63,922 nt of DNA from Clostridia bacterium (GTDB lineage: Bacteria > Bacillota > Clostridia > Oscillospirales > CAG-272): positions 1 through 63,922 of the forward strand of contig JAFUNF010000025.1 in the NCBI GenBank assembly GCA_017473085.1, read 5' to 3'. The position numbers were made by a program, and so were the translations under genes. The notes under the pieces are model-generated. The model had not been told where the DNA came from. It searched no databases and saw nothing but the letters and a program-made list of their open reading frames with translations. This document shows positions 1-63,922 of this stretch, in pieces. The stretch's first letter is position 1. Each line of letters opens with the position of its first letter.

Positions 1-83
1 ACTTCGTTCCCTCTGTTGATAGGGGCGACCGCACATTTTATCTCATTTGTCAAGTCTTTTTTGATATTTTTTGATTTTTTTTA

Positions 84-117
84 ATAAAAAAAAGACCTAC
101 CTCTTTCGAAGTAGGTC
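84..117 (-). terminator. Intrinsic terminator ending the aro/ABC operon
   Basis: Read on the minus strand, a 7-bp stem (GACCTAC at 94-100 pairing with GTAGGTC at 111-117) is followed by an uninterrupted U tract (A run at 84-93 of the plus strand). It lies about 45 nt past the lipoprotein stop codon and is the first convincing terminator downstream of the pheA promoter, so it probably ends the whole leftward unit. Confidence 0.8.
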
Positions 118-120
118 GAT

Positions 121-142
121 TTTCTTAACTTAATGGTATTGA
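121..142 (-). repeat. 3'-UTR repeat, copy 1 (inverted relative to 63782-63803)
   Basis: A 22-bp stretch (core CTTAACTTAATGGTATTG on the plus strand) recurs perfectly in the opposite orientation at 63782-63803. In transcript sense both copies sit between a stop codon and a strong terminator hairpin, just after a small imperfect palindrome built on AAGCTT or AGCTnAGCT. The function is unknown; it could be a dispersed repeat or a conserved 3'-UTR processing or binding site. Confidence 0.7.
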
Positions 143-162
143 AGCAAGCTTGGTTCTTTTTT

Positions 163-1107
163 TTACATTTCCCAGCTACTTAGCCAGTTTGAAAATTCTG
201 AATAGGTATTGTCGAGCTCCTTTATTAGCTCTTCCCCGTTTGTAAGGGTATAAACATAATCGTAGGTGTCAAATTTTTCAACATATTTATATTCAGAGGT
301 ATAATTTTTGTCATTTAATTCCTGAATAGCTCTATTGGCTAAAGCCTCAGCCCTTTCAATATTAGACACGAGTGAGGAAAATGCGTTTTCGTCTATTGCT
401 TTTATTTTGGCAATTATACTATCAAAATATCCCTCTTGATAGCCATAATTCCATTGCTGACCGTCTTCCTTTATAAGCTTTTCGGCATCACTGGCATAAA
501 GGAAAAAGCCCTTATGCTCAACACCATTTTCATCGGTGTAGTTATTTATAAAGTAGGTATTCCAAGCACATAGGAAGTTTACATAGTCGTACATTTTATA
601 AACGTCTGATATTACATCACTTGAGGCAATTTTTTGCCAAAGTGCAATATTTTCGCCAAGCTCCTCTGCTTTTAAAATTTGATAGGTTGCATCTACAATT
701 TTAAAATTAAATTGATAGCCATACTTATCGGTAAAATAATCCGTTTCGCTGGGCGCAACCTCTAAGGTGCCTGTTACCTTTATTGCCTGTGTGGTATATG
801 GAAAGCTTTGATTTTTCTTTGGATATACCTCCATTGTGTTTGAAAGCTGTGAGGTATTAGGCACACAGAATGGGCAGGATTGATATGGCAAATTCATTAA
901 AAACATAAAGGAACCATCAACAGGAGACGATGTTGCCATATAACCATTTATAGTTACCCTTTGTCCGTCAAGGGTTTTCAGGTAGCTATATGTTGAGGCA
1001 GACTTAAAGCTTAGCTTAGTAGCCTCGCCACCTTCGTTTTCACCACAGCTACTTATCATAGGTAGCAGTAGCACAATACATAAAATTAAGCATAAAAATC
1101 TTTTCAT
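163..1107 (-). CDS. CxxC lipoprotein of a MacB-like (Zrm-type) ABC system
   Basis: This is a 314-residue exported lipoprotein. A hydrophobic signal of about 20 residues ends in the lipobox ISSC with lipidated Cys21. Residues about 45-140 look like a small beta-rich (OB-like) domain with strands such as VTINGYMA and IKVTGTL flanking a C78-P-F-C81 pair. The remainder is helical. The layout recalls the DUF3299-type lipoproteins encoded last in zinc-responsive ZrmABCD-like operons, where the lipoprotein works with a MacB-like ABC pair; that match is by pattern only. The start has a GAGGTGAAGG ribosome site 4 nt upstream, and the gene begins 11 nt after the permease. The function is inferred from context and the substrate is unproven. 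Confidence 0.6.
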   Translation of the reverse strand: MKRFLCLILCIVLLLPMISSCGENEGGEATKLSFKSASTYSYLKTLDGQRVTINGYMATSSPVDGSFMFLMNLPYQSCPFCVPNTSQLSNTMEVYPKKNQSFPYTTQAIKVTGTLEVAPSETDYFTDKYGYQFNFKIVDATYQILKAEELGENIALWQKIASSDVISDVYKMYDYVNFLCAWNTYFINNYTDENGVEHKGFFLYASDAEKLIKEDGQQWNYGYQEGYFDSIIAKIKAIDENAFSSLVSNIERAEALANRAIQELNDKNYTSEYKYVEKFDTYDYVYTLTNGEELIKELDNTYSEFSNWLSSWEM

Positions 1108-1118
1108 GGTCCTTCACC

Positions 1119-2294
1119 TCAATCAGAAATACTGTCCCTTTTCGACATTACGAAGGTCCATATTGCAGTTGGTAAAATGCTAATTACAAAAACACTTAGC
1201 AATATAACAACCTCTAATGGATAAACCAAGCCTAAATTTAAAACCACACCCATGCTTGAAACGTAGTCATTCATCATAAGAAGGCATAGCCTTGAAACTC
1301 CAAAGGCTAACAGGATTGATACAAGTCCTATTATGCTATTTTGAATTATGTAAAGCAGATTAATTTTCTTCATGCTTATGCCGATTAGTCGCATAAGTGA
1401 AATTTCCTTTGAGGAGTGATACATATTAAGGAGTGTGATTATAGAAATAATCATTATGTTCATAATAAGTATTACTGCACACAAAACAAATACAATATAC
1501 TTTGTATCGTCTGCATCATTTAAAACGTCTCTTACAGCATCCATAGGCTCAATTGCCTGAAGGGTAAAGGTTTCGTTTTCGTGGGTTACTATTTTTCCGT
1601 CATATTCGTCTAAAAGCTGAAGTGCATAGGCAGGATTTTTAGTATTTACAAGAATTGCACATACTGTTTTGTGCATTTCCTCGCCCTCGTGCTCATGCAC
1701 ATGCCACAAGGTTTGAATTTGTGTAAATACTACGTTATCAAATGAGGAATGGCTTTCCTTTAAAATGCCAACCACCTTTATTCCCTCCTCATGAGTATCT
1801 AAGCCTGTCGAGGAGTGGGAGGTATGAAGCACATCTCCAATTTTTAAGCCGTTGTATTTTGCAACATTATAGCCGACAACTGCCTCACAGGTGCTTGAGC
1901 TATCAAAAAGACTACCCTCTTTCATTTCCTTATCATTTAAAAAATCAGGGGACGTGCCAACAACGCTATATCCGTTATAATTATCTGCCATAGCAAATGG
2001 TATAGCCGTGTTGACTCTCATTCCATCTTGAGAAAGGGCTGATACAACCGAGTATGGTATAGTACCAAGTGGCTCGTCGGTGAAATACATTGTATTCATA
2101 GCAAGCTGTGTTTTACTGCCACTTGGACCTATTATCAAGGAATAATAGCCTGCATTACTTGTTATGCCATCGCTTACCTGACTTGAAACGTTAAAGGCAA
2201 GAACACCTATTCCTGCAGAGATAACAATTGATAAAACAACTAAGATTATTTGCATTTTCTTAATTGCCATATTCTTAAGGGCAAATTTCAGCAT
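1119..2294 (-). CDS. FtsX/MacB-family ABC permease with His-rich loop
   Basis: A 391-residue permease with one N-terminal membrane span (about residues 11-34), a large extracytoplasmic domain (about 35-265) and three C-terminal spans, the FtsX/MacB half-transporter topology. These proteins are usually mechanotransmitters acting on extracytoplasmic substrates rather than importers. The external domain carries an acidic His-rich stretch, HVHEHEGEEMH, in line with metal binding and with the zinc-linked Zrm-type relatives. Its ATG overlaps the stop of the ATPase gene (TAATG), which implies translational coupling. It ends in TGA, showing that TGA is a normal stop here. Family assignment is firm; the metal role is inferred. 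Confidence 0.85.
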   Translation of the reverse strand: MLKFALKNMAIKKMQIILVVLSIVISAGIGVLAFNVSSQVSDGITSNAGYYSLIIGPSGSKTQLAMNTMYFTDEPLGTIPYSVVSALSQDGMRVNTAIPFAMADNYNGYSVVGTSPDFLNDKEMKEGSLFDSSSTCEAVVGYNVAKYNGLKIGDVLHTSHSSTGLDTHEEGIKVVGILKESHSSFDNVVFTQIQTLWHVHEHEGEEMHKTVCAILVNTKNPAYALQLLDEYDGKIVTHENETFTLQAIEPMDAVRDVLNDADDTKYIVFVLCAVILIMNIMIISIITLLNMYHSSKEISLMRLIGISMKKINLLYIIQNSIIGLVSILLAFGVSRLCLLMMNDYVSSMGVVLNLGLVYPLEVVILLSVFVISILPTAIWTFVMSKRDSISD

Positions 2295-2953
2295 TATGCT
2301 TCACCCCCTGAAAAAGTATCTCTTTTTCCGTCTGTCATTTCGTTCATATCAATGACAACATCAAAGTATTTAGCTAATCTTTCATCGTGGGTTACTGCAA
2401 TTAGGGTTTTACCCTTAGCCACCTTGACAAGCTCATTTATCACAAGCTCGCCTATGGCAAAATTAAGGTTACCTGTTGGCTCGTCTGCTAAGACTATATC
2501 GGGCTTTTTCACAAGTGCTCTTGCGATTGCTACTCGTTGCTTTTGTCCCCCTGACAGATGCTTAATCCTGCTATTTTTCTTGTCACTTAAGCCTAATTCA
2601 TTAAGCAACTCAGGTGCGTTTTGAGTATTTACGCCCTCAAGATTAAGAATGTTAATATTATCAAGGACCGTCATTTCGTTTATCAGCTTAAAATCTTGAA
2701 ATATATATCCGATTTTCTCTATACGGAATTTATCTCGTTGCTTTTGGCTTTTTTCTTGCATATTAACTCCGTCTATTATAACAGAGCCACTTGTTGGGGA
2801 TATTATTCCCGCTATTATATTAAGAAGGGTTGATTTTCCACAACCACTTGCTCCTAAAAGCATATAGGACTTACCTGTTTCAAAGGTAATGTCCTTATAT
2901 TCTATTTCAGTTTCATTTAAAAATCTTTTTGTTACACCTTTTATTTCTATCAT
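2294..2953 (-). CDS. LolD/MacB-type ABC transporter ATPase
   Basis: A 219-residue ATP-binding subunit. Walker A GASGCGKSTLL lies near residues 33-43, the Q-loop at IFQDFK, the signature LSGGQKQR and Walker B DIVLADEPTGNL near residues 135-165, followed by the H-loop THD. Size and the EPTGNLD-type motif match the LolD/FtsE/MacB ATPase class, which pairs with FtsX-like permeases. It overlaps that permease by a TAATG junction and follows the small Cys-rich membrane protein after about 40 nt. It should energise conformational change in the permease at the cytoplasmic face. Confidence 0.9.
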   Translation of the reverse strand: MIEIKGVTKRFLNETEIEYKDITFETGKSYMLLGASGCGKSTLLNIIAGIISPTSGSVIIDGVNMQEKSQKQRDKFRIEKIGYIFQDFKLINEMTVLDNINILNLEGVNTQNAPELLNELGLSDKKNSRIKHLSGGQKQRVAIARALVKKPDIVLADEPTGNLNFAIGELVINELVKVAKGKTLIAVTHDERLAKYFDVVIDMNEMTDGKRDTFSGGEA

Positions 2954-2994
2954 TATTTTTTCTCCTTTTGAATTTTATTGAAGCATCAATAAAA

Positions 2995-3285
2995 TCAATC
3001 GGAGAGCTTTACTCTTAGGGCAATCAATGATAAATGTATTTGACTTGGGCATGTGTAGAGTAGCAAGCTAACAAGTAGCAAAAGCATATGCACGAAAAAC
3101 GCAAGGCTCACACCTACAACGTAATCGTTGCTTGTACTATCCTTGTAGGCTTGACAAACGGTACATAAGACATCGCCCTCAGCTGTGCAATGATGACAAG
3201 AAATAAAAGGAAGCGATAAAATCGACATTGCAAGAATAACTACAAGCAAAGCTATTGCTATTAGCTTAAGTTTTCTATTCGTCAT
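2995..3285 (-). CDS. Small two-span membrane protein with Cys/His loop
   Basis: A 96-residue protein with a signal-like span at residues 7-29 and a second span at about 58-80. The loop between them carries CHHC followed nine residues later by CTVC, a plausible metal site on the outside of the membrane. It opens the four-gene ABC module and lies only 21 nt after the aroF stop with no terminator between, so it is probably read through from the aromatic operon. In ZrmABCD-like loci a small metal-binding exported protein holds the equivalent first position. No family is recognised; metal binding is inferred. Confidence 0.6.
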   Translation of the reverse strand: MTNRKLKLIAIALLVVILAMSILSLPFISCHHCTAEGDVLCTVCQAYKDSTSNDYVVGVSLAFFVHMLLLLVSLLLYTCPSQIHLSLIALRVKLSD

Positions 3286-3306
3286 TTTATCACTTCCGTT
3301 TCTTTA

Positions 3307-4338
3307 TTATTTCCTTAGGTCTGCAATATCAAGGATAAGTCTTTCGGTCTTTTCCCAGCCAAGGCATGGGTCTGTGATTGACTTACCGTAAACGCATCCG
3401 TCTGGCTTTTGGTTGCCGTCCTCAATATAGGATTCAATCATAAAGCCCTTAACAAGCTTGCAAACGTCCTCGTTGTGTCTTGTGCTATGGAGAACCTCCT
3501 TTGCAATTCTTACCTGCTCTGCCCACTTCTTACCTGAGTTTGCGTGGTTGGTATCAATGATTACACCTGGGTTTTGAAGGTTGGTCTTTGCATAGGTTTC
3601 GCAAAGGTTGATTAAGTCCTCGTAGTGATAGTTTGGCAAGGACTGTCCGTGGCTATTTACGTATCCACGAAGAATTGCGTGAGTTAGTGGGTTACCCTTA
3701 GACTCAACCTCCCAGCCACGATAAATAAATGTGTGTGAGTGTTGTCCTGCTGTGATTGAGTTCATCATAACAGAAATGTCACCACTTGTTGGGTTTTTCA
3801 TACCAACAGGAATGTCAAGTCCACTTGCTGTCAAGCGATGCTCCTGATTTTCAACAGATCTTGCACCGATTGCAACGTAGGACAAAAGGTCGTCAATGTA
3901 TCTGTAATTGTATGGATAAAGCATTTCGTCAGCACAGGTGAAGCCTGTTTGCTCAATAGCCTTCATATGTAGCTTTCTTATAGCAATAAGTCCCTCAAGC
4001 ATATCTGGGTCCTTATTTGGGTCTGGCTGGTGGAGCATTCCCTTGTAGCCATCGCCTGTTGTTCTTGGCTTATTTGTGTAAATTCTTGGAATGATAATAA
4101 TCTTGTCCTTAACTACCTCTTGTACCTTTCTTAGTCTTGAAATGTAGTCTAAAACTGCGTCCTCTCTATCTGCTGAGCAAGGACCGATAACAAGCACGAG
4201 CTTGTCGCTTTCACCATTAAATACCTTTGCAATTTCTGCATCGTTTTGTGCCTTTATCTTAGCGCCCTCTTCTGAGAGTGGGTACATTCCCTTAACTTCC
4301 ATTGGAATTGGTAGCTTGCGTTTGAAATTCATGTTCAT
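3307..4338 (-). CDS. aroF: 3-deoxy-7-phosphoheptulonate (DAHP) synthase, type I
   Basis: The enzyme condenses phosphoenolpyruvate and erythrose 4-phosphate into DAHP, the entry to the shikimate pathway. The AroF/G/H (type I alpha) signature blocks are present: LVIGPCSADR, IIPRIYTNKPRTT, GARSVENQEHR, MKNPTSGD and IDTNHANSGK. An upstream in-frame ATG at 4386 would overlap tyrA by 14 nt, but AAAGGAAAA lies directly before the ATG at 4338, so I place the start there (343 residues). It is the last aromatic gene of the operon, after tyrA. Feedback specificity cannot be read reliably from sequence. No chorismate mutase domain is fused to it. Confidence 0.93.
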   Translation of the reverse strand: MNMNFKRKLPIPMEVKGMYPLSEEGAKIKAQNDAEIAKVFNGESDKLVLVIGPCSADREDAVLDYISRLRKVQEVVKDKIIIIPRIYTNKPRTTGDGYKGMLHQPDPNKDPDMLEGLIAIRKLHMKAIEQTGFTCADEMLYPYNYRYIDDLLSYVAIGARSVENQEHRLTASGLDIPVGMKNPTSGDISVMMNSITAGQHSHTFIYRGWEVESKGNPLTHAILRGYVNSHGQSLPNYHYEDLINLCETYAKTNLQNPGVIIDTNHANSGKKWAEQVRIAKEVLHSTRHNEDVCKLVKGFMIESYIEDGNQKPDGCVYGKSITDPCLGWEKTERLILDIADLRK

Positions 4339-4372
4339 TTTGTATTTTCCTTTCTTATATATGCCATTTAAT

Positions 4373-5230
4373 TTATTTTTTATCAAAGTAGCTTCGACGC
4401 TCGGTCGAGGTTCTCATGATAGACTTAATTTTTTCGGTATCCTCGTTTTCAATACCCTCTTTTAATTCCTTAAACTTCTCAATGAATAAATCCATTTGAG
4501 AAAGCAATTCACCCTTGTTTAGTAAAAATAGCTCGCACCACATATCCTCATTGATTTTTGCAATACGAGTAAGGTCACGGAAGGAGTCACCTGTATAATT
4601 TACAAGGTCACGGGATTCCTTACAGGTCATTAAGGAAACTGCGATACAGTGAGTAAGCTGAGAAAGAAAGCCAATCATCTCATCGTGCTTTTCTGGGCTT
4701 AGCTCAGCAATAGTTTTAAAGCCTAAAAGCTTACCAAGCTGACAGCACGCCTCAATTCCCTGCTTTGTATTTTTATCTGTTGGAGTTACTATGTAGTTTG
4801 CGTTTCTAAAAATGCTCTTATCTGCATTTTGCACGCCATAAACCTCTTTACCTGCCATAGGGTGTGCGCCAACAAACTCAACGTCATCTCTTAGCATATC
4901 CTGTATTTTGTATACAACAGGACCCTTAACACCTGTAACGTCGGTTATCAACGCACCACTCTTAAAGTAGGATTGATATTTTTCGAGCCATTCAATTAGC
5001 ACCTTTGGATAGAGAGCAAATACAACAACATCAAATTGCTTTATGTATTCCTCTTTTATCTCAGTTGTGCCATGGGCAATAAGCCCCTTTTCCTTTGCAT
5101 AGTCAATTGAGGACTGGCTTCTTGTAATTGCACCTACCTCATAGCCTAAGTCGGTTAGTGCCTGTGCATAGCTACCACCTATTAAGCCAAGACCGACTAT
5201 TAAGAATTTTACATCATTTATAATTTTCAT
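4373..5230 (-). CDS. tyrA: Prephenate dehydrogenase
   Basis: It oxidatively decarboxylates prephenate to 4-hydroxyphenylpyruvate for tyrosine. The 285-residue protein starts with an NAD(P) Rossmann motif, VGLGLIGGSYA at residues 12-22. It contains the prephenate-binding HPMAGKE block and the helical dimerisation region with SQLTHCIAVSL. There is no C-terminal ACT domain, so tyrosine control, if any, must act through the catalytic core or elsewhere. AAGGAAG precedes the ATG. It sits between aroA (2-nt gap) and aroF in the aromatic operon. Confidence 0.93.
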   Translation of the reverse strand: MKIINDVKFLIVGLGLIGGSYAQALTDLGYEVGAITRSQSSIDYAKEKGLIAHGTTEIKEEYIKQFDVVVFALYPKVLIEWLEKYQSYFKSGALITDVTGVKGPVVYKIQDMLRDDVEFVGAHPMAGKEVYGVQNADKSIFRNANYIVTPTDKNTKQGIEACCQLGKLLGFKTIAELSPEKHDEMIGFLSQLTHCIAVSLMTCKESRDLVNYTGDSFRDLTRIAKINEDMWCELFLLNKGELLSQMDLFIEKFKELKEGIENEDTEKIKSIMRTSTERRSYFDKK

Positions 5231-5232
5231 TG

Positions 5233-6432
5233 CTATATCTTCCTTTCAAGGAAAATTCCTAAGGTCTCTAAGTCCTCAAAGAAGTGTGGGTAGCTTTTAT
5301 TAACTGCCTCGCACCCTTCGATTTCGCCTCCAACAATGGTGCACAATACAGAAAGTGCCATTACTATTCTGTGGTCATTGTGCCCCTTTAGAATTTCACT
5401 TGGCTCCCTTATTCCACCCTTTATTACCACGGAGTTTTCAAGGGTATCTATTTCACAGCCTAACTTTCTAAGCTCTGTTGCCATAGCCTCAACTCTGTCA
5501 CTTTCCTTTATTCTAAGACGCCTAATACCTGTAATAGTTGCACCATTGCAGGAGGAGGCTAAGGCAAAGGTAATAGGACCTAAGTCGGGACAATCAGACA
5601 AATCTATTGTTGGAGTAGTATTTTTTAATTGTTCAAAGAGCTTTTTATATACGTAGTCGCCCTGAATTGTGCTTTCATTAAGACCTAAAACAGACACGTC
5701 TCCGCCAATTACGTTAAACGCATCAAGAAATGCACTATTAGAGGCATCTCCCTCTGCACTTACACACAAGCTCTTATATTTTTGGTTTCCTTTTATTAAA
5801 AAGGTGCTTTGTTGTCTTTCAATTTCAATGCCATAGGTTTTCAAAACCTCAAGGGTTATGTCAACATAAGCCTTACTTTCAAGAGGTGTAGTTATTTCAA
5901 TTTTACTGTCGCCATTAAGTAACGGAAGTGCGAAAAGCAAGCCTGTAATAAACTGACTGCTAATATCTCCTCTGACCTTAAAGGTAGATGGCTTTAGCTG
6001 TCCCTTTATTTCTAAGGAGTCCTTATTCAAGGTGTACTCTATTCCTTGCTCCTTGAAAATATCAAAATAGACATCAAGTCCTCTTGACATTAACCTTTCA
6101 GTACCTAAAAAGCGACACTCTGTCGAGAAAACAAGTGCAATAGGAATAAAAAACCTAAGCGTGCTACCACTTTCATGGCAATTAAGAATTGGCTTTTGGT
6201 GTCTTCTTGGTCCACCATTTATAAAAACAGTATTTTCCTTTTTTTCATATTCAACTCCTAAGGCACTAATGCAATTAAGAGTTGCCTTCATATCTAAGCT
6301 ATCGGTAATTCCGTCAACCTGTCCCTTGCCCTGTGCCAGCATAGAGGCGATTAATAGCCTGTGTGCATAGCTTTTGGAGGGTGGTGCGTATATTGTACCC
6401 TTTGCCTTAGATTTTTGTAGCCTTACGTTCAT
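5233..6432 (-). CDS. aroA: 3-phosphoshikimate 1-carboxyvinyltransferase (EPSP synthase)
   Basis: It transfers the enolpyruvyl group of PEP to shikimate 3-phosphate. At 399 residues it is slightly short for the family but complete, with both inside-out alpha/beta domains. PPSKSYAHR lies near the N terminus, CHESGSTLRFF corresponds to the family SGTTxR segment, and RIKESDRVEAM and GHNDHRIVMAL lie in the C-terminal half. In the glyphosate-contact segment the usual G-N-A-G-T reads as HESGST, typical of divergent class II-like enzymes. The start overlaps the end of aroQ by 26 nt, consistent with coupled translation. Confidence 0.93.
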   Translation of the reverse strand: MNVRLQKSKAKGTIYAPPSKSYAHRLLIASMLAQGKGQVDGITDSLDMKATLNCISALGVEYEKKENTVFINGGPRRHQKPILNCHESGSTLRFFIPIALVFSTECRFLGTERLMSRGLDVYFDIFKEQGIEYTLNKDSLEIKGQLKPSTFKVRGDISSQFITGLLFALPLLNGDSKIEITTPLESKAYVDITLEVLKTYGIEIERQQSTFLIKGNQKYKSLCVSAEGDASNSAFLDAFNVIGGDVSVLGLNESTIQGDYVYKKLFEQLKNTTPTIDLSDCPDLGPITFALASSCNGATITGIRRLRIKESDRVEAMATELRKLGCEIDTLENSVVIKGGIREPSEILKGHNDHRIVMALSVLCTIVGGEIEGCEAVNKSYPHFFEDLETLGIFLERKI

Positions 6433-6868
6433 TTTTTTCTATATAATCCTTTAAATAATCAATTGCCTCAAGGTATCCGTCAAAGCCCTTACCTGTTATT
6501 GTTTTGATAACTGCTTGTCTTACATAGCTTATCTGTCTGAAGTCCTCTCTTTCCTCAACCTTAGAAATATGCACCTCTACTGTTGGGATTGCAATTGACT
6601 TTAGTGCATCAAGCAGTGCAACACTTGTATGAGTGTATGCTGCTGGGTTTATAACAATACCGTCAATTTTCTTAAAGTATGCTTCCTGAAGCTTATCAAC
6701 AAGTACGCCCTCGTGGTTGGACTGAAAAATCTCAACCTCTACACCGACTGTTACCGAGTGGTCAGTTATACGCATTTTAAGCTCCTCGTAGGTGCCATTG
6801 CCATAAATACCTGGCTCTCTTATGCCAAGCATATTCAGGTTAGGTCCGTTTATTATTAGGAATTTCAT
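6407..6868 (-). CDS. aroQ: 3-dehydroquinate dehydratase, type II
   Basis: A 153-residue type II dehydroquinase that converts 3-dehydroquinate to 3-dehydroshikimate and normally forms dodecamers. It opens with the family hallmark INGPNLNMLGIREPGIYG, whose Arg and Tyr belong to the active-site lid. It has FQSNHEG, INPAAYTHTSVAL and the catalytic-His block VEVHISKVEEREDFR. It overlaps the aroE/K stop by 4 nt and aroA by 26 nt, so this section is tightly translationally linked. Confidence 0.95.
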   Translation of the reverse strand: MKFLIINGPNLNMLGIREPGIYGNGTYEELKMRITDHSVTVGVEVEIFQSNHEGVLVDKLQEAYFKKIDGIVINPAAYTHTSVALLDALKSIAIPTVEVHISKVEEREDFRQISYVRQAVIKTITGKGFDGYLEAIDYLKDYIEKNERKATKI

Positions 6869-8103
6869 TTCTCAAGCTCCTTGAGTATTAATTCTGCTAC
6901 CTCATTTGCTGTTAGGTTGCCATTTACCTTAACATCTGCAACTTGACAATAAATTGGGTATCTTTCATTATATCTTTTTTCAATTGCTTCCTTATCGCTT
7001 GAAAGGGGTCTATCCTCTGTGGGCAAAAGAAGGGATAGGTCTCTGTCAAGAAAATATAGTGTGCCATTTTGCTTTAGGTAGTCAACGTTTTCCTTTTTAA
7101 GAATTGCACCACCACCTGTTGCAATAATTATTCCATTTTGCTTTGAAACCTCTTTTATAGCTTCGGTTTCTAACATACGAAATTTGCTTTCGCCTTGACT
7201 CTTGAAAATTGTGGGAATATCACAGCCTGCATTTTCAACGATTACCTTGTCGGTATCAACAAGAGTCTTTCCTGTTTTTTCTGCAAGAATGGTGCCTATT
7301 GTTGTTTTGCCACTTGAGGGCATACCAATAAGGACTATATTTTCCTTTTCACTTAAAACATTTTTAAAGACCTTATCACAAAGCTCAACGGAAACAGGGG
7401 TGCCTGTAAAATGCTGATAAGCATATACAGCCTGTGCGCCAAGCATATAAAGTCCACCCTCACTCTTTAGACCAAGGGACTTAGCCTTTTGAACAAGCTT
7501 AGTTCTAATCGGATTATAAACTACATCTAAAACACCCTCAAGAGAAGGAAATCTCTCTAAATCAATGGGGGAGTGTTCATTTTTAGGATACATACCCACA
7601 GGTGAGGTATTGAAAATAATCTCAACATCCCTGTGATTTTGGTAAACCTCCTCATATGTCAAGGCACCCTCAACGCTTATGTTAGAAACGTAAATTATTT
7701 CCTTAGCACCAAGGTCAGAAACAACTGCGGTTGCAGTTTTTGACGTACCACCTGTACCAATGATAAGCACCTTTTTATTTTTAATTTCAAGTCCTATACG
7801 CATAACCAAGGCACGCATACCAGAGTAATCGGTATTATAGCCATATAGCTTGCCATCTCTGTTTACAACTGTGTTTACTGCACCTATCTTTTTTGCACTA
7901 TCGTCTATGTAATCAAGATAAGGTATTACAGTTTCCTTGTATGGTATAGTTACATTTATTCCACAGAAGTCCTTTTTCTTCATAAAGGCTTCTACATTAT
8001 GTGGCTCAATTTCAAGAATTTCATACACGTAGTCGCCAATTTGCTCGTGTATTGCCTTGGAGAAGCTATGCTTAAGATGCTCTCCTATTAGTCCGTATTT
8101 CAT
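6865..8103 (-). CDS. aroE-aroK: Shikimate dehydrogenase-shikimate kinase fusion
   Basis: A 412-residue bifunctional enzyme. Residues 1-250 are AroE: VTIPYK with catalytic Lys56, the NTD motif ending at Asp92, and the NADP loop IIGTGGTSK near 115-122. Residues about 253-412 are AroK: Walker A GMPSSGKTT at 260-268, DTD at 283-285, the GGGA block near 330-333, and the lid Arg in EDRPLS. It catalyses two consecutive steps, dehydroshikimate to shikimate to shikimate 3-phosphate, so the fusion joins pathway neighbours. No stop or frameshift separates the halves. It sits 3 nt after aroC. Confidence 0.95.
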   Translation of the reverse strand: MKYGLIGEHLKHSFSKAIHEQIGDYVYEILEIEPHNVEAFMKKKDFCGINVTIPYKETVIPYLDYIDDSAKKIGAVNTVVNRDGKLYGYNTDYSGMRALVMRIGLEIKNKKVLIIGTGGTSKTATAVVSDLGAKEIIYVSNISVEGALTYEEVYQNHRDVEIIFNTSPVGMYPKNEHSPIDLERFPSLEGVLDVVYNPIRTKLVQKAKSLGLKSEGGLYMLGAQAVYAYQHFTGTPVSVELCDKVFKNVLSEKENIVLIGMPSSGKTTIGTILAEKTGKTLVDTDKVIVENAGCDIPTIFKSQGESKFRMLETEAIKEVSKQNGIIIATGGGAILKKENVDYLKQNGTLYFLDRDLSLLLPTEDRPLSSDKEAIEKRYNERYPIYCQVADVKVNGNLTANEVAELILKELEK

Positions 8104-8106
8104 TTA

Positions 8107-9222
8107 TTATTTAATTCCCCTTTTAAATACGCTTGTGCCATAGGTTGATGCAAGCAAGTCACACATTACAAGGGCACAGGCACTATCTACAACAACACAA
8201 GCACGCCTTATAATAGCTGGGTCGTGTCTTCCCTTTACCTCAAGAGTGGTGTTTTTCTTATTCAGAAAATCAATCGTTTCTTGCTTTTGTGCAATTGATG
8301 GAGTTGGCTTTATAGCTGAATTGAATATGATTGGCATTCCATTAGTTATACCACCATTAATTCCACCATTGTTATTTGTTTCAGTATAAGCATTTCCATT
8401 TTCATCGTATCTAAATACGTCATTTGCTTGGCTACCTAACATTTTTGCCATTTCAAAGCCACTACCAAACTCAACACCCTTTACTCCACCAATGGAGAAA
8501 AGCACGTGGGAAAGCATACTCTCAACCGAGTCAAACCAAGGCTCGCCAACGCCAGCAGGCATACCAACTATTGCAGTTTGCAATACTCCACCAACACTAT
8601 CCTTGTTTTCTGAGGCTTTTCTTATAACCTCTCTGATTTTATCGCTACAATCACTCAAAAGTGGAATAGCCTCATTTTCTCTTGCGTTTAGCTTGTCAAT
8701 TTCCTTTTCTACATCACGGCTATTCACACTAAAGGAGGTGTCTTTTTCTTCTCCACAACAGAGAATGTGAGTGCCGATTTTTACGCCTACCCCCTTTAAT
8801 GCTTGGAGCAATATTGCACCTGCACACACAAGAGCAGCTGTAATTCTTCCTGAGAAGTGTCCTCCACCACGATAGTCCTCGTTGCCACCATACTTAACAA
8901 AGGCAGTATAGTCTGCGTGTGAAGGACGAGCAATGCCATAATTATACGCTTTGCTATTTGTGTTTGTATTAGGTATTATAATTGCAATTGGTGTGCCTGT
9001 TGTCTTTTTGTTAAAAACACCACTTACAATCTTAAATTCGTCCATTTCCACTCGGGGAGTATCTGTATTTCCACTTGGTCTTCTTTTAGAAAGCTGTTCC
9101 TTTATAAATCCTTCATCTATTTCAATACCTGCGCAGAGTCCGTCGATAACTGCACCAATAGCCTCACCATGACTTTCGCCAAACAATGTCAGGCTAATAT
9201 TATTTCCAAAGGTATTTTTCAT
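8107..9222 (-). CDS. aroC: Chorismate synthase
   Basis: It performs the anti-1,4 elimination of phosphate from EPSP to chorismate and needs reduced FMN. At 371 residues it is the usual length. The three family signatures are present: GESHGEAIGAVIDG near the start, RPSHADYTAFVKYG with GGGHFSGR in the middle, and GRHDPAIIRRA near the C terminus. It ends 3 nt before aroE/K and begins 2 nt after aroB. All the flavin-contacting blocks appear intact. Confidence 0.96.
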   Translation of the reverse strand: MKNTFGNNISLTLFGESHGEAIGAVIDGLCAGIEIDEGFIKEQLSKRRPSGNTDTPRVEMDEFKIVSGVFNKKTTGTPIAIIIPNTNTNSKAYNYGIARPSHADYTAFVKYGGNEDYRGGGHFSGRITAALVCAGAILLQALKGVGVKIGTHILCCGEEKDTSFSVNSRDVEKEIDKLNARENEAIPLLSDCSDKIREVIRKASENKDSVGGVLQTAIVGMPAGVGEPWFDSVESMLSHVLFSIGGVKGVEFGSGFEMAKMLGSQANDVFRYDENGNAYTETNNNGGINGGITNGMPIIFNSAIKPTPSIAQKQETIDFLNKKNTTLEVKGRHDPAIIRRACVVVDSACALVMCDLLASTYGTSVFKRGIK

Positions 9223-9224
9223 AA

Positions 9225-10235
9225 TTATAAGCCTCTTTTAATATATTTCTGAATTTCTTCAATTTCAATTTTCTTAAGCTCAAAGGTACCAATCTTTTCA
9301 ACATATACAATTGTAATTTGATTACCACTTGCTTTTTTGTCCTTTTTGATATAGTCCATTATATCCTCGTTTGCAAGGTCTATATCTGTTGGGATTTGAT
9401 ACTTATTCAAAAGCGCTTTTATTCTTTGCTTAACGCTTGATTCACACATTGGAAGCATACCCATGCCGACACACTCCCCGTGTAGATAACCCTTTAAGCC
9501 ATATTTAGACTCTATTCCGTGACCTATTGTGTGACCAAAATTAAGCACACGCCTTAAGCCCTTTTCCTTTGGGTCCTTTTCTACAACATCTCTTTTTATG
9601 ATAAGAGATTTTTCAATAATTTCATCAAGGTCATTATCTATGCTTGTACTGTTTTCAATTAGCTCAAACAGCTCCTTGTTGCTTGTGGCTGACATCTTAA
9701 TAGACTCGCAAAGTCCTGCGTGAAGCTGTCTTTTATCGAGAGTTTTAAGTGTATTTGAATCAATTAAAACACCCTTAGGCTGATAAAATGCACCAACTAT
9801 GTTTTTAACACCCATAAAGTCAATTGCCACCTTGCCACCTATTGAACTATCAACCTGTGACAAAAATGTTGTTGGTATATTGTAAAAGTCTATACCACGC
9901 ATATAGGTTGAGGCAACGAAGCCAGAAAAATCTCCAACAACGCCACCACCAACTGCAACGACACAGTCGGTTCTTGTCATACCCATATCGACTAAGACCT
10001 GTAACGCCTTTATATAATTGTCTATGCTTTTGCTTTGCTCTCCCGCATCGAGCACGTGAATATAAGCTTCCTTGCATTGCCTTTGTACTGTAAGTGCATA
10101 TTCCATTGGCACACCACTATCGGTTATAATAAGGACTTTCCTATTTAGGTTAAAATATTCGCTTACCCTTTCCAGTGAGCCACGCTCAAGGATTATATCA
10201 TATCCTGCCTCGCTTGTGTTTACGTGCAAAACCAT
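9225..10235 (-). CDS. aroB: 3-dehydroquinate synthase
   Basis: This NAD- and divalent-metal-dependent enzyme cyclises DAHP to 3-dehydroquinate. The 336-residue protein carries GGGVVGDFSGFVASTYMRG, then PTTFLSQVDSSIGGK, the metal-binding NFGHTIGHGIE and HGECVGMGM. GGAGAAA lies 7 nt before the ATG. It is second in the operon, right after pheA. Residues 1-130 form the nucleotide-binding half and the rest the helical metal-binding half, as in the family. Confidence 0.95.
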   Translation of the reverse strand: MVLHVNTSEAGYDIILERGSLERVSEYFNLNRKVLIITDSGVPMEYALTVQRQCKEAYIHVLDAGEQSKSIDNYIKALQVLVDMGMTRTDCVVAVGGGVVGDFSGFVASTYMRGIDFYNIPTTFLSQVDSSIGGKVAIDFMGVKNIVGAFYQPKGVLIDSNTLKTLDKRQLHAGLCESIKMSATSNKELFELIENSTSIDNDLDEIIEKSLIIKRDVVEKDPKEKGLRRVLNFGHTIGHGIESKYGLKGYLHGECVGMGMLPMCESSVKQRIKALLNKYQIPTDIDLANEDIMDYIKKDKKASGNQITIVYVEKIGTFELKKIEIEEIQKYIKRGL

Positions 10236-10250
10236 AGCAATTTCTCCTTT

Positions 10251-11342
10251 TTAGTCTGTTAAATAGGAGCCTACGACCTTTAGTCTATCGCAATTTTGCT
10301 CAAGCTCCTTAAGCATTTTTTCGCCCTCTTGTGTTTGTAGATTGCCATCTGCCTCCACAAAGAAATAATAATTCCAAAGTAGCTCCTTCATTGGGCGAGA
10401 GTGAAGATTTATCATATTGAAGCCGTGTGAACCGATAATATCAATAGTTTTAGCAAGTGAGCCTGCCTCGTTCTTAACAGTAAACACAAGCATAAAATGC
10501 TCATTCATCTTTCTCTTAGAGGAGTCAAGCCTGTTATATGAACGAGAAAGTGCAATAAATTTAGTAGTATTTGTTCTACTTGTATTTATTCTTCTTTGTA
10601 AAATTTCAAGGTCAAGTATCTTTGCAGTTTCCTCTGATGCAATAGCGCAAATTTCAACACTGCCCGACTCCTTTACCATCTTTGCAGCTAATGCTGTGTT
10701 GGTAAAGCTTTGCATTTCATAGCCGTTTGTGTCAATATATTCCTTACATTGTGCAAGGGCTTGTGGGTGGCTTGCAACTGTTTTTATACTGCTTAGAGTT
10801 GCACCCTTATTAGCTACTAAGCAATGGTCAATTTCCAAATTGCAGATTTGGTTTGTATATAGGTTACCTGTAAAAAGAAGGTCCATTACTGTTTCAACAT
10901 CACCTGCGTAGCTATTTTCAATTGGCAAAACTGACACATCGCACTCGCCATTTTGTGTTGCAAAATATGCGTCCTCAAAGCTTTTGTAGGCTACATAAAT
11001 TGCATTTGGGAACATTTTTTTAGATGCGATATGAGCATAAGCACCCTCAACACCACAGTAAGCTATACGCATACCCTCATTAAGTCTTGATTGGTAGGCT
11101 CTTGAAAGTGCCATCGTTTCCTTTAAAAGCTCAACATAGTATTCCTTTATAACAGGGTCCTTTATATGCTTTGTATTCTTTAAAATAACCTCGTTCTCTC
11201 TTGAGGTGTCAAGAATGTTAAGCCCATGCTTCTTTTTGTACTTAGCAACAAGGGCGGACGCTTCCATTCTTTTCTCAAAAAGCTCTGCTATTTGGGCATC
11301 AAGCTCGCTTATGGTTTTTCTTGCGATTTCAAGCTCGTTCAT
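10251..11342 (-). CDS. pheA: Bifunctional chorismate mutase-prephenate dehydratase (P-protein)
   Basis: The first gene of the aromatic operon, converting chorismate to prephenate and then phenylpyruvate. Residues 1-90 are an AroQ-class chorismate mutase helical domain (ELDAQIAELFEKRM and later EYYVELLKETM). Residues about 95-270 are the dehydratase, starting IAYCGVEGAYAH with the TTKF motif in place of the classical TRF. Residues about 280-363 are an ACT domain (VKNEAGSLAKTIDIIGSHG and LHSRP, close to the ESRP Phe-binding motif), so phenylalanine feedback is likely. GAGGAAAA precedes the ATG. The leader is only about 45 nt, too short for a T-box. Confidence 0.95.
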   Translation of the reverse strand: MNELEIARKTISELDAQIAELFEKRMEASALVAKYKKKHGLNILDTSRENEVILKNTKHIKDPVIKEYYVELLKETMALSRAYQSRLNEGMRIAYCGVEGAYAHIASKKMFPNAIYVAYKSFEDAYFATQNGECDVSVLPIENSYAGDVETVMDLLFTGNLYTNQICNLEIDHCLVANKGATLSSIKTVASHPQALAQCKEYIDTNGYEMQSFTNTALAAKMVKESGSVEICAIASEETAKILDLEILQRRINTSRTNTTKFIALSRSYNRLDSSKRKMNEHFMLVFTVKNEAGSLAKTIDIIGSHGFNMINLHSRPMKELLWNYYFFVEADGNLQTQEGEKMLKELEQNCDRLKVVGSYLTD

Positions 11343-11394
11343 TTCTTTTCCTCATATCAATACTTTAATTATATATATCAAACTATAATATATA

Positions 11395-11423
11395 ATTATA
11401 AAATAATATTGTTAAAATGTCAA
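11395..11423 (-). promoter_or_regulatory. Sigma-A promoter of the aromatic operon
   Basis: On the minus strand TTGACA (11418-11423) and TATAAT (11395-11400) are separated by exactly 17 nt, a full consensus match. The predicted start is near 11388, giving a leader of about 45 nt. No hairpin or attenuator fits in that leader. Confidence 0.88.
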
Positions 11424-11534
11424 TATCTAAAGCCTATATATTGAATAATTTTTAAGTAAATTTTAGATTTTGTGAATTATTTTCATATTTTCTTGCATAT
11501 ATTCATTTTTAGTCTTTTTTCTATGAATAAAAAT

Positions 11535-11564
11535 AAAGAACCAACGGAAATCCGTTGGTTCTTT
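11535..11564 (-). terminator. Terminator after the Cys-repeat lipoprotein gene
   Basis: A 14-bp perfect stem, AAAGAACCAACGGA with its complement and a 2-nt loop, lies just past the stop of the 11574-13619 gene and is followed on the minus strand by a U-rich stretch. It insulates the downstream pheA promoter. Confidence 0.85.
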
Positions 11565-11573
11565 GATTGTTAA

Positions 11574-13619
11574 TTAGTCATTTACGATCTTGTAGAATGA
11601 AACTGTTGCATCAGCAGATGCTGTGATTTCAACCTTAGCTACATCCTCAACCTCATATAGGCAAATGTATGCGGTTGCACCGTTTTCATTGCTTACGTTG
11701 AGTGATGTGAGTAGGTCTGTAATTTCTTCTCCAGCTGTGTTGTATACCTTAACAGTATATGTTGTGCCAGCAACACCCTTAAGCTCAATCAAGCCAAGAC
11801 CAAGATTGCTATCAGCATCAAGTGTCTTTGTGTACGTTGTTTCAGCAGTCAAAGCTTCTGGAGCAGTTGGCTTTGTTGTACCGATAGAGGTAATTGAACC
11901 ACCACAGGTAACTGTATCCTCACACTTACCACAGAGACAGAAATCAGACACAGTCTTATCCTTAACTGTTGTAATGTTGATGTATGAAAGCTTACAGTTG
12001 ATATCTGTACATGTAAGTACGCCATCATCTGTTACAGCTGCAAAGTTGTGATTTGTCTTAGCAACGTATGAGCCCTTTTCTGTGTATGGACAGTTAGGAT
12101 CGTTGTTACATACGTAAATTGTGTAGCCCTCGCTATGACATGTAGGAGCAATTACACCATTTTCTGCGATATATTCGCTTGAATGAACGATATCATTGTT
12201 TTCGTGGTAATCGTAAATTACGTCATCATCATAGCTTGTGAAGTCCTTACCACAAAGTGTGTTTGTACATGTGTAAACACCACGAGTTACGCAGGTAGGA
12301 CCTACCTTGTATTCGCCAAGAACGTAAGTGTGCTTAGCCTCAATAGGTGTCTTATCAGTTACATTTGCATAGTCAGGGTCAGCCTGAAGCTCAACCTCGT
12401 AAGCTGTGTCAACGCCACAGTCACGTGAGCACTTAAACTGCCAGTGTCCCTCTGTGTAACAGGTTGGTTGACCTGCAGTCAATACAGACTCGTCAAGTAC
12501 CCAGTCATGCTTAAGAGCTGCTACAAATGGCTTATCAGGGTTTTCAGCTTTTTCTTCATCTAATAAATCTGCTCTTGTACCAGGGTAGATACAATCAGGA
12601 TCAAGTGTACATTTAACATCCCAGTAGCTATCTGTTGTACATGTAGCCGCGTGGTATGTAACACCTGTATATGAGTCGCCACCCTTACCTGTGAAGTGTG
12701 CAACCTCTGGAAGAACATTTTGATATGTCTCAGAGAATGTTTCACATTCTTGACATTTAGCCTTTTCAAGACCCTCGTCACAGCAGGTTGGCTCAAGTGT
12801 TGTTACGTAAACCTGTGTGCCATCTACTCTGTCGTAGGTATGTCCAAGTGCAGGAATATCTGCGCTCTTAACGTGCTCAGCGTCACATCCGTTTGCACAT
12901 GCATACATAATGTAACCAACTGTTGTACATGTTGGAGCAACAGACTCTGCATCAACCTTTACAGTAAACTCATGCTCAAGAGCGATAAGAGTTGCTGCAA
13001 GTGCCTTATCATCATCAGTACCAGCTTCAAGGTCCTTGATTTCCTTTGTTACTGTGTAGCCATTAACTGTTTCATTACATGTTGGGTCTTGGCATGTATA
13101 TACTACATAACCATCAACCTCACACTTTGGAAGAATGATTTCGATACCAGTTGGCTCTAATCTTTCGTATGTATGACCAAGTTCTGGAAGAACCTTTCCG
13201 TCGTAGCCCTCTTGCTCACAAAGCTCACAAATGGAGGTTTCCCAACCAGGTGTAAGACATGTAGCAGGTGCTGTGTCTGGAGCGTACTTGTGTCCATTCG
13301 TTTTGTCAGGGTTTGTTTCACGTTGCCTTTCTGTGTAATCACAGTCCAAGCACTTTACCTCTGTGTAACCACCAGTCATACAGGTTGCTTTAACCTCTGT
13401 GTAGTTTACTGTGTCAAGGTTGTGACCCTTTGCTGTTGAATCTCTTACTTCTTCTGCTCCACATAGTGAGCAAACGTGAGTTACTTGACCTGGCTCTGTA
13501 CATGTTGCTGTGTTGGTTTCATCATTGGCTACAAAATTATGCTCACAGCCACCACATGATGCAAATACACATACTACCAATGCAAGAACTGCTAATGCGA
13601 TTAGTATTTTCTTTTTCAT
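11574..13619 (-). CDS. Surface lipoprotein with about ten Cys-rich repeats
   Basis: A 681-residue exported lipoprotein; the signal ends in the lipobox FASC at Cys22, followed by GGCEHNF. About ten degenerate modules of 45-60 residues follow, each built on the pattern A-T-C-x3-G-x5-C-x2-C and usually ending GHxY or KHxY (for example ATCLTPGWETSICELC). Similar CTEAG/CSxCG repeats are common in clostridial surface proteins; their role is not established and the paired Cys could bind zinc or form disulfides. Residues about 590-681 form a Cys-poor beta domain. There is no sortase motif. It is a single-gene unit with its own promoter and terminator, and the repeats keep Cys/His positions while the intervening sequence varies. 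Confidence 0.75.
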   Translation of the reverse strand: MKKKILIALAVLALVVCVFASCGGCEHNFVANDETNTATCTEPGQVTHVCSLCGAEEVRDSTAKGHNLDTVNYTEVKATCMTGGYTEVKCLDCDYTERQRETNPDKTNGHKYAPDTAPATCLTPGWETSICELCEQEGYDGKVLPELGHTYERLEPTGIEIILPKCEVDGYVVYTCQDPTCNETVNGYTVTKEIKDLEAGTDDDKALAATLIALEHEFTVKVDAESVAPTCTTVGYIMYACANGCDAEHVKSADIPALGHTYDRVDGTQVYVTTLEPTCCDEGLEKAKCQECETFSETYQNVLPEVAHFTGKGGDSYTGVTYHAATCTTDSYWDVKCTLDPDCIYPGTRADLLDEEKAENPDKPFVAALKHDWVLDESVLTAGQPTCYTEGHWQFKCSRDCGVDTAYEVELQADPDYANVTDKTPIEAKHTYVLGEYKVGPTCVTRGVYTCTNTLCGKDFTSYDDDVIYDYHENNDIVHSSEYIAENGVIAPTCHSEGYTIYVCNNDPNCPYTEKGSYVAKTNHNFAAVTDDGVLTCTDINCKLSYINITTVKDKTVSDFCLCGKCEDTVTCGGSITSIGTTKPTAPEALTAETTYTKTLDADSNLGLGLIELKGVAGTTYTVKVYNTAGEEITDLLTSLNVSNENGATAYICLYEVEDVAKVEITASADATVSFYKIVND

Positions 13620-13656
13620 GATTTACTCCTTGAAATCAATATTTTTTCACGCTTTT

Positions 13657-13685
13657 ATTATATAATATTTGTTCCTATCTGTCAA
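13657..13685 (-). promoter_or_regulatory. Sigma-A promoter for the Cys-repeat lipoprotein
   Basis: Minus-strand TTGACA (13680-13685) and TATAAT (13657-13662) with a 17-nt spacer, about 38 nt before the start codon. The rest of the 13620-13940 gap holds the ftsH terminator and otherwise AT-rich sequence in which I see no gene. Confidence 0.85.
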
Positions 13686-13835
13686 TAGACTTTGTGCGTT
13701 TTTGGACAAATACACAATATTTAAAAGCTTTTTTTGTGCATTATGTCCATTTCTATTATTAATAATAATGTAGAAATGTAAAAAACTATACATACGACAC
13801 TTGATTTCTATTATTTTTCTATTTTGTTGACTAAA

Positions 13836-13874
13836 ACAAAAACAGAGACGGATATATTTATACCCATCTCTGTT
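13836..13874 (-). terminator. Terminator downstream of ftsH
   Basis: AACAGAGA at 13841 pairs with TCTCTGTT ending at 13874 around an 18-nt loop. On the minus strand the stem runs into a U-rich TTTTTGTTTT tract. It is about 65 nt past the ftsH stop. Confidence 0.75.
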
Positions 13875-13940
13875 ATATCTGATTGAATAATTAAGTTAGT
13901 AATTATATTAAGATAATTACAATAAATAGGAAGCTTTTTA

Positions 13941-16163
13941 TCAGTTATCCTGTGGCTTGTCGTCAGGGTCAGAGTCCCCCTCGCCTTGTGCCTCTTGAGA
14001 ATCGCCTTCTTTAATTTCATTTGGCTTTTCCTCGTTTGACTCCTTGGGCAATGGTGTTATAACGATTGGAGTGATGTCCTCGTCATCATCTGGTTTGATG
14101 CCGAGTGCCTCCTCCATCTTGCGACGAGCCTCCTCTTGCTTACGCTTTTCCTCTTCAAGAGCTTCCTTTCTCTTTTGATTTTCCTCAAGGCTTCTCTTTT
14201 TCTTTGCTGTAAGCAGATTTTCAACATCCTCCATAGTTACGCCGTCCTGCATAGCAAGCTCAAATTGCTCACTGTCCATTGTTTCGTTCTTAAGTAGGAA
14301 GTCAGCGATAAAGTTAAGCTTATCCTTATTTTCTGTAAGAATTTTTGTTGCAAGCTCGTATGCCTCATCAACAATCTTCTTAATTTCTTGGTCAATCTTG
14401 TAGGCTGTGGTTTCAGAATAATCAGGTGTAGATGAAAAATCTCTACCTAAGAATACTGCATCACTACTATGCTCAGAGCCAAAGTGAATTGTTCCAAGCT
14501 CACTCATACCATATACAGTAACCATCTTTCTTGCAACCTGTGTAGCTCTTAAAATATCATTTGATGCACCACCTGTGTAGTCCTCAAAGATCAATTGCTC
14601 TGCCACACGTCCACCGAGCATCATAGCTATTCTTTCCTTCATTTCCTGCTTGTACTCGCTGTATTTGTCCTCAGCAGGTGGGGTAAGTGTATAGCCAAGT
14701 GCTCTTCCACTTGGAATAATTGAAATTTGTGTAACCTTTTCCTGAGTTGGAAGAATGTGTGAAAGAATTGCGTGTCCAGCCTCGTGAATAGCTGTATTTC
14801 TTCTTTCCTTGTCGCTCATCTTCCTTGCCTTCTTTTGAGTGCCGACTGTAACCTTAATCATAGCATCCTCGATTTCTTCCATACCGATTAATGCCTTACC
14901 ACGTCTTGCTGCCAAGAGTGCAGCCTCATTAAGAAGATTAGCAAGATCTGCACCTGTGAAGCCAACAGTTGTTTGAGCAACCTGATGCATATCAACGTTA
15001 TTTTCAAAGGGCTTGCCCTTAGAATGTACCTTTAAAATTGCCTCTCTGCCTGCAATATCAGGGTAGCCTATTGTTACCTGTCTGTCAAAACGACCTGGTC
15101 TTAATAAAGCTGAATCAAGAATGTCAGGACGGTTAGTTGCTGCCATTACGATAATGCCAGAATGACCATCAAAGCCGTCCATTTCAACAAGCAATTGGTT
15201 AAGAGTTTGCTCTCTTTCGTCATGGCCACCGCCAAGGCCTGCACCTCTTTGACGTCCAACTGCATCAATTTCGTCAATAAAGATTATTGCAGCAGGATTT
15301 TTTCTTGCTTGCTCGAATAAATCTCTTACTCTTGAAGCACCTACACCAACATACATTTCAACAAAGTCAGAGCCTGACATCGAGAAGAATGGAACTCCAG
15401 CCTCGCCTGCTACTGCCTTTGCAAGTAAGGTTTTACCTGTACCTGGAGGGCCTACAAGCAATACGCCGTGTGGTATTCTTGCACCTAAATGTGTAAATTT
15501 ACTTGGATTCTTAAGGTATTCAACAACCTCGCAAAGCTCTTCCTTTTCCTCGTCTGCGCCTGCAACGTCGGCAAAGGTAACCTTTATGTTATTTTCTGCA
15601 ACATTTTTAGCCTTAGATTTACCAAAGCCTGACATCTTTCCATTTGCTGAACGCATTGAAAAGATAAATACAAAGATTAAAACGCCAACGATTATTATAA
15701 TCGGCAAATACTCCAAAATCCAAGGAGTTGGATTGGCAGTTATGTGCTCGGTTTTAGTTAAATTGCTAATTACATCGTTTTCAGCAAGATTTTGTTGAAT
15801 ACGATCAAGGTCGCCCTCTCTACCAAGATAGAAGCCGAAGAATAGATAATATTCTCTGTCCTTAAATTCGTAGGTTACTGTCCATACCTCTTTTTCCTCT
15901 TCCTTCTTACCGTCGGTTTCCTCGTCGATTACTCCATCGCCGTTTTTGTCCTCCTTAAGAAGCATTGTAAGGGTATTTTTGTTTCCGTCATATACGTATT
16001 CGTATACTCTGTTATTTTCAAACTCTGCCAAAACATCGCTATAAACGTATTTTTCGCTATTACTTGAGCTCATCATTGTTGCAATGGTAATAGCAATTAT
16101 TATTGCAATGGTTGTTAAGCCCAAATAGAAAATAACAGAAAAAAGACCATTTTTCTTTTTCAT
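13941..16163 (-). CDS. ftsH: ATP-dependent zinc metalloprotease FtsH
   Basis: A membrane-bound AAA+ protease for quality control of membrane and regulatory proteins, 740 residues. Spans lie at about 7-30 and 152-170. The cytosolic part has Walker A GPPGTGKT (238-245), Walker B IIFIDEID (293-300), the SRH arginines near 355-361, and zinc site HEAGH at 460-464 with Asp536 the likely third ligand. The external domain contains a 12-residue EF-hand-like loop at 72-83 (D-K-N-G-D-G-V-I-D) inside an acidic insert, which is unusual for FtsH. The tail beyond about 650 is charged coiled coil followed by an acidic Pro-rich extension. It lies 55 nt after tilS, the same pairing as near the origin in Bacillus. 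Confidence 0.97.
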
Positions 16164-16218
16164 TTATTCCTCCGTACCATTTAGTATTTCAAAATCAATT
16201 TAAAGGGCTATATCCCTT

Positions 16219-17550
16219 TCATTTTTCCACATCTGCTTGCTTAATATACACCTTCAAGGTGATATCTGTGCCCTTTACTCCATCACGAATGGCAACTCCT
16301 GGCACTACCACAATGCCATTTTCGTCGCAAACTATTGGCATTTTTGCCCTTAAATGTGATGGAATATGCTTATCAGTCATAATTCTTTTAAGCTTTTTTG
16401 TCATCTTGCCTTGAAATATTGTATCCCCGTCTGCCTTGCTTCTTACATAAAGGTCGCCTATAAGGTCTTTTTTTGCAAGTCCATTATAGCTTGACTCAAT
16501 GTAGCCACTTGGACACTCACTTGTATCAAGTGCAAGATAGGTGTCAATCTCTGCAATATAGTTTAGTCCCTTTGCAAGAGAATATTTATATTCAATGCTT
16601 TCAAGGTCGCTTGTACTGATAAATTGTGCGTAATCCCTTTCAATTTTAAAGGTAACTCCGTGAGCAAGATTAATAAGCTTACCTGTGCTACCCTGTTTAA
16701 TAAGCTTTACACAGCCTTGAATTGATTTGTAATCAAGCTTGTCGCCACAAAGTCTGATAAGCATTCTTGACAAAATTGGGGAGTCAAGGCGATTTGCTAA
16801 ATCCAAGCTCAGCTTATCGGTAATTCCTTCCTTTTCAAAAAGCTCATTTACAATCTTATCAAAATATTCTCTGTCCTCTCTTAGAGTATCAGATAATCTT
16901 GTGCAAGCATCTACAAGATTAGGATTGATTTTTTCAAGTCCTGGAATTATTGTGTGTCTAATGTAGTTACGTGTGTAATCTGTGTCCTTGTTTGTTGAAT
17001 CATTTACAAAATCAATTTGATGCTCCTTGCAATATTCAAGAATATCCTCTCTCGTTGCATAAATTAGTGGTCGTCTTATGCTTCCAATTACAGGTCGTAT
17101 TCCAGAGATTCCATTTGCACCGCTTCCTCTTGTCAGGTTAAACAGAATAGTTTCTGCATTATCATTAGCGGTGTGAGCTGTTACGATACATTTATATTCA
17201 GGATGCTGTTTTAAAAGTCCATTGAAAATTCTGTATCTTTCCTCTCGTGCAGTTTCCTCAATTCCCTTATGTCTTTCCTTTGCAAGAGCTGGAATGTCAA
17301 CTCTAAACGAGGCGAATTTAACACCATATTTTTCGCAAACGCTTTTGCAAAAATATTCGTCCCTCAGGGCTTCCTCTCCACGAATTAAATGATTGATGTG
17401 AACACACAAAAGATTTTTTGTTTTGTCCTTTAGATAATGTAACAGTGCCGAAGAATCAGCTCCACCAGAAAAGCCAATAACTGCTCCCTCATAAAGCTCA
17501 TCCATTTTATACACCTCTATTGCCTTGCCAATTTTAGTGTCTAAGTGCAT
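16219..17550 (-). CDS. tilS: tRNA(Ile)-lysidine synthase
   Basis: It modifies C34 of the CAU-anticodon tRNA-Ile to lysidine so that it reads AUA; essential. The 443-residue protein has the N-type ATP pyrophosphatase loop SGGADSS at 28-34, then HINHLIRGEEA and TAHTANDNAETILFNLTRG, and finally the C-terminal TilS domain (SKADGDTIFQGKMTKKLKRIM). The related hpt gene often found between tilS and ftsH is absent here. The start follows AAGGAAG. Confidence 0.95.
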   Translation of the reverse strand: MHLDTKIGKAIEVYKMDELYEGAVIGFSGGADSSALLHYLKDKTKNLLCVHINHLIRGEEALRDEYFCKSVCEKYGVKFASFRVDIPALAKERHKGIEETAREERYRIFNGLLKQHPEYKCIVTAHTANDNAETILFNLTRGSGANGISGIRPVIGSIRRPLIYATREDILEYCKEHQIDFVNDSTNKDTDYTRNYIRHTIIPGLEKINPNLVDACTRLSDTLREDREYFDKIVNELFEKEGITDKLSLDLANRLDSPILSRMLIRLCGDKLDYKSIQGCVKLIKQGSTGKLINLAHGVTFKIERDYAQFISTSDLESIEYKYSLAKGLNYIAEIDTYLALDTSECPSGYIESSYNGLAKKDLIGDLYVRSKADGDTIFQGKMTKKLKRIMTDKHIPSHLRAKMPIVCDENGIVVVPGVAIRDGVKGTDITLKVYIKQADVEK

Positions 17551-17583
17551 TGTTTAGTCTTCCTTTTTAAATTTTTCTTTATT

Positions 17584-17612
17584 ATAATACTATACTTTTT
17601 TTTAAAATGCAA
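17584..17612 (-). promoter_or_regulatory. Promoter of the tilS-ftsH unit
   Basis: Minus-strand TTGCAT (17607-17612) and TATTAT (17584-17589) with a 17-nt spacer, about 35 nt before the tilS start codon. Confidence 0.65.
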
Positions 17613-17627
17613 TAGTAAAAAAATAAA

Positions 17628-17647
17628 AACCGCATATTTCAGCGGTT
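17628..17647 (-). terminator. Terminator after the 86-residue protein gene
   Basis: A 6-bp stem, AACCGC/GCGGTT with an 8-nt loop, runs into an A-rich plus-strand tract (U-rich on the minus strand) immediately past the stop at 17650. Confidence 0.65.
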
Positions 17648-17649
17648 CT

Positions 17650-17910
17650 TCACAAAATCAACATATTATGCTTAGCTTCAATTTCAATTATTAAGTCGTT
17701 TATGACCTGAGCATTTGTGCAATTCCTTGTTACCTGCTCAAATATCGTAATAGCATATCTTACGTCAGATGCTACACCCTTTACTCTTGAGCTTATAATT
17801 CTTTTACCTATCTTTTCCCTGATTAAAATTGAAAATTCATTATTACTCCAGCTTAATGTAAATTTTAAGTTGTTCCTTTTGTCTTTGCGAATTAACTTGT
17901 AGATTGCCAT
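17650..17910 (-). CDS. Small conserved-type hypothetical (DUF6514-like?)
   Basis: An 86-residue soluble protein with no signal or membrane span. It reads as a short beta-rich N-terminal half (FTLSWSNNEFSILIRE, RIISSRVKGVA) and a C-terminal helix pair (YAITIFEQVTRN, VINDLIIEIEAKH). That layout is reminiscent of small clostridial DUF6514-type proteins, but the match is from memory of the pattern and weak. GAGGAAC precedes the ATG and a terminator follows, which supports a real gene. Function unknown. Confidence 0.55.
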   Translation of the reverse strand: MAIYKLIRKDKRNNLKFTLSWSNNEFSILIREKIGKRIISSRVKGVASDVRYAITIFEQVTRNCTNAQVINDLIIEIEAKHNMLIL

Positions 17911-18065
17911 AATGTTCCTCTGCTCTTTGAATTACCCTTACAATTTTACAGATTTCTTTTGTCCTTTACTTATAAATCAAGGTGACCTTATATAGATTTT
18001 AATTTTTTTGTTAAAATGTGGACTTAATTTGATTTTTTGTAATAAGTAATGGAAAATATTGCTCG

Positions 18066-18094
18066 TTGATTATTCTACAAGGATTTGATACAAT
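18066..18094 (+). promoter_or_regulatory. Promoter of the 71-residue membrane protein
   Basis: TTGATT (18066-18071) and TACAAT (18089-18094) with a 17-nt spacer, 21 nt before the ATG at 18116. The rest of 17911-18065 is AT-rich and shows no other gene. Confidence 0.6.
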
Positions 18095-18115
18095 TTTAAG
18101 TAATGGAGGAGCATT

Positions 18116-18331
18116 ATGAATAAACAAGCAAACAAATACTTAATTTCCACCTTGAAGCTTTTATCAATTTTTATAATTCTTGGTTGTCTAATCCTGATTG
18201 AGCTTCTTGTATGCGATAATAGTCTTTATGAGAAGCTATACATATTACCAAGAGCAGACAAATATTTGAGCGATTTAATAGCTTCGTACGCATTGTATGT
18301 AGGTACGATTATATTGTGGTTCAGAGGGTGA
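18116..18331 (+). CDS. Small two-span membrane protein
   Basis: A 71-residue hydrophobic protein. Span one lies at about residues 12-33 and a second at about 51-68, separated by a loop containing CDNSLYEKLYILPRADKYL. GGAGGA lies 7 nt before the ATG and a plausible promoter lies upstream, so translation is likely despite the short length. It is the only rightward gene between the left end and 20.2 kb. No family recognised. It borders the gene-free, DnaA-box-like cluster on its right. Confidence 0.55.
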   Translation: MNKQANKYLISTLKLLSIFIILGCLILIELLVCDNSLYEKLYILPRADKYLSDLIASYALYVGTIILWFRG

Positions 18332-18870
18332 TTTTTTGTGCAATTTTAATAATCGACAAATTATTCACTTTTTTCAAAATGATTTTTTTGAATATATTCA
18401 TGTCAAGTGGAAAAGTTAAAATTTTTATTTTTCTACACCTTTGATTTTATTCACTTGTAGAAAATCAACCCGATTTTTCAACTTTTCAACGGGTCAGGGT
18501 GTGGAAAAGTTGAAAACCCACTCAATAAACACTTGACTTTTCCACGTTTTCCACTAAGTTTTCCACACCCAAAAGTTTTTTTCAACAAAATTTAGTGGAA
18601 AGCTCGATAATTGGCACTTGTCTAATATGATTGTGCAAAAATAACAAATTATGTTAGTCAACTAATGTAATGAAAACTTCAAAAATTCTTAAAAATTTAA
18701 CAATTAATTTTTTCGATGAATAAAGGCAAAAGTCTAAAATGAATAAATTTTCAGCTTATTCACTACTTTTCAGATTATCCGTGAATATATTCATTCGAAG
18801 CCTATCATTTTGCATATTTTTTTAATCTTAATAATATTAAACTCTCTATTCAATCGGTCATTTTGGCAAA
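18332..18870. other. Gene-free tract with clustered TTTTCCAC(A) sites (possible DnaA-box cluster/oriC)
   Basis: About 540 bp without a credible ORF. TTTTCCACA occurs at 18559-18567 (+) and 18500-18508 (-). Near-identical nonamers lie at 18538-18546 (+), 18547-18555 (+), 18406-18414 (-) and 18594-18602 (-), and TTTTCTACA at 18429-18437 (+) and 18456-18464 (-). TTTTCCACA differs from the bacterial DnaA box TTATCCACA by one base. AT-rich DNA with repeated GAATATATTCA-type motifs flanks the cluster on both sides. Left of it genes run left; to the right most run right. This is what one would expect of an origin or a DnaA-titrating locus, but dnaA and dnaN are not here. Confidence 0.45.
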
Positions 18871-18905
18871 AAAACAGGCAGAGAAAGCTTTTCTCTGCCT
18901 GTTTT
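18871..18905 (-). terminator. Strong terminator after the beta-lactamase-like gene
   Basis: A perfect 15-bp stem (AAAACAGGCAGAGAA and its complement, 5-nt loop) starts 4 nt past the stop codon at 18909. The A/T flanks make it effective in both directions. Confidence 0.88.
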
Positions 18906-18908
18906 CAA

Positions 18909-20060
18909 TTAATAACCTAATGCTAATGCTGTAAAATTCTTTATTCTTGGATGAGTTGCCTCATGGAGTGGATTCAACATCTGTTGCATATACACGATAG
19001 CCAGCTCTCTGTCTGGGTCAACAGAGATCAGTGTGCCTGCTGCACCATCCCAGCCAAATTCTCCAATTGAGGTTAAGCTACCACCAAGTCCTTGGTCTAT
19101 CTTTGTTCTTACTCCGAAGCCGTAGCCGTAGCCTACGTTTGAGTCCCACGACCTAAAGGTTTGTAGCCTTTTGCCGTCCAAAACGTTTGTTCTCATTAAA
19201 TCAATAGTAGATTTTGATAAAATCCTTGCGCCATTCATACCAACACCACCATGCGCCATAGCATAAGCAAACTTGCTATAATCGTCCATTGTGGTAATGA
19301 TGCCAGCTCCACCGCTGTCGTATTCTGTACCAAAAATGTAATCGTTTTTCTTACCAACAAGGTCCGTTTCCCCTGTTTCGCAGTTGTGGCGATATTGTTG
19401 CATCATTTTGGAAAGAATTTCATCATTTATTCTATATGTAGTATCGTTCATTCCAAGGGGGTCTAAAACTACCCTTTTTACATAATCAGAAAAGCGAGTT
19501 TTTGTTGTTACCTCAACAAGACATGCAAGCACATCGTGACAAAGGCTATAACAAAAATCATTTCTTGGTTGAAATTCTAATGGAATTTTTGCAATACCCT
19601 TTACAATTTCTCTTGTGGGTGCTCTTCCTTCGGTTTTTTCAATTACGTCCTTTATGTGCTGATTGCCACAATCATAATTTAAGCCAGCGGACATTGCAAA
19701 AAGGTCCTGTATTCTAATATCTCTTTCCAAAGGAACAAGCTTTACACTTCCGTCAGGCTGTGTTTCCTTTACCTTGCAATCTCTAAATTCAGGCAAGTAC
19801 CACCATACAGGCTCGTGAAGAAGGAATGCACCCTCCTCAAAGGCGTGAAGTGCAACTGCACAGGTAATTGGCTTTGAGGCAGAATATATATAGTAAAATT
19901 CCTTACCATTCATTTTAATTTGGTTTTCTCTGTCAGAAAAGCCATTGAAATAACGGAAAACCTCCTTGCCCTTGTGATAGATTTTACAATCAAAGCCAGG
20001 GACCTTTTCCTTTACTAATATTGTATCTAAGTACTTTTCTAAATCCTTAAAGGTGTACAT
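18909..20060 (-). CDS. Serine beta-lactamase-family hydrolase (class C / esterase-like)
   Basis: A 383-residue protein of the penicillin-binding/beta-lactamase clan. The nucleophile motif S-A-S-K lies at residues 60-63 (YSASKPIT). The second motif reads FCYSLCHDVLA instead of the classical YxN, as in a Firmicutes subfamily of uncharacterised hydrolases. A late GWDGAAGT-like segment substitutes for KTG. No signal peptide is seen, so it is probably cytoplasmic and more likely an esterase or peptidase than a resistance enzyme. I start it at 20060, preceded by AGGAG 8 nt upstream, not at the in-frame ATG 39 nt earlier. Confidence 0.82.
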   Translation of the reverse strand: MYTFKDLEKYLDTILVKEKVPGFDCKIYHKGKEVFRYFNGFSDRENQIKMNGKEFYYIYSASKPITCAVALHAFEEGAFLLHEPVWWYLPEFRDCKVKETQPDGSVKLVPLERDIRIQDLFAMSAGLNYDCGNQHIKDVIEKTEGRAPTREIVKGIAKIPLEFQPRNDFCYSLCHDVLACLVEVTTKTRFSDYVKRVVLDPLGMNDTTYRINDEILSKMMQQYRHNCETGETDLVGKKNDYIFGTEYDSGGAGIITTMDDYSKFAYAMAHGGVGMNGARILSKSTIDLMRTNVLDGKRLQTFRSWDSNVGYGYGFGVRTKIDQGLGGSLTSIGEFGWDGAAGTLISVDPDRELAIVYMQQMLNPLHEATHPRIKNFTALALGY

Positions 20061-20089
20061 AACAATTCTCCTACATTTAATATATATTA

Positions 20090-20118
20090 ATAATATCATT
20101 TTAATTTTTGAAATACAA
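20090..20118 (-). promoter_or_regulatory. Promoter of the beta-lactamase-like gene
   Basis: Minus-strand TTGTAT (20113-20118) and TATTAT (20090-20095) with a 17-nt spacer, about 30 nt before the start codon. It is divergent from the band-7 promoter 50 bp away. Confidence 0.6.
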
Positions 20119-20169
20119 GTCCTTATTTATAATAAATGAAACATTAATGTAAACAAAGGGTGCAAAATA

Positions 20170-20198
20170 TTGACAATTCTCTACGTTAGTAGTATAAT
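20170..20198 (+). promoter_or_regulatory. Sigma-A promoter of the band-7 protein gene
   Basis: TTGACA (20170-20175) and TATAAT (20193-20198) with a 17-nt spacer, both full consensus, 48 nt before the ATG at 20247. Confidence 0.88.
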
Positions 20199-20246
20199 TT
20201 TCTTAGTATCGAGGATACGACTTTTTGCAAACGGAGGTATATATTT

Positions 20247-21347
20247 ATGCAAATTGGATTTATAATTGGATTTTTGCTTGTTGTAGGAATTGCCTTCTGC
20301 TTTGGCTTAGTTGTTTTCAAGCAAAGCAAGGCAAGACAGGGACTTGGAAAGAGTGCTAAGGGAGTTACAATTCCTTTGGGAATTGGCGAAAGAGTTGCAC
20401 TTATTGTTGCCTGTGTGCTTTTGGTTGTTTTGTTCTTGGTGCCACCAAGCTTTCACACAGTTGACACAGGTGAAATTGCAGTGGTTAAGCATCTTGGCGA
20501 GGCTAAGGGAGTTAGGACCTCTGGTACATATTTCGATTTTTGGCTAACCGAAACCTACGAGCTTTACGATGCAAAGGTACAAAACTCCGAAATTACAACT
20601 GCTGCCTACTCAAAGGATGCACAAACAATGGACGTAATGATGACTATACAATGGCAAATTGACTCCTCTAAGGCTGTTGAAATTGCGAACAAGTATGGCT
20701 CACTTTCTACTTTAGGAAACAGAATACAAAGCGTTTCCGTTGAAAAGGCAAAGAGTGTGCTTTCAAACTACTCTGCTATGTCTATTATTGAAACACGCTC
20801 TTCAATTTCCCCTGAGGTTGAGGCAAAAATAAAGGAAGCAATTGACGAAAACTATTATGTTGATATTGTGGCTGTTGTGCTTGTAAATATCGACTTCTCT
20901 GATGCCTTTGAGGCAACTGTTGAAAACAAAATGATTGCCGAGCAGGAAAAACTAAAGGCTGAGTACGAAAAGGAAACTGCAATTGTAAATGCAGAAAAGG
21001 AGCTTGAGGTTGCTAAGCTAAACGCACAGGCTAAGCTTGCACAGGCAGAGGCAGATGCTGAAGCACAAATTAAGATTGCCGAGGCAGAGGCTGAAACTAT
21101 TAAGCTAAAGTCTATTGAGGTTGCTCGTTCCTTAGGCTTTAAAATTAACGAGGTTGAAATCAATCTTGAGGACGGCACAAGTGCAATTGAATACGAGATT
21201 GACTTTGAGGGCAAGAGTGCCGATGAGGTTAAGCTTATTTCCGAATACCTGAAGTATCTTGAATATCTTAACAAGTGGGACGGCAAGCTACCAAGCGTTA
21301 TGACAGATAGTGGTGCAACAGTTGTTGTACCAACTCCAGAGTCATAA
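20247..21347 (+). CDS. SPFH/band-7 (prohibitin-like) membrane protein
   Basis: A 366-residue membrane scaffold-type protein. Two hydrophobic stretches lie at about 3-24 and 47-68, followed by the band-7 domain (HTVDTGEIAVVKHLGEAKG, SKDAQTMDVMMTIQWQID, MIAEQEKLKAEYEKE) and an Ala/Glu-rich coiled coil (about 225-290). The C-terminal part after 290 is compact and lacks membrane segments. Such proteins form ring or cage oligomers in membrane microdomains and often associate with FtsH-class proteases; here ftsH is 4 kb away in another unit. GGAGG precedes the ATG. Confidence 0.85.
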   Translation: MQIGFIIGFLLVVGIAFCFGLVVFKQSKARQGLGKSAKGVTIPLGIGERVALIVACVLLVVLFLVPPSFHTVDTGEIAVVKHLGEAKGVRTSGTYFDFWLTETYELYDAKVQNSEITTAAYSKDAQTMDVMMTIQWQIDSSKAVEIANKYGSLSTLGNRIQSVSVEKAKSVLSNYSAMSIIETRSSISPEVEAKIKEAIDENYYVDIVAVVLVNIDFSDAFEATVENKMIAEQEKLKAEYEKETAIVNAEKELEVAKLNAQAKLAQAEADAEAQIKIAEAEAETIKLKSIEVARSLGFKINEVEINLEDGTSAIEYEIDFEGKSADEVKLISEYLKYLEYLNKWDGKLPSVMTDSGATVVVPTPES

Positions 21348-21407
21348 GATAGTAACAAGTCACCCTTGTTAGCATAAAATATAATGTGCTAAATTAAAAG
21401 AAATAAA

Positions 21408-22130
21408 ATGCAGAAATTAAAGGCTTTTACCTTAGTTTCTGCATTTTTTATCGTAGGAGTGTCTGTTTTTATGGAATATAAGCTTTCAAAATTGTTTTAT
21501 AATTGCACTCATATTGTATATACAACTGTTGGAGAATTTGGCGACTATGCTATTCGTCGTTGTGGCAATATTCTATTTATCTACTTTCAAGGGTCAAACG
21601 GCAAGGTGGATTGGAAAAACAATCTTGACTTTCCTGCTAAGCCCTACAAAAGAATGGGTAAGACAGTGTGGCTAGCCCACCGAGGCTTTTTGAAGGTTTG
21701 GAAAAGCATGGAAGGGTCAATTGGAAGGTACATTTCAGACACTTCCCTCGAAAAAATTTACGTTGTGGGCTATTCTCATGGTGGTGCGCTTGCTACTCTT
21801 TGCTATGAATATATTTGGTATAACAGAGATGATTTGCGTGGGAATATTTTTGGCTACGGCTTTGGTGCTCCTCGTGTTTTGTGGGGGCTTCGTTTCAAAA
21901 GCATAATTTCTCGTTGGGATAACTTTACTGTTGTCAGAAACCTTGACGATTTAGTCACTCACGTGCCACCCTTTTTGTTTGGCTACTTTCACGTTGGTAA
22001 GGTTTTAAAGATTGGCAAGCGAGGTAAATATTCTAAAATTGATGCCCACCGAGATAATAATCTCCTCTGCGAGCTTTTAGAATACGAAAAAGACAAGCAG
22101 AGCACTTTCTTGCCATTTCCTTGTGAATAA
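21408..22130 (+). CDS. Class 3 lipase-family protein
   Basis: A 240-residue alpha/beta hydrolase with an N-terminal hydrophobic anchor (about 5-22). The nucleophile elbow is GYSHGGA with Ser123; IYFQGSNG provides the oxyanion region near residue 60; VRNLDDLVTHVPP supplies a likely catalytic Asp; a His near the C terminus (DAHRD) could complete the triad. This is the lipase-3 pattern, acting on acyl esters, probably at the membrane. The ribosome site is poor (AAAAGAAA), and a hairpin with no T run separates it from the band-7 gene, so coexpression at reduced level is possible. Confidence 0.75.
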   Translation: MQKLKAFTLVSAFFIVGVSVFMEYKLSKLFYNCTHIVYTTVGEFGDYAIRRCGNILFIYFQGSNGKVDWKNNLDFPAKPYKRMGKTVWLAHRGFLKVWKSMEGSIGRYISDTSLEKIYVVGYSHGGALATLCYEYIWYNRDDLRGNIFGYGFGAPRVLWGLRFKSIISRWDNFTVVRNLDDLVTHVPPFLFGYFHVGKVLKIGKRGKYSKIDAHRDNNLLCELLEYEKDKQSTFLPFPCE

Positions 22131-22165
22131 CAATAAAAATGCGACACAGTGTCGCATTTTTATTG
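22131..22165. terminator. Bidirectional terminator between convergent genes
   Basis: A perfect 17-bp palindrome arm (CAATAAAAATGCGACAC and its complement, 1-nt centre) between the lipase stop and the MBL-protein stop, with A/T flanks suited to both directions. Confidence 0.9.
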
Positions 22166-22987
22166 TTTTATTGTGATTTCTGTGCCGTTTGTTGTTATGG
22201 TAACTGTACCATATCTTGTTTCATAGACCAAAACGTTATGCTCACTTAATATGTTAAGTGTTTGTTCGTCGGCAGGATTTTTCTTAGAGTCGGTTATTAC
22301 GGAATACGTAGGCTTTGTCATTTTCAAAAAGTCCTCATAGCTTTCAAGATAGCTTCCGTGGTGTGGTAGCTTTACAAAATCGTACTGTCCTATTCTCTCT
22401 TGTATCAGCTCATCAACCCTTAGCTCCATAGCATCGCCACAGAAAAGGAAGCGCTTATCTCCACATTTCATTGAAACAACAAGAGAGGAATTGTTATCGT
22501 TTTTTATCTCGTATCTGTTCTGCTTCGGTACGTTGATTGTAAACTCACAGCTATCATAGGTAAAGGTGTAGTCTTGATTTAGCTTTAGAGGTGTTTGGTC
22601 CTTGCTATACAAATTATTGTGATAATTCATATATTCAATTGAGGTATCGCTTTGAGCATTTTCAATAACGTTTGTAACCTGATACGCAGAAATAACCTTG
22701 TCTGCTCCACCTATATGGTCCTTGTCGTAGTGGGTAAGAATTAGACAGTCTATTTTATCATAGCCCTTTTTGCTCATATAAAAGCTTATGTCGTCAAAAT
22801 TTTCCTCTTCCCCCGTGTCTATCATTACAATTTTTGTACCTGTATTTATTACAATACAATCAGCCTTGCCTATTTTTAAAATGTCAATACATGCAGAGGT
22901 AGTGTTTTCCTTGTTGCAGGAGAAAAGAAAAAGCAAGCCAATAGTAAGCAAGGTCATAGCAAAAATACATATTACCCTTTTTCTCAT
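22160..22987 (-). CDS. Exported MBL-fold hydrolase lipoprotein (ComEC C-domain-like)
   Basis: A 275-residue lipoprotein (lipobox LFSC, Cys24) carrying a stand-alone metallo-beta-lactamase domain. The metal motif is H-Y-D-K-D-H at 86-91. LKIGKADCIVINTG and IDTGEE precede it, LFCGDA and LPHHGSYLES follow, and it closes with VYETRYGTVTITTNG. This is the ComEC/Rec2 hydrolase-like subfamily, thought to act as extracytoplasmic nucleases or phosphodiesterases; the substrate here is unknown. All expected metal ligands appear present. It is a single gene with its own promoter. Confidence 0.82.
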   Translation of the reverse strand: MRKRVICIFAMTLLTIGLLFLFSCNKENTTSACIDILKIGKADCIVINTGTKIVMIDTGEEENFDDISFYMSKKGYDKIDCLILTHYDKDHIGGADKVISAYQVTNVIENAQSDTSIEYMNYHNNLYSKDQTPLKLNQDYTFTYDSCEFTINVPKQNRYEIKNDNNSSLVVSMKCGDKRFLFCGDAMELRVDELIQERIGQYDFVKLPHHGSYLESYEDFLKMTKPTYSVITDSKKNPADEQTLNILSEHNVLVYETRYGTVTITTNGTEITIKQ

Positions 22988-23016
22988 ACTTTCTCTCCTT
23001 TTTTTTAATTTATTTT

Positions 23017-23045
23017 ATTATATCACGTTTTCTTCGTTTTTGCAA
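23017..23045 (-). promoter_or_regulatory. Promoter of the MBL lipoprotein gene
   Basis: Minus-strand TTGCAA (23040-23045) and TATAAT (23017-23022) with a 17-nt spacer. It lies back-to-back with the RNA-gene promoter 17 bp to the right. Confidence 0.7.
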
Positions 23046-23062
23046 TTTTTTCAAAATATCTC

Positions 23063-23091
23063 TTTACAACATATAAGTTTTGTGATATAAT
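23063..23091 (+). promoter_or_regulatory. Promoter of the structured RNA gene
   Basis: TTTACA (23063-23068) and TATAAT (23086-23091) with a 17-nt spacer. The predicted start, at about 23097, coincides with the first base of the closing stem of the RNA. Confidence 0.82.
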
Positions 23092-23096
23092 GAATT

Positions 23097-23313
23097 CGCC
23101 AAACAAACTGAATAATGCAATTTTTGGGTGTTTTTTTATGGGATAACTATACCCTTTTTTGTCTATACTTATTTTAGACCTTTTACATTTGGTAAAAATG
23201 TAGTTCCCTGTCTGAAATAAGTATGTAACCCATAATTGCTCAGAGTTTGTTTGGCGACAATTGGGGTTCTGCGTTTTTCGGTGCGTTCAACCTCGGTTGG
23301 ACGCACTTTTTAT
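23097..23313 (+). ncRNA. Structured non-coding RNA, 6S-like rod
   Basis: A 13-bp perfect closing stem (CGCCAAACAAACT at 23097-23109 with 23244-23256) encloses an asymmetric bubble (about 26 nt against 8 nt), a 7-bp stem (TTATGGG 23136-23142 with CCCATAA 23229-23235), a 15-bp stem with one G-U (23079 inward to 23065, with 23210-23224) and an apical hairpin. A GC-rich terminator (GTGCGTTCAACC stem, 23281-23306, then TTTTTATTTT) ends the transcript at about 215 nt. Own promoter, rod shape, large bubble and terminator fit 6S RNA, which mimics open promoter DNA to hold RNA polymerase. No ORF is conserved inside. It could instead be a regulated leader of the next gene, since the terminator lies just upstream of it. 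Confidence 0.6.
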
Positions 23314-23343
23314 TTTAAAACAAATTTGGAAGGAGAAAAAACA

Positions 23344-24456
23344 ATGAACTTTTGTAAAAATTGTGGCAATCAAGTAACCGGACGCTTTTGCCAAAAATGT
23401 GGCTGTGACTGCAACCCACAGCAAGGAGAAAAAATTGAGGAAGCAGTCAAAAAGCTTTATACCTTAAGGGCTGGTATATCGTTTTTGTCCCAAGAGTTAG
23501 ATAATGCAATAAATGAAAGGCAACAGATTTGCAAACAATATGACCCGTCAAAAGAAACAAGCCTTAGTGAAGAAATTTCAAAAAATGAAGTTATAATTAA
23601 TAGGGTAAATGAAGAGCTTGCAAATCTAAACATGACCATTTCCGAGGCTAAGGTTGCTAAAGAGAAGCAAGAAAAAAGAGCAAAATTTTTTGATACTGTT
23701 GCAAAGGTCTTTTTTGTTCTTGCAGGTATTTCACCAATTATCACATTTCTTATATTTGATGCTGTAGGCGTTGAGATGATTTGGCCTGTTAGCATGCTGG
23801 CTCCTGCTGGAGTTGCTGTTGTCTGTGCTATTCTTGGATTCATTTCTTTCTTAAGTTCCGCAGGCAAGTACATACCAATTTCTGATAATGACATAATAGA
23901 ATATCAAAAAATTGAGCCTGGATTCGAAACTTTAAAAAGAAGCTATACTTATCTCAAGGAAAAAAATGATAGTATCGTCACTTCAATCAACGCAAAGGCT
24001 GTTGAGTATGAAAAGTTTGGCTCAGCTATGTACAATTCACTAAAAAAGCAATTCGGTAATTTTTTAAATCCAGCAGACTGGGAAAATATCGACCTTTTGA
24101 TATTTTACTTTGAATCAGGCAGAGCCTTAACCTTGCGAGAAGCACTTCAATTAGTGGACAGGCAACGACAAACAGATAGCATTCTTGATGCTATCGACGA
24201 AGCTACCGAAGAAATTTGTCGCACAATCGAAAGAGGATTTTTGCAAATAGAAACCACTTTGATTGGCTGTACCTCTATACTATCTTCTCAATTGCAAGCA
24301 ATTCAATTACAACAAACAAATCTTGCTATTAGCGTTGACTCTATGCAAAAGGCACTACAAAGCAAGGCTGACACCTCGAGTCAAGAGCTTATGGAAGATG
24401 TTCATCAGCTCAGAGTCTATGCTGACAATTATAGTATTGAAAAGAGAAATTCATAA
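23344..24456 (+). CDS. Zinc-ribbon membrane protein with coiled coil
   Basis: A 370-residue protein. A zinc ribbon opens it (FCKNCGNQVTGRFCQKCGC, four Cys in two CxxC knuckles). A coiled coil lies at about 35-125, two membrane spans at about 130-175, then a cytosolic helical region containing DWENIDLLIFYFESGRAL and a Thr/Gln-rich C-terminal coiled coil. Related zinc-ribbon proteins are common in Clostridia without an assigned role. AAGGAG lies 9 nt before the ATG at 23344; the longer reading frame from 23236 would run through the RNA terminator and is rejected. Expression may depend on read-through past that terminator, as no promoter is visible between. Confidence 0.7.
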   Translation: MNFCKNCGNQVTGRFCQKCGCDCNPQQGEKIEEAVKKLYTLRAGISFLSQELDNAINERQQICKQYDPSKETSLSEEISKNEVIINRVNEELANLNMTISEAKVAKEKQEKRAKFFDTVAKVFFVLAGISPIITFLIFDAVGVEMIWPVSMLAPAGVAVVCAILGFISFLSSAGKYIPISDNDIIEYQKIEPGFETLKRSYTYLKEKNDSIVTSINAKAVEYEKFGSAMYNSLKKQFGNFLNPADWENIDLLIFYFESGRALTLREALQLVDRQRQTDSILDAIDEATEEICRTIERGFLQIETTLIGCTSILSSQLQAIQLQQTNLAISVDSMQKALQSKADTSSQELMEDVHQLRVYADNYSIEKRNS

Positions 24457-24496
24457 AAGGAGCTTTTTGTAACTGAAATATCACTCTACATGCCAT

Positions 24497-24522
24497 AAAA
24501 GCCTCGATTATTTCGTGGCTTT
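24497..24522 (+). terminator. Terminator after the zinc-ribbon gene
   Basis: AAAAGCC pairs with GGCTTTTT around a loop containing CGATTATTT, followed by a T run. Part of its loop and stem (24502-24513) is also the left inverted repeat of hairpin-array element A. Confidence 0.65.
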
Positions 24523-24539
24523 TTACATCAATAGTCAAA

Positions 24540-24569
24540 AAAATGCTCTGCTTTTGGCAGAGCATTTTT
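24540..24569. terminator. Bidirectional terminator before the four-helix-bundle gene end
   Basis: AAAATGCTCTGC pairs with GCAGAGCATTTTT (12-bp stem). It serves the rightward zinc-ribbon gene and the leftward four-helix gene whose stop is at 24588. Confidence 0.85.
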
Positions 24570-24587
24570 ATTTGAAATTATTTGTTT

Positions 24588-24938
24588 TTACCCTTCGGAG
24601 TTTCCCTTTGCAGTATTCAGTGAAGCAATTAATATTCTGCGTATTTTACCTGCATCATTGCTTAATTTTTTATACAATTCTTCGTTTAGAATTTGAGTTT
24701 TTGAAAAAAGCTTCAACCAATATTCTGTTTCGTGACACTCCTTTAAAGCAATTTGCATTTTATTGATAAAATCAGCCTTGCTCTGAGCATAATTAGCCTC
24801 GTGTATATTTGCACCTATGCTAGTTCCACTACGTAAAATTTGGTTTGTTAATGCACTTTTACCTTTTATAGATTCGCACATATTTACAATGCTTATAGCA
24901 AAATCCATAGATAAATCTATCAAAATATTGTCAGTCAT
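24588..24938 (-). CDS. Four-helix-bundle protein (S23 / rRNA intervening-sequence family)
   Basis: A 116-residue all-helical protein of the 23S-rRNA intervening-sequence/bAvd-like fold (TIGR02436-type), recognised by ILRSGTSIGANIHEANYA and the ALKECHETEYWLKL helix. Family members form barrel-like pentamers that bind nucleic acid; the relative bAvd is an accessory protein of diversity-generating retroelements, but no reverse transcriptase is in this window. The gene lies inside the inverted repeats of hairpin-array element A, and its ribosome site (AAAAAGGAG) is partly contributed by the 31-bp repeat of that element. A role in handling or moving the array is an inference. Confidence 0.85.
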   Translation of the reverse strand: MTDNILIDLSMDFAISIVNMCESIKGKSALTNQILRSGTSIGANIHEANYAQSKADFINKMQIALKECHETEYWLKLFSKTQILNEELYKKLSNDAGKIRRILIASLNTAKGNSEG

Positions 24939-24947
24939 AGTCTGCTC

Positions 24948-25052
24948 CTTTTTAATGAAATGTTGCTTCGCAACTTGATTTCATTCTGCAATTATCAATA
25001 TAGTTTCAATTGTATAGTTTGCTTTTTAATGAAATGTTGCTTCGCAACTTGA
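24948..25052 (-). repeat. 31-bp direct repeat upstream of the four-helix gene
   Basis: A 31-bp sequence (containing the GTTGC-ttc-GCAAC hairpin and AATGAAAT spacer) occurs at 24948-24978 and identically at 25022-25052. In gene sense, the sequence after the distal copy (AAAAAGCAAACTATAC) resembles the ribosome site and first codons after the proximal copy (AAAAAGGAGCAGACTATGAC). That looks like a decayed duplicate of the gene's 5' end. Confidence 0.7.
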
Positions 25053-25257
25053 AATGAAACGCTTTGCGTTTCTTGAAATGACGGCTCTGCCGTCTTGAAA
25101 TGCACCGACGGTGCATTGAACGAAATTTGCCCAAAGTCCAACTAATAGATGTGCCACAGGTCACCCTGTGGCACATTTCAAGTTTACGAAGTAAACATTT
25201 CATTCACTTGTGAATTTCATTTGCCGTCAGGCAAATTTCATTGCAAATAATCGAGGA

Positions 25258-26256
25258 TTATTTGCAAGCTTCTTCAACAGCAACTGCAACAGCAACAGTC
25301 ATACCAACCATTGGGTTGTTACCTGCGCCGATAAGACCCATCATTTCTACGTGAGCTGGAACAGATGAGGAGCCTGCGAATTGAGCATCGCCGTGCATTC
25401 TACCCATTGTGTCAGTCATACCATAGGAAGCAGGACCTGCAGCCATATTATCTGGGTGAAGTGTTCTACCTGTACCACCACCTGATGCAACTGAGAAGTA
25501 GTTAACTCCGTTTTCGTTACACCATTTCTTGTATGTACCTGCAACTGGGTGTTGGAATCTTGTTGGGTTGGTGGAGTTACCTGTGATAGATACACCAACG
25601 TTTTCAAGTCTCATAATTGCAACGCCCTCTGGAACGCTATCACTACCATAGCACTTAACGTCTGCTCTTGGACCCTTTGAATAAGGTGTGCTTGATATAA
25701 CCTTAACCTCTTCAGCATATGGGTCGAACTCTGTTTCAACGTATGTAAAGCCGTTGATTCTTGAAATAATCATAGCAGCATCCTTGCCAAGACCATTCAA
25801 AATAACTCTAAGTGGCTTTACTCTTACCTTATTTGCGTTAAGAGCAATCTTAATAGCACCCTCAGCAGCAGCAAAGGACTCGTGTCCTGCTAAGAAGCAG
25901 AAGCACTCTGTTTCCTCGGAAAGAAGCATCTTACCAAGGTTACCATGGCCAAGACCAACCTTTCTGTTCTCTGCAACAGAGCCAGGGATACAGAATGATT
26001 GTAGACCGATACCGATTGCAGCAGCAGCGTCAGCAGCCTTTGTGCAACCCTTCTTAATTGCGATTGCAGCACCTACTGTGTAAGCCCAAACTGCGTTTTC
26101 AAAGCAGATTGGCTGTGTTTCTCTTACGATTTTGTCACAGTCAATGCCCTTAGCAAGTGTAATTTCCTTACACTCCTCAATGGAGTTAATACCATATTCC
26201 TTGAGAGTAGCAAGAATTTTAGCTTCTCTTCTCTCGTATCCTTCAAATAATGCCAT
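25258..26256 (-). CDS. GGGtGRT protein
   Basis: A 332-residue protein named for its GGGTGRTLHPDNMAAG motif near residue 265. It has several Gly/Ala-rich segments (AVWAYTVGAAIAIKKG, AAAIGIGLQSFCIPG) and a conserved Cys-containing segment, ETECFCFLAGHESFAAAEG. The family is typical of Clostridia and other anaerobes, nearly always next to a NifU-like scaffold gene as here; its biochemical role is not established. It follows the scaffold gene by 14 nt with a clear GGAGG, so they form one operon. Its last codons overlap the final hairpin of element A, which may double as its terminator. Confidence 0.88.
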   Translation of the reverse strand: MALFEGYERREAKILATLKEYGINSIEECKEITLAKGIDCDKIVRETQPICFENAVWAYTVGAAIAIKKGCTKAADAAAAIGIGLQSFCIPGSVAENRKVGLGHGNLGKMLLSEETECFCFLAGHESFAAAEGAIKIALNANKVRVKPLRVILNGLGKDAAMIISRINGFTYVETEFDPYAEEVKVISSTPYSKGPRADVKCYGSDSVPEGVAIMRLENVGVSITGNSTNPTRFQHPVAGTYKKWCNENGVNYFSVASGGGTGRTLHPDNMAAGPASYGMTDTMGRMHGDAQFAGSSSVPAHVEMMGLIGAGNNPMVGMTVAVAVAVEEACK

Positions 26257-26270
26257 TATTCGTTACCTCC

Positions 26271-26963
26271 TTATTGCTTTCTTGGGTCGATATACTTTGC
26301 AGCCTCTGCAAATCTACCATATGTACCCTTAGACTTTTCGTAAGCCTCATTTGGCTCCATACCCTTCTTAATGAAGTCAGTCATTTTGCCAAGAGAAACG
26401 AACTCGTAACCGATAACCTGATCATTTTCATCAAGAGCCATTCTTGTGCAGTAGCCCTCAGTCATTTCAAGGTAACGAACACCCTTTGCCTTAGTACCAT
26501 ACATAGTACCAACCATTGAACGAGCACCCTTACCAAGGTCCTCCATACCTGCACCGATAACAAGACCACCCTCAGAGAAAGCAGACTGTGTTCTACCATA
26601 AACGATTTGAAGGAAAAGCTCACGCATAGCTGTGTTAATAGCATCGCATACAAGGTCTGTATTAAGAGCCTCAAGAAGTGTTTTGCCTGGTAGGATTTCT
26701 GCTGCCATAGCTGCAGAGTGAGTCATACCTGAGCAACCGATTGTTTCTACAAGTGCTTCCTCAATGATACCATCCTTAACGTTGAGGGAGAGCTTGCAAG
26801 CACCCTGCTGTGGTGCACACCAGCCAATACCGTGTGTGTAGCCTGAAATGTCTGTGATTTGCTTAGCCTGTACCCACTTACCCTCTTCAGGAATTGGAGC
26901 TGGACCATGCTTTGGTCCCTTTGCTACGGAGCACATGCTTTCAACTTCGTGTGAATAAATCAT
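26271..26963 (-). CDS. NifU-like iron-sulfur assembly scaffold partner of GGGtGRT
   Basis: A 230-residue protein with a NifU-N-like/IscU-type fold signature: WCAPQQGACKLSL, VETIGCSGMTHSAAMAAEIL and TDLVCDAINTAMRELFL supply the three cluster-binding Cys positions. The C-terminal segment (TEGYCTRMALDENDQVIGYEFVSLG onward) is specific to the form that accompanies GGGtGRT proteins. It likely holds or transfers an Fe-S cluster for an unknown client. It is the first gene of a two-gene operon with a near-consensus promoter; AAGGAG precedes the ATG. Confidence 0.8.
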   Translation of the reverse strand: MIYSHEVESMCSVAKGPKHGPAPIPEEGKWVQAKQITDISGYTHGIGWCAPQQGACKLSLNVKDGIIEEALVETIGCSGMTHSAAMAAEILPGKTLLEALNTDLVCDAINTAMRELFLQIVYGRTQSAFSEGGLVIGAGMEDLGKGARSMVGTMYGTKAKGVRYLEMTEGYCTRMALDENDQVIGYEFVSLGKMTDFIKKGMEPNEAYEKSKGTYGRFAEAAKYIDPRKQ

Positions 26964-27000
26964 TTGAAATTCTCCTTAGAAAATTATTTTTTGCATTTCT

Positions 27001-27029
27001 ATAATATCATATTTCGACAGTAAAATCAA
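27001..27029 (-). promoter_or_regulatory. Promoter of the scaffold-GGGtGRT operon
   Basis: Minus-strand TTGATT (27024-27029) and TATTAT (27001-27006) with a 17-nt spacer, about 38 nt upstream of the ATG. Confidence 0.7.
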
Positions 27030-27097
27030 CATATTTGAAGAAAAAAATATTTTTTACATAACAGTACAAATTTTTCTCATTTTTTATAAAATTATTA

Positions 27098-27126
27098 TTT
27101 ACTTTTACTATAATATATGTTAGAAT
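27098..27126 (+). promoter_or_regulatory. Promoter of the pseudouridine synthase unit
   Basis: TTTACT (27098-27103) and TAGAAT (27121-27126), 17-nt spacer, 29 nt before the ATG. The same TTTACTTTTAC-containing pattern occurs in the uvrB promoter. Confidence 0.65.
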
Positions 27127-27154
27127 AGAGATAGCATTTTTTATGAGGTGAGTT

Positions 27155-27859
27155 ATGCGTCTTGACAAGCTTTTATGTGAATGTGGCAAGGCCTCCCGAA
27201 GTGAGGCTGGCAAGCTTATTCGTCTTGGTAAGGTTACTGTAAATGGCACTGTTGTCAAAAAAGCAGATTTTAAGGTTGACGAGCACGCTGACAAGGTAAC
27301 TCTTGGTGGCTGTGAGGTTTGCTATAAAAAATTTACCTACATTATGTTAAATAAGCCAGAGGGGTACGTTAGTGCAACTGACGACCCAAACGAAAAAACC
27401 GTTTTGGACCTTATTGATATCGAGGACAGACGTAAGGGACTTTTTCCTTGTGGCAGGCTTGATAAAAACACCTTAGGGCTTGTTATTTTAACAAACGATG
27501 GCGAGGGTGCCCACTATGTTTTGTCCCCTAAGCACCACGTAAAAAAGCTTTATCGTTTTGAGTGTCAAGCTCCCCTTTCAAGCGAAGACGTCAAAAATCT
27601 TGAAAATGGTATTGATATAGGTGGGTATTTTACAAAGCCCTGTACTATCAATATGGAAGGCTTGCAAAGTGGCACTATTGCTCTTACTGAGGGAAAATAC
27701 CACCAAATAAAACGTATGCTTGAGGCAGTTGACAACAAAATTACGTATCTTGAAAGAATTTCCTTTGGAGATATTTTGCTTGACCCCTCTCTTGAAAGAG
27801 GTCAATGGAGATATTTGACTAAGGACGAGGAAAGCATTTTTTTAAGAACAGGAAAATAA
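27155..27859 (+). CDS. RsuA/RluB/E/F-family rRNA pseudouridine synthase
   Basis: A 234-residue enzyme that isomerises a specific uridine in rRNA. Residues 1-48 are an S4 RNA-binding domain (MRLDKLLCECGKASRSEAGKL). The catalytic block is GRLDKNTLGLVILTNDGE, its Asp near residue 102, and YHQIKRMLEAV lies in the C-terminal half. The S4 plus catalytic arrangement and size fit RsuA (16S U516) best, but RluB-like specificity cannot be excluded. GAGGTG lies before the ATG. A PHP-gene pair follows 31 nt downstream, likely in the same transcript. Confidence 0.9.
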   Translation: MRLDKLLCECGKASRSEAGKLIRLGKVTVNGTVVKKADFKVDEHADKVTLGGCEVCYKKFTYIMLNKPEGYVSATDDPNEKTVLDLIDIEDRRKGLFPCGRLDKNTLGLVILTNDGEGAHYVLSPKHHVKKLYRFECQAPLSSEDVKNLENGIDIGGYFTKPCTINMEGLQSGTIALTEGKYHQIKRMLEAVDNKITYLERISFGDILLDPSLERGQWRYLTKDEESIFLRTGK

Positions 27860-27890
27860 AATTTTATATCAATAGAAAGAAGGTTGCTTT

Positions 27891-28943
27891 ATGAAAAAGT
27901 ACATCTTGCCAGAGGACGTAAACTGGTATCGTGCTAATATGCACTGCCACTCTACTGTATCCGATGGCTCACTCACTCCAGAGGAAATCAAGAAGGAATA
28001 TAAGGCTCAAGGCTACTCTATTGTTGCCTATACTGACCACGAAATACTGCTTGACCACTCCGACCTTGACGATGAGGATTTTTTAACTCTTACAAGCTCT
28101 GAATACTCTATTACAGAGACTCAGGCATCAGTGCCAAGTGCAACAGGGTCTAAAGGAAATAATCCTTGGTCAAGAAAGAAAACAGTTCATATGTGTATCT
28201 ACTCTAAGGACCAGCACAACGTATTTCAGCCTGCTGCTGACGACGATAGCTTCAGATGGGTACAGGGTGGTATTCACGTAGGCAGAAACAAGTGCGACGG
28301 CTACAAGAGAGTATACACTAAGGAAAGCATTAACGAAACTATCAAAAGATGTAACGAGGCAGGCTTTTTCGTTCAGTTCAACCATCCAAACTGGTCACTA
28401 AACGACAGAACTGACTACTTAGGTCTTGAAGGACTTTGGTCCTTGGAAATTCTCAACTACGCAACTGAAAGATTGACAGGTAGCGAATATTGTCCCTACA
28501 TTTACGACGATATGTTCCGCTCTGGCATGCACAATTTGTATTGCTCGATGGGTGACGATAACCACAACAGAGGAAGAAGTCTTGTTGCCTCCTTTGGTGG
28601 CTCCACCTTCTTTGGCGCTAAGGAATTGAAATACGACCAAATTGTTGAGTCTATGGAAAAGGGTAACTTCTACTGTGCAAGCGGTAAAAACCCACCAAGA
28701 ATTAAGGCTCTTTATGTAGAGGACAACATACTCAAAATTGATTGCACAGAGGCTACTGACGTTATTCTTACAGGCTATGCAAGAAACTGGAGAAATATCT
28801 CAGGCGAGGGTATTACTCACGCAGAATTTCCTTTAAAGCTTGACGACGTTTATTTCCGTATTACAGTAAGAGATATGTACGGAAACAATGCTCATACACA
28901 TTATTACCGAGTAAAGGACTTCTACGAGGAGGTACAGGAATAA
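27891..28943 (+). CDS. PHP-domain phosphoesterase-like protein, copy 1
   Basis: A 350-residue PHP-superfamily protein. Metal motifs are visible: MHCH at 17-20 with SDGSLTPEE, AYTDHE, the SSEYS region, FNHPNWS and GDDNH near residue 220. The C-terminal ~80 residues form a beta domain (ATDVILTGYARNW, VYFRITVRDMYGNNAHT). These enzymes hydrolyse phosphoesters with a trinuclear metal site; the substrate is unknown. It overlaps the next gene, its close paralog, by one base (TAATG). AAGGTTG is a modest ribosome site. Confidence 0.8.
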   Translation: MKKYILPEDVNWYRANMHCHSTVSDGSLTPEEIKKEYKAQGYSIVAYTDHEILLDHSDLDDEDFLTLTSSEYSITETQASVPSATGSKGNNPWSRKKTVHMCIYSKDQHNVFQPAADDDSFRWVQGGIHVGRNKCDGYKRVYTKESINETIKRCNEAGFFVQFNHPNWSLNDRTDYLGLEGLWSLEILNYATERLTGSEYCPYIYDDMFRSGMHNLYCSMGDDNHNRGRSLVASFGGSTFFGAKELKYDQIVESMEKGNFYCASGKNPPRIKALYVEDNILKIDCTEATDVILTGYARNWRNISGEGITHAEFPLKLDDVYFRITVRDMYGNNAHTHYYRVKDFYEEVQE

Positions 28944-29989
28944 TGAAAAAGTATATTATCTCTCCCGAATATAATTGGTACAGAGCCAATTTCCATTGTC
29001 ACACTGTTTGCTCAGACGGTGCGCTAACACCTGAGCAGGTTAAGGAGGCATACAAAAATCACGGCTACTCTATCGTTGCCTACACAGACCACGATGTTTT
29101 GCTTGACCACTCTGACCTAAACGACGAGGGCTTTATTGCTCTTACAAGCTCAGAGTATGCAGTAAACGAAGCAACTCCTAAGTTTCCTAAGATTTTCGAT
29201 ACCGAAACAAACGAGTGGGTACGCAAAAAATGTATGCACCTAAATATATTCTCAAAGGACCCACACAATACCTTTATGCCTGCTACTAATATCAATCAGC
29301 ATTGGGGCTTAAAGGAGCGTTATCCCGATACAAAATGTGACGGCTTTATAAGAGAATTTACTAAGGAAAATATCAATGAAATGATTAGACGCTGTAACGA
29401 GGCAGGCTTCCTTGTTCAGCTTAACCATCCATATTGGTCTTTAAATGAAAGAGAGGATTACATTGACCTTGAGGGACTTTGGGGTCTTGAAATTCTCAAC
29501 TACGCAACCGAGCTTGAAACAGGCTCTGAATACTGCCCTTACATTTACGATGATATGGTAAGAAATGGTATGTTTAATCTTTGCTGTACCATGGGCGACG
29601 ATAACCACAATCGTACAAGCCTAAGAGAGTCCTTTGGTGGCTCCACCTTTATTGGTGCTAAGGAGCTAAAGTACGACCAGATTATCGAGGCTATGGAAAA
29701 GGGTAACATTTACTGCGCAAGTGGCAGAGATAACCCACCACAGTTTAAGGAAATTTACGTCGAGGACAACAAAATTGTCATTGAATGCTCCCCTGTTGAA
29801 AGCGTTTACATAAACGCCTATGCACGTGCAGACCGTCATATAACCAATGAGGATGGAGGCGAGGGCATCACTCACGCAGAGTTTGCCTTAAGAGAAAGCG
29901 ACGTTTACTTCCGTATTACTATAAGAGATAAATACGGAAACAATGCACACACACGTAATTATTTCGTTAAGGACTTCCTTAACAAGTAA
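28943..29989 (+). CDS. PHP-domain phosphoesterase-like protein, copy 2
   Basis: A 348-residue paralog of the preceding gene, clearly a tandem duplicate that has diverged (FHCH, SDGALTPEQ, AYTDHD, SSEYAV, LNHPYWS, GDDNHN conserved). The metal-binding His and Asp residues are retained, so it is probably active. The differences concentrate in the loop after SSEYAVNE and in the C-terminal beta domain, consistent with a changed substrate or heterodimer formation. The TAATG junction and an upstream GAGGAGG strongly couple it to copy 1. Confidence 0.8.
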   Translation: MKKYIISPEYNWYRANFHCHTVCSDGALTPEQVKEAYKNHGYSIVAYTDHDVLLDHSDLNDEGFIALTSSEYAVNEATPKFPKIFDTETNEWVRKKCMHLNIFSKDPHNTFMPATNINQHWGLKERYPDTKCDGFIREFTKENINEMIRRCNEAGFLVQLNHPYWSLNEREDYIDLEGLWGLEILNYATELETGSEYCPYIYDDMVRNGMFNLCCTMGDDNHNRTSLRESFGGSTFIGAKELKYDQIIEAMEKGNIYCASGRDNPPQFKEIYVEDNKIVIECSPVESVYINAYARADRHITNEDGGEGITHAEFALRESDVYFRITIRDKYGNNAHTRNYFVKDFLNK

Positions 29990-30043
29990 TATAAAGCAAC
30001 AAAATTTAAAAGAAAGCAACAAAAATTTAAAGAGGACCAAAAA

Positions 30044-32209
30044 ATGAACATTATTAACGAACTTGCAAAAGAATTCAACCTAAAGGTAAGCCAAGTAGAG
30101 GCAACTGTTGGACTTATCGACGACGGAAACACTATTCCATTTATTGCCCGTTATAGAAAAGAGGTAACAGGCTCACTTGACGACACTATTCTTCGTGATC
30201 TTGATGAAAGACTTAAGTATTTAAGAAATCTTGAGGCCAGAAAGGCAGAGGTTTCCTCACTTATCGAGGCACAGGGTAAGCTTACTCCTGAAATTACAGA
30301 AGCGCTTGAAAAGGCACAAATCTTAACTGAGGTTGAGGACATTTATCGTCCATTCAAGCCTAAGAAAAAGACAAGAGCCTCCGTTGCTCGTGAAAAGGGT
30401 CTTGAGCCACTTGCTCAGCTTCTTATGGAGCAAAGAGCTTCCTATGATAAGCCAATTATGGAGCTTTGTGCTGAGTATATATGCACAAACGAAAAGGACG
30501 AAAAGCTTAGTGTTTTAACTGCTGAGGATGCACTCAACGGAGCTAAGGACATAATAGCTGAGGAAATTTCCGATAATGCTGAGTATAGAAAGGCTATTCG
30601 TGCTTTAACTCACGATAATGGTACAATCGTTTCTAAGAAGGCTAAGGAGGAAGATTCCGTTTATAGCTCCTACTACGATTACAACGAAAGCATTAAGAAA
30701 ATCCCTGGTCACCGAGTTCTTGCTATTAATAGAGGCGAAAAGGAAGAATTTTTAAAGGTTGATGTTCAAATTAGTCCTGAGCTAATTATAAATTATCTAA
30801 ACAAGCAAATTATTACAAATCAAAATAGCCCTGCAAAGGAGCATATCGAGGCTACTATCGTTGATAGCTACGACAGACTTATTAAAGCATCTGTTGAAAG
30901 AGAAATCCGTACTGCTCTGTTTGACGAGGCGAGTGAGGGTGCTATTAAGCTATTCTCCGATAACCTAAAGCATCTTTTGATGGGTGCCCCACTTAAAGGC
31001 AAAACAGTTCTTGGCTACGACCCAGGCTACAGAACAGGCTGTAAGCTTGCAGTAGTTGACAAGACAGGTAAATATATTGACTGGGACGTTATCTACCCAA
31101 CCAAGCCAAGAGAGGACATTGAGGGCTCTACTAAAAAGGTTGAACGCCTTATCAAGAAATACGGCGTTGACGTTGTAGCTATCGGTAATGGTACTGCATC
31201 TAAGGAAAGTGAAATCTTTATTGCAGGCGTGCTTAAGGGTATGGGTAATCCTAATGTAAAATACATTATGGTAAGCGAGGCAGGTGCTTCCGTTTACTCT
31301 GCTTCCAAGCTTGGTGCCGAGGAATTCCCAGACTTTGACGTAACTCAACGTTCTGCAATCTCAATTGCAAGACGCTTACAGGACCCACTTGCTGAGCTTG
31401 TAAAGATTGACCCTAAGTCAATCGGTGTTGGTCAATATCAGCACGATATGAAGCCTGCAAGACTTGACGAGGCTCTTGGTGGCGTAGTTGAGGACTGTGT
31501 AAACAGTATCGGTGTTGACGTAAATACAGCTTCATATTCTCTACTTTCCTACATTTCAGGTATTAACACTGCCTCTGCTAAGAACATTGTAAAATACCGC
31601 GAGGAAAACGGCGAGTTTACTAAGAGAGAACAACTTTTGAAGGTTCCTAAGATTGGTGCTAAGGCATACCAACAATGTGCAGGCTTCTTAAGAGTTCCTG
31701 ATTCAAAGGAAATCCTTGATAACACAGGTGTTCACCCAGAGTCCTACGATAGTGCAAAGGCTCTTCTTGCAAAGTTTGACTACACACTTGAAAGCGTAGG
31801 CACAGGTCTTAAGAACATCAGACAGCAATGCAACAAGTATGGCACTAAAAAGCTTGCTGACGAGCTTGGAATTGGTGAGCCTACCCTTCTTGACATCATC
31901 GGCGAGCTTGAAAAGCCAGGTCGTGACGTGCGTGATTCTCTACCACAGCCTATCCTTCGTGATGACGTTTTAGGCATGGAGGACTTGACCGAGGGTATGA
32001 TTATGACAGGTACAGTACGTAATGTAATTGACTTCGGCGCATTCGTTGATATTGGTGTGCATCAGGACGGCTTGGTACACGTTTCTGAAATTTCTGAAAA
32101 GTACATTAAGCACCCATCTGAGGCACTTAGCGTTGGCGATATTGTAACTGTAAAGATTAAGGGCGTTGACCTCAATAAGAAGCGTATTAGCCTTACTATG
32201 AAAATTTAA
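30044..32209 (+). CDS. tex: Tex-family RNA-binding transcription accessory protein
   Basis: A 721-residue multidomain protein: N-terminal helical Tex region (LAKEFNLKVSQVEATVGLID, IPFIARYRKEVTG), a YqgF/RNase H-like domain (VLGYDPGYRTGCKLAVVD), helix-hairpin-helix segments (NIVKYREENGEFTKREQL) and a C-terminal S1 domain (GTVRNVIDFGAFVDIGVHQD) to the end. Tex proteins bind nucleic acid and affect transcription and sometimes toxin expression; the exact task here is unknown. Length and domain order are normal. A long terminator hairpin lies about 40 nt downstream. Confidence 0.95.
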   Translation: MNIINELAKEFNLKVSQVEATVGLIDDGNTIPFIARYRKEVTGSLDDTILRDLDERLKYLRNLEARKAEVSSLIEAQGKLTPEITEALEKAQILTEVEDIYRPFKPKKKTRASVAREKGLEPLAQLLMEQRASYDKPIMELCAEYICTNEKDEKLSVLTAEDALNGAKDIIAEEISDNAEYRKAIRALTHDNGTIVSKKAKEEDSVYSSYYDYNESIKKIPGHRVLAINRGEKEEFLKVDVQISPELIINYLNKQIITNQNSPAKEHIEATIVDSYDRLIKASVEREIRTALFDEASEGAIKLFSDNLKHLLMGAPLKGKTVLGYDPGYRTGCKLAVVDKTGKYIDWDVIYPTKPREDIEGSTKKVERLIKKYGVDVVAIGNGTASKESEIFIAGVLKGMGNPNVKYIMVSEAGASVYSASKLGAEEFPDFDVTQRSAISIARRLQDPLAELVKIDPKSIGVGQYQHDMKPARLDEALGGVVEDCVNSIGVDVNTASYSLLSYISGINTASAKNIVKYREENGEFTKREQLLKVPKIGAKAYQQCAGFLRVPDSKEILDNTGVHPESYDSAKALLAKFDYTLESVGTGLKNIRQQCNKYGTKKLADELGIGEPTLLDIIGELEKPGRDVRDSLPQPILRDDVLGMEDLTEGMIMTGTVRNVIDFGAFVDIGVHQDGLVHVSEISEKYIKHPSEALSVGDIVTVKIKGVDLNKKRISLTMKI

Positions 32210-32246
32210 TAATCCGAAGATTTAATGATTCCAAAATATAATAATG

Positions 32247-32299
32247 ATAAAATTCTCTTGACAGGTGGCTTTTAGAGTCTACCTGTCTCGAGATTTTAT
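32247..32299 (+). terminator. Long terminator after tex
   Basis: A two-part stem, ATAAAATTCTC with GAGATTTTAT enclosing GACAGGT/ACCTGTC, ends in a T-rich tract 40-90 nt past the tex stop. Confidence 0.85.
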
Positions 32300-32315
32300 T
32301 TGCCAAAATAATCAA

Positions 32316-32412
32316 CTGTGCAATTTGACGGCTTTTGTTTATATTGCACAAGAACTAAAGTTAAATTTTGTGCAAAAAAGATATTCCAATTTGTGCAAAA
32401 TTCTGTTATAAT
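32316..32412 (+). promoter_or_regulatory. msmX-like promoter with repeated TTGTGCAA operator-like sites
   Basis: The promoter is TTCCAA (32384-32389), 17 nt, TATAAT (32407-32412). TTGTGCAA recurs at 32368-32375 and 32391-32398, its reverse complement TTGCACAA at 32344-32351, and a variant CTGTGCAA at 32316-32323; the last three centres are 24 and 23 bp apart, about two helical turns. One site sits inside the promoter spacer, an ideal repressor position. A hairpin CGTCA-TTTTT-TGACG follows in the leader. The rest of 32300-32523 holds no gene. The regulator is not identified. Confidence 0.55.
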
Positions 32413-32523
32413 GATTATGTTAAAGTAAAATTATTATGGCTTAATGCGAATTTTTTCAGATTTTCGTCATTTTTTGACGACTTCTTTGCTTTAAGCGATG
32501 ATGCAAAAAAGGAGAAATAAATA

Positions 32524-33636
32524 ATGGCTAGTTTATCACTTAAGCACATTTACAAAAAATACCCAGGTGGCGTTACAGCGGTTTCCGACTTCTGTTTGGA
32601 AATTCAAGATAAGGAATTTGTTATCTTCGTTGGTCCTTCAGGATGTGGTAAGTCCACTACTCTTCGTATGATTGCAGGACTTGAGGAAATCACAGAGGGC
32701 GAGCTTTACATCGGCGACAAGCTTATGAACGATATCGCACCTAAGGACAGAGACATCGCCATGGTTTTCCAGAACTATGCGCTTTACCCACATATGACCG
32801 TTTACGAAAACATGGCATTCGGTCTTAAGCTAAAGAAAACACCAAAGGAAGAAATCAAGAGACGTGTTGAGGAAGCAGCAGAAATCCTTGGCATTACTCA
32901 CTTGCTTGACAGAAAGCCAAAGGCTATGTCAGGTGGTCAGAAGCAACGTGTTGCTTTGGGACGTGCTATCGTTAGAAATCCTAAGGTATTCTTACTTGAC
33001 GAGCCTCTTTCAAACCTTGACGCTAAGCTTCGTGCAACAATGAGAACTGAGCTTACAAAGATACATAAGCGTGTTGGTACAACATTCGTATATGTAACTC
33101 ACGACCAGGTTGAGGCTATGACAATGGCTACACGTATCGTAGTTATGAAGGACGGTCTTATCCAACAGGTTGACACACCACAAAACCTTTACGACAAGCC
33201 TGTTAATATGTTCGTTGCAGGATTTATCGGTACTCCTCAAATGAACTTCATCAACGCTGTGCTTGAAAAGAAGGAAGAGGATGTTTACATTTCCTTCGAG
33301 GGCTACTCCTTGAAGCTTCCTCACGAAAAGGCTACTGACCCTGCTATTCAGGATTACATTGGCAAAGAGGTTGTTGCAGGTATTCGTCCAGAGTGCATTC
33401 ACGACGAGCCAATCTACCTTAGCACAATGTCCGAAAATGTTATTGATGTTAGCGTTGACGTTACTGAGCTTATGGGTGCTGAAATCTACCTATACCTCTC
33501 TATTGGCGAGCAAAATGCTACTGCAAGAGTTTCTTCTCGTTCACAAGCAAGAGCTGGTGACACAATCAGCGTTGCAGTTGAAGCAGGTCGTATTCACTTG
33601 TTCGACAAGGACACACAAAAGTACATTATTCACTAA
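32524..33636 (+). CDS. msmX: MsmX/UgpC-type carbohydrate ABC transporter ATPase
   Basis: A 370-residue ATPase of the CUT1 sugar-importer class: Walker A GPSGCGKSTT (37-46), Q-loop FQNYALYPHMTV, signature MSGGQKQR, Walker B VFLLDEPLSNLD, H-loop THD, and a C-terminal regulatory OBD/TOBE domain (about 240-370). No permease or solute-binding gene adjoins it, as for the shared MsmX/MsiK ATPases that energise several sugar importers encoded elsewhere. GGAGAAATAAATA precedes the ATG. The specific name is by analogy; a strong terminator follows. Confidence 0.85.
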   Translation: MASLSLKHIYKKYPGGVTAVSDFCLEIQDKEFVIFVGPSGCGKSTTLRMIAGLEEITEGELYIGDKLMNDIAPKDRDIAMVFQNYALYPHMTVYENMAFGLKLKKTPKEEIKRRVEEAAEILGITHLLDRKPKAMSGGQKQRVALGRAIVRNPKVFLLDEPLSNLDAKLRATMRTELTKIHKRVGTTFVYVTHDQVEAMTMATRIVVMKDGLIQQVDTPQNLYDKPVNMFVAGFIGTPQMNFINAVLEKKEEDVYISFEGYSLKLPHEKATDPAIQDYIGKEVVAGIRPECIHDEPIYLSTMSENVIDVSVDVTELMGAEIYLYLSIGEQNATARVSSRSQARAGDTISVAVEAGRIHLFDKDTQKYIIH

Positions 33637-33643
33637 TACAACT

Positions 33644-33672
33644 AAAGGGCTGTCGCTTACGACAGCCTTTTT
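33644..33672 (+). terminator. Terminator after msmX-like gene
   Basis: AGGGCTGTCG-ctta-CGACAGCC stem followed by seven T residues, 8-36 nt past the stop codon. Confidence 0.92.
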
Positions 33673-33786
33673 TGTTACCTGTTTATTTTTTATCCAAAGC
33701 TTTCTTTTTTCATTCAAAAGCACACCTGTTTTTGTTATATTATTTGCTTTTTTGTCAAATGAGTGTCGTATTTTTGCTTATTTCTA

Positions 33787-33815
33787 TTGACTTTTTACCA
33801 TAAATTTGTTATACT
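33787..33815 (+). promoter_or_regulatory. Promoter of the oxidoreductase gene
   Basis: TTGACT (33787-33792) and TATACT (33810-33815), 17-nt spacer, 54 nt before the ATG at 33870. Confidence 0.78.
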
Positions 33816-33869
33816 TGCTTTGTATGGAAAATACAATTTTAATTAGTAATTGAAAGGCTTATTATATAT

Positions 33870-34919
33870 ATGAAAAAGAAAATTGCAGTTGTTGGATATG
33901 GTGGTATGGGCTCCTGGCATGTAAACCACGCACTTAGGAGTGATGTTTTAGAGCTTGCTGGTATCTACGATATAGATGAAGAAAAATCAAAGAAGGCAGA
34001 GGCTAATGGAATTCGTGCTTATTCATCTCTTGATGAGCTGATTGCAGACAAGGAGGTTGAATTAGTTACAGTTGCGATTCCTAACGATGTCCATCTTGAA
34101 ACAGTAATCAAATGTCTTGAGGGTGGAAAGCATGTTATTTGCGAAAAGCCTGTTGCTCTTTCCTCTGGTGACCTTGAAAAAATGATTTATACTGCAAACC
34201 GAGCAGAAAGATTATTTACTGTGCACCAAAACAGACGTTGGGACGTTGACTACCTCGCTATTCAGTCTCTTGTTGACTCAGGAGAAATTGGCAAGCCTAT
34301 CCGTATTGAATCAAGAATTCACGGCTCTCGTGGTATTCCATCTGACTGGAGAGGCGAAAAATCTCACGGTGGTGGTATGATTCTTGACTGGGGTATTCAC
34401 CTAATTGACCAGCTTATGCTTATTTATAAGAATGAAGAAATTGATACAATTAACTGTGAGATAACAAACATTACTAACAAAGAGGTTGATGATGGCTTTT
34501 ACCTTACAATAACCTTTAAGAGTGGCGCAGTTGCCTTTGCTGAGGTTGGTACATATAACTTTATTTCTTTGCCAAGATTTTATATGAAGGCAGAAAAGGG
34601 CTCTGCTCTAATTACCGACTGGAGAGAAAAGTGCAAGGTTGCTAAATGCAAATACTGGCACGAAAACGACGTGTTACCTGTTCAAACTGCAGCAGGTCTT
34701 ACTAAGACTATGGCACCAAGAGATAGCGTTACTCTTGACGAGTATGAGCTTAAAATTCCTAAGTCGGACGTTCACAACTTTTACAGAAACTTTGTTAATG
34801 CTATTGATGGCAAGGAGGCTCAGCTTATTACTCACGACCAAATGCGTCTTGATATGAAGATTATGGAGTATTGCTTCAAATCTGCTAAGCTTCACCAAAC
34901 AATAAAATTCGAATATTAA
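33870..34919 (+). CDS. Gfo/Idh/MocA-family oxidoreductase
   Basis: A 349-residue NAD(P)-dependent dehydrogenase. The Rossmann motif is VGYGGMGSWH (8-17), the family EKP motif is CEKPVAL near residue 95, and the second domain carries DWGIHLIDQLML with the catalytic-type His. Typical substrates are sugars, inositols or their derivatives; the exact one is unknown. A single gene with its own promoter; a terminator (34923-34960) and hairpin-array element B lie downstream. Confidence 0.85.
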   Translation: MKKKIAVVGYGGMGSWHVNHALRSDVLELAGIYDIDEEKSKKAEANGIRAYSSLDELIADKEVELVTVAIPNDVHLETVIKCLEGGKHVICEKPVALSSGDLEKMIYTANRAERLFTVHQNRRWDVDYLAIQSLVDSGEIGKPIRIESRIHGSRGIPSDWRGEKSHGGGMILDWGIHLIDQLMLIYKNEEIDTINCEITNITNKEVDDGFYLTITFKSGAVAFAEVGTYNFISLPRFYMKAEKGSALITDWREKCKVAKCKYWHENDVLPVQTAAGLTKTMAPRDSVTLDEYELKIPKSDVHNFYRNFVNAIDGKEAQLITHDQMRLDMKIMEYCFKSAKLHQTIKFEY

Positions 34920-34922
34920 TTA

Positions 34923-34960
34923 AAAATGAAGGTGCTTTCGTAAAGTAAGCCCTTCATTTT
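34923..34960 (+). terminator. Terminator after the oxidoreductase gene
   Basis: AAAATGAAGG pairs with CCTTCATTTT (10 bp) with T-rich flank, directly after the stop at 34919. Confidence 0.8.
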
Positions 34961-34981
34961 ATTATATAAGAGGATTCACCT

Positions 34982-35430
34982 AAACAAAAGACGAAGGGCA
35001 TAATGGGTGATGTTCTTAGCGGAGAATTTGATAATCTCACTAAGTGCGAGCATCGCATTTGACCAGTCAAACGCAGATTTGGGCTAAGCCCAAACCCTTA
35101 TTATGAGCAGAGCGAATAACAAGGTTCTGCATAGCAGGTTCTTATAACGACAGAAAGAGCAAACACGCAAGACTAAAACCTTGTATGTCTGCTCTTTTTC
35201 TGTTTGTGAAGTTTTCGCAAAAGCGAAAGTGAAGTTGTGCCACGCACAGTGAAGTTGCTCGCAAATGCTCGCAGTGAAGTTAAGTTTACCCAACACTTCG
35301 CCGTCAGGCGAAACTTCACTCACAAAGTGAACTTCACTATCGAAGATAACTTCACTTGCCCAAAGGGCAAACTTAGTTTTAGCGTGTTCTCCGTTAAGGA
35401 TAACACGCTAAAGCCCTTCGTCTTTTGTTT
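34982..35430. mobile_element. Hairpin-array element B
   Basis: A 449-bp intergenic element bounded by an 18-bp perfect inverted repeat (AAACAAAAGACGAAGGGC at 34982-34999, complement at 35413-35430). Inside, in order: a palindrome on GGGCTaAGCCC (35078-35094), a long hairpin with CAGAAAGAGCA arms (35151-35202), then short hairpins (TTTCGC, GTGC-cac-GCAC, TTCGCC-gtca-GGCGAA, TCAC-aaa-GTGA, TATC-gaa-GATA, TTGCCC-aaa-GGGCAA) spaced by TGAAGTT on the left and AACTTCA on the right, and a closing stem TAGCGTGTT/AACACGCTA capped TCC-gttaa-GGA. No credible gene is inside. It lies between two convergent genes. Mobile or structured-RNA nature is inferred. Confidence 0.6.
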
Positions 35431-35457
35431 TATAATTTACACTAATTTATAGGCTGA

Positions 35458-37491
35458 CTAAATCCATCTTTCAACACTAATGCCATACTTTGCAAGCACG
35501 TTAAAGTATTGAATTGGGGAGATAATGTCAAGGTAGTTAGCACGCTTAACAGCAGATCTTTTTGCGAAGTTTTCAACTGCAGTAAGTGTACGTCCGTGAA
35601 GTGTTCTTGAGGAGTCAAGACCATAACCAACGTATGGGCTATATATAAACTCTGAGGAATAAACCTCAAGCTCCTTCAAGTATGGGAATACCATACCATT
35701 TGAAAGATATACCACACGAATATCGTCTGTTACAGTTGGAGTAACTGAAACGGATACAATTGCTGCCTTCTTGTTTGTGTCGTATGATGTACCCGAGCCA
35801 ATAGTTACATATTGATTATTAACCTTAGCTTGAATTTCAAACTGCATTACATGCTTTTCTGGCTCACCAGCAGTTACAGGGTCGTTGAAGTACAATACAA
35901 CCTTTGTAATCTCGTGTGCTTCCTTAAGAGTTACACCACAGTACGTACCCTTATCAAAGTTTTCAGCAAACCATGAGAAGCTATCGTCTGATGTGTTACC
36001 ATCAATGATGTAGATAGGATCTGAAATACTTGAATATTCCATTGAGGAGGATGCATAAGCTGTGCCGTAGCAAGCAAGGTTACCTGTTGCAGTTGAAGCC
36101 TTTCTTGCAACTGTCATATAGTCAGCATAGAAAATAGTCTTGTCTGGCTTTGTGCCCTTTGTGATTTCTGCAATTATTTCATTGATAACAGGCTTTACAT
36201 CTTCGCCATTTTTCTTCGAGGATGTAAATGAAATTTTAACACCAGTAATACCAATGTCGTTTATTGCATAGGTCTTTAGCTTATCGGTATTAAGCTTATC
36301 GGTAATAACGTCAGACATTGTCTTGACTGTTTCGCCACGCTTAACAGCAACCCAGTTATTTCCCTTTTTGACACTCAAGGTGTACTCAAGGTTAATGTCA
36401 GTGTCTGTTGCGTTCATACCACCAAAGTTAAGTGATATATTAGAAATTGCATAAGCAGTATCAAAATCAATCCAAAATTCGTCAACACCACCTACATTGT
36501 TACCCTTCCAAGAGGTTGTAGTAACATTGTCGTTACCAAGACCTGGGTATCTTGCAGTAGTTGAGGATGTAGCACCAGCAAAGCCACCGAGTGCTGCGTT
36601 TGTAGAAAGCAAAGCACCCTCTGGCACGTCGAAGTCAGGCTTGTAGCCCTTTCTACCCATAATGATAACCTCATGCATTACAGGCATCTTCCACCAGTGG
36701 TCCCAAAGTGGAGACTTATCAGGGTCATAGCCTTGATCGATGTACCACTTTGCGTATCTACCATATTCAGTACATTCAATTCTAATGTTCTTTGTATTAG
36801 CCTTGAATGGAATTGGGTCGCCGTTTGAATCAAGAACAAGCTCGCCGTTTTCGTCGTACTCATAGAAAGGAATTTCAACAAAGGCATTGTTGCCACCCTG
36901 TACTGAGCTTTCTCCCTCTGGTACGTAGTAGGTCAAATCGTTGTTATAAGCAACACCAAGTGTCTTCCACTCACCATAGATAAGTGCCTTAACGGTGTAC
37001 TTAATGTTATTATGTTGATCTGTTAAGAAGCTGGTGATTTCATTCTCGCAGGTTGGACACTTAGCAGATTTACGAGTTTTACCATCTGCCTTGTATTGAA
37101 GATCTACAAGCTCCTCATTTGTGTATTCCTTCTTACATTTAACGCAGAAAGCACCGTCGACAGCATCCCACTTCTTCATATAAATAATCATGCTTTCGCC
37201 CTCATAATAGGTTGCGAACTTCATACCACAGTATTGAAGTGTGTCGTCACAAGGTCCGATCTTACGTCCTGTTGATAGTGGCTCCCACATTTGATATGAG
37301 TTCCAAAGGAAGCCGTTGTTTAGGTATTTTGAGCTACGGTCGTTGTTAAATACTGAGGAATGGTAGGTCATACCATACAACGCAATATTTTCCAACTCGC
37401 CTGTTGCTTCTCCCTCTTCGGCAACTATTTGCCAAGTGAAGCAAGGAACAAGCATAAGCACGCACAAAATTAGTGATAATGCCTTTTTCAT
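35458..37491 (-). CDS. Secreted multi-discoidin (F5/8 C-like) protein
   Basis: A 677-residue exported protein with a Sec signal (about 1-24, cleavage near VAEEG). Three beta-sandwich regions of F5/8-type C (discoidin) character follow: about 33-265, about 290-430 (TSSTTARYPGLGNDNVTTTSW, EFWIDFDTAYAISNISLNFGG) and about 465-625 (NLACYGTAYASSSME, YIIDGNTSDDSFSWF). The first is interrupted by a zinc-ribbon-like pair, FCVKCKKEY and KCPTCENEI (about residues 115-150). The C-terminal 50 residues are helical. It probably binds surface or host glycans; no catalytic motif or cell-wall anchor is seen. Confidence 0.65.
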   Translation of the reverse strand: MKKALSLILCVLMLVPCFTWQIVAEEGEATGELENIALYGMTYHSSVFNNDRSSKYLNNGFLWNSYQMWEPLSTGRKIGPCDDTLQYCGMKFATYYEGESMIIYMKKWDAVDGAFCVKCKKEYTNEELVDLQYKADGKTRKSAKCPTCENEITSFLTDQHNNIKYTVKALIYGEWKTLGVAYNNDLTYYVPEGESSVQGGNNAFVEIPFYEYDENGELVLDSNGDPIPFKANTKNIRIECTEYGRYAKWYIDQGYDPDKSPLWDHWWKMPVMHEVIIMGRKGYKPDFDVPEGALLSTNAALGGFAGATSSTTARYPGLGNDNVTTTSWKGNNVGGVDEFWIDFDTAYAISNISLNFGGMNATDTDINLEYTLSVKKGNNWVAVKRGETVKTMSDVITDKLNTDKLKTYAINDIGITGVKISFTSSKKNGEDVKPVINEIIAEITKGTKPDKTIFYADYMTVARKASTATGNLACYGTAYASSSMEYSSISDPIYIIDGNTSDDSFSWFAENFDKGTYCGVTLKEAHEITKVVLYFNDPVTAGEPEKHVMQFEIQAKVNNQYVTIGSGTSYDTNKKAAIVSVSVTPTVTDDIRVVYLSNGMVFPYLKELEVYSSEFIYSPYVGYGLDSSRTLHGRTLTAVENFAKRSAVKRANYLDIISPIQYFNVLAKYGISVERWI

Positions 37492-37630
37492 TAGTGTACT
37501 CCTTGTACTATAAATTATTTACTACTGTATTTTAACATATTATAATATAAAAAGCAAGGTGTTTTTGTAAATTTGTCACAATTAATATATTAAATGTATA
37601 ATTTTCGTGCAAATTGCATAAAACTAAAAC

Positions 37631-37694
37631 AAAGGTCCTTCTCCATTTTTCTTGCCGACCCCGTTGGGGCAGAATTTGGAAAAAGACCTTTTTT
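37631..37694 (-). terminator. Terminator after ribF
   Basis: AAAGGTC pairs with GACCTTT around a second hairpin centred on GCCGACCCCGTTGGGGC. It lies 15 nt past the ribF stop and has A/T tracts on both sides, so it may stop transcripts from both directions. The rest of 37492-37709 is AT-rich with no visible gene. Confidence 0.7.
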
Positions 37695-37709
37695 CATTGA
37701 AATACAAAA

Positions 37710-38615
37710 TTAAATAAAATAGTTCTTGGCTTTTTCTATATCAATTGCAATTTGTTTTTTCAGTTCATCTAAGGATTCAAACTTTCTTTCATTCCTTACA
37801 AATTCACGGAAAACAACCTTGATATAGGACCCATACAAAAAGCCATTATAGCCTATTATGTGAGTTTCCATATTAACAGGTGCCAAGGGATTGTCAACGG
37901 TAGGTCTGACACCTACATTAGTTATTGATGGATAGGTGTCCTCTCCTATATAGCACTCTGTAATATAAACTCCGTTTTTTGGCACAACCTTGCCCTGTGG
38001 TATAGATTGATTTATGGTAGGAAAGCCCATTTCTCTGCCAAGCTTTTTGCCATGCTCAACCCTTGCATAAATCGAATAGGGTGGCATATAGGCTTGTATT
38101 TCTCCAACCTGACCATTTTCTATCATTTTCCTTAGCTTCGTTGACGAGAGTGTTTCATTTTCAATTAAAATTCTTTCGGAAATTTCGACACTCCCTCCAA
38201 CTTTTCCAAGTAAATGCTTCAAATCCTGAGCGTTTTTAGATGCACCACTTCCAAAGCGATAATTAAAGCCACAGCAAGCACATACCACACAGAGTTGACC
38301 TACAAGAACCTTGCTTACAAAGTCCTCTCCACTCATAGTCTTCACATCCTCAAAGCTATCTAAAGCTACATAATCTATACCAAACCTCTTAAAAAGGTCA
38401 AGCTTTTCCTCGAGAGTAAGGATTTTTGCAACAGACTTGGGATTATCTAAAAAGGTATATACTACACTTTTCGCTCGTCTTTTCTTAGCCTCATAAAAAG
38501 CATTTTTAAACACCGAGGCATGACCCAAATGAAAGCCATCAAAGGTGCCTAACGCAACCACAGTATTTTCTCTTATTTCGGTAATTTGCATCGTTTTCAA
38601 GTCATAAACCTTCAT
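37710..38615 (-). CDS. ribF: Bifunctional riboflavin kinase/FAD synthetase
   Basis: It makes FMN from riboflavin and then FAD. The 301-residue protein has an N-terminal FAD synthetase nucleotidyltransferase half with GTFDGFHLGH and CACCGFNYRFG, and a C-terminal riboflavin kinase half with KLGREMGFPTINQ and the metal-coordinating MGFPT region, then NMETHIIGYNG. GGGGGTG lies 6 nt before the ATG at 38615; a GTG three codons earlier overlaps that ribosome site and is rejected. No FMN riboswitch is seen upstream. Confidence 0.93.
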   Translation of the reverse strand: MKVYDLKTMQITEIRENTVVALGTFDGFHLGHASVFKNAFYEAKKRRAKSVVYTFLDNPKSVAKILTLEEKLDLFKRFGIDYVALDSFEDVKTMSGEDFVSKVLVGQLCVVCACCGFNYRFGSGASKNAQDLKHLLGKVGGSVEISERILIENETLSSTKLRKMIENGQVGEIQAYMPPYSIYARVEHGKKLGREMGFPTINQSIPQGKVVPKNGVYITECYIGEDTYPSITNVGVRPTVDNPLAPVNMETHIIGYNGFLYGSYIKVVFREFVRNERKFESLDELKKQIAIDIEKAKNYFI

Positions 38616-38770
38616 AGCTCTCACCCCCTTGACACTCTATTTTACCACACCTTATTCCAACTTTCCATATTTTTTTATATTATTTTAGTATTTTTTCACA
38701 CAATTAGCTTTTTTTGTGCTACAATTAGATATGATACTTTACCAATATACAAAAAGCGAGGTACAAATTA

Positions 38771-40108
38771 ATGAAAGTTATGTGGATTGGACACGGAGGT
38801 CTTCTGTTCGTTTCCGGAAAAACTAAGGTAGTTATTGACCCTTATCTTTCCAATTCCCTTCGTGATACAGATGCATCCTTCAAAAGAAAGATGGGCATCA
38901 AAAAGAAGCTATTAAAAATAAAACCCGATGCTATTATTTTGACAAGCTCACATCCAGACAGATGCGACCCTAAGACTGTTACTGCTTACGTTAAGAAGAG
39001 AAAATTTCTTTTCTTCCCTATTAAGGTTAAGCATAAGGTGGATGTTTTATGCTCACAGACAGTTTTCAAGGCACATTCAAAGGCGTGGACAAAAATGAAT
39101 GCTAACCCTGTAATGTTTGGGGCTGATCTTGAGTGGAGTGTAGGAAATTTAGTAATAAAGGGAGTTTCAGCAAAGACTGACGACACCTCTGCATTCGGCT
39201 TAATCATTACCGATATTACCGATGGAAAGAAATACTACATAGCATCTAATACTCTATATTCTGACAAGCTTTTCAACAAGCTTCCCGATGACCTTTTTGC
39301 AGCATTCATTCCTGTCGGTGGCATGTTCGGCTCAATGAATATCATTGATGCAACCAGATTTGCAAGACGCTTAAATGCACAATTCAGCATACCTGTCCTT
39401 TTTGGTATGTTTGACAAAAAGCAGAAGGCTGATGATTTTGTTGTACCTGGTAGAATTATACCTAAAATTTACAAAATCATTCAGTTTACTATGTTCCCTG
39501 TCAATTCTATTTTTTCCTCAGGTCTCGATATGTTCTTTAATGAAAAGAATAAAAAGAAAATTAACCTTGACGATTTTGACGATATTGACAACATGGACGA
39601 GGACAACATAGCTCCTGATAAGGAACCCGAAAGTGTACCTGCTATTGCAGAAAATAGCGATGTACCAGAAGAAGTTCCTGTTGCTAACAATAGCGAGACT
39701 CCTGTCAGTGACGAAAATCCTGACGATAATGGCGAAGCTCCAGTTAATGAGGAAAGCCCTGACGATAATGGCGAGGCTCCTGTTAGTGACGAAATCATTG
39801 ACGATAATGGTGAGGCTCCTGTTAGCGAGGAAAACCCTGACGATAATGGCGAGGCTCCTGTTAGTGACGAAACCCCTGACGATAATGGTGAGACACCTGT
39901 TAATGAGGAAAACCCTGACGATAATGGTGAGACACCTGTTAATGAGGAAAACCCTGACGATAACGATGAGTCTCCTGTTAGCGAGGAAAACCTTGACGAT
40001 AATGGTGAAGCTCCTGTCAGTGAGGAAAACCCTGACGATAATGGCGAGGCTCCTGTCAGTGAGGAAATTCCCAACGACGTGTCTAAAATTGATACCGATG
40101 ACGAATAA
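38771..40108 (+). CDS. UlaG-like MBL-fold protein with degenerate metal site and acidic repeat tail
   Basis: A 445-residue protein. Residues 1-235 follow the UlaG/YtnP-like metallo-beta-lactamase fold (WIGHGGLLF, VIDPYLSNS, FIPVGG). The metal motif expected as T-H-x-H-x-D-H reads T58-S-S-H-P-D-R64: the first and third His are replaced by Ser59 and Arg64, so canonical two-metal catalysis is unlikely. Residues 255-305 are acidic, and 310-426 are nine 13-residue repeats of the form PVSEENPDDNGEA. Without a signal peptide it is presumably cytosolic. It could be a scaffold, or an enzyme using a different metal arrangement. Confidence 0.65.
   Translation: MKVMWIGHGGLLFVSGKTKVVIDPYLSNSLRDTDASFKRKMGIKKKLLKIKPDAIILTSSHPDRCDPKTVTAYVKKRKFLFFPIKVKHKVDVLCSQTVFKAHSKAWTKMNANPVMFGADLEWSVGNLVIKGVSAKTDDTSAFGLIITDITDGKKYYIASNTLYSDKLFNKLPDDLFAAFIPVGGMFGSMNIIDATRFARRLNAQFSIPVLFGMFDKKQKADDFVVPGRIIPKIYKIIQFTMFPVNSIFSSGLDMFFNEKNKKKINLDDFDDIDNMDEDNIAPDKEPESVPAIAENSDVPEEVPVANNSETPVSDENPDDNGEAPVNEESPDDNGEAPVSDEIIDDNGEAPVSEENPDDNGEAPVSDETPDDNGETPVNEENPDDNGETPVNEENPDDNDESPVSEENLDDNGEAPVSEENPDDNGEAPVSEEIPNDVSKIDTDDE
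39698..40048 (+). repeat. 39-bp tandem repeat encoding an acidic 13-residue unit
   Basis: Nine in-frame 39-bp units plus a partial tenth, within the tail of the UlaG-like gene. Units differ mostly at positions 1, 4-7 and 12 of the 13-residue frame (A/T/S-P-V-S/N-D/E-E-N-P-D-D-N-G-E). High identity makes slipped-strand copy-number change likely. The complementary strand stays open over the repeats only because of the repeat's codon pattern. Confidence 0.9.
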
Positions 40109-40122
40109 TTATTGACTTCAAG

Positions 40123-40153
40123 AATGCTCTGTTAAATATACGGGGCGTTTTTG
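40123..40153 (+). terminator. Terminator after the UlaG-like gene
   Basis: As RNA, AAUGCUCUG (40123-40131) pairs with CGGGGCGUU (40141-40149) using several G-U pairs and runs into a T tract. Confidence 0.55.
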
Positions 40154-40184
40154 TTTATTAATTACAATTATTTTCTGTACGTTG

Positions 40185-40213
40185 TTGATTTTACAAAAAT
40201 TTAGGTCTATAAT
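40185..40213 (+). promoter_or_regulatory. Promoter of the hydrolase-ABC exporter unit
   Basis: TTGATT (40185-40190) and TATAAT (40208-40213) with a 17-nt spacer, 28 nt before the ATG at 40241. Confidence 0.75.
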
Positions 40214-40240
40214 ATTTTATAAATGAAAGGGGGATATAAT

Positions 40241-41188
40241 ATGCCTGATTTTGTAATTACATTTATTAGTATAATTGGTGTTTTAATTGTTGGTATTCTT
40301 GCCTCGTCCCTTTATGCTTACAGGCGTGCCTTTTATTCTCCTAAAATTGAGAAAAGGAAAACAAACTCCCTTGATTTTCTTGACAAGGAAGCCTACAAAA
40401 GCGTATCCGAGCTAATGAAAACCCTTGTAGGTCAGGTTAAGGCTATTCCCTTTGAAGAGGTTACAATTGACAGCTTCGATAAAACAAGACTTTTTGCAAG
40501 GTACTATCACATGCAAGATGGTGCTCCACTCCAAATTCAATTTCATGGTTATCGTGGCTCTGCCTTTCGTGATTTTTGCGGTGGACATGCACTCGCAAGA
40601 GAGCTAAAGCACAATATTCTGTTAGTTGACCAGCGTGCTCACGGACTTAGCCATGGCAATTCAATTACCTTTGGCATCAAGGAATCTCGTGATGCCCTTG
40701 CTTGGTGCGAATATGCGACAAGGCGCTTTGGCAATATTCCAATTTTCTTAGTTGGTGTATCAATGGGTGGGTCAACTGTTATTGGAGCCTCTGCTTACCA
40801 GCTTCCCTCTAATGTTAAGGGTATTATTGCCGATTGTCCCTTCTCCTCTCCACGTGATATTATTAAAAAGGTTTGTGGCGATATGGGGCTTAATCCAACG
40901 CTTATTTATCCCTTTATTAAGTTAGGAGCTATTTTGTTTGGTCGTTTTAATCCTGATAGCTTTAGCTGTGAGAGTGCTGTGGGAAGCTCAAGCACACCTA
41001 TTTTGATTTTGCACGGAGAGAACGATAGCTTTGTTCCCTGTAAAATGAGTAACAAAATTTATGAAAAATGCAAATCTAAATGCTTTCTTTATACCTTTGA
41101 GGGTGCTGAGCATGGTCTTTCCTTTCTCGCCAACCCTGAAAAATATAAAAAAGCAGTTTATGATTTTTTAAATTATTGTTTGGAGTAA
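40241..41188 (+). CDS. Membrane-anchored alpha/beta hydrolase
   Basis: A 315-residue serine hydrolase. An N-terminal membrane segment (about 4-26) is followed by the fold: HGYRGSA (oxyanion side), VDQRAHGLSHG, nucleophile elbow GVSMGGS, a late LHGENDSFVP with the catalytic Asp, and EGAEHGLSF with the His. This resembles the YqkD/BAAT-like peptidase-esterase group. AAAGGGGG precedes the ATG at 40241; the earlier ATG at 40223 lies before that ribosome site. It ends 4 nt before the exporter gene, so the two are cotranscribed. Confidence 0.8.
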   Translation: MPDFVITFISIIGVLIVGILASSLYAYRRAFYSPKIEKRKTNSLDFLDKEAYKSVSELMKTLVGQVKAIPFEEVTIDSFDKTRLFARYYHMQDGAPLQIQFHGYRGSAFRDFCGGHALARELKHNILLVDQRAHGLSHGNSITFGIKESRDALAWCEYATRRFGNIPIFLVGVSMGGSTVIGASAYQLPSNVKGIIADCPFSSPRDIIKKVCGDMGLNPTLIYPFIKLGAILFGRFNPDSFSCESAVGSSSTPILILHGENDSFVPCKMSNKIYEKCKSKCFLYTFEGAEHGLSFLANPEKYKKAVYDFLNYCLE

Positions 41189-41192
41189 AAAA

Positions 41193-42947
41193 ATGGAAAA
41201 GAAAAAGAAGAAAAAATTTGGGCTTCTTAAAAGATTTTTGCCCTATTACAAAAAATATATTTGGATTTTAATTGCAGATTTATTCTGTGCTGCATTAACT
41301 ACTGTTTGTGAGCTAATCCTCCCTATGATAGTAAGAGAAATTACAGGCAGGGCAACAGACGACCTTGCCACCCTTACCCTTGATTTAATCCTTAAATGTG
41401 GTCTTTTTTATATTGTCCTTCGAATTATTGACACTGGCGCCAATTTCTATATGGCATCCTTTGGACATATTATGGGCACAAAGATCGAAACGGATATGCG
41501 CAGAGATTTGTTTGCTCAATATCAAAGATTGTCATTTTCTTATTATGATAACACAAAAATCGGTACGCTTATGTCAAGAATTACCAGCGACCTTTTTGAT
41601 GTAACCGAATTTGCCCACCACTGTCCCGAGGAGTATTTTATAGCTTCAATTAAATTAATTGCTTCATTTATTATTTTATGCTCTATAAACCCTTGGCTCA
41701 CTCTTATAGTTTTTGCAACTATTCCTTTTGCACTCCTTACGCTTATACCCTTTAAGCGTGCAATGAAGGAAACCTTCAGACAGAATCGTATAAAGGCAGG
41801 AGAAATCAATTCACAGGTTGAGGACAGCCTTCTTGGTATCAGAGTAGTCAAGTCCTTTGTAAATGAGGACGTAGAGCAGAAAAAATTTAACAAAGGCAAT
41901 AAGGAATATCTTTCTATCAAAAAAAGGTCCTATTATGCTATGGGTGGCTTCCACTCCTGCACTCGCCTTTTTGACGGAATTATTTACATAGTTGTAGTTG
42001 TTGCAGGCGCAGTATATCTTTTGAATGGTGGCATTTCCGCTGCCGACTATGTAGCTTACCTCTTATACGTAACAACTCTTATTGCATCTATTAGAAAAAT
42101 AGTTGAATTTACAGAGCAATTCCAACGTGGTATGACAGGAATTGAACGCTTTGATGAAATTATGTGCTTAACTCCTGAAATAATCGACAAGGAAAATGCT
42201 AAGGAGCTTAAGGACGTTTCAGGTGACATTGAGTTTAAGGACGTTTCCTTCAAATACGAATCAACAAGCGACCTTGTTCTTAAAAATATCAACATTAAAA
42301 TTAAGGCTGGAGAAAGCATTGCAATCGTTGGCCCATCAGGTGGTGGTAAAACCACTCTTTGCTCACTGATTCCCAGATTCTACGAAATATCAGATGGCGA
42401 CATTACCATTGACGGAAGTAGCATTAGCGATTTGACAATTAAATCACTAAGAGAAAATATCGGCACTGTCCAACAGGACGTATATTTATTCTCTGGTAGT
42501 ATTAAGGAAAATATAAGATATGGTAAGCTAAATGCAACCGACGAGGAAATCGAAAAAGCATCGAGGCTTGCAGGTGCTCACGAATTTATTACAAATCTTC
42601 CTGACGGCTATGATACTTACGTAGGAGAGCGTGGTGTTAAGCTATCAGGTGGACAAAAGCAAAGAATTTCAATCGCTCGACTTTTCCTTAAGAATCCACC
42701 TATTCTTATTCTTGACGAGGCTACCTCAAGCCTTGACAACGAAAGTGAATATATCGTTCAAAAATCCTTAGAAACTCTTGCTAAGGGCAGAACAACTCTT
42801 ACAATTGCCCACAGACTTACAACTATCAAAAATGCGGACAGAATTTTAGTGCTGACCGAAAGCGGAATTGAGGAAGAAGGCACTCACGAGGAGCTAATTG
42901 CCAAAAACGGAGTTTATACCGAGCTTTATAAGCTATACTCTAACTAA
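41193..42947 (+). CDS. ABC exporter half-transporter (MsbA/LmrA type)
   Basis: A 584-residue fused permease-ATPase. Six membrane spans cover about 15-330; the NBD has Walker A GPSGGGKTT, Q-loop TVQQDVYLFSG, signature LSGGQKQR, Walker B ILILDEATSSLD and H-loop IAHRLTT. It works as a homodimer or as half of a heterodimer; the consensus ATP sites are intact, which favours a homodimer. Drug or lipid export is usual for the family, but the substrate is unknown. GGAG lies before the ATG. The gene runs into the left inverted repeat of element C. Confidence 0.92.
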   Translation: MEKKKKKKFGLLKRFLPYYKKYIWILIADLFCAALTTVCELILPMIVREITGRATDDLATLTLDLILKCGLFYIVLRIIDTGANFYMASFGHIMGTKIETDMRRDLFAQYQRLSFSYYDNTKIGTLMSRITSDLFDVTEFAHHCPEEYFIASIKLIASFIILCSINPWLTLIVFATIPFALLTLIPFKRAMKETFRQNRIKAGEINSQVEDSLLGIRVVKSFVNEDVEQKKFNKGNKEYLSIKKRSYYAMGGFHSCTRLFDGIIYIVVVVAGAVYLLNGGISAADYVAYLLYVTTLIASIRKIVEFTEQFQRGMTGIERFDEIMCLTPEIIDKENAKELKDVSGDIEFKDVSFKYESTSDLVLKNINIKIKAGESIAIVGPSGGGKTTLCSLIPRFYEISDGDITIDGSSISDLTIKSLRENIGTVQQDVYLFSGSIKENIRYGKLNATDEEIEKASRLAGAHEFITNLPDGYDTYVGERGVKLSGGQKQRISIARLFLKNPPILILDEATSSLDNESEYIVQKSLETLAKGRTTLTIAHRLTTIKNADRILVLTESGIEEEGTHEELIAKNGVYTELYKLYSN

Positions 42948-43407
42948 AAAATCAAGGACGAAATAGGATTCGGCTCTTAGTGGAGAATTCATACTTTAGA
43001 TAATAGTGCAAACATCGCATTTGTCCAGATAATTCAAATGGGCTAAGCCCAAACCTATATTACAAGCAGAAAGAGCAAACACGCAAGTCGAAAAATCTTG
43101 TATGTTTGCTCTTTTTCTGTTGGTGAAGTTTTTGCTAACGCAAAAGTGAAGTTGTACAATGTACAGTGAAGTAGCTCGCAAATGCTCGCAGTGAAGTTAA
43201 GTTTGCCCAAAGTTGCTTTGCAACTTTTCCACTTCTGCCGTCAGGCGAAACTTCACTCACGAAGTGAACTTCACTATGGTCGGGGTTTCCCGAAGCGAGC
43301 AAAGTCGAGCTTTGGGGGTTCTCGGAGATAACTTCACTTGCCCATAGGCAAACTTAGTTAGCGTGATTTGTCCGTTAAGGACATCACGCTATTCGTCCTT
43401 GATTTTT
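42947..43407. mobile_element. Hairpin-array element C (abuts GIY-YIG gene)
   Basis: A 461-bp relative of element B with a different 16-bp perfect terminal inverted repeat (AAAAATCAAGGACGAA, 42947-42962, with 43392-43407). Shared parts: CTTAG(T)GGAGAATT, GGGCTAAGCCCAAACC, the CAGAAAGAGCAAACA hairpin, TGAAGTT/AACTTCA-spaced stems, GCCGTCAGGC, and the closing TAGCGTGAT/ATCACGCTA stem with loop GTTAA. It differs by an added AAAGTTGC-ttt-GCAACTTT stem (near 43210) and a 50-nt insertion splitting the TAT/GATA stem (43274-43328). The right end overlaps the stop codon of the GIY-YIG gene. No gene lies inside. Confidence 0.6.
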
Positions 43408-43669
43408 ATTTTATCAGCTTTTCCCTTGGAAATTCCTTAATTAAGCTTAGCTTTTCTTCTCTTGAAAGAGTCTTTATTTTGTATTCTCGTCTTTGTGCCT
43501 CAACTGAGGTTTCAAATTCCTCATAGTAAATCAATTCAACAGGTAATCGACTTCTTGTGTATTTCGCACCCTTGCCACTATTGTGGGACTTTAGCCTTTT
43601 TTCAAGATTATTAGTCCAGCCACAATAAAGCGTGCCATCTGCACACCTTAATATATATGTATAATTCAT
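43406..43669 (-). CDS. GIY-YIG nuclease-domain protein
   Basis: An 87-residue single-domain GIY-YIG protein (UPF0213/YhbQ-like). The motif pair reads Y-I-L and Y-C-G (YTYILRCADGTLYCGWT), with the conserved Arg in NNLEKRLKSHNSG and Glu in the EEFET region, so the active-site residues seem present. Its stop codon is inside the right inverted repeat of element C. GGAGAAATA precedes the ATG. Stand-alone members cut nucleic acid; a role in moving or repairing the element is a hypothesis. Confidence 0.88.
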   Translation of the reverse strand: MNYTYILRCADGTLYCGWTNNLEKRLKSHNSGKGAKYTRSRLPVELIYYEEFETSVEAQRREYKIKTLSREEKLSLIKEFPREKLIK

Positions 43670-43712
43670 TATTTCTCCATTTAATTTAATATATGAGCAA
43701 ATTTACATTTGT

Positions 43713-44072
43713 TCACTTGTTTGTATTATACTGATTTTCTATCCATGAAATTAGAAGCTTAACAATCTTTGCCTGTTGTATTTCTGTTAGCTCAACTCCC
43801 TTTGGCACCTTATACCACTTATTAAGGCAAGACCTACAACAGCAAGCACAGGCGTGCTGAGCCTTAAAGACAGGATGTCCCTTTGTTGGTGTTTGACTTC
43901 CGTCATTTTCTATATAAGCTGGTGCAAGTCGCTTTCTTATAAAATCACGAGCGTGGGCTTCAATTACCTCAATTCCCCTTTGATTTATATAAGCTATATC
44001 ATCACTACTCAAATGAAACGAGGAGCGAAACTTGGACATTTTTAGTTTTTCTAATGCTTGCTTTATTGTCAT
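43713..44072 (-). CDS. DUF4186-family protein
   Basis: A 119-residue protein of the DUF4186 type: FRSSFHLSSDDIAYI, GIEVIEAHARDFIRKRLAPA, GHPVFKAQHACACCCRSCL and WYKVPKGVEL. The closely spaced Cys block and His residues suggest a metal site. It is widespread in bacteria with no established function. It lies upstream of the GIY-YIG gene in the same direction, separated by 43 nt. No obvious promoter is seen. Confidence 0.85.
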   Translation of the reverse strand: MTIKQALEKLKMSKFRSSFHLSSDDIAYINQRGIEVIEAHARDFIRKRLAPAYIENDGSQTPTKGHPVFKAQHACACCCRSCLNKWYKVPKGVELTEIQQAKIVKLLISWIENQYNTNK

Positions 44073-44085
44073 ACTAAATCCTTTT

Positions 44086-44116
44086 AATAAAGCCCCAGTT
44101 TTTCTGGGGCTTTATT
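44086..44116 (-). terminator. Terminator after aspS
   Basis: AATAAAGCCCCAG pairs with CTGGGGCTTTATT (13 bp, 5-nt T loop), directly after the aspS stop at 44119, with U-rich flank on the minus strand. Confidence 0.88.
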
Positions 44117-44118
44117 TA

Positions 44119-45903
44119 TTATTCTTCGTCCTCTGTAATTATTGCAATACCAAGCTCAACTAAGTCAGCAGGGTTTGCATATGATGGACACTTAGACATA
44201 ATTTCAGATGCGTTTTGTGCCTTAGGGAATGCAATTACATCTCTTATATCCTCGTGACCGAGTAGCAACGTAACAAGTCTGTCAAGACCAAATGCAAGTC
44301 CACCATGAGGTGGGACACCGTATTTAAATGCTTCAAGCAGGAAGCCAAACTTTTCGTTTGCATCCTCCTTTGAAATTCCAAGTACACGGAACATATTCTC
44401 CTGCATTTCTGTGGTATTAATTCTGATTGAGCCACCACCAAGCTCAGTACCATTAAGAACGATATCGTAAGCTCTTGCTCTAACTCTTGCAGGGTCGCTT
44501 TCGATATATTGGTAATCCTCAACCATTGGTGCTGTAAATGGATGGTGCATAGCATAGAATCTTTGGTCCTCCTCGCTATACTCAAAGAGTGGGAACTCTG
44601 TTACCCATAAGAACTTAAAGTCCATTGGGTCAAGTAAGCCAAGACGCCTTGCGCACTCGCAACGAAGTGCACCAAGAGTATCAAATACAACCTTGTTTTT
44701 ATCTGCAACGACCAAAATCAAGTCGCCATCCTCAAGGCCCAGTCTTTCGTTGATTTTGTTGTTTTCTTCCTCTGTTAAGAACTTTGCATAGGATGAGGAA
44801 ACCTCTCCATTTACCTTCTTTAGCCAAGCAAGACCCTTTGCGTGATAGTGCTTAGCCTTTTCTGTAAGTGAGTCAATTTCCTTTCTTGAGAACTTGCCAC
44901 CACCCTTTACGTTGATAGCACGAACAGAGCCACCATTTTGAACTGCACCTGCAAACACCTTAAATTCAGAGCCTGCAACGATGTCGGAAATGTTATTAAG
45001 CTCAAAGCCGAAACGGATGTCAGGCTTATCTGAGCCGTATTTTTCCATAGCCTCATGCCATGTCATACGTGGGAATGGAGTTACAAGCTCCTTCTTCATA
45101 AAGTTTTTGAAAACGTACTTCATAAAGCCCTCGTTGATTTCCATAAGCTCATCCTCTGTTGTAAAGGAAACCTCCATATCAATTTGAGTGAACTCTGGCT
45201 GACGGTCAGCTCTTAGATCCTCGTCTCTGAAGCAACGAGCAATTTGAATGTAACGGTCAAAGCCCGAATACATAAGCAATTGCTTATAGATTTGTGGAGA
45301 CTGTGGAAGCGCATAGAAATTGCCCTTATGTACACGGCTTGGTACAAGATAGTCTCTTGCTCCCTCAGGTGTAGGTCTTATAAGGTTAGGTGTTTCAATG
45401 TCAATAAAGCCATTTTCATTAAAGTAGTTTCTTGTAAGATTTGTAATTTGAGATCTTGCAATAATGTTTCTTTGCATTTCAGGACGGCGAAGGTCAAGAT
45501 ATCTATGCTTCATACGAAGCTCAGCCTTTACGTCGCCACCATCAGTAATTTCAAATGGTGGTGTTTGAGCCTTGTTTAGTATCTTAAATTCGTCAACAAC
45601 AACCTCAATGTCACCCGTTGGGATATTTTTATTCTTAGTAGCTCTTTCTCTGACTACACCTTTAGCGCAAAGAACAAACTCTGCACGAACAGAAAATGCC
45701 TTGTCAAAAATTTCTCTATCAGTATTTTCGTCAAAGGCAAGCTGAACAATGCCTGTTCTATCTCTTAGGTCAATAAAGATAAGACTTCCTAAGTCCCTTT
45801 GCTTTTGAGCCCAGCCCAAAACACAAACTCTTTGTCCTATATTTTCGCTAGTTAGTGTACCACAATAATGAGTACGCTTGTCATTCTTTTCAAAAATGTC
45901 CAT
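44119..45903 (-). CDS. aspS: Aspartyl-tRNA synthetase
   Basis: A class II synthetase of 594 residues with the bacterial layout: OB anticodon-binding domain (RVCVLGWAQKQRDLGSLIFIDLRD), motif 2 (CFRDEDLRADRQPEFTQID), the GAD insertion (about 290-400) and motif 3 (GLAFGLDRLVTLLLG). Bacterial-type enzymes with GAD may be discriminating or not; that cannot be settled here. It follows hisS by 17 nt, the same hisS-aspS order as in Bacillus. The unit's leader is too short for a T-box. Confidence 0.97.
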   Translation of the reverse strand: MDIFEKNDKRTHYCGTLTSENIGQRVCVLGWAQKQRDLGSLIFIDLRDRTGIVQLAFDENTDREIFDKAFSVRAEFVLCAKGVVRERATKNKNIPTGDIEVVVDEFKILNKAQTPPFEITDGGDVKAELRMKHRYLDLRRPEMQRNIIARSQITNLTRNYFNENGFIDIETPNLIRPTPEGARDYLVPSRVHKGNFYALPQSPQIYKQLLMYSGFDRYIQIARCFRDEDLRADRQPEFTQIDMEVSFTTEDELMEINEGFMKYVFKNFMKKELVTPFPRMTWHEAMEKYGSDKPDIRFGFELNNISDIVAGSEFKVFAGAVQNGGSVRAINVKGGGKFSRKEIDSLTEKAKHYHAKGLAWLKKVNGEVSSSYAKFLTEEENNKINERLGLEDGDLILVVADKNKVVFDTLGALRCECARRLGLLDPMDFKFLWVTEFPLFEYSEEDQRFYAMHHPFTAPMVEDYQYIESDPARVRARAYDIVLNGTELGGGSIRINTTEMQENMFRVLGISKEDANEKFGFLLEAFKYGVPPHGGLAFGLDRLVTLLLGHEDIRDVIAFPKAQNASEIMSKCPSYANPADLVELGIAIITEDEE

Positions 45904-45920
45904 ATTTTTCTCCTTTAGAC

Positions 45921-47180
45921 TTAGCCTAATAATTCCTTAATTAGACTATCTATTTCAATTTCCTTTTGAGTACTATTTGTCATATCCTTAAGCTGTGCCT
46001 TGCCACACTCAAGCTCACTATCGCCCAAAATCAAGGTGTAGTGTGCGCCGATTTTGTCCGCATATTTCATTTGTGCCTTTAGGCTTCTTGCACTTATGTC
46101 ACATTCTGCATACACGCCCTTATTTCTTAATTGAGATACCAAGGAAAGTGCCTTTGCTCTTGCATCCTTGCCCATAGGTGCGATATAAACGAGAGGCTTA
46201 AGAGCTTCAGCTTGTGGCACACCACTTGCCTCCATAGCTAAAATAAGACGAGTAAGTCCCATACCAAAGCCGATTCCTGGAAGCGATGGTCCACCTAATT
46301 GCTCCATAAGTCCGTCGTAACGTCCACCACCACAAATTGTACTCTGTGCACCTATCTTGTTACAAATAAACTCAAATACGGTTTTGGTGTAATAGTCAAG
46401 TCCACGTACTATTCTTGTGTCAACCTTATAATCTATACCCTGTGCATTCAGGTAGGATTTTAAATCGTTAAAGTGCTCGTCACACTCAGTGCAAAGATAA
46501 TCAATTGTACAAGGTGCATCCTTTGCAATTTCAGAGCAAATTGGACTCTTACAATCAAGGACACGCAAGGGGTTAGTCTTAAGTCTTTCACGACAGGTAT
46601 CGCAAAGCTTGTCCTCGTGGGATTTGAAATAATTTACAAGTGCCTCTCTGTACTTAGGTCTGCACTCAGGACAACCGATTGAGTTTATGTGAAGCTCAAC
46701 GTCCTTTATTTCAAGCTCCTTGAAAAGTGTGTTTGCAAGAGCAATAACAGTTGCATCGGCACTTGCATCCTTAGTACCAAACATTTCCGTACCAAATTGG
46801 AAAAACTCACGGCTTCTGCCTGCCTGTGGCTTTTCATATCTAAAGCAATTTATAAGGTAAAAGTATCTTAGAGGCATAACATCAGATGCCTTGCCGTTTT
46901 CTATAATTGCACGAACAACAGATGCAGTGCCCTCTGGTCTTAATGCAAAGGTACGCTCCTCCTTATCCTGAAAAACATACATTTCCTTTTGCACAACGTC
47001 AGTAACCTCACCAACGCCACGCTTAAACAAGGAAAGCTCCTCAAAGGTAGGTGTGCGAATTTCACCAAAGCCAAATCTCGTTGCTACCTCCGTTGCCTTG
47101 CTTTCTATTTTTTGCCAAACAAGTGCATCAGCTGGAAAAATATCCATAGTGCCTCTTGGCTTTTGAATTTTAACTGCCAT
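45921..47180 (-). CDS. hisS: Histidyl-tRNA synthetase
   Basis: A class II synthetase of 419 residues. Motif 2 is NCFRYEKPQAGRSREFFQFG, the HisA segment is RGLDYYTKTVFEF, and the HisB segment is GGGRYDGLMEQLGG with GFGMGLTRLILAM, followed by a C-terminal anticodon-binding domain (about 325-419). A four-Cys cluster (CPECRP, CDTCRER, then CSEIAKDAPC and CTECDEHF) sits in the insertion domain and probably binds zinc. First gene of the hisS-aspS operon; AAGGAG precedes the ATG. Confidence 0.97.
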   Translation of the reverse strand: MAVKIQKPRGTMDIFPADALVWQKIESKATEVATRFGFGEIRTPTFEELSLFKRGVGEVTDVVQKEMYVFQDKEERTFALRPEGTASVVRAIIENGKASDVMPLRYFYLINCFRYEKPQAGRSREFFQFGTEMFGTKDASADATVIALANTLFKELEIKDVELHINSIGCPECRPKYREALVNYFKSHEDKLCDTCRERLKTNPLRVLDCKSPICSEIAKDAPCTIDYLCTECDEHFNDLKSYLNAQGIDYKVDTRIVRGLDYYTKTVFEFICNKIGAQSTICGGGRYDGLMEQLGGPSLPGIGFGMGLTRLILAMEASGVPQAEALKPLVYIAPMGKDARAKALSLVSQLRNKGVYAECDISARSLKAQMKYADKIGAHYTLILGDSELECGKAQLKDMTNSTQKEIEIDSLIKELLG

Positions 47181-47236
47181 ACTAACTCCTTATCGCATAT
47201 ACTATAACGTATGCATTATTTAAAAGTCTTTAATAT

Positions 47237-47264
47237 ATTATAGCATCTTTATTTCGTATGTCAA
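47237..47264 (-). promoter_or_regulatory. Promoter of the hisS-aspS operon
   Basis: Minus-strand TTGACA (47259-47264) and TATAAT (47237-47242) with a 16-nt spacer. The leader is about 50 nt with one small imperfect palindrome, GCATACGTTATAGTATATGC. Confidence 0.85.
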
Positions 47265-47280
47265 TATGAGAAAATAAAAA

Positions 47281-47305
47281 AATTCTCGGCAAAGCACCGA
47301 GAATT
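47281..47305 (-). terminator. Terminator after spoVG
   Basis: AATTCTCGG/CCGAGAATT stem with 7-nt loop, 10-34 nt past the spoVG stop, followed on the minus strand by a long U tract. Confidence 0.9.
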
Positions 47306-47314
47306 AGTTTTTAG

Positions 47315-47602
47315 TTATACGCCCTGTGGCTCCTCAAACTCTGCATCAGCAAGGCCCTCGAAATAAGCCTTGATTACAGCGCCCTCAAGCTCTGCTCTAA
47401 ACTCTGAGTTGATAGGATGAACAATATCTCTGTATGTGCCATCAGGATTCTTACGGCTTGGCATAACAATAAAATACTTGTCCTTTGCGTTGATAACCTT
47501 TACATCATGTACTGCAAGTGCACCGTCAAAGGTAACGGATACAACTGCTTTCATTGGTCCCTCGTTGAAAAACTTTCTGATTTTAATGTCGGTAATAGTC
47601 AT
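47315..47602 (-). CDS. spoVG: SpoVG family RNA/DNA-binding regulator
   Basis: A 95-residue SpoVG: ITDIKIRKF at the start, MKAVVSVTFDGALAVHDVKVI, FIVMPSRKNPDGTYRDIVHPI (the signature), then a C-terminal helix. The protein is a nucleic-acid-binding regulator linked to septation and spore cortex in Bacillus and to global regulation in other Firmicutes. It is a single-gene unit; I found no clear sigma-H promoter in the 155-bp gap upstream, only an AT-rich stretch with a TATAAT on the minus strand near 47690. Confidence 0.95.
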   Translation of the reverse strand: MTITDIKIRKFFNEGPMKAVVSVTFDGALAVHDVKVINAKDKYFIVMPSRKNPDGTYRDIVHPINSEFRAELEGAVIKAYFEGLADAEFEEPQGV

Positions 47603-47803
47603 TTTTATTTCCTCACTTTCAGTCTGCCCATGCTTGTCCTATAAGAGTTTGAGAACACATCCAGAGCAATTTTTATTTGACACAATAATTATATCAAATA
47701 AATGTGAATAAATTGAGTATAATGTGAAATGGTTTTGTGAAATGGTATAGTATTTTTTGTGACGAAGTGTCGCTTTTTATCAATTTTAGGGAGGTTTTCT
47801 GTT

Positions 47804-49159
47804 ATGGCAATTAAGAATACTAATTTTTCGCCAATGGAAATTCATAATTTCTTTACAGATGCTAAGCAAATATTTTTCATTGGAGTCGGTGGGGTTAGCA
47901 TGTCCTCACTTGCAACCTACACACGATATATGGGCAAGGATGTGTATGGATACGACAGCAAAAGAACTAAAATAACCAAAAAGCTTGAAGGACTGTGTAA
48001 GATAACCTACAAATCAACACCAGACAACATAGAGGGAATGGACTTAGTTGTTTACACAGGTGCAATTGACGAGGATAATTTTGAATATAAGCATGCTAAA
48101 AAAAGGGGTATCCCATTAGTTTCACGTGCGAATTTCCTTGGATATGTTGTATCAAAATACAAAAGACGAATAGGCGTGTGTGGAATGCACGGAAAAAGTA
48201 CAACCACAGCTATGCTCGAGGAAATATTTACAAAAAGTGGCAGATGCCCTACTGTCTTTTGTGGTGCAGAAATGAAATCAACAGGGTCCTGCAGCGTTAT
48301 CGGCAAAGAAAACGTGTGCATTTTTGAGGCTTGCGAATACTTAGACTCCTTTTTATGCCTATGTCCAACAGATGCAGGAGTGCTTAATATCGATAGCGAG
48401 CATTTAGACTATTTTAAATCAACTGACGAGATAATAAAATCCTTTAATAAATTTGTAAAGAACGCACAGAGTGTCTACATTAACGCAGATGACCCTCTTT
48501 CAAGGAGCATATCACACAAAAGCATAATAACTTATGGAATCGAAAACAAAGCAGACTATATGGCAGAAATTTTATCTCCTGATAGCTACATTGTTTACTA
48601 TAAGGGTGCTCCTCTTGTCCAGTGTCAGCTATTATTGTGTGGCAAGCACTATATTTACGATAGCCTATGCGCATTTGCGATAGCTCATAGCTGTGGCATC
48701 GCCCCCACTGTAATTTCAAATGCCTTGAAAGGCTTCAAGGGTGTTAAAAGACGAATGGACTATTTAGGAAAAACAGACACAGGGGTAGATATTTTTGAGG
48801 ATTATGCCCATCATCCCAATGAAATTAAATGCACTCTTAATTCACTTTATCAATCTGGCAAAAATAATATTCTCTGTGTTTTTCAGCCTCATACCTATTC
48901 AAGAACTGTGTCCCTGTATGATGAATTTTGCTCCTCCTTTAAGGGTGTTGGTAATCTTATCATTCTTCCTACCTTTAGTGCAAGAGAAGAAAACATTTAT
49001 GGCTTGAGCGAGGAGCAATTTGCCAAGGATTGTGGTGGCAACCTCATCAAAAGCACGCGCGAGGTGGTTGAGATAATACACACAACAAAAAGTGACCTTG
49101 TGCTTTTGTTAGGCGCTGGGGACCTTTGTGGAATAAAGGAAGCACTTTTCAAGCAATAA
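47804..49159 (+). CDS. murC: UDP-N-acetylmuramate-L-alanine ligase
   Basis: It adds L-Ala to UDP-MurNAc in peptidoglycan synthesis. At 451 residues, it has the MurC N-terminal loop FFIGVGGVSMSSLA, the ATP loop GMHGKSTTTAM (Ser after the Lys, as in many clostridial MurC), the glutamate near CEYLDSFL, and the FEDYAHHPNEIKCTL block specific to MurC rather than MurD/E/F. GGGAGG precedes the ATG at 47804; an in-frame GTG at 47759 lacks a ribosome site. A related Mpl ligase is less likely because the HHPNEI block and length fit MurC. Confidence 0.88.
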   Translation: MAIKNTNFSPMEIHNFFTDAKQIFFIGVGGVSMSSLATYTRYMGKDVYGYDSKRTKITKKLEGLCKITYKSTPDNIEGMDLVVYTGAIDEDNFEYKHAKKRGIPLVSRANFLGYVVSKYKRRIGVCGMHGKSTTTAMLEEIFTKSGRCPTVFCGAEMKSTGSCSVIGKENVCIFEACEYLDSFLCLCPTDAGVLNIDSEHLDYFKSTDEIIKSFNKFVKNAQSVYINADDPLSRSISHKSIITYGIENKADYMAEILSPDSYIVYYKGAPLVQCQLLLCGKHYIYDSLCAFAIAHSCGIAPTVISNALKGFKGVKRRMDYLGKTDTGVDIFEDYAHHPNEIKCTLNSLYQSGKNNILCVFQPHTYSRTVSLYDEFCSSFKGVGNLIILPTFSAREENIYGLSEEQFAKDCGGNLIKSTREVVEIIHTTKSDLVLLLGAGDLCGIKEALFKQ

Positions 49160-49173
49160 ATTTTGTTAAATAC

Positions 49174-49202
49174 TTTACTTTATAAAAGTTTTGTGCTACA
49201 AT
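49174..49202 (+). promoter_or_regulatory. Promoter of the methyltransferase-hslO unit
   Basis: TTTACT (49174-49179) and TACAAT (49197-49202), 17-nt spacer, 31 nt before the ATG at 49234. A TGTG sequence immediately before the -10 hexamer gives an extended -10 character. Confidence 0.65.
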
Positions 49203-49233
49203 GTACGAAGTATATAAGTGAAGGGAGAGTAAA

Positions 49234-49995
49234 ATGAAAGATAAGCAATATTCTTCAATAGCTTCGGTTTACGACCGATTAAATTATGGCTGTGACTATG
49301 TGGCTATTGCAGAGTTTTTAACTAAGGAAATTCGCGAAAATGAACGCATAAGCACCAGCTTAGTCTTAGACCTTGCCTGTGGCACAGGTAAGCTTACCTT
49401 CCTTTTGCGTGACCAAGGCTTTGATATGACAGGCGTTGACTTAAGCGAGGAGATGCTATCGCAAGCCAAGGATATATGCTACGAAAAGGGTATTAATGAT
49501 ATACTATGGTTATGTCAGGATATGACCAACTTTGAGCTTTATGGCACTGTTGATGCCTGTGTTTGTACTCTTGATAGCATAAATTACCTTACCAAGCTAA
49601 GTGACGTAAAAAGGTGCTTTTCTCTTGTTCACAATTACTTAATTCCCGATGGAGTGTTTGTTTTTGATATAAATACACCAAAAAGATTCAAAGACCTTTA
49701 TGGTCAAAACGACTATATTCTTGAGGACAAGGGCACACTACTTGCATGGCAAAACGACTACAACGAAAGAACCAGGCTTTGCAAATTCTATCTTAGCATT
49801 TTCGAGGAGCAACCAAACGGAAGCTACGAAAGATATGATGAAATACAAGTAGAAAGGTGCTATTCAAGAAAGCAAATTGAGAAGGCACTTATTGACTGTG
49901 GCTTTGAAATCATACACGTCAAGGGGGATTTTACAGAAAATTCTGCTTGCGAGGACAACGAAAAATGGTGCTTTACCGTAAGATGTAAAAAATAA
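49234..49995 (+). CDS. Class I SAM-dependent methyltransferase
   Basis: A 253-residue methyltransferase of the YxxY/Methyltransf_25 type: YSSIASVYDRLNYGCDY at the start, motif I LVLDLACGTGKLT near 46-58, GVDLSEEMLSQAK (motif II), and DACVCTLDSINYL (motif III/IV). The substrate is unknown; this form is common next to hslO in Clostridia. It ends 12 nt before hslO and GGGAGAG precedes the ATG. Confidence 0.85.
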   Translation: MKDKQYSSIASVYDRLNYGCDYVAIAEFLTKEIRENERISTSLVLDLACGTGKLTFLLRDQGFDMTGVDLSEEMLSQAKDICYEKGINDILWLCQDMTNFELYGTVDACVCTLDSINYLTKLSDVKRCFSLVHNYLIPDGVFVFDINTPKRFKDLYGQNDYILEDKGTLLAWQNDYNERTRLCKFYLSIFEEQPNGSYERYDEIQVERCYSRKQIEKALIDCGFEIIHVKGDFTENSACEDNEKWCFTVRCKK

Positions 49996-50007
49996 AAGGA
50001 GAAACAA

Positions 50008-50898
50008 ATGTCAACTATTTTACGTGCTATGACACGAGATGGAAGTGCTCGTGCCTATGTTATAAATTCAACCGATATTGTAAACGAGGCTATTAAGCAT
50101 CACAACACATCCCCTACTGCCACTGCTCTTTTAGGTAGACTCTTAACAGCAAGCTCCGTTATGGGTACAATGTTACCTGAGCCTGAATGCACAATGACTG
50201 TTGCTATTCGTGGAAATGGTCTCTCGGGCACTACCCTTTGTGTAAGTGACTATTACGGAAACGTAAAGGGCTATATTGCCAACCCCTGTGCAGATAAGCC
50301 ACTTAAGCCAAACGGAAAGCTTGATGTTTCTGGTATTGTAGGTGGTGGTATTCTCTCTGTATCCAAGGACGTAGGCGATGAGGTACCCTACAATGGCAAT
50401 ATTGAGCTTGTGTCAGGCGAGGTTGCCGAGGATATTGCCCAGTATTATGCAACAAGTGAGCAAACTCCTACCCTTTGTGCTCTTGGTGTTTTAGTAGGCA
50501 AGGATTACAGATGCCAGTCTGCTGGTGGAGTTTTTGTTCAACTGCTCCCCTTCCCTGACGAGGAGGTTATTTCCAAGCTTGAGGAAAACGCAAAAAAGCT
50601 TTCAAACGTGTCTACACTTTTCGACAAAGGTCTTTCAAATGAGGACGTTTTAAAGGTTGCACTTGATGGAATTGAATATGACCTTTTTGACGAATTAACA
50701 GTAGAATACAAGTGCGATTGCACACGTGAACGCACAGAAAGGGCACTATTTAGCATTGGCAAAAAAGAGGTTGAAAAAATCTTTTCCGAGCAAAGAGAAA
50801 ACGGCGAGGAAGAAAAAATAACTCTTGATTGCCACTTCTGTAACAAAAAGTACGAATTTACAAAGGAGCAAGCTCTTGCACTTTTTGATAAAAAATAA
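50008..50898 (+). CDS. hslO: Redox-regulated holdase chaperone Hsp33
   Basis: A 296-residue Hsp33. The N-terminal substrate domain contains GNGLSGTTLCVSDYYGNVKGYI and QSAGGVFVQLLP. The C-terminal redox switch has the four zinc-binding Cys as CDC (about residue 236) and CHFC (about 274). Oxidation releases zinc and activates the chaperone. In Bacillus hslO lies near ftsH and tilS; here it is 33 kb away. It is cotranscribed with the methyltransferase. Confidence 0.95.
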   Translation: MSTILRAMTRDGSARAYVINSTDIVNEAIKHHNTSPTATALLGRLLTASSVMGTMLPEPECTMTVAIRGNGLSGTTLCVSDYYGNVKGYIANPCADKPLKPNGKLDVSGIVGGGILSVSKDVGDEVPYNGNIELVSGEVAEDIAQYYATSEQTPTLCALGVLVGKDYRCQSAGGVFVQLLPFPDEEVISKLEENAKKLSNVSTLFDKGLSNEDVLKVALDGIEYDLFDELTVEYKCDCTRERTERALFSIGKKEVEKIFSEQRENGEEEKITLDCHFCNKKYEFTKEQALALFDKK

Positions 50899-50918
50899 CT
50901 TTAATTAAACAACAAAAC

Positions 50919-50962
50919 GAGAGAACATTTTGGCTACATCAAGCGATTTGTTCTCTCTTTTA
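50919..50962 (+). terminator. Terminator after hslO
   Basis: GAGAGAACA (50919-50927) pairs with TGTTCTCTC (50949-50957), followed by TTTTATTTTT. Confidence 0.8.
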
Positions 50963-51002
50963 TTTTTCCAGATATTTTCTTTGATTTTTGGCTTAAGCTC
51001 TA

Positions 51003-51031
51003 TTTACTTTTACAATATTATATGCTAAAAT
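51003..51031 (+). promoter_or_regulatory. Promoter of uvrB-uvrA
   Basis: TTTACT (51003-51008) and TAAAAT (51026-51031), 17-nt spacer, 36 nt before the GTG at 51067. No LexA-type CGAACNNNNGTTCG box is visible near it. Confidence 0.65.
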
Positions 51032-51066
51032 ATCCTTTAGGAAAATTACTTTAAGGAGGCATTTTT

Positions 51067-53028
51067 GTGGATAAGTTTGTTTTAAAAAGCTCATATAAGC
51101 CAACAGGCGACCAGCCTCAAGCAATTGAGCTATTAACTGACGGAATTTTAAAGGGCAAGCGTGCTCAAACTCTGTTAGGAGTTACAGGCTCAGGTAAAAC
51201 CTTTACTATGGCAAATGTAATTGCAAACGTCAACCGTCCTACTATTATTTTTGAGCCAAACAAGACTCTTGCTGCTCAGGTTTGCTCCGAAATGCGTGAG
51301 CTATTCCCCGATGCCTCTGTTGAATATTTTGTCTCCTACTACGATTACTATCAGCCCGAGGCATACATTCCAGGCAAGGATATGTATATCGAAAAGGATG
51401 CTATGGTAAACGACGAAATAGATAAGCTAAGGCATAGTGCCACAAGTGCCCTATTTGAAAGGCGTGACGTAATTATAGTTGCAAGCGTTTCCTGTATCTA
51501 CTCCCTTGGTGACCCAGCAGAATACCAAAATATGCAAATTGGTCTTCGTCAGGGTAGTGCTATGTCAAGAGATACACTTGTAAGACAGCTTATTTCTATG
51601 TCCTACGAAAGAAACGACATCAATTTTGTCCGTAATAAGTTTAGAATCAGGGGGGACGTGGTTGAAATTCTACCTGCTTCCTCTGGAGATAAGGCTATTC
51701 GCGTTGAATTTTTCGGAGACGAAATTGAAAGGCTTTGCGAAATCAACGTGCTAACAGGCGAGGTTTTGCGTAACCTTAAATATACAGTTATTTTCCCTGC
51801 CAACCACTACGTTGTTTCACAGGATAAAAAGGACTCTGCCCTTGACCAAATTTACAAGGAAATGAGAGAAAGAGTTGAATACTTTAAGGCTAATAATAAG
51901 CTGATTGAGGCACAACGCATTGAGGAAAGAACGAAATATGATATAGAAATGCTAAAGGAAATCGGCTTTTGCTCAGGAGTTGAAAACTATTCACGCATTT
52001 TGTCAGGTCGTGAGCCTGGCTCAACACCATACACCCTGCTTGACTACTTCCCTGAGGACTACATTATGTTTATTGACGAAAGTCACGTAAGCGTGCCTCA
52101 AATAAGAGGAATGAGTGGTGGAGATTTGGCAAGAAAGACTAACCTTGTTGAATATGGCTTCAGACTTCCCTCAGCTTACGACAATCGCCCTCTCAACTTT
52201 GAGGAATTTACAAGCAAGCTTAATCAGGTTGTTTTTGTATCTGCTACTCCGTCAGACTATGAAAAGGAGCAATCCACAAGAATTGCCGAGCAATTAATTC
52301 GTCCAACAGGTCTTGTTGACCCTGAAATAATTGTACGTCCAATCTCTACACAGGTTGACGATGTTTTAGGAGAAATCAAGCTAAGAGTTGAAAGAGGCGA
52401 CAAGGTCCTTGTAACTACCCTTACAACAAAAATGGCAGAGGACTTAACCGAGTTTATTCGTGGTAACGGAGTTAGTGCAAAATACATTCACCACAATGTT
52501 GACACAATGGAAAGAATGGAAATTATTCGTGGACTTCGCACAGGAGAGTTTGACGTGCTTGTAGGCATCAATCTGCTTCGTGAGGGTCTTGACATTCCTG
52601 AGGTTTCGTTAGTTGCTATTCTTGATGCAGACAAAGAGGGTCTTTTCCGTTCCGAAACCTCACTTATACAAACAATAGGCCGTGCAGCAAGAAACGCAAA
52701 CGGTCAGGTAATTATGTATGCCGACAAAATGACAAGGTCTATGAAGAGTGCAATTGACGAAACGAATCGTCGTCGCTGTGTGCAAATGGAATATAACGAG
52801 AAAAACGGCATTACTCCAAAGACTATTATCAAGGGCGTGCACGACATTATCGACCTTGGTAAGAAATCCGAGGAGAAAAAGAAGGCTAAGCTATCAAAGG
52901 CTGATAAGGAAAGGCTTATTGAGGAATACACAAGGGAAATGCGCTCTGCCTCAGCTAAGCTTGACTTTGAAAAGGCTGCCTTCTTGCGTGATAAAATCAA
53001 GGAGCTACGTGCTTCAATAAAGAAATAA
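51067..53028 (+). CDS. uvrB: Excinuclease ABC subunit B
   Basis: It verifies DNA lesions in nucleotide-excision repair. At 653 residues, it has Walker [13 protein letters not shown], the DNA-binding beta-hairpin region [14 protein letters not shown], the DESH box ([15 protein letters not shown]), helicase motifs V-VI ([25 protein letters not shown]) and a C-terminal UVR motif for UvrC binding. The start is GTG, preceded by AAGGAGG 7 nt upstream. It is followed by uvrA after 11 nt. Confidence 0.97.
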
Positions 53029-53039
53029 AAGGATAAGAA

Positions 53040-55874
53040 ATGAAGGATAAAATCGAAATAAGAGGTGCAAGAGTAAACAACCTCAAAAATATTGACGTGA
53101 CTATTCCAAGAGATAAGCTTGTTATCTTGACAGGTCTTTCAGGCTCAGGAAAGTCCTCTCTTGCCTTCGACACAATATATGCAGAGGGACACAGACGCTT
53201 TGTTGAGTCCTTGTCCTCCTATGCAAGACAGTTTTTAGGTCAACTGGACAAGCCAGACGTTGACTCCATTGAGGGTCTTTCCCCTGCTATTTCAATCGAC
53301 CAAAAGACCACCTCAAAAAACCCAAGGTCCACAGTAGGTACGGTTACGGAAATTTACGACTACCTAAGACTTTTATATGCAAGGCTTGGTGTTGTTCATT
53401 GTCCAATTTGTAACAAGGAAATCAAGCAACAAAGCGTTGACCAAATAATTGACCGTATTCTTGAATTTAAAGAGGGAGAAAGATTTTTAGTTCTTGCTCC
53501 TGTGGTTAAGGGTAAAAAGGGTCGTCACGAAAAGGTTATTACAGATGCAAGAAAGAATGGCTATGCAAGACTTAGAATTGATGGCACAATTTACGACTTA
53601 AACGAGGATATTGACTTAGAGCTTACTAAAAAGCACTCTATTGATATAGTTATTGACCGTCTGGTTATGAAAAGCGATATTCGTCCCCGTCTTGCTGACT
53701 CAGTTGAAAATGCACTTAAGGTAAGTGACGGACGAGTTAATATTTTAACAGTACCACGTGAGGGCGAGGGCGTTGAGTACGAGTTTTCTACCAACTACGC
53801 CTGCGAGGAGCATGGTATCAGCTTTGGCGAGCTTGAGCCAAGGTCCTTCTCCTTTAACAATCCCTTTGGTGCTTGCCCTCACTGCCTTGGAATTGGCGAA
53901 ATGAGAAATATTTCTCCTGACAAAATCATTCCCGACACCTCTCTTTCCTTAAGTGAGGGTGCAATTCAGGTAAACGGCTTTAAAACGATTGAAGAGGAAA
54001 GCTGGACAGGTCCCTTGCTCATAGCAGTTGGCGAAAGAGTTGGCTTTTCAATTCATCAGCCAATTAAGGACTTTACAAAGGAGCAATTAAATGCACTTCT
54101 TTACGGCACAGGCGACGAGTACTACACAATAGACAGATACTTTGCTAAGCAACACAAAAGACAAACTGTCAAGTTTGAGGGAATTATAAAAACCATTGAG
54201 CAAAGAATGACTATGTTTGACTCCGACTACTATGAGCAATTCATAGAGGAGGTGCCTTGCCCTGTTTGTAAGGGTCAAAGACTTAACAAGCAAGCACTTT
54301 CCGTAAAGGTTGGTGGCAAAAATATTGACGAGTTTTGCAGAATGTCAATAACAAATGCTCTTGATTTTGTAAATGGCTTAAAATACGAGGGTGGTCAAGA
54401 AAAGATTGCTAAGGAAATTCTTAAGGAAATCAAGGCAAGGCTGGGCTTTTTAAAGAGTGTAGGTCTTGAATATCTTACCCTTGCAAGAAAATCTGCTACT
54501 CTTTCAGGTGGCGAGGCACAAAGAATCAGACTTGCCACACAAATTGGCTCTTCACTTGTGGGCGTGCTTTATATTCTTGACGAGCCAAGCATTGGCTTGC
54601 ATCAGCGTGATAATTCTAAGCTTATTAACACTCTTAAGGAGCTAAGAGACGTTGGCAATACTGTAATAGTTGTAGAACACGACGAGGAAACTATGCTGGA
54701 GTCCGACTATATTATTGATATAGGTCCCCACGCAGGCGTGCATGGTGGAGAGGTTGTTGCCTGTGGTACACCTCAGGAGATTATGGAAAATGAAAGCTCC
54801 ATAACAGGCGCTTATCTTTCAGGTAGAAAAAGCATAGACATACCAAAGCAAAGACGCCGTGGCAATGGTAGTTATCTAAAGGTATTCGGTGCAAAAGAAA
54901 ACAACCTAAAGTCTATTGACGTTGAAATTCCTCTTGGTTGCTTTGTTGCAGTTACAGGTGTTTCAGGCTCAGGTAAGTCCTCACTTATAAATAAAATAGT
55001 TTTGCAAAGCCTTGCAAAAAAGCTTAACAGAGCTATTACCTATCCAGGCAAGTGCGACAGAATTGAGGGTTACGAGTCACTTGACAAGGTTATTGCCATA
55101 GACCAATCCCCAATTGGTAGAACTCCAAGGTCAAATCCAGCCACTTATACAGGTCTTTTCTCTGAAATAAGAGATTTATTTGCAAAAACTCCCGATGCAA
55201 AAATGCGTTCCTTCGGTCCTGGTCGTTTTTCCTTTAACGTAAAGGGTGGACGATGCGAAAGCTGTGAGGGTGACGGAGTTAAAAAGATAGAAATGCACTT
55301 TTTACCTGACGTGTACGTAAAATGCGACGTATGTAAGGGTAAGCGATACAACAAGGACACTCTTGAGGTAAAATTCAAGGGCAAGAACATTTCCGACGTG
55401 CTTGAAATGACCGCCGAGGAGGGAGCTACCTTCTTTAGCGAAATACCATCAATTTCTAAAAAGCTACAAACCATATGTGACGTTGGCTTAGGCTACGTAA
55501 AAATAGGTCAATCCTCTACTACCCTGTCGGGTGGCGAGGCGCAAAGAGTTAAGCTTGCAACCGAGCTTGCAAAAAGGTCAACAGGTAAAACCATTTACAT
55601 TCTTGACGAGCCAACAACTGGCTTGCACACAGAGGACGTAAAGAAGCTTATCTCCGTTCTTCAAAGGCTTGTTGATGCAGGCAATAGCGTTTTAGTAATT
55701 GAGCATAACTTAGACGTTATCAAAACTGCCGACTATATCATCGATATGGGTCCCGAGGGTGGCGACAATGGTGGTACAGTAGTTGCTACTGGCACACCCG
55801 AGGAGGTTGCCAAAAATCCAAAATCCTACACAGGAATTTACGTTAAAAAGGCACTAAACGGCTATAAGGATTAA
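53040..55874 (+). CDS. uvrA: Excinuclease ABC subunit A
   Basis: The damage-sensing ATPase of nucleotide-excision repair, 944 residues. It has two ABC cassettes, each split: Walker [10 protein letters not shown] and GVSGSGKSS, signatures [10 protein letters not shown] and [10 protein letters not shown], Walker [11 protein letters not shown] and [10 protein letters not shown]. Zinc modules are visible as [25 protein letters not shown] and CESCEGDG with [17 protein letters not shown] precedes the ATG. It is complete and of normal length. Confidence 0.97.
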
Positions 55875-55880
55875 AAAAAG

Positions 55881-55914
55881 ACACAGGGTAAGCCAATTTT
55901 GGCTTACCCTGTGT
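55881..55914. terminator. Bidirectional terminator after uvrA
   Basis: ACACAGGGTAAGCC pairs with GGCTTACCCTGTGT (14 bp, 6-nt loop) with A and T tracts on the two sides, between the convergent uvrA and the 55921-56604 gene. Confidence 0.92.
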
Positions 55915-55920
55915 TTATTT

Positions 55921-56604
55921 TTAGTCAGTTTCTCTGTCAAGCTGTTTTAAAAAGCCGTCGGTTGAAAATATTTTAAAGCTCTCATATTCATCTCCACTTA
56001 AAAGTGGCTCAAAGCGATTTTTATTTATGTATTTTATGTTTAATGGAATAGGATTTACCATCAAAACATTTTCGGTTATCTTGTCCTTGGTGGAATAGCT
56101 ATCAAAATCAATTGTGGGTAGGTGCTTTTCTCCCTTGACAACCTCATAAATTTCATTATGGGTCATTCTTAAAAAGGTTTCCTCAATCCTTTTAGGCTTG
56201 AACATACGAGCAAAAATTATAAATCCAACGTTTCTCAAAAGCAGGGTGTATCCCTTTACGTTTGTAATAAAATATCTGTTAGGGGTTATAAAAAACAGAT
56301 TGATATTTTTAATAACAGATGGTGTAAAATACTTGATAACGTATCGTTTTTCCTTAGTTTCCACTATTATATCAACCTTTTTGGTGTTGCAAAAAATCGA
56401 GCCATATTGAGAGGTAATTTTCTTAACCACAACACCCTCTCTTACATCTAAGGGTATGAGCCTTGCCAAGAATTTTGATCTTTTGTATATTGCCCTTAAA
56501 TATCTAAAGGCTATAATTAAAAAAACAACAATCGCCACAAGACAAATAATTTCGGCTAAAAACGTAAGCCAATAGCCTAAATAAAGTAATTGCTCCTCAC
56601 TCAA
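55921..56604 (-). CDS. Unknown membrane-anchored protein
   Basis: A 227-residue protein with one N-terminal membrane span (about 10-35) and a soluble, beta-rich remainder containing VREGVVVKKITSQYGSIFCNTKKVDIIVETK and KYFTPSVIKNINLFF. No family recognised and no catalytic motif seen. The start appears to be TTG at 56604, with a GGGGGAG ribosome site upstream; no nearby ATG has a better one. It is leftward, between uvrA and another small exported protein, and could be cotranscribed with the latter (gap 42 nt). Confidence 0.55.
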   Translation of the reverse strand: MSEEQLLYLGYWLTFLAEIICLVAIVVFLIIAFRYLRAIYKRSKFLARLIPLDVREGVVVKKITSQYGSIFCNTKKVDIIVETKEKRYVIKYFTPSVIKNINLFFITPNRYFITNVKGYTLLLRNVGFIIFARMFKPKRIEETFLRMTHNEIYEVVKGEKHLPTIDFDSYSTKDKITENVLMVNPIPLNIKYINKNRFEPLLSGDEYESFKIFSTDGFLKQLDRETD

Positions 56605-56645
56605 AACCTACACTCCCCCCCTTTTTTTTAATTATCACATCAGCT

Positions 56646-57173
56646 TCAAAGACAAGTAATTGTCTCTGTCTCCACTGTTTCCGTGAAATTCACACGCACC
56701 GAAAATGTATTTTCTAATAAATCCAAAACTGCATCAGTGTTGGAACTTGATGTTTTTACTAAATATACACGTTCAAAGTCTGCCACTATTATTCTTGTTT
56801 TGAAATTGTAAGAATACACAGAAACAGCAGAGTTGGAATCCGAATCCATATCTGTAACATTTTTAAAATACTTCTGTGCAACATTGGTACTTTGAAACTC
56901 ATACGCAAAAATTTCAAACTCTGCTTCATCAGAAGTGAAATAACCACCAAAAAATTCTAAATACTCAAGGTTTTCCAAATTATTATCATTTATTGGCGTA
57001 TCATATCTTGTTAATTGTGCGTTTGTGTATTCTGTTTTTGTAAGTTTTTCACACTCACTTATATCGTCAAATATGTAATAATCAAATCTTACAAGGTTGC
57101 ACGATATTAAACTAAAAAAGCACAATATACATAGTACAAGCACCACCGCTTTTGCATTGTTTTTTATTTTCAC
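56646..57173 (-). CDS. Small lipoprotein of unknown function
   Basis: A 175-residue exported protein; the hydrophobic signal ends in LISC with lipidated Cys25. The mature part is short and acidic, with FDDISECEKL, YLEFFGGYFTSDEAEFEIFAYEF and FKTRIIVADFERVYLVKT, the look of a compact alpha/beta periplasmic-type domain. No family recognised. The start is GTG with GGAGG 8 nt upstream. It follows the sipL-like gene's terminator and is leftward. Confidence 0.6.
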   Translation of the reverse strand: MKIKNNAKAVVLVLCILCFFSLISCNLVRFDYYIFDDISECEKLTKTEYTNAQLTRYDTPINDNNLENLEYLEFFGGYFTSDEAEFEIFAYEFQSTNVAQKYFKNVTDMDSDSNSAVSVYSYNFKTRIIVADFERVYLVKTSSSNTDAVLDLLENTFSVRVNFTETVETETITCL

Positions 57174-57262
57174 TGTACGCCTCCAAAATTATTGTAATTA
57201 TAGATTCAAGCTCATTTTTCTAATTTTATTATACTATACGCATGTTATTTTGTCAACAGAGA

Positions 57263-57300
57263 GAAAAGGATGGGGGTGTAAAAACACCCCCATCCTTTTC
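57263..57300 (-). terminator. Terminator after the sipL-like gene
   Basis: A 17-bp perfect stem, GAAAAGGATGGGGGTGT with complement and 4-A loop, adjoining the stop at 57302. Confidence 0.92.
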
Positions 57301-57301
57301 T

Positions 57302-58819
57302 TTATACTATTAAATTTTTTGCAAGAGTCTTTGTGCTTGGATCAATGCTATTATCCTGAGCTATCTTTGAAACGGTTGTATTATATTTCTTTGCAATTTC
57401 CCAAAGGGTATCGCCCTCGGTTGGGAAATATACTCTTATTGTTGAGCCGTCCTTTTTTATCTCTGCATCCTTTTTGATTAACCCTGTGTCTAAAATTCTC
57501 TCATTAGTTCTCTCAAACACAGTAAAGGATGGATATATTTCACAGGTTACGCTTACGCTATCCTTATCAAATCGAGCATTTGCATCAAGAGTTGAAAACA
57601 AGCATCTTGCTACACCATATTCTACCTGTCTTTTCATATCAAGCTCATATTTTAGAGGTAGGTCATAGGTCTCGCAAAGGTATTCCCTTTCAGTCTCATT
57701 TTCCTTTGTGCCTATTATGTTTACATTGAGTCTGCCAGATGCTATCATTTTATCACCCTTAATTTCTGTCTTTTCGCACACAGGGTCAACTAAAACGTCT
57801 ATTATTTCATTCATTTCCTTGCTTTTTCTCTTAGAGGATTCATTAAACGTAAAGGAAGTGCCACCAGCTCTTACCACATTGTAAACAGGCACCTGCTTGT
57901 AAGTTACCTCCATTTCGTTTGTGGTTGAGTATATATCCTCAGTAAGCACCTTGTCACTATTAGAATACACCTCTGCCTCGAGGTCACATACTAAGTCAAA
58001 GAAAAGCTGTGTTGTATCATTTAGCTCCTCGTTGGAGATTGACAAGGACACGCACCTGCCACCTACTCGTGCAATTCCATTTTCCTTAGCACCCTGAATT
58101 TCTATTTCCTCAGCAATAGGCATCGTTTTTTCTATAACATTAATTTCCTCATTTTCAAGGGCTAAGCACTTAACTATTGCCTCTCCCCTTGCACTAACAA
58201 AGCCATTTTGAACTCTTGCGTCCTTGATAACAAGCCTTGCATCGCACCATATAGGCTTAATGCTCTTTTCCTTGTCTGTTGTTAGCTTGTCGCTTATTCT
58301 TACATTTGACAAGGTCCCTGTGGTCATATCTACACTCTGTACCACCTTTTCCTTCTTTTCAAGGTATAATTCATCTGCACTCGACCTTGGTGTTATATCT
58401 TCTCTTACTTGATTTTGCACCGAGGCAGTTACCTTGTTTTTCACTCTTGATTTTATTGTAAGTCGTCTTGGCGCACTTACACGATATGATACGTTGTCAA
58501 CGGTAGTATCAACTAAGGTATATTGTGGACTAACTTGAAGTTGGATTTTTGTTTCGTAATTGCTATTCAAGGGAATTGCATTTAGCTTGCCCTCATCATC
58601 AGTATAAATCAGTGAATATGTAACACTTCCTCCAAGGTCCAAGGTTGGTCCGTTTTGACCCTCTTGTAGATATTTGCTTTCAGGTAATACCTGTGCTAAA
58701 ACAGTTAGCACCCTTCTTATTTCGGGCACATAATCAGGCAAGGAAAACTCCTCACTTATTTCGGTGACACTTGGATTTTCTTGTGCTATTGACAATAGAT
58801 TTGCGTTATTTTCCTGCAT
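57302..58819 (-). CDS. sipL: SipL-like spore-coat morphogenesis protein (SPOCS/DUF3794 + LysM)
   Basis: A 505-residue protein with tandem SPOCS (DUF3794) domains (for example EFSLPDYVPEIRRVLTVLAQV near the N terminus and REYLCETYDLPLKYEL) and a C-terminal LysM domain (FPTEGDTLWEIAKKYNTTVSKIAQDN). This is the layout and length of SipL of Clostridioides difficile, whose LysM binds SpoIVA to build the coat basement layer. A sigma-E-like promoter lies 35-60 nt upstream, which agrees with mother-cell expression. No signal peptide. Non-spore-forming Clostridia also carry DUF3794-LysM proteins, so the symbol is an analogy. Confidence 0.8.
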   Translation of the reverse strand: MQENNANLLSIAQENPSVTEISEEFSLPDYVPEIRRVLTVLAQVLPESKYLQEGQNGPTLDLGGSVTYSLIYTDDEGKLNAIPLNSNYETKIQLQVSPQYTLVDTTVDNVSYRVSAPRRLTIKSRVKNKVTASVQNQVREDITPRSSADELYLEKKEKVVQSVDMTTGTLSNVRISDKLTTDKEKSIKPIWCDARLVIKDARVQNGFVSARGEAIVKCLALENEEINVIEKTMPIAEEIEIQGAKENGIARVGGRCVSLSISNEELNDTTQLFFDLVCDLEAEVYSNSDKVLTEDIYSTTNEMEVTYKQVPVYNVVRAGGTSFTFNESSKRKSKEMNEIIDVLVDPVCEKTEIKGDKMIASGRLNVNIIGTKENETEREYLCETYDLPLKYELDMKRQVEYGVARCLFSTLDANARFDKDSVSVTCEIYPSFTVFERTNERILDTGLIKKDAEIKKDGSTIRVYFPTEGDTLWEIAKKYNTTVSKIAQDNSIDPSTKTLAKNLIV

Positions 58820-58851
58820 TGGTTTTCTCCTTTTTTAGTTTCTTACACTAA

Positions 58852-58880
58852 AGACTATGCACACTTTCATATAAATATTA
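58852..58880 (-). promoter_or_regulatory. Sigma-E-like promoter of the sipL-like gene
   Basis: On the minus strand TAATATT (58874-58880) and CATAGTCT (58852-58859) are 14 nt apart, matching the sporulation sigma-E pattern KMATATT-N14-CATACAHT at all seven -35 positions and six of eight -10 positions. It lies 33 nt before the ATG. Confidence 0.5.
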
Positions 58881-58881
58881 C

Positions 58882-58910
58882 TTGACATATAATACTTTTA
58901 ATGTTATAAT
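58882..58910 (+). promoter_or_regulatory. Sigma-A promoter of serS
   Basis: TTGACA (58882-58887) and TATAAT (58905-58910) with a 17-nt spacer; the leader is about 55 nt, too short for a serine T-box. Confidence 0.88.
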
Positions 58911-58970
58911 TTTTAATATAATTTGTGTCACATTTTGGCACTATTATGCTTGTTTATTTTGGAGGCAATT

Positions 58971-60251
58971 ATGATTGATTTAAAGTTTTTAAGAGAAAAC
59001 CCTGAGGTTGTAAAGCAAAACATCAGAAATAAATTTCAGGACTCTAAGCTACCATTAGTTGACGAGGTTATTGAGCTTGATGCACAATATCGTGCTTACA
59101 AGCAAGAGGCAGATAATCTAAGAGGTGGCAGAAATAAGCTATCTAAGCAAATTGGTATGCTTATGGCACAGGGCAAGCGTGAGGAAGCCGAGGCTGTTAA
59201 AAAGCAGGTTACCAATAATGCAAATCGTCTTGCTGAGCTTGAAATTCTTGAGGCTGAATACTCAGAAAAAATCAAAAATATTATGATGGTTATTCCTAAC
59301 ATTATCGACCCATCTGTACCAATTGGTAAGGACGACTCTGAAAATGTTGAGGTTCAAAGATATGGCGAGCCAGTAGTTCCTGACTTTGATATTCCATATC
59401 ACGCAGAAATTATGGAGTCCCTCTCTGGTCTTGACCTTGAGGGTGCCAGACGTGTTGCAGGTAATGGCTTCTATTACCTAATGGGCGATATTGCAAGACT
59501 TCATTCTGCTATTATCTCCTACGCACGTGACTTTATGATTGACAGAGGCTTTACCTACTGTATTCCTCCCTTTATGATAAGAAGTGAGGTTGTTACAGGC
59601 GTTATGTCCTTTGCTGAAATGGACGCTATGATGTATAAGATTGAGGGCGAGGACCTTTATCTAATCGGTACAAGTGAGCACTCAATGATTGGTAAATATA
59701 TCGACACAATCGTACAAGAGGACACTCTTCCACACACACTTACCTCCTATTCTCCTTGCTTCCGTAAGGAAAAGGGTGCTCATGGCATTGAGGAGCGTGG
59801 TGTATATAGAATCCACCAATTTGAAAAGCAGGAAATGATTGTAGTTTGTAAGCCTGAGGAAAGCCCTGTTTGGTTTGACAAGCTATGGCAGAATACTGTT
59901 GATTTGTTCAGAACTCTTGACATTCCTGTAAGAACTCTTGAGTGTTGCTCTGGCGACTTAGCTGACCTTAAGGTTAAGTCAATTGACGTTGAGGCTTGGT
60001 CTCCAAGACAAAAGAAGTACTTCGAGGTTGGCTCCTGCTCTAACCTTGGCGATGCACAGGCACGCAGACTCAGAATCAGAGTTAATGGTAAGGAGGGCAA
60101 GTACTTTGCTCACACACTTAACAATACAGTTGTAGCACCACCTCGTATGCTTATTGCATTCCTTGAGAACAATCTCAACGAGGACGGTAGCATTAATATT
60201 CCAGTAGCACTTCAGCCTTATATGGGCGGTAAAACCAAAATCACTAAATAA
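58971..60251 (+). CDS. serS: Seryl-tRNA synthetase
   Basis: A class II synthetase of 426 residues: N-terminal coiled-coil arm (about 30-100) that grips the long variable arm of tRNA-Ser, motif 2 SPCFRKEKGAHG, and motif 3 with ARRLRIRVNGKEGKYFAHTLNNT. GGAGG precedes the ATG at 58971; a longer frame from 58923 lacks a ribosome site and lies just after the promoter. First gene of a three-gene run with the phosphoribosyltransferase and PlsC-like genes. Confidence 0.97.
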   Translation: MIDLKFLRENPEVVKQNIRNKFQDSKLPLVDEVIELDAQYRAYKQEADNLRGGRNKLSKQIGMLMAQGKREEAEAVKKQVTNNANRLAELEILEAEYSEKIKNIMMVIPNIIDPSVPIGKDDSENVEVQRYGEPVVPDFDIPYHAEIMESLSGLDLEGARRVAGNGFYYLMGDIARLHSAIISYARDFMIDRGFTYCIPPFMIRSEVVTGVMSFAEMDAMMYKIEGEDLYLIGTSEHSMIGKYIDTIVQEDTLPHTLTSYSPCFRKEKGAHGIEERGVYRIHQFEKQEMIVVCKPEESPVWFDKLWQNTVDLFRTLDIPVRTLECCSGDLADLKVKSIDVEAWSPRQKKYFEVGSCSNLGDAQARRLRIRVNGKEGKYFAHTLNNTVVAPPRMLIAFLENNLNEDGSINIPVALQPYMGGKTKITK

Positions 60252-60260
60252 GAGGACTTT

Positions 60261-60815
60261 ATGGAACACAAAATGACTATTGCAGGGCTTGAACGTGCCC
60301 TACCACTGTGCAAGGTTACAGACGACCTTTATATAGGCGCCTTTGTAATTTTCGGTGACCCTGAGCTTACAACTGCTTGTGCTAAGGAGCTTCTTGCTCG
60401 TGCGCCTGAATTTGACTATATGATTACTGCCGAGGCTAAGGGTATTCCCCTTATTCACGAAATGGCTCGCTTAAACAACAACCAAAAGTATATGCTTGCA
60501 AGAAAGGGTCCAAAGCTTTATATGCAAGATATCCTTTCCTCAACTGTTAAGTCAATCACTACTGAAAAGACTCAAACCCTTTACTTAGACGGCAAGGATG
60601 CTGAGCTTATGAAGGGCAAAAAAATTCTTTTAGTTGATGACGTTATTTCAACGGGCGAATCTCTTCACGCACTTGAAAAGCTTATTGAGGACGCAGGTGG
60701 AACAGTAGCTGGTAGAATGGCAATTTTAGCCGAGGGTGATGCAATTAGCCGTGACGATATTATATTCCTTGAGGAGCTTCCACTATTTAATAGTGATGGC
60801 ACAATTAAGGCTTAA
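60261..60815 (+). CDS. Adenine/xanthine phosphoribosyltransferase-like protein
   Basis: A 184-residue type I PRTase. The PRPP loop reads ILLVDDVISTGESLHAL (about 118-134), the pyrophosphate loop region is ITAEAKGIPL (about 55-64), and the flexible loop is near MLARKGPKLYM. The family converts purine base plus PRPP to a nucleotide; the TAEAKG loop favours adenine PRTase. Whether it is the cell's main Apt is uncertain. It follows serS by 9 nt. Confidence 0.8.
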   Translation: MEHKMTIAGLERALPLCKVTDDLYIGAFVIFGDPELTTACAKELLARAPEFDYMITAEAKGIPLIHEMARLNNNQKYMLARKGPKLYMQDILSSTVKSITTEKTQTLYLDGKDAELMKGKKILLVDDVISTGESLHALEKLIEDAGGTVAGRMAILAEGDAISRDDIIFLEELPLFNSDGTIKA

Positions 60816-60828
60816 TTGAGAGGTTTTT

Positions 60829-62157
60829 ATGGAAATCAATAAGATAAATTACAAAAAGGGCGTTAAGGCTTACAAGCAAAAAAAGCCCGTTAATCAGTGG
60901 AGATTTTTGACTTGGCTTGCTCGTTTTCTAAGCTTCTTCCTAACTGCTAGAAAGCTTGCAGAGGTTAAAAAGATTGATATGGACAAGGTAGAGGGTCCTT
61001 ACCTTCTCTTGTCTAACCACCAAACCTTTACAGACTTTGCTGTAAACTCAATTGCAACCTATCCAAAAAAGTTCGCTGCAATTGCAACCTTTGAGGGTCA
61101 CCACGGACAGCCAAAGCCTATTCGTGCTTGGCTTATGGAAAAGGTTGGCTGTATCCCAAAGAGAAAGTTTACAACCGACCCTAACCTGATTAGCGATTGT
61201 CAAACTGTTCTTCACGAATACAAAAACATTATGATTATTTATCCCGAGGCAAGATACACCGATATTGGTACTACCTCATACATAGCCGACGAGTACGGCT
61301 CACTTATCAAAAAGCTTGGCGTTCCTGTTGTAACAATCGTCCACAGTGGTAACTACCTACGTGCACCCTTCTGGGATTGGAAGCACAAGCGTAAGGTTAA
61401 AACCTACTCAACAATGAAGTATATCCTTTCAAAGGAGGACGTTGAGCAAAAATCCCCCGAGGAGCTTGTTGAAATTGTAAGACGTGAGCTTCAACACGAC
61501 GAGTATGAGTATCAAAGAGAAAACAAGGTTGTAATCGACGAGCCATTCCGTGCACAAGGTCTTAACAAGGCTCTTTATCAATGCCCACATTGTAATACTG
61601 AGTTCAAAATGGAATCAGAGGGCACTAAGCTATGGTGTACTCACTGTGGCAAGAGTTGGGAAATGGACGAATATGGTGTTCTTAAGGCAACTGAGGGCGA
61701 AACAGAGTTTTCTCATATTCCTGATTGGTATAACTGGGAAAAGGAAAACGTACGTCGTGAGGTAGCCGAGGGCAAATATTCCTTTGAGGACGAGGTTGAC
61801 GTGTATTCTCTTCCACATATGAAGAAATTTATCCATCTTGGCAAGGCAACTCTTAAGCATAGCCGTGAAAATGGTGTTACTATTGAGGGTCACTACAATG
61901 GCGAGGACTACAAGATTAGCCGTCCCAGTGCTGGTCTTTATAGCATACACACCGAATACAACTATTGCTATATAAAGCACGCACCTTGTATTTACGTTTC
62001 AATTGCAAACGATAGCTTTGCTTGCTTTACTACTAAAAAGGATTGCGTAACTAAGGTTTACTTCGCAGTTGATGCAATTCACAAGCAAATAAAGGCAGAA
62101 AGAGCACAAAAGCGTGCAGAAAAGCTATCAAAGAAGGAAAAGCCCACAGAAGAATAA
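60829..62157 (+). CDS. PlsC-type acyltransferase fused to a zinc ribbon
   Basis: A 442-residue protein. Residues about 50-210 are a 1-acyl-glycerol-phosphate acyltransferase domain with the acceptor motif N-H-Q-T-F-T-D (HX5D variant) and the acyl-binding IIYPEARYT block. Residues about 245-280 form a zinc ribbon (YQCPHCNTEF then CTHCGKSWEM), followed by a beta-rich C-terminal region (about 325-425). A phospholipid-remodelling role at the membrane is likely; the purpose of the zinc module is unknown. It follows the PRTase gene by 13 nt. Confidence 0.78.
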   Translation: MEINKINYKKGVKAYKQKKPVNQWRFLTWLARFLSFFLTARKLAEVKKIDMDKVEGPYLLLSNHQTFTDFAVNSIATYPKKFAAIATFEGHHGQPKPIRAWLMEKVGCIPKRKFTTDPNLISDCQTVLHEYKNIMIIYPEARYTDIGTTSYIADEYGSLIKKLGVPVVTIVHSGNYLRAPFWDWKHKRKVKTYSTMKYILSKEDVEQKSPEELVEIVRRELQHDEYEYQRENKVVIDEPFRAQGLNKALYQCPHCNTEFKMESEGTKLWCTHCGKSWEMDEYGVLKATEGETEFSHIPDWYNWEKENVRREVAEGKYSFEDEVDVYSLPHMKKFIHLGKATLKHSRENGVTIEGHYNGEDYKISRPSAGLYSIHTEYNYCYIKHAPCIYVSIANDSFACFTTKKDCVTKVYFAVDAIHKQIKAERAQKRAEKLSKKEKPTEE

Positions 62158-62164
62158 TTTATTG

Positions 62165-62195
62165 TTGCGAGACTTCCCACAAGGAAGTCTCGCAA
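62165..62195 (+). terminator. Terminator after the plsC-like gene
   Basis: TTGCGAGACTTCC pairs with GGAAGTCTCGCAA (13 bp, 5-nt loop) followed by TTTTATTT. Confidence 0.9.
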
Positions 62196-62240
62196 TTTTA
62201 TTTGTCAAGGAAGATACAAAGAGCTTTTAGAGCAAATAAA

Positions 62241-62275
62241 AAAATATGCCATCACGCTTTGTGATGGCATATTTT
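62241..62275 (-). terminator. Terminator after pduL
   Basis: AAAATATGCCATCAC pairs with GTGATGGCATATTTT (15 bp, 5-nt loop), immediately past the pduL stop at 62279, ending in U-rich sequence on the minus strand. Confidence 0.9.
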
Positions 62276-62278
62276 TTA

Positions 62279-62854
62279 TTATTTTACGATTTCTCCGTAA
62301 ACAGTACCAAATGCTTGAGCTGCGTTTGACTCGTCTGTATCAATATGCATAGCTGCACTGAAGGTTGGGCTAACTCTTACTACAACGTCACCGAAGATTG
62401 TTGTTCTGTCTTGACTTTCAATCTTAACCATAACGATTTCCTTGTCGCTAACGCCTGCCTCCTTTGCTTCCTCTGGTGTGAAGTGAATGTGTCTCTTAGC
62501 AACGATAACGCCCTCGCTAATTTCAACCTCGCCACAAGGACCTACAAGCTTGCATGGAGCAGAATTTGCAACGTCTCCACTCTCTCTTACGGGAGCACTA
62601 ACACCGAGTGTACGAGCATCTGTAAGGGACACCTCAACCTGTGATGCCTTTCTTTCTGGACCAAGAACGATAACATTCTTAATTTCATTCTTAGGACCAA
62701 CAACTGTAACTCTTTCCTCACAAGCAAATTGACCTGGTTGGGAAAGGTCCTTCTTGTGTGTTAGCTGATGACCAGCGCCGAAAAGGATTTCAACGTGCTC
62801 TCTTGCTAAGTGTACGTGACGTGCACTTGTTTCTACTAAAACCTTGTTGTTCAT
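62279..62854 (-). CDS. pduL: PduL-type phosphate acyltransferase
   Basis: It converts acyl-CoA and phosphate to acyl-phosphate plus CoA. At 191 residues it has the two zinc-binding His clusters of the family, SARHVHL near 10-16 and AKRHIHFT near 124-131, and the C-terminal MHIDTDESNA. There are no microcompartment shell or diol dehydratase genes nearby and no encapsulation-type N-terminal extension, so this is a free PduL, probably the housekeeping phosphotransacetylase of a fermentative pathway. Its own promoter and terminator make it monocistronic. Confidence 0.93.
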   Translation of the reverse strand: MNNKVLVETSARHVHLAREHVEILFGAGHQLTHKKDLSQPGQFACEERVTVVGPKNEIKNVIVLGPERKASQVEVSLTDARTLGVSAPVRESGDVANSAPCKLVGPCGEVEISEGVIVAKRHIHFTPEEAKEAGVSDKEIVMVKIESQDRTTIFGDVVVRVSPTFSAAMHIDTDESNAAQAFGTVYGEIVK

Positions 62855-62888
62855 TTTATGTATCTCCTTATTATTTTATTCCTTTAGT

Positions 62889-62917
62889 ATTTTAGCACAT
62901 ATTTCTTCATTTGTAAA
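62889..62917 (-). promoter_or_regulatory. Promoter of pduL
   Basis: Minus-strand TTTACA (62912-62917) and TAAAAT (62889-62894) with a 17-nt spacer; AAGGAG precedes the ATG. Confidence 0.75.
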
Positions 62918-62960
62918 TAATTGAAGGAATATTTTCGATAAAAAACCACAAAATATTTGT

Positions 62961-63764
62961 ATGAGCAAATTTATTAAGGATTTAATTAAAGTATATAAAG
63001 AGGACAGAATAAATATTCTTTCTGGTTATGCTTCATTTTTTATCACTATTTCAGCAGTCCCCTTTATAGCACTTGTGTTTTTTGTTTTAGGCAAGCTATC
63101 ACCTAACTTAGTGGATTCCTTTGAGAATCTTATATCAACAATAGTACCACAGGGCTTGCTAAACGGCTTTAACAGTATTATTGAGCAAATCAAGGTAGCA
63201 AACGCAAAAATTCTTCTCCCAATAAGCATTATAACCGCATTATGGGCATCATGCAAGGGTACAGGAGGTCTTGCAAGAGGAATCGAGCACGTTTACAAAA
63301 AGGATCGAGAATATACCTTTTTTAGTAACATCTTTATTAATATCTATAGAACTGTTATTTTTACAGCCTTAATTATTCTTTCACTTATAGTATTCTCAAT
63401 TGGCGATGTTTTAGTTGCCAACATTAAAACAGATAGCTATGCAATGAATATTCTTTTCCAAATTCTTTTAAAGCTAAGGTTTGTTGCCTATCTTGCGTTT
63501 TTAGTATTAATTTTTGACATTTTATATAGGCGTCTGTCAGGCGTTAAGGGGCTTTTAAACCACTTGCCAGGTGCAATTTTTACCTCTGTTGGCTGGACTG
63601 TCTTCACAGCTATATATTCAGTTTATATTTCCTTTGTCCTTGGTAAGCCATCGGTTTATTTAGGTATGGGCACTCTCGTTTTCTTTATGCTATGGATTTA
63701 CTTCCTTGTTATGATTGTTCTAATAGGTAGTGCAATAAACAAGCTTTATATTGAAAGAAAATAA
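62961..63764 (+). CDS. YihY/BrkB-family inner-membrane protein
   Basis: A 267-residue protein with six predicted membrane spans: YASFFITISAVPFIALVFFVLG, then ILLPISIITALWASCKGTGGL with the family Trp-Ala-Ser motif, then four further spans to ALVLGKPSVYLGMGTLVFFMLWIYF near the C terminus. The family was once misnamed ribonuclease BN; its function is not established. There is no good Shine-Dalgarno close to the ATG (GAAGGA lies about 30 nt upstream), so the start is less certain. Confidence 0.85.
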   Translation: MSKFIKDLIKVYKEDRINILSGYASFFITISAVPFIALVFFVLGKLSPNLVDSFENLISTIVPQGLLNGFNSIIEQIKVANAKILLPISIITALWASCKGTGGLARGIEHVYKKDREYTFFSNIFINIYRTVIFTALIILSLIVFSIGDVLVANIKTDSYAMNILFQILLKLRFVAYLAFLVLIFDILYRRLSGVKGLLNHLPGAIFTSVGWTVFTAIYSVYISFVLGKPSVYLGMGTLVFFMLWIYFLVMIVLIGSAINKLYIERK

Positions 63765-63781
63765 AAAAAGAAGAGCTAAGC

Positions 63782-63803
63782 TCAATACCATTAAGTTAAG
63801 AAA
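63782..63803 (+). repeat. 3'-UTR repeat, copy 2 (inverted relative to 121-142)
   Basis: Perfect 22-bp match, opposite orientation, to 121-142. Here it lies after the YihY-family stop codon, just past the palindrome GAGCTAAGCTC and before the terminator at 63823. Confidence 0.7.
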
Positions 63804-63822
63804 CGAGCGAAAATAGAAAAAG

Positions 63823-63862
63823 CACCTATCATTGAGTTAAAACGATGATAGGTGTACTTTTT
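63823..63862 (+). terminator. Terminator after the YihY-family gene
   Basis: CACCTATCAT pairs with ATGATAGGTG around a 12-nt loop, followed by TACTTTTTTT. The last 60 bp of the window hold no visible feature. Confidence 0.85.
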
Positions 63863-63922
63863 TTGTAAAGATAGGTATGACAAAAAGACAGGTGATAAAT
63901 CTGTCGAAAAAAATATTGCAAA

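Follow-up and report, generated by a model that had tools for sequence, protein, structure and literature searches.

The copy-specific inverted repeats that close two hairpin-array elements in this window are the two halves of an intrinsic terminator that already existed in the host, and are not the termini of the elements themselves. Each of the two elements, which we call B and C, sits in the loop of such a pre-existing terminator and has one arm of the terminator stem on either side. We think it likely that B and C belong to a mobile family as its minimal, non-coding form. Full-length members of this family encode a RAYT (REP-associated Y1/HUH tyrosine transposase), usually together with a passenger gene, and it is likely that the RAYT carries out the insertion into terminator loops. 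The window is the whole stretch of 63,922 nucleotides that was analysed; it is contig 25 of a draft assembly (G000; 1.7 Mb, 87% complete), and more copies of the element lie on other contigs of this genome.

The first-pass annotation had described B and C as two related elements closed by terminal repeats that differ between the copies and pair perfectly within each. Its coordinates and sequences for both are exact: the outer inverted repeats are perfect over 18 bp in B and 16 bp in C, the inner closing stems are TAGCGTGTT/AACACGCTA in B and TAGCGTGAT/ATCACGCTA in C with a GTTAA loop in both, and the common modules stand in the same order, with 119 nt at 89% and 41 nt at 98% identity. The parts of the two elements are listed in Table 1. 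The left arm at C begins at the final base of the stop codon of an ABC transporter gene.

Table 1. Parts of elements B and C and of the host terminators that they split, with positions in the window
Feature	Positions	Strand	Remark
Host terminator left arm, split by B (AAACAAAAGACGAAGGGC)	34982..34999	+	Unsplit stem in G005 L245
Element B, inserted DNA	35000..35412	+	Not present in G005
B 5' module: left end GGGTGATGTTCTTAGCGGAG and inverted repeats homologous to the tail behind RAYT genes	35000..35150	+	Shuffle-tested alignments
B inner hairpin CAGAAAGAGCAAACA...TGTCTGCTCTTTTTCTG, terminator-like by eye	35151..35205	+	
B array: short hairpins, spacer word GTGAAGTT / AACTTCAC	35206..35379	+	4 + 3 exact word copies
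B right-end hairpin TAGCGTGTTCTCCGTTAAGGATAACACGCTA	35380..35410	+	
Host terminator right arm, split by B	35413..35430	+	
Host terminator left arm, split by C (AAAAATCAAGGACGAA)	42947..42962	+	Unsplit stem in G005 L096
Element C, inserted DNA	42963..43391	+	Not present in G005
C inner hairpin CAGAAAGAGCAAACACG...GTTTGCTCTTTTTCTGTT, terminator-like by eye	43067..43121	+	
C array (GTGAAGTT / AACTTCAC words) and inserted GGGGTTTCCCG..GGGGGTTC module	43122..43358	+	
C right-end hairpin TAGCGTGATTTGTCCGTTAAGGACATCACGCTA	43359..43391	+	
Host terminator right arm, split by C	43392..43407	+	

The clearest view of the sites before insertion is given by G005, the closest relative, in which the genes neighboring the B and C sites have 84-86% DNA identity. 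At the site of C (locus L096), the ABC transporter gene ends in a plain terminator, ATCAAGGAC-TGTGAG-GTCCTTGAT, with the same stem as the arms of C. At the site of B (locus L245) we found an uninterrupted terminator, AAAGACGAAGG-CTTTGA-CCTTCGTCTTT, with the same stem as the arms of B; the empty site can also be written GACGAAGG-CTTTGA-CCTTCGTC, and the sequence beyond it matches the window. Because these empty terminators have the same stems, the outer stems of B and C predate the element. A third copy, C24, is missing from both G005 and G026, and the terminator at that place has a different stem. The first-pass annotation had proposed a search for empty sites in relatives, which for B and C alike was answered in G005, and had attributed the copy-specific pairing to selection on structure or to an unusual mode of mobility. 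Mobility stands, in the form of insertion into a terminator loop, while the empty sites speak against selection on copy-specific termini.

The real ends of the element are conserved: the left end is GGGTGATGTTCTTAGCGGAG and the right end is the hairpin AGCGTGATACTCCGTTAAGAGTATCACGCT, of which the left end is, by eye, an imperfect inverted copy. The element has a median size of 359 nt, and its modules run from the left end through a 5' inverted-repeat module, an inner hairpin with a T-run, and an array of small hairpins with a repeated word to the right-end hairpin. The array words agree within an element: in the 69 elements with at least three words, 94% of the words equal the element's own dominant word, compared with a random expectation of 27%, on a word list that was picked by eye and of which 10 of 79 elements have fewer than three words. 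An ordinary MITE, which the first-pass annotation had put forward as the contrary outcome on the grounds of conserved terminal repeats with target-site duplications, fits in being short and non-coding and in its conserved imperfect terminal repeats. That outcome is half realized, because the real ends are conserved, yet no regular target-site duplication was seen by eye.

Together, the empty sites and the conserved real ends indicate a mobile element and not an RNA gene. The alternative reading, in which B and C encode structured RNAs and selection on the RNA fold maintains the pairing of the outer stem, draws on their strong predicted folding (as single-stranded DNA, each is about 10 SD more stable than dinucleotide shuffles, 0/100 each), on the terminator-like inner hairpin, and on some paired changes in the right-end hairpin. 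We nevertheless judge it very improbable: the empty sites in G005 make the outer stem older than the element, the outer stems are unrelated across copies, copies occur in either orientation to the neighboring gene, and a search of the window with Rfam 15 at the gathering score gave 0 matches. The paired changes themselves gave a divided answer to the compensatory-change test that had been suggested for the stems. For the right-end hairpin, the number of paired cells, the number of cells with two-sided changes, and the covariation score were each reached by 0 of 500 shuffles, while the count of pairs with changes in both partners (294/500) and the number of pair types (452/500) were reached by many; kin sequences can beat such shuffles without any structure, and gaps are misplaced in these 29-nt hairpins. 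The closing pair is AU in 9, GC in 4, and UA in 3 of 16 distinct hairpins. A folded hairpin recognized by a transposase would account for these changes as well as an RNA does. We also considered and rejected a pseudoknot between the 5' CTTAGCGGAGA and the right-end loop; the complementarity is real, but it arises because the element has imperfect terminal inverted repeats.

The terminator site is not peculiar to B and C. Reading the copies in G000 and its relatives gives a prevailing layout of an A-rich run, a GC-rich stem, the element, the stem reversed, and a T-rich run, with stems that differ between sites and are unrelated between copies. In these genomes, the best perfect arm is at least 10 bp long in 22 of 36 copies, compared with 4.0% of 1260 swapped pairs, in which the left and right flanks were taken from different copies and the largest arm was 14. 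The 36 copies derive from 77 loci, 67 of which have the signature and 37 both ends; one of the latter (L045) was removed by hand, its left-end match having looked spurious. In the genome_contigs collection, where 116 matches were reduced to those with flanks and distinct right ends, an arm of at least 11 bp is present upstream for 36 of 83 right ends, compared with 2 of 83 with swapped flanks. The two sets overlap and are not independent; their 79 elements become 76 after dropping shared right flanks. Solo right-end hairpins were seen inside terminators in 4 of 177 cases; as swapping yielded 4 as well at an equal threshold, this observation is only suggestive.

Position relative to genes gives a similar picture. 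Of the 73 elements for which enough flank was available, 51 lie between convergent gene ends, 8 have a sense end only, 13 an antisense end only, and 1 has none, with gene ends taken from stop-to-stop frames of at least 80 codons and with the genome_contigs copies pre-chosen for arms of at least 10 bp, that is, partly conditioned on terminator-like arms. At least one gene thus ends into the element in 72 of 73 cases, compared with 48.2% of random positions in the same loci (n = 1520), of which 11.5% lie between convergent ends and 51.8% have no gene end. The difference between 8 sense-only and 13 antisense-only elements is not significant (P = 0.38); this counts against movement by the RAYT, as a strong lagging-strand preference might have produced an orientation bias. 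A location that is nearly always at gene ends, and often between convergent ones, might also mean that the elements have been domesticated and retained for improved termination in both directions or as improved mRNA 3' ends, a reading to which the terminator-like inner hairpin lends itself. We find this unlikely. Target choice alone explains the position, the element is missing from close relatives at all three sites checked, and the inner hairpins of B and C were not called by our automatic terminator scan, though their loop is longer than the 3-8 that the scan permits.

The distances point to the loop itself. The stem is separated from the core end motif by a median of 9 nt (56 elements), and if about 6 of these are taken as conserved end, a loop remnant of about 3 nt seems to be left per site. 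Native terminators in the same DNA most often have a loop of 4 nt (75 of 148, in a count skewed to short loops by the search order). Insertion is therefore placed in the loop or in its immediate vicinity. For only two sites does an outgroup have the same stem, and there the loop differs. The exceptions to a simple split are G277 and G056, each with a partly duplicated terminator, and perhaps G264.

A search with the short end motif was too noisy, but one match to it, in genome G030, led to a longer element. Its parts are, in order, a terminator arm, the end motif, a RAYT gene, an acetyltransferase gene, the right end, and the other terminator arm. The RAYT has a PNHLH motif and matches NF047646 at 4.5e-18 with 65.5 bits, below the 80-bit cut-off; its sole relative in the PDB up to E = 1 is E. 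coli TnpA_REP (4er8, 5.4e-8), and Pfam at 0.001 gave no match. Of 295 genomes of the order, 55 contain a similar RAYT at 1e-20, and we examined 31 loci, 30 from this order-wide search and that of G030. Eight of them carry an inverted-repeat tail, with scores of at least 66 compared with at most 22 in the remainder, and seven of these eight have a clear promoter signature (at least 54; G230 scores 31). In the full-length relatives the RAYT gene lies between the element ends; B and C themselves are non-coding.

Behind the tail, seven of the eight loci have a passenger gene, of six kinds. G030 and G109 carry the same GNAT gene, G230 another GNAT gene, G264 a Cass2-like gene, and G267 an S51 peptidase gene, while G261 and G173 carry uncharacterized genes; in G277, no passenger of 80 codons was seen behind the tail. 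One passenger matches Cass2, 'integron-associated effector binding protein', at E 4e-6 with 27.6 bits against a cut-off of 27. Terminator arms are recognizable in five of the eight cassettes: they are perfect in G030 (16 bp) and G230 (14 bp), and have one mismatch in G109, G267, and G173 (by eye, without a control). In G264, the left arm adjoins an unbroken copy of its terminator, located just upstream, and the right end is off the contig, and in G261 the arms are degenerate. An automatic search for perfect arms succeeded at 3 of 31 RAYT loci (two cassettes and L239), compared with 8 of 302 swapped pairs; L239 is no cassette. By eye, G230 and G267 have a second type of end. Coding and cargo-bearing forms have the end motifs and the tail repeat in common, and several of them occupy the same kind of site.

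In the genus itself, RAYTs of the G030 type were found at 1e-10 in 12 of 29 genomes. At the same threshold the G030 protein has no match in G000, which is 87% complete; this genome carries a different RAYT on contig 17 (NF047646, 85.1 bits). The six genus RAYT loci that we inspected for an autonomous copy are without these ends; one of them, L392, has the promoter signature. The tail score of another locus, L386, comes from an adjoining minimal element and not from its RAYT. These results count against the proposed role of the RAYT, which could itself be a passenger.

Between the full-length and the minimal forms are elements that have a passenger, the tail, and the array without a RAYT: five of 912-1498 nt in genome_contigs and one in G004. 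Their passengers include GNAT, HAD, and Nudix, the last with a 23S_rRNA_IVP protein; those of L318 and L291 have no Pfam match. L323 has another array on its left side and seems to be composite. A further long interval, L367, was set aside, as it looks like chance pairing of arms across a host gene. The 5' module of the minimal elements corresponds to the RAYT tail read in reverse complement, and this match extends as far as the stop codon. The best such alignment, of L021 with G109, has a score of 40, which was reached by 0/300 shuffles; for B, the corresponding figures are 0/300 each against the tails of G109, G264, and G004, 2/300 against G030, and 14/300 against G277. The C module aligns more weakly, with 1 to 92 of 300 shuffles reaching the score. 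On the strength of these alignments, B and C look like the last of a series: RAYT and cargo, cargo only, and neither.

In the mechanism that we propose, the RAYT would recognize the end hairpins on single-stranded DNA, excise or copy the element as a strand, and join that strand to a terminator hairpin within its exposed loop, the hairpin being recognized by its shape. Such a target would explain why no target sequence is conserved, why there is generally no duplication, and why there is no significant orientation bias. The inner hairpin of the element may replace the broken terminator, in which case insertions may cost the host little. In the part of PMC8266576 that concerns them, IS200/IS605 relatives of RAYT are described as acting on single-stranded DNA.

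It is also conceivable, if unlikely, that a hairpin-targeting DDE transposase of the IS1182/IS1272 type moves the elements and that the RAYT is only a passenger. IS1272 and TnSha1 belong to the IS1182 family of the DDE class. Imperfect terminal inverted repeats, which the elements here have, are commoner in DDE elements, and one full-length match to DDE_Tnp_1_6 was found in G011. Sections of PMC4923244 and PMC5678879 describe both IS1272 and TnSha1 as entering terminator hairpins, targeted by shape and without target duplication, as here, and TnSha1 as carrying a metabolic gene, much as the cargo forms here carry passengers. The same sections set them apart in that part of the IS1272 target stem-loop is deleted, while our elements seem to leave the stems and about 3 nt of the loop in place. 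Moreover, DDE_Tnp_1_6 is present in 2 of 29 genus genomes, once as a fragment, whereas matches to the element are present in 29 of 29, and no DDE gene was seen in the elements inspected.

We file the element as a variant of RAYT-associated mobile elements that belongs with neither IS1272/TnSha1 nor TIRtrons. TIRtrons (TIRYT) and REPtrons (Di Nocera et al.) likewise place a RAYT-type Y1/HUH transposase beside inverted repeats or GTAG REPs, and sections of PMC3733652 and PMC6006769 describe TIRtrons as RAYT-type genes between inverted repeats, some of them mutually unrelated. Those sections name neither terminator sites nor passengers. Here, in contrast, the outer inverted repeat is a host terminator and the inner ends are conserved, and by eye neither the GTAG foot nor the TIRtron motif GGGGWSAS given in PMC3733652 is at the ends, the left end being GGGTGATGTT. 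REPINs and BIMEs are likewise short palindromic repeats found mostly downstream of genes, for which mobility by RAYT is hypothesized (PMC3733652; PMC3116915); the elements described here are far larger, contain hairpin arrays, and lack the GTAG foot of REP/REPIN sequences, their right-end hairpin reading TTAGCGTG...CACGCTA by eye. The main texts of PMC6006769, PMC2817692, and PMC8266576 do not use the word 'terminator' (0 occurrences), and in the open-licence literature, judged mostly by title-level matches, we recognized no work that combines RAYT, terminator loops, and passengers.

We somewhat favor the broader view that the family, with its changing passenger (acetyltransferase, Nudix, HAD, S51 peptidase, Cass2-like), is a RAYT-driven mobile gene-cassette system, guided by shape into the single-stranded loops of terminator hairpins. 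Integron gene cassettes are single passenger genes next to a folded site. The likeness extends to single passengers beside a folded site, one of them Cass2-like; unlike integron cassettes, however, the insertions here are single and scattered among terminators, and no integrase or cassette array was seen in the loci inspected.

The family is widespread. A match to a sister copy was found in 29 of 29 genus genomes and, outside the genus but within the family and order, in 7 of 28 genomes, with weak matches in some of these seven, for a total of 36 of 57. At least 118 stretches of named genomes contain the right-end hairpin; the 80 titles among the matches listed are those of Clostridia, Clostridiales, or Oscillospiraceae MAGs, many of them bearing the name of deer, goat, sheep, or buffalo gut. 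Two matches to the element were found in viral_contigs.

The full-length, cargo-bearing, and minimal forms, together with the empty sites, point to a single rule, the loop of a terminator hairpin, and this rule makes target choice testable in vitro on single-stranded hairpin substrates. It bears on how RAYTs choose sites for REP-like elements and on why RAYT genes persist. It may also account for inverted repeats beside such elements that look unrelated from copy to copy, since these may be the target itself. If the cassette view is true, genes and parasitic non-coding derivatives would spread through gut Clostridia at nearly harmless sites; if confirmed, it would represent a shape-targeted gene-cassette route for horizontal transfer among gut bacteria.

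Each element carries one array word, and that word changes from element to element. This was seen in a set of 79 elements and in both copies in the window, B and C; the words were GTGAAGTT, TGATGTT, TGATATT, TTATGA and ATGAAATC. A change of word affects the whole array together. In contrast to the uniform words, the small hairpins that separate them are unlike one another. A small GAACCCC...GGGGAACCCC module also sits within the arrays of C and of another copy, L017, where an ACTTCG repeat lies on both sides of it. At L022, on contig 10 of the window's own genome (G000), a GTGAAGTT array occurs without the element's left end and adjoins an apparent gene start.

Right-end hairpins of approximately 30 nt also occur alone, within terminator-like stems of 10-16 bp (L174, L179, L260 and L298); at the threshold chosen, solo hairpins in such stems were no commoner than in the swapped control, in which left and right flanks of different copies were paired. 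At L221, L229 and L333, elements that otherwise resemble the rest have ends of a second type, approximately TTCTCATAAGGAT / ATCCTTATGAGAA. The transposase (RAYT) genes at L375, L157 and L215 contain REP palindromes of the GTAGGGGCG type, by which their reading frame is seemingly unbroken.

The 18-mer TTAACTTAATGGTATTGA is a repeat family separate from the elements. Its inverted occurrence near both contig ends had an expectation of 0.01, and it also adjoins the element copy at L019. A further repeat encodes protein repeats with DDNGEAPVS, and a pair of related ORFs is an apparent tandem duplication.

Arrays, other repeats and ORFs in the window
Feature	Position	Strand	Remark
Array of B	35206-35379
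Array of C	43122-43358
GAACCCC...GGGGAACCCC module	~43277-43326		within array of C
18-mer TTAACTTAATGGTATTGA	125-142	+	near one contig end
18-mer TTAACTTAATGGTATTGA	63782-63799	-	inverted, near other contig end
39-bp tandem repeat	39611-40116		within 445-aa ORF 38771-40108
Two related ORFs	27891-29989		side by side, 350 and 348 aa

At three loci (L043 in genome G056, L218 in G277 and L216 in G264), the terminator sequence is duplicated beside the element, which differs from the simple split found at other sites. In three species, elements L072 (G025), L090 (G024) and L035 (G009) are preceded by the same gene, which we take to be RarA-like. Their arrays and stems differ among the three, and they are perhaps independent insertions at one place.
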